NCBI GenBank assembly: GCA_028278125.1
Contig: JANQEY010000015.1
Location: 1-7,976, forward strand
Direction: 5' to 3'
Length of the DNA: 7,976 bases
DNA from: a bacterium
Lineage (GTDB): Bacteria > Electryoneota > Electryoneia > Electryoneales > Electryoneaceae
Positions 1 to 7,976 of this stretch are shown one piece after another (positions within the stretch are counted from its first letter, which is position 1; each line of letters begins with the position of its first letter). The translations under genes were made by a program, and so were the position numbers. The notes beneath the pieces were generated by a model, which saw only the letters and a program-made list of their open reading frames with translations, was not told where the DNA came from and ran no database searches.

Positions 1-2
1 GG

Positions 3-3000
3 GTTCTCAATGATCAGACGGAAATGGCCACACACACCATGAGTGTAAGGGCCAGACCGGTTCACGGTTTGCCTAACTGTCTACCGTATTATGATGGAAG
101 TATTACTAACAATACGGTAGGACTAGGCGCAATGTATGATCCGGTGACAATAGATGACCCAGAAGGTTTTCCGGGAGAGTTTATGTGGGATATCACACCT
201 GATCTAAATGTTAGCCATGACGTGGGCGATGTCGGCCACGGTAACATAGTCGTACCCTATGGCCATACATTCGATCTAATTATCACGGGCCTTCAAGGAG
301 TTGAACACGACAGCAAAGACTGGACACCAGGGTACCCTACCATTCGAATAGTTGCCCCCGGTGGCGTGATTTTTTATGAGCAGAATCCAGAAGAACAGGA
401 AAACGAGGACGATGTCAAACTGCAACATACTATGAAGAATCCTGCAGATTCGACCGAATATTTCTATGACTTTAACTTTACCCCTGGCAGCGAACCTAAG
501 GTTCATCTATGGGTCCGCATCACTACAGATGTAAGCAATATCGCTACATCGGATGCCGCCAAAGTGGATGAATCCATAGAAATCCACTATCGTTACTGGG
601 AGGAAAAATGGTATTCAGGTGAGTTAAGCAAAAAGAGGCACGAACAACTCAATATTAATCTTAACTCCTATCGATTTTTCCGGAACCAAGTCAGTGGTAC
701 CTACGATGGTGTCAGCGGAGCAGATGTAGAACCTAAAGACGGTTATGGCGACTATATCGGTGTTGACGAAACCACGTATCTACGGGTCACCTATCCGGTA
801 GATAAATACCAAAATGTAATAAACAATTGTTTTCTTGCTAAGCCAACTCCTGGGGCGGAACAGGAGCCAGGATTTGATGCTGCTGATCCCTATGTTACAA
901 TTAAACTGGATTATCCGAATAACACCCAGGGTCGTGTGGAAGTGAAATATTTGAGCTTTGAACCTGGATATCAGCAAGTAGATTCGAACGACGACGGGGT
1001 TTTCGATGAGTTAATTGTGCCTGATGAAATACTTGATTATCTATCTAATAAAGAAAATACGTCAGGTACTCCCCTGCGTTGGTATGAATTGCAGGACGCC
1101 ACAAAGGAACAAGTTAATTGCGATGATTTCTTTATGCCCCTTCTCACCGATGATCCCGTTTCCGGCCCTGGCCCTGAGTCGGTTGCCGGTTATCTCAAAA
1201 TAACAGGTAAAGAAATAAGCAGTCGGTTTGACGATGTAACGATATCGGTTGACTTTCAAAACTATACTCACACCTTTAAATTTACCGTTGGCGATATCGT
1301 TTTGACACACAAAGGACAGACAGTCACCGAACCGGACAAGCCCCTGGTGGTTAGCGTCACCGAGGACGATGACCCTGATGGCGTCTTTCATGATACAGAG
1401 GGGAACGAAAAGGCCTACGATCCAGGAGACGAACTGGATACCTTTAAGCCTTTTGAACTTAGATTGCCGATGGTGAAACCGCGGAATGACGCGGCGGATA
1501 TTTGTTATTCGGCCGTTCGCTTCCAGTACCCTGAAAACGCACCGGATAATAGCGATGGCGGGCTTATCGTATGGGGTTTGTCTGGCGGGGAAGACCGGTC
1601 CAAAGAACGGAGCGACATTGATAACACCGGCTATATCCTTCACGAGGCAATGATGGGTCTTCCCCTCGAGGATCCAAGGCGGCGCGACATCATGGTCGAC
1701 GACAGGAGACTTTTTCTGGATTGGTTGGGTCTGGATGAATGGAGAGATGGGATGGAATATGAATCCACCCCAAGCAAGAGGGGGCCGAAACAGGAATTCT
1801 ATGTAGAAGGAATAAAACCGGGTGACTACAATGTCACCGTAGGGCTTGCACTTGTTTATGATCCTGTGGATATTTCTGTTAATATTAAAGGAAATCTTAG
1901 TGATTTTCCCGTCCCATTTCAAAACAGCTACGATTTTACCGACTCCGACATCATGAGGGTTATCGTCAAACCGGATCTGGACATCGATGTTGACGATGAT
2001 GGAACGATAGATCATTACGATGAGGAACATGAAGAAGAAAGCCCTAACGAAGAGGATTACCCAGGCTTGATATTATTTGTGAATGACGACGATTCGAATG
2101 GTGACAATGATGAAAATGATTCTCTTGATACTGAACCAGATGGCGATTTAGAAGACATGGTAGAACTGGTACTTAATCTTAATCCTTCAGGTTTTTCGGA
2201 AGGTTACTTCGAGTTAGCTATACGTGATGGTAGTAAGGGTAAGGTGCGCATTTTTGACTTCCCAAAATCGATTATAGGTCCTACAACCACTGAAAGTTCC
2301 GGTAAAGAAGTCACATCTTGTAAGCTTGAAGATGTACCCACAGAAAAGATTTCATTATACGCTGAGGGTGTAAAGCCCGGCAAGGTTACTATCGATCTGC
2401 ATTATAGAGATGATAAACATAACGTACTGGCTACGGATACGGTTGTGATTAGGGTCGATGGTGTTATGAAGGTAAAATTGGGTGAGGATTATAAAACTGA
2501 CATCCCAGATAGATGTGCTGGACAAGTTTATGTTCCTACATGTTATGGAGGTGACTTGACCATTGCTGGTGCCACGATTGAACTCTATTATCTTGATGGT
2601 AGTCGACTAAATTCTGAGCTCGCAATTTACCTCCGTGATGGAGATTTTCCACCGGAGTGCTTAATTAGCCAAGGAAATCCCTGTAGTTATACAGTGCCAG
2701 AAAACCAAGGCATGCATGGATGGTACTATATCCGTACGGAGAACGCTTGTACCTTGTCAGCTTCATTTACGCAGTCAAAAACCGTTGAAAAAGAACCATG
2801 GCATATCTCTTGGTACCCGTTTGCTGCCGACCAACCGTATCGCCATATGTACGAAATTGGTGGGGGCTTAGATGTCTATGATGCTTTATTCAATGCTTCA
2901 GCACCCAAAGCGTATGATGTTGAAAGGGGTGTTCTAATATTTGAAACAGGACACTACATTGCCCAGAGCACTGTAACAGAAAGCAATGCTGAGGTAACTT

Positions 3001-3701
3001 GGGGATATGGTGGTCTTGATTCAGATCCAGCTATCAATCCAGATGTTGATTATGATTGGCACCCTGAAGGAGGAGATGGGCTCATAAATCATACAGAAAA
3101 TGTAGGAACATGGGGGCATTGTGATAAGGCTTCAGCAGTAATTATCTTAGAAGATAAGCCTACAGTAGGTGGAGGTCTTAGTATTGAACAGAAGAATGAT
3201 CTCCTTGTTGCACTATATGACGGCAACGGGGGGATTCTCGTAGATAACGAGTGGCCTGATGTTTCTCCATATATCTGGCATAGCCAACTTGAAGAATTCA
3301 TGTTTAAGGATACGATACCAGGGAACAGTATCATAGAAGGTAAGATGTTTATGATTGATGTTGACCAATCTCCTAATGTTCAGAATCGTCCTGTTTACGG
3401 TATAGAGGAATGTGTGTATAAAGAAAATAATAACCATGAAAATCATAAGATAATGACTATTAGATGCAGGGTAAAAACTTGGACACTGACTAGTAAACAA
3501 GTAGTCACTTATGAATATATTGTTGTTTATGGAGACGATGGTAAAGCCATTGACCATCAATCCCAAGGGTGGATGCCCTTATCTGAAAAGCCAGATTCAC
3601 TTATACATCCCAAAAAAGTAACAGACCAGAATTTTAATTCTAGCTGGTGGCGAGGTCGATTAAACTATCATAATGTTCGTGCATTAATTAATGCTCAATA
3701 G
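3..3701 (+). CDS. Large acidic multidomain protein with C-terminal transglutaminase-like (GP42/Pep-13 type) domain, 5' partial
   Basis: The frame is open to the left edge. The first ATG (24) has no clear ribosome binding site or signal peptide, so the gene almost certainly starts upstream; residue numbers here count from that ATG (1,225 residues). Residues 1-590 are beta-rich, acidic and of unknown family, with an EF-loop-like DSNDDGVFDE at 320-329. A Y-V-E-G-I-K-P-G piece (593-600) recurs as Y-A-E-G-V-K-P-G (779-786). Between them lie a putative Ca2+ loop, DVDDDGTIDHYD (655-666), and an Asp/Asn-rich stretch (685-708). Five Cys fall within 831-909. Residues ~940-1215 resemble the transglutaminase elicitor family (candidate C1033, H1086, D1112 or D1114). 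This suggests a secreted protein able to crosslink or deamidate glutamine-containing targets, which is inferred. The downstream gene starts 49 bp after the stop. The 3' third is more AT-rich than the 5' part. The reading frame is certain; the full architecture and the substrate are not. Confidence 0.9.
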   Translation, partial: VLNDQTEMATHTMSVRARPVHGLPNCLPYYDGSITNNTVGLGAMYDPVTIDDPEGFPGEFMWDITPDLNVSHDVGDVGHGNIVVPYGHTFDLIITGLQGVEHDSKDWTPGYPTIRIVAPGGVIFYEQNPEEQENEDDVKLQHTMKNPADSTEYFYDFNFTPGSEPKVHLWVRITTDVSNIATSDAAKVDESIEIHYRYWEEKWYSGELSKKRHEQLNINLNSYRFFRNQVSGTYDGVSGADVEPKDGYGDYIGVDETTYLRVTYPVDKYQNVINNCFLAKPTPGAEQEPGFDAADPYVTIKLDYPNNTQGRVEVKYLSFEPGYQQVDSNDDGVFDELIVPDEILDYLSNKENTSGTPLRWYELQDATKEQVNCDDFFMPLLTDDPVSGPGPESVAGYLKITGKEISSRFDDVTISVDFQNYTHTFKFTVGDIVLTHKGQTVTEPDKPLVVSVTEDDDPDGVFHDTEGNEKAYDPGDELDTFKPFELRLPMVKPRNDAADICYSAVRFQYPENAPDNSDGGLIVWGLSGGEDRSKERSDIDNTGYILHEAMMGLPLEDPRRRDIMVDDRRLFLDWLGLDEWRDGMEYESTPSKRGPKQEFYVEGIKPGDYNVTVGLALVYDPVDISVNIKGNLSDFPVPFQNSYDFTDSDIMRVIVKPDLDIDVDDDGTIDHYDEEHEEESPNEEDYPGLILFVNDDDSNGDNDENDSLDTEPDGDLEDMVELVLNLNPSGFSEGYFELAIRDGSKGKVRIFDFPKSIIGPTTTESSGKEVTSCKLEDVPTEKISLYAEGVKPGKVTIDLHYRDDKHNVLATDTVVIRVDGVMKVKLGEDYKTDIPDRCAGQVYVPTCYGGDLTIAGATIELYYLDGSRLNSELAIYLRDGDFPPECLISQGNPCSYTVPENQGMHGWYYIRTENACTLSASFTQSKTVEKEPWHISWYPFAADQPYRHMYEIGGGLDVYDALFNASAPKAYDVERGVLIFETGHYIAQSTVTESNAEVTWGYGGLDSDPAINPDVDYDWHPEGGDGLINHTENVGTWGHCDKASAVIILEDKPTVGGGLSIEQKNDLLVALYDGNGGILVDNEWPDVSPYIWHSQLEEFMFKDTIPGNSIIEGKMFMIDVDQSPNVQNRPVYGIEECVYKENNNHENHKIMTIRCRVKTWTLTSKQVVTYEYIVVYGDDGKAIDHQSQGWMPLSEKPDSLIHPKKVTDQNFNSSWWRGRLNYHNVRALINAQ
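1977..2156 (+). other. Asp/Glu-rich putative calcium-binding segment
   Basis: This segment inside the large protein encodes LDIDVDDDGTIDHYD and then an acidic run (EEHEEESPNEED). After a short hydrophobic strand (GLILFVNDDD) comes a second Asp/Asn-rich run ending near LDTEPDGDLED. The first loop follows the spacing D1-D3-D5-G6-I8-D12 of EF-hand or dockerin-type calcium loops, with Asp rather than Glu at position 12. No flanking helices of a true EF-hand are obvious, so a rigid Ca2+-bound linker between beta domains is a better guess than a regulatory EF-hand. Similar VNDDD...GD runs are, from memory, common in planctomycete secreted proteins. Confidence 0.5.
2841..3698 (+). other. Transglutaminase elicitor-like (GP42/Pep-13 family) domain
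   Basis: This C-terminal part of the large protein (about residues 940-1225) was identified from motif order, not by alignment. In order: GGGLDVYDAL (946-955); a His in ETGHY (974-978); the nucleophile context GTWGHCDKAS with C1033; a following helix-like ILEDKP then LLVALYDG; SPYIWHSQ with H1086; FMIDVDQ with D1112 and D1114; VQNRPVYGIE at the Pep-13 position (1119-1128); YEYIVVYGDDGKAI; and a QGWMPLSEKPDSLIHP tail (W1183, HP 1195-1196). From memory, oomycete GP42 and its bacterial relatives share the GHC nucleophile, an FH-type His, a VWNQPV-like motif and a late W...HP element. The C-H-D order with gaps of 53 and 26-28 residues is compatible with a transglutaminase fold. Activity could be acyl transfer or deamidation, or it could be lost. 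Confidence 0.62.
3681..3694. repeat. Perfect 14-bp AT-rich palindrome at the end of the large gene
   Basis: GCATTAATTAATGC is identical to its reverse complement and lies in the last codons of the transglutaminase-like gene, seven bases before the end of its stop codon. No T-run follows closely, so it does not look like an intrinsic terminator. A perfect 14-mer palindrome is expected by chance about once in 16 kb of unbiased sequence, so it may have no function. Confidence 0.3.
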
Positions 3702-3738
3702 AATTAACATGCAATTTACGGGAATTCCAACAAATTTT

Positions 3739-3744
3739 AAGGAA
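3739..3744 (+). promoter_or_regulatory. Ribosome binding site deciding the start of the second gene
   Basis: AAGGAA lies six bases before the ATG at 3751. The earlier in-frame ATG at 3691 overlaps the previous stop codon, has no purine-rich Shine-Dalgarno sequence before it, and would put about 20 non-signal-like residues ahead of a good signal peptide. The site therefore favours 3751. Confidence 0.6.
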
Positions 3745-3750
3745 CCTCCT

Positions 3751-5457
3751 ATGAAAATTTTTTTAATCAGTGTAGCTGTTTTCGGTGTGATCGGCACAAA
3801 CACGGCAGTGATTGGGAGTATATCAGTTTCATCTGAGTTCTTGTCCACTGTGAGAGTAGGTGATTTTAGGGATATTTTAGTTACGGTCCCTAAACCAGGA
3901 TTTTTGGGAAGTACTCGGGAATTACCTCCTTGGTACAGAAAAGGTGTGCCCAAGCAAGCAGTAGATTTCGAAACGAAAACCGTTCGTATAACGGTTATAG
4001 AGATTGCGAATATCAACCGTGGGATTCGTATAATTATGGAATTAAGCAAAGTGGGCTCGAAAGCCCATGCAAACAAACAGCCTTCCCATGACAAGACTAA
4101 GCCTTTGTACTTTGCTTACCTTGATATAAGAAATAATAGTATGAGTATAGCAGGAGATGTGCGAATCAGAGCTAAACTACGTGATGGCACTGAGCCAAGT
4201 ATAGTAGGGATGACTCCTGCTTCCATATACAGGATGACGAGTTCAGGTATACCGTTTCCATTAATAGCCACCGTCCCACTATCGTGGTGTCAAAGCTCTA
4301 CTTTGCTAAAGGGTTCAATGTTTTCAAGCAAAAAGCAGCCTCTTTTTCATGAAGAACTCAACTCACTTTCAAAGGACAGGGACCAAAGCGTATTTAGAGT
4401 TAGTGTTCTTCAATCTTTAAAGGTTATATATAATGATAAAACAAAATCAGATACTCAAAAGGTGCCTGACAATTTAACCAGATCAGATGGGGATGGGTGG
4501 ACACCATTGGAGAGATCTCTAGCCTCAGATGCTGAATTAATTCGGTACCTATCATCTGACGGAAAGGAGCTAACCAAACACGTGTTAGAGGGGGCAGGTA
4601 GATATACTTTTCTCGCAGAGGAAATACAGACGTGGAAAAACGACCAAGATTGGCTTTGGTATTCCATGGAGCGTCGCGATCCGGACGGCAATCTAATGAT
4701 TCGATGTAAACAAATTGTCAATAAAAATCCTGATGAGCTAATAGAAATAGAAAGCAAATTACCGCTATCTGAAAATACCCAAAAAGAGATTGAAGTTCAA
4801 TCACGTGGTGCTACACACCAGCATGATTCATTTTATATAAATCCAATATCAGATCAGGGGATTGAGATATCTATAATAAACAGCAAGTCACCAGCGAAAA
4901 ACCGCAAGGGGGCATGGTTCATTAATTATCGTGGTACTGATAAGAGAGCAAATCGTGCGGTATCTGTGATAGGAGAGAAACAGACGGTTATCCTTCCTGG
5001 TACACATAAATTGGGTGGTGAAATCCTATTAAGGTACCTGTTGAAGAAAGGGAGTAGCTTGCCTTGGGCATACATTAGTGAAGTTGGTAAACAGCAAATT
5101 ACTTTCCCAGAAGACGCGGAGATCATCATCAGTCCAAATGATATAGTAGATGCAAACGTAGTATTCCGAGATAAAACACGTTTAGAAAAACCAGGCAAGC
5201 TTGGACTTTTTTATAAAAAAACATCTAATATACCACTGTTTAGCCTGAAAATAGACAAAATAAATGAAGCTAATACATCTAATTATTGTTTCTGCGTTGC
5301 CACGGGCGCATATCACGCTTGGCTTTTAAACGAGAAAGACGAAAAACATACTTATTTAGGTCAGGTCACCGTAACTAATGAGCCCAATAAGACATATACT
5401 TTACCAGTATCAGGGGTGGCACAGGAAGAAGTTAACTCCCAGGTCGGACCAGGTTAA
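3751..5457 (+). CDS. Secreted protein of unknown function, 568 aa
   Basis: I do not recognise this family. The start at 3751 is preferred over 3691 because AAGGAA precedes it at six bases and the protein then begins MKIFLISVAVFGVIGTNTAV, a Sec-type signal peptide with one Lys and a hydrophobic core. There is no lipobox Cys, so it is probably periplasmic or secreted. Residues ~30-175 alternate hydrophobic strands with polar turns; LYFAYLDIRNNSMSI recalls strands of Ig-like domains of the DUF4352 type, but the match is weak. The middle part (about 190-330) is charged and more helical, with WTPLERSLASDAELIRYL at 250-267, loosely like one ankyrin repeat. The last ~200 residues are beta-rich again (GAWFINYRGTDKR, then TVILPGTHKLGGEILLRYLL) and contain a CFC motif. 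No catalytic signature was seen. It lies 49 bp after the transglutaminase-like gene on the same strand, suggesting co-transcription and a possible partner or substrate role (inference). It is AT-rich relative to the third gene. Confidence 0.85.
   Translation: MKIFLISVAVFGVIGTNTAVIGSISVSSEFLSTVRVGDFRDILVTVPKPGFLGSTRELPPWYRKGVPKQAVDFETKTVRITVIEIANINRGIRIIMELSKVGSKAHANKQPSHDKTKPLYFAYLDIRNNSMSIAGDVRIRAKLRDGTEPSIVGMTPASIYRMTSSGIPFPLIATVPLSWCQSSTLLKGSMFSSKKQPLFHEELNSLSKDRDQSVFRVSVLQSLKVIYNDKTKSDTQKVPDNLTRSDGDGWTPLERSLASDAELIRYLSSDGKELTKHVLEGAGRYTFLAEEIQTWKNDQDWLWYSMERRDPDGNLMIRCKQIVNKNPDELIEIESKLPLSENTQKEIEVQSRGATHQHDSFYINPISDQGIEISIINSKSPAKNRKGAWFINYRGTDKRANRAVSVIGEKQTVILPGTHKLGGEILLRYLLKKGSSLPWAYISEVGKQQITFPEDAEIIISPNDIVDANVVFRDKTRLEKPGKLGLFYKKTSNIPLFSLKIDKINEANTSNYCFCVATGAYHAWLLNEKDEKHTYLGQVTVTNEPNKTYTLPVSGVAQEEVNSQVGPG
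4052..4067 (+). repeat. Perfect 6-bp stem with CGAA loop inside the second gene
   Basis: TGGGCT-CGAA-AGCCCA forms a perfect hairpin with a four-base loop, extendable by one G-T wobble, in the first fifth of the coding region. It is GC-rich in an otherwise AT-rich gene. No T-run follows, so it is not an intrinsic terminator. It may be a coding coincidence or may slow translation after the signal peptide. Confidence 0.3.
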
Positions 5458-5492
5458 ATAGCTCATTTGTTATTGAGTTGTGATATATGTTA

Positions 5493-5510
5493 CGCAGTTT
5501 TGTGCTTTTT
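5493..5510 (+). terminator. Weak terminator-like hairpin and T-run
   Basis: CGCA-gttt-TGTG can form a four-pair stem including one G-T wobble and is followed by C and five T residues, about 35 bases after the stop of the second gene. The stem is short for an intrinsic terminator. Its position between the unknown gene and a separately promoted gene is its main support. Confidence 0.22.
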
Positions 5511-5721
5511 AGGGGCTCCATTCAACCTTAAAATCGACTGTTTTAGAAGGTCAAACTACGAGCTTCGGGATTTATGTAAAAGCATATTTTATTCATATGA
5601 AACGTGAGTAAGAGGTGCCGCGGTATTTGAGTATGAATAGACCAACCTATTTGCCTGAAGCATTACTCTGGATATAGTGGGTGGGTTCACTTATACATGG
5701 GTACCTGTAGTTCATCTTAGG

Positions 5722-5750
5722 TTGATCTATCTCGAAGATTATAGTAAAAT
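5722..5750 (+). promoter_or_regulatory. Putative sigma-70-type promoter for the GLUG-repeat gene
   Basis: TTGATC (5722-5727, four of six matches to TTGACA) is separated by exactly 17 bases from TAAAAT (5745-5750, five of six matches to TATAAT). Transcription would begin near 5757, giving a leader of about 64 bases before the ATG at 5821. No extended -10 TG is present. The fit is good for an unaided reading, but AT-rich intergenic DNA yields such matches by chance. Confidence 0.45.
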
Positions 5751-5807
5751 CATCCCATAAGAGTATAAAACGTCCTAATAACAGAATAAGCGGTGTTTTG
5801 CCAAGTC

Positions 5808-5814
5808 GAGGGAG
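5808..5814 (+). promoter_or_regulatory. Ribosome binding site of the GLUG-repeat gene
   Basis: GAGGGAG ends six bases before the ATG at 5821. It is purine-rich with a GAGG core at a workable distance. Together with the in-frame stop at 5779 and the signal peptide starting at this ATG, it fixes the start. An alternative ATG four codons later (5833) is less well placed. Confidence 0.65.
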
Positions 5815-5820
5815 TGCCAC

Positions 5821-7976
5821 ATGCAATCTCGAATGTCTGCTGTTGCGTTGATTGTTTTCAGCCTTGTCGCGATCCTTTTACCTCACAATCGATGCCTCGG
5901 AGCCTATTCCGGTGGGGCAGGTACGGCTGAGGATCCCTATCAGCTTGCCACGGCCCAGGATCTGATTGATTTGGGAGATGAGCCTAACGATTACGACCTG
6001 CACTTTATCCTGACTGCTGATATCGATCTGTCTACTTACCGTTTCGACCGGGCCATTATTGCACCCCATCTATCCAAAGGGAAGGATGATTTGGTTTTTT
6101 TGGGTAATGTCTTCAATGGATTTCTGGATGGCGACGGCTACACGATTCGCGGTTTGGCCATTGAGGGAAATGACTTTATTGGTTTGATCGGTAAGATAGG
6201 AGCAAAGGGCAATGTCAGCCGTCTAAAACTCGATGATGCCAAAGTACAAGCGCTTCATGCGGAAGGACTCGACCCCCTTTATCCTAAAGGAATCGAGACA
6301 GATAAAAAGCGAGTTGAGGAGGAAATGTCATCCACGAAAGGTCGTGGTGGACCGAATTATGGGAATTATGTAGGTTCATTGGCTGGGGAAAGCGAAGGCA
6401 AGATTACGAATTGTCATGTTATGGCCACGGTAGTGGGAAATATCTATACCGGTGGTCTGGTGGGGTTAAGCTACGGTGCCATAAGCGACTGTCGGGTAGG
6501 GGGAGAGGTACAGGGGTATTTTTACTGTGGCGGCCTAACGGGAAAAAGTTATGGCAGTATAACGCGATGCGTAAGCAGTGCCAAAGTTCATGGCGGCGGG
6601 TTCATTGGGGGTGTGGTTGGTAAGACCGAGAGCGATATTCACTATTGTGAAAGCATGGGTGAAATTAACGGAGTAGAAACAACCGGCGGTCTGGCTGGAT
6701 CAATCTCCAAGACGGGCCAAGTGGACTACAGTTCCAGTACCGGTGTAGTAAGCGGTTGGACAGTCACCGGTGGTTTGGTAGGAGCTAATGCCGGCCATAT
6801 GCACCGATGTTGGAGTCGCAGTACAGTTCTATTAGAGGGTCACCTGTCGGCTTGGTTGCCATTGGCCGGTGGCTTGACTGGCCAGAATAGCGGTAAAATA
6901 GCCGAATGCTTCTATAGGGGTGATGTAACCGGCGATGAATACGTCGGCGGCCTGTGTGGTTCGAATTATGGTGACATCGTCGGCTGTTATAGCGATGGTT
7001 CTACAAAAGGTCAAATATATACCGGTGGTTTAGTGGGACATAACAACGGTGTAATAACGAGCTGCTATAGTTATAGTTTTGTTTCAGGTATACATTCTAG
7101 TGGTGGTCTTGTGGGTGCTAATTTCGACCTTATCAAGTACTGTTATAGTGTAGGATCGATCAGCGGTGATACCTTTACGGGGGGCTTCATTGGAAGTAAC
7201 GGCGGCCGTATTAACGGTGGATTCTGGGATATGGAAAGCTCGGGGATACACCACAGCAGTGGCGGTGCGGGTCTGAGCCGCGCCGAGAGTATGGATGCCC
7301 AGTGGCTGGGACTGCAGGGATTCCATCGGGATCCCAACTGGGTCTTGGATCCCGGGCAGGACTACCCGCGTCTGGCCTGGGAGGAGACACCAGGGCAGGC
7401 CGTTCCCGTTCCGACCATGGACTGGCTGGACGGCCAGGGGACATATGAAGATCCCTATCAGCTAGCCAGCGCCGGCCAACTCTACCGGATCAGTAAATCC
7501 AGTTCCCTGTGGGAAACAAGGTACTATGCTTTGACTGCGGACATCGATCTTACAGGATACACCTGGACGCAGGCGATTTTTCCGAGGTATTTCACCATCT
7601 TTCGCGGTAATAACCACGTCATTTCCAATGTTACCATGCGTGGCGCCGATTACCTGGGTTTGTTTGGTCATACCGGCGAGGAAACAACCATCTTGAATTT
7701 ACGCTTGGAAAATGTGGACTTTGAAGGATCGGGTAGCCATGCCGGTGCGATCGTAGGGGTGAACCGCGGTCAAATTCTGTATTCATCCAGTTCGGGCCGA
7801 GTGACAGGAAATAAATATGTTGGGGGCTTGGTTGGGAGCAATAAGGGCTACCTGGCAGCTTGCTTCAGTGCGGGTGAAGTACATGGTAGCAGTATTGTTG
7901 GCGGTCTGGCCGGAGAGGGGCGGACTATCCACAACTGCTATAGTATCAGTGCGGTCTACGGTCGTCTCACGACTGG
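5821..7976 (+). CDS. GLUG-repeat secreted or surface protein, 3' partial
   Basis: An uninterrupted frame of 718 codons runs off the right edge. Residues 1-28 form a Sec signal peptide (short Arg-containing start, core ALIVFSLVAILL, likely cleavage after LGA). Mature module 1 begins YSGGAGTAEDPYQLATAQDL (29-48), followed by FILTADIDLS and FNGFLDGDGYTIRGLAIEG. After a charged insert (about 146-181) come eleven GLUG motif repeats (about 183-467), then a cap with FWDMESSG (468-475) and DYPRLAWE (514-521). Module 2 opens at about 536 with the same header (GTYEDPYQLASAGQ, LTADIDL) and has three or more repeats before the window ends. The GLUG motif is a known Pfam family in secreted and surface proteins; the fold is probably a beta-helix or solenoid. 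Likely roles are adhesion, cell-surface structure or glycan binding, which is inference. The gene has its own promoter-like sequence and higher GC than the preceding gene. Confidence 0.92.
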   Translation, partial: MQSRMSAVALIVFSLVAILLPHNRCLGAYSGGAGTAEDPYQLATAQDLIDLGDEPNDYDLHFILTADIDLSTYRFDRAIIAPHLSKGKDDLVFLGNVFNGFLDGDGYTIRGLAIEGNDFIGLIGKIGAKGNVSRLKLDDAKVQALHAEGLDPLYPKGIETDKKRVEEEMSSTKGRGGPNYGNYVGSLAGESEGKITNCHVMATVVGNIYTGGLVGLSYGAISDCRVGGEVQGYFYCGGLTGKSYGSITRCVSSAKVHGGGFIGGVVGKTESDIHYCESMGEINGVETTGGLAGSISKTGQVDYSSSTGVVSGWTVTGGLVGANAGHMHRCWSRSTVLLEGHLSAWLPLAGGLTGQNSGKIAECFYRGDVTGDEYVGGLCGSNYGDIVGCYSDGSTKGQIYTGGLVGHNNGVITSCYSYSFVSGIHSSGGLVGANFDLIKYCYSVGSISGDTFTGGFIGSNGGRINGGFWDMESSGIHHSSGGAGLSRAESMDAQWLGLQGFHRDPNWVLDPGQDYPRLAWEETPGQAVPVPTMDWLDGQGTYEDPYQLASAGQLYRISKSSSLWETRYYALTADIDLTGYTWTQAIFPRYFTIFRGNNHVISNVTMRGADYLGLFGHTGEETTILNLRLENVDFEGSGSHAGAIVGVNRGQILYSSSSGRVTGNKYVGGLVGSNKGYLAACFSAGEVHGSSIVGGLAGEGRTIHNCYSISAVYGRLTT
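5905..6030 (+). repeat. GLUG module header, copy A
   Basis: Encodes the YSGGAGTAEDPYQLA...LTADIDL header that opens the first module (residues 29-70). It is matched by a second header at 7426-7551. At DNA level the two share GATCCCTATCAGCT exactly in the EDPYQLA codons (GAT at 5932 and 7450), while neighbouring codons differ synonymously. The offset between copies is 1,518 bp, or 506 residues, the length of one module. Confidence 0.75.
6367..7221 (+). repeat. GLUG repeat array A, eleven units of ~26 residues
   Basis: Repeat units start at residues 183, 209, 235, 261, 287, 315, 348, 374, 400, 426 and 452. All spacings are 26 residues (78 bp) except 28 after unit five and 33 after unit six. 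The shared pattern is YTGGLVGxNxGxIxxCYSxGxVxG. A Cys is kept at the same place in units 1-4 and 6-10, is missing in unit 5 (Ser-rich) and is absent in unit 11, which merges into the FWD cap. Codons for the shared TGGLVG differ widely between units, so the array is old and under protein-level selection, not a recent slippage product. Confidence 0.85.
7426..7551 (+). repeat. GLUG module header, copy B
   Basis: Encodes LDGQGTYEDPYQLASAGQ and, further on, YALTADIDL, matching the first header in order and spacing. It follows the cap of module 1 after a short Pro-rich linker (TPGQAVPVPTMDW). It marks the start of a second module that leaves the window. Confidence 0.75.
7738..7976 (+). repeat. GLUG repeat array B, at least three units, cut by window edge
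   Basis: Units start at residues 640, 666 and 692, again exactly 26 residues apart, with YVGGLVGSNKGYLAACFSAG as the best-preserved copy. Unit one has Ser in place of the usual Cys, as unit five of array A does. The charged insert of module 1 between the header region and the first unit is missing here. Confidence 0.8.

What the first reader, a model, noticed from the sequence alone, without database searches (positions are those of the whole stretch)
2841..3698. Phytophthora-elicitor-type transglutaminase domain at the end of a giant bacterial protein
Residues ~940-1225 show an ordered set of motifs recalled from the GP42/Pep-13 transglutaminase family: GHC nucleophile (C1033), a YIWH His (H1086), MIDVDQ Asp, an N-x-P-V-x-G segment and a late W...HP element. 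The family is best known from oomycetes, where it triggers plant immunity, with scattered bacterial relatives. Here it is the C-terminal domain of a very long acidic, putatively Ca2+-binding protein in a planctomycete-like genome. That architecture could be an undescribed secreted protein-crosslinking or deamidating factor. Motifs are seen in the sequence; the family link is by recollection; the function is inference.
Basis: partly seen in the sequence, partly recalled or inferred. Interest (0 to 1): 0.8.

Follow-up and report, generated by a model that had tools for sequence, protein, structure and literature searches.

The report
Secreted bacterial GP42-type transglutaminase with partner gene
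The end of a very long bacterial protein is a distant relative of the Phytophthora enzyme that alarms plants, and it is encoded next to a gene for a probably exported partner protein, like the swappable business end of a bacterial effector system.

Summary

Two details are new. GP42's reported Cys-His dyad is absent: His precedes the Cys in 17 of 17 sequences and follows it in 1 of 17. The acidic segment is a PAD_M-like domain (PF08527, 25.6 bits), a Ca2+-binding domain in PAD enzymes (recalled).

The context suggests a modular effector. ORF2, just downstream, has a homologue behind the transglutaminase of a Kiritimatiellae MAG (E 1e-9). A relative, P0003, shares its N-terminal region with eight proteins that lack a detected GP42-type domain. 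Another genome carries a duplicated transglutaminase-tail/partner pair.

I propose an exported, swappable C-terminal crosslinking or deamidating enzyme with a cognate extracytoplasmic partner. Family and fold are well supported. Activity, target and the partner's role are inferred.

The parts
3..3701 (+). ORF1, 1232 aa, open at the window's left edge; long acidic protein with a C-terminal GP42-type transglutaminase. No start or signal peptide is visible because it runs off the window; the complete relative in L011 (1223 aa) begins with a signal-like sequence (judged by eye).
1977..2372 (+). PAD_M-like domain (PF08527), the aspartate-rich segment; binds Ca2+ in PAD enzymes (recalled), so Ca2+ binding here is inferred
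   Evidence: PF08527 25.6 bits, cut-off 24.8, when 1800-2450 is scanned alone; 35% identity over 170 aa, E 7e-22, to the same segment of the G294 relative
2460..2783 (+). N-terminal beta-domain of the conserved module (VYVPT-x-x-GG-L ... GWYYI)
   Evidence: shared with relatives; confident strands in the model
2751..3698 (+). GP42/PF16683-type transglutaminase domain (papain-like fold)
3117..3122 (+). His-Cys: predicted nucleophile Cys (ORF residue 1040) with invariant His one before it
   Evidence: 17 of 17 sequences; Cys lies at the start of a helix in the model
3279..3281 (+). His of the WH motif (reader H1086); aligns with a His of GP42
   Evidence: 15 of 17; alignments
3357..3359 (+). Asp of MIDV (reader D1112); aligns with an Asp of GP42
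   Evidence: Asp in 15 of 17, Asn in 2
3384..3395 (+). N-x-P-V segment, equivalent of the GP42 stretch VWNQPV
   Evidence: Asn in 16 of 17
3751..5457 (+). ORF2, putative exported partner protein (568 aa from the ATG at 3751, which follows a Shine-Dalgarno-like AAGGAA; the frame itself opens at 3691 and overlaps ORF1)
   Evidence: homologous to the ORF behind the transglutaminase in L001/L009, E 1e-9

Best explanation
ORF1 is an exported, modular, Ca2+-regulated protein whose C-terminus is a divergent GP42-type (PF16683-like) transglutaminase with a papain-like fold. The Cys attacks a glutamine side chain of a target protein outside the cytoplasm and either crosslinks it to an amine or deamidates it. 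ORF2 encodes a cognate exported partner that most likely protects the producer by inhibiting or sequestering the enzyme, as periplasmic immunity proteins do. The pair is one member of a polymorphic effector family of bacteria around the Kiritimatiellae (Verrucomicrobiota, recalled taxonomy), in which shared N-terminal export and Ig-like modules carry different C-terminal enzymes. Shown: family, fold, conserved Cys/His/Asp/Asn, PAD_M-like domain, the conserved ORF1-ORF2-type pair in two lineages, and different C-termini on a shared N-terminal region in relatives. Inferred: export of ORF1 (its start is outside the window), Ca2+ regulation, enzymatic activity, target, and the role of ORF2.
Against: The window alone passes no family cut-off for the transglutaminase. 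ORF2's homology to the partners in L010 and L011 is unproven: hhalign E 0.13 for A8 vs the L010 pair, 0.0036 for A8 vs L011 and 0.015 for the L010 pair vs L011, and the A9 profile does not rank the other partners first. The A8 profile found no second genome among 387, only the sequence it was built from, so the ORF2 family is seen twice only. No delivery gene (secretion apparatus, VgrG, CdiB) was recognised among the window's three ORFs by the scans made (ORF3 was not scanned with PHROGs). Catalytic geometry was not measured, and the TM-scores to GP42 are modest (0.42/0.52). ORF2 (568 aa) is large for an immunity protein. The shared-N-terminus evidence comes from P0003, not from the window's own N-terminus.
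Confidence: 0.45

Rival explanations
1. A self-directed secreted transglutaminase that builds or hardens the producer's own surface layer or extracellular matrix. ORF2 is its substrate or a secreted activator.
For: GP42 itself is described as a cell-wall-associated, Ca2+-dependent transglutaminase (PMC9879208, passages). ORF2 has a hydrophobic, signal-like N-terminus and is large. One protein with the P0003-type N-terminal region carries an animal-type transglutaminase, and three other C-termini look transglutaminase-like by eye only.
Against: Different C-termini on a common N-terminal region, a duplicated tail/partner cassette and an RHS protein next door fit effectors better than a housekeeping matrix enzyme. 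The family is rare: 6 of 387 genomes matched A4, three of them in the transglutaminase module.
Confidence: 0.25
2. An effector aimed at eukaryotes (protists, algae) or other hosts, with ORF2 as a separate secreted factor rather than an immunity protein.
For: The family's best-known members are in oomycetes and marine Vibrio (PMC4915311, passages). Giant secreted proteins suit host contact (inference).
Against: No host-delivery gene was recognised. The partner slot is filled in all four loci seen, which suits self-protection.
Confidence: 0.15
3. A catalytically dead or protease-like papain-fold domain used for binding or for self-cleavage.
Against: Cys and preceding His are kept in 17 of 17, WH-His in 15, Asp in 15 and Asn in 16 of 17 divergent sequences, which is not expected of a dead site. 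GP42 is far the best structural match.
Confidence: 0.12

Closest known systems
GP42 transglutaminase of Phytophthora sojae (PDB 3tw5; PF16683 TGase_elicitor)
   Same: Fold and near full-length profile match; W-x-G-x-C stretch, a downstream His and Asp, and the VWN-x-P stretch align.
   Different: His lies before, not after, the Cys (GP42's CH motif from PMC10318531). Here the domain follows an extra beta-domain, a PAD_M-like domain and more than 600 further residues, and it is paired with ORF2.
Polymorphic toxin systems (PMC3482391)
   Same: In relatives: a shared N-terminal region with different C-terminal domains, a small gene directly downstream, a duplicated tail/partner cassette, RHS proteins nearby.
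   Different: Toxicity and immunity are untested; the partner has an export-like N-terminus. The part of the paper held here (300,000 of 357,715 characters) has no occurrence of 'elicitor' or 'Phytophthora', and the passages seen describe other transglutaminase domains (AvrPphE-type Tox-TGase and inactive ones).
PAD_M, middle domain of peptidylarginine deiminases (PF08527)
   Same: The acidic segment passes the Pfam cut-off.
   Different: No deiminase domain was found after it; a transglutaminase follows.

Membership tests
PF16683 / GP42 transglutaminases | Score over the Pfam gathering cut-off | tested here: not met
   Window: no match. Of 16 relatives scanned, P0004, P0006 and P0012 pass; L010 scores 19.9 bits, under the cut-off of 25; 12 have no match. 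Hence it is filed as a divergent relative, not as a cut-off member.
PF16683 / GP42 transglutaminases | Homology along the GP42 chain | tested here: met
   Profile A5 vs 3tw5: E 4.8e-13, residues 33-360; A3: E 1e-7. The window alone and the two-member profile found nothing; P0013 alone reached only E 0.23.
PF16683 / GP42 transglutaminases | GP42 fold | tested here: met
PF16683 / GP42 transglutaminases | Cys followed by His (the CH motif reported for GP42) | tested here: not met
   Residue after Cys is Asp in the window and His in 1 of 17; residue before Cys is His in 17 of 17.
PF16683 / GP42 transglutaminases | Transglutaminase activity, Ca2+ dependence | not testable with these tools
   Needs an assay.
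Polymorphic toxin systems | Conserved N-terminus with swapped C-terminal domains | tested here: inconclusive
   Seen for the relative P0003. The window's own N-terminal 794 residues matched 3 of 387 genomes, all over the PAD_M-like module, with different continuations.
Polymorphic toxin systems | Cognate immunity gene downstream | tested here: inconclusive
   A same-strand ORF follows in 4 of 4 transglutaminase loci; homology is shown for 2 of them only; function unknown.
PAD_M (PF08527) | Score over the gathering cut-off | tested here: met
   25.6 bits vs 24.8 when the segment 1800-2450 is scanned alone; not reported when all of ORF1 is scanned.

The most novel reading that the evidence does not exclude
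GP42-type transglutaminases are C-terminal warheads of an undescribed polymorphic effector-partner system in Kiritimatiellae-like bacteria. They use a His-Cys rather than the Cys-His active site of GP42, and the oomycete elicitor enzyme derives from this bacterial conflict repertoire, with exported partner proteins acting as the first known inhibitors of the family.
Probability: 0.3. Interest if true: 0.8.

Novelty: new variant of a known kind. Interest (0 to 1): 0.56.

Why it matters
A 2016 review says that GP42 homologues are found only in oomycetes and some marine Vibrio (PMC4915311, passages). Relatives in a Kiritimatiellae and an Armatimonadota MAG widen that range, although the protein database already tags three of the relatives with PF16683. 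The fixed His before the Cys makes a testable claim about how this odd papain-fold enzyme works. If ORF2-type partners inhibit the enzyme, they would be natural inhibitors of an enzyme family known mainly from plant pathogens.

Tried and rejected
Direct scans of ORF1 with Pfam and NCBIfam, and of its C-terminus with PDB sequences, found nothing for the transglutaminase. The search with full ORF1, region 900-1232, found nothing. The search with the C-terminus alone gave one relative; only the profile of two opened the family (7991 best candidates scored, not all). Scans of viral contigs, phages and plasmids found no relative. PF16683 itself rang in 0 of 387 genomes and in no control, so that answer says nothing about absence. 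Order-level searches added no new genome. PAD_M rang in 1 of 8 chosen genomes, G294. A single-sequence AlphaFold2 model was useless (pLDDT 33). BFVD gave no match under 1e-3. PADLOC found nothing in the window's three ORFs; PHROGs found nothing in ORF1 and ORF2.

I first took all downstream ORFs of the P0003-type proteins as partners. That was wrong for L030, whose downstream ORF has Transglut_C domains and so is probably part of the same enzyme; L031 has none. So 6 of 8 have a partner-like ORF. A crude hydrophobicity score marks 10 of 12 listed downstream ORFs (that list still includes L030's) as signal-like, against 25 of 66 other ORFs. It is a rough measure, not a signal-peptide predictor, and the other ORFs include spurious ones.

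I considered that ORF2, the L010 partners and the L011 partner are one family. The A8 profile ranks the L010 and L011 partners first and second among the non-members of a 98-ORF set, and the L011 partner picks those of L009 and L010, but at E 0.016 to 1.6, and the A9 profile does not agree; it stays a suggestion. In L001 the transglutaminase directly follows prophage-like genes (tape measure) and lacks most of the N-terminal beta-domain in frame; this may be a cassette insertion, a tail-linked effector or a MAG assembly artefact.

Literature: Reiss et al. 2011 on GP42 was not held; only passages of PMC10318531, PMC9879208, PMC4915311 and PMC3482391 were seen, and other papers as listings with the start of the abstract. 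Searches for PF16683, TGase_elicitor, polymorphic toxin + transglutaminase + immunity protein, and interbacterial + transglutaminase + effector + immunity protein listed no title or abstract start that describes this; only this open-licence library was searched and those papers were not read, apart from the passages named.

Full report
Observation. ORF1 runs on the + strand from the window's left edge to 3701.

Family. Direct searches of the window's protein with Pfam, NCBIfam and PDB sequences fail for this domain. A search with the 316-residue C-terminus against 5.8 billion proteins gave one relative, P0001 (35% identity over 99% of the query). The profile of the two gave 11 more relatives (two of them covering only 76-77% of the query) and one distant one, P0013 (E 6.7e-3). 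Own Pfam scans put P0004 (32 bits), P0006 (26 bits) and P0012 (27.3 bits) over the PF16683 cut-off of 25; L010 scores 19.9, and the 12 other relatives scanned show nothing. A profile of seven diverse members matches GP42, 3tw5, at E 4.8e-13 over residues 33-360; the next PDB sequence is at 0.36.

Active site. In the HMMER alignments GP42 reads TWFGISHAW where this family reads W-x-G-H-C. I take the Ser to be the replaced catalytic Cys of the crystallised protein; that is inference and recall. PMC10318531 (passages) says that GP42 lacks the canonical His and has it right after the Cys. Here the residue after the Cys varies (D, G, W, H, V, T, L), while His before the Cys is fixed in 17 of 17. 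The WH His (15 of 17) and the Asp (15 of 17; Asn in two) align with a His and an Asp of GP42. Distances could not be measured.

Architecture. The conserved module begins near window 2460 with a beta-domain shared by the relatives. Before it lies a PAD_M-like domain (25.6 bits, cut-off 24.8, when the segment is scanned alone; the G294 relative scores 30.5 bits and matches the window at E 7e-22). The rest of ORF1 matched no Pfam family. The G294 relative is complete: 1223 aa with a signal-like start (by eye), the PAD_M domain and the transglutaminase.

Partner gene. ORF2 starts most likely at 3751, behind a Shine-Dalgarno-like stretch, with a hydrophobic N-terminus. A homologue sits in the same place behind the transglutaminase of a Kiritimatiellae MAG (two segments, E 1e-9 each in a two-sequence comparison). 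The pair profile A8 found no further genome among 387 of that phylum; its one match is the sequence it was built from. L010 and L011 also have same-strand ORFs 18 and 13 bases behind the transglutaminase; one of L010's two copies scores just under the crude signal threshold (1.81 vs 2.0). Their homology to ORF2 is suggestive but unproven. In G210 an 81-aa frame matching the transglutaminase tail (E 1.8e-5) lies between the first partner and its 55%-identical second copy. Such duplicated tail/partner cassettes are typical of polymorphic toxin loci (established knowledge, recalled).

Different C-termini. The first 231 residues of the transglutaminase relative P0003 match a region in eight proteins in four genomes, upstream of their C-terminal parts: G369 (four), G289 (two), G166 and G210 (one each; the last weak, 35%, E 4e-4). 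None of the eight has a Pfam match for a GP42-type domain. One carries Transglut_N and Transglut_core, with Transglut_C in the next ORF. Others look caspase-like or transglutaminase-like by eye only and are not confirmed by Pfam, so a distant GP42-like domain in some of them is not excluded. Six of the eight are followed on the same strand by an ORF of 161-301 aa. The window's own N-terminal 794 residues matched 3 of 387 genomes, all over the PAD_M-like module; in G207 that module is followed by a weak alpha/beta-hydrolase match under the Pfam cut-off (24.3 bits vs 26.3), and in G168 the frame ends soon after it.

Conclusion. Family and fold are firm. Export is likely from the complete relatives. 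That the enzyme is active, and that ORF2 guards the producer, is my preferred reading but inferred. A self-directed matrix enzyme is the main rival.

Noticed in passing
L030 (G289:C227), ORFs 1901-3772 and 792-1904, - strand: An animal-type transglutaminase in a bacterial genome, split over two overlapping ORFs: Transglut_N plus Transglut_core and Transglut_C, behind a region shared with P0003.
   Followed up: partly
L013 3561-6179 and L031 2755-4584: C-termini with caspase-like (SHG...SICYS) and transglutaminase-like (NCYDQ...NHAF...YDAC) motifs, seen by eye; no Pfam match.
   Followed up: partly
L001 550-7909: Prophage-like genes directly upstream of the transglutaminase: tape measure (phrog_5062, 5.1e-10) and an ORF with a sub-cut-off PBECR3 match.
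   Followed up: partly
L012 4615-5685, L013 1432-2538, L015 8319-9782, L029 1-897: A recurring further gene downstream of the P0003-type proteins (79% identity between L012 and L013 copies, 33-42% to L015; L029 copy by eye only), without a known name.
   Followed up: no
window 5821-7976: ORF3, a protein with a hydrophobic N-terminus (by eye) and GLUG motifs (PF07581, 9.7e-21), 363 bases behind ORF2; GC of 5458-7976 is 0.49 against 0.40 in ORF2.
   Followed up: no
window 2934-3110: A poorly predicted stretch just before the Cys (model residues 184-242, pLDDT under 50) that varies in length between relatives and is nearly absent in L010.
   Followed up: no
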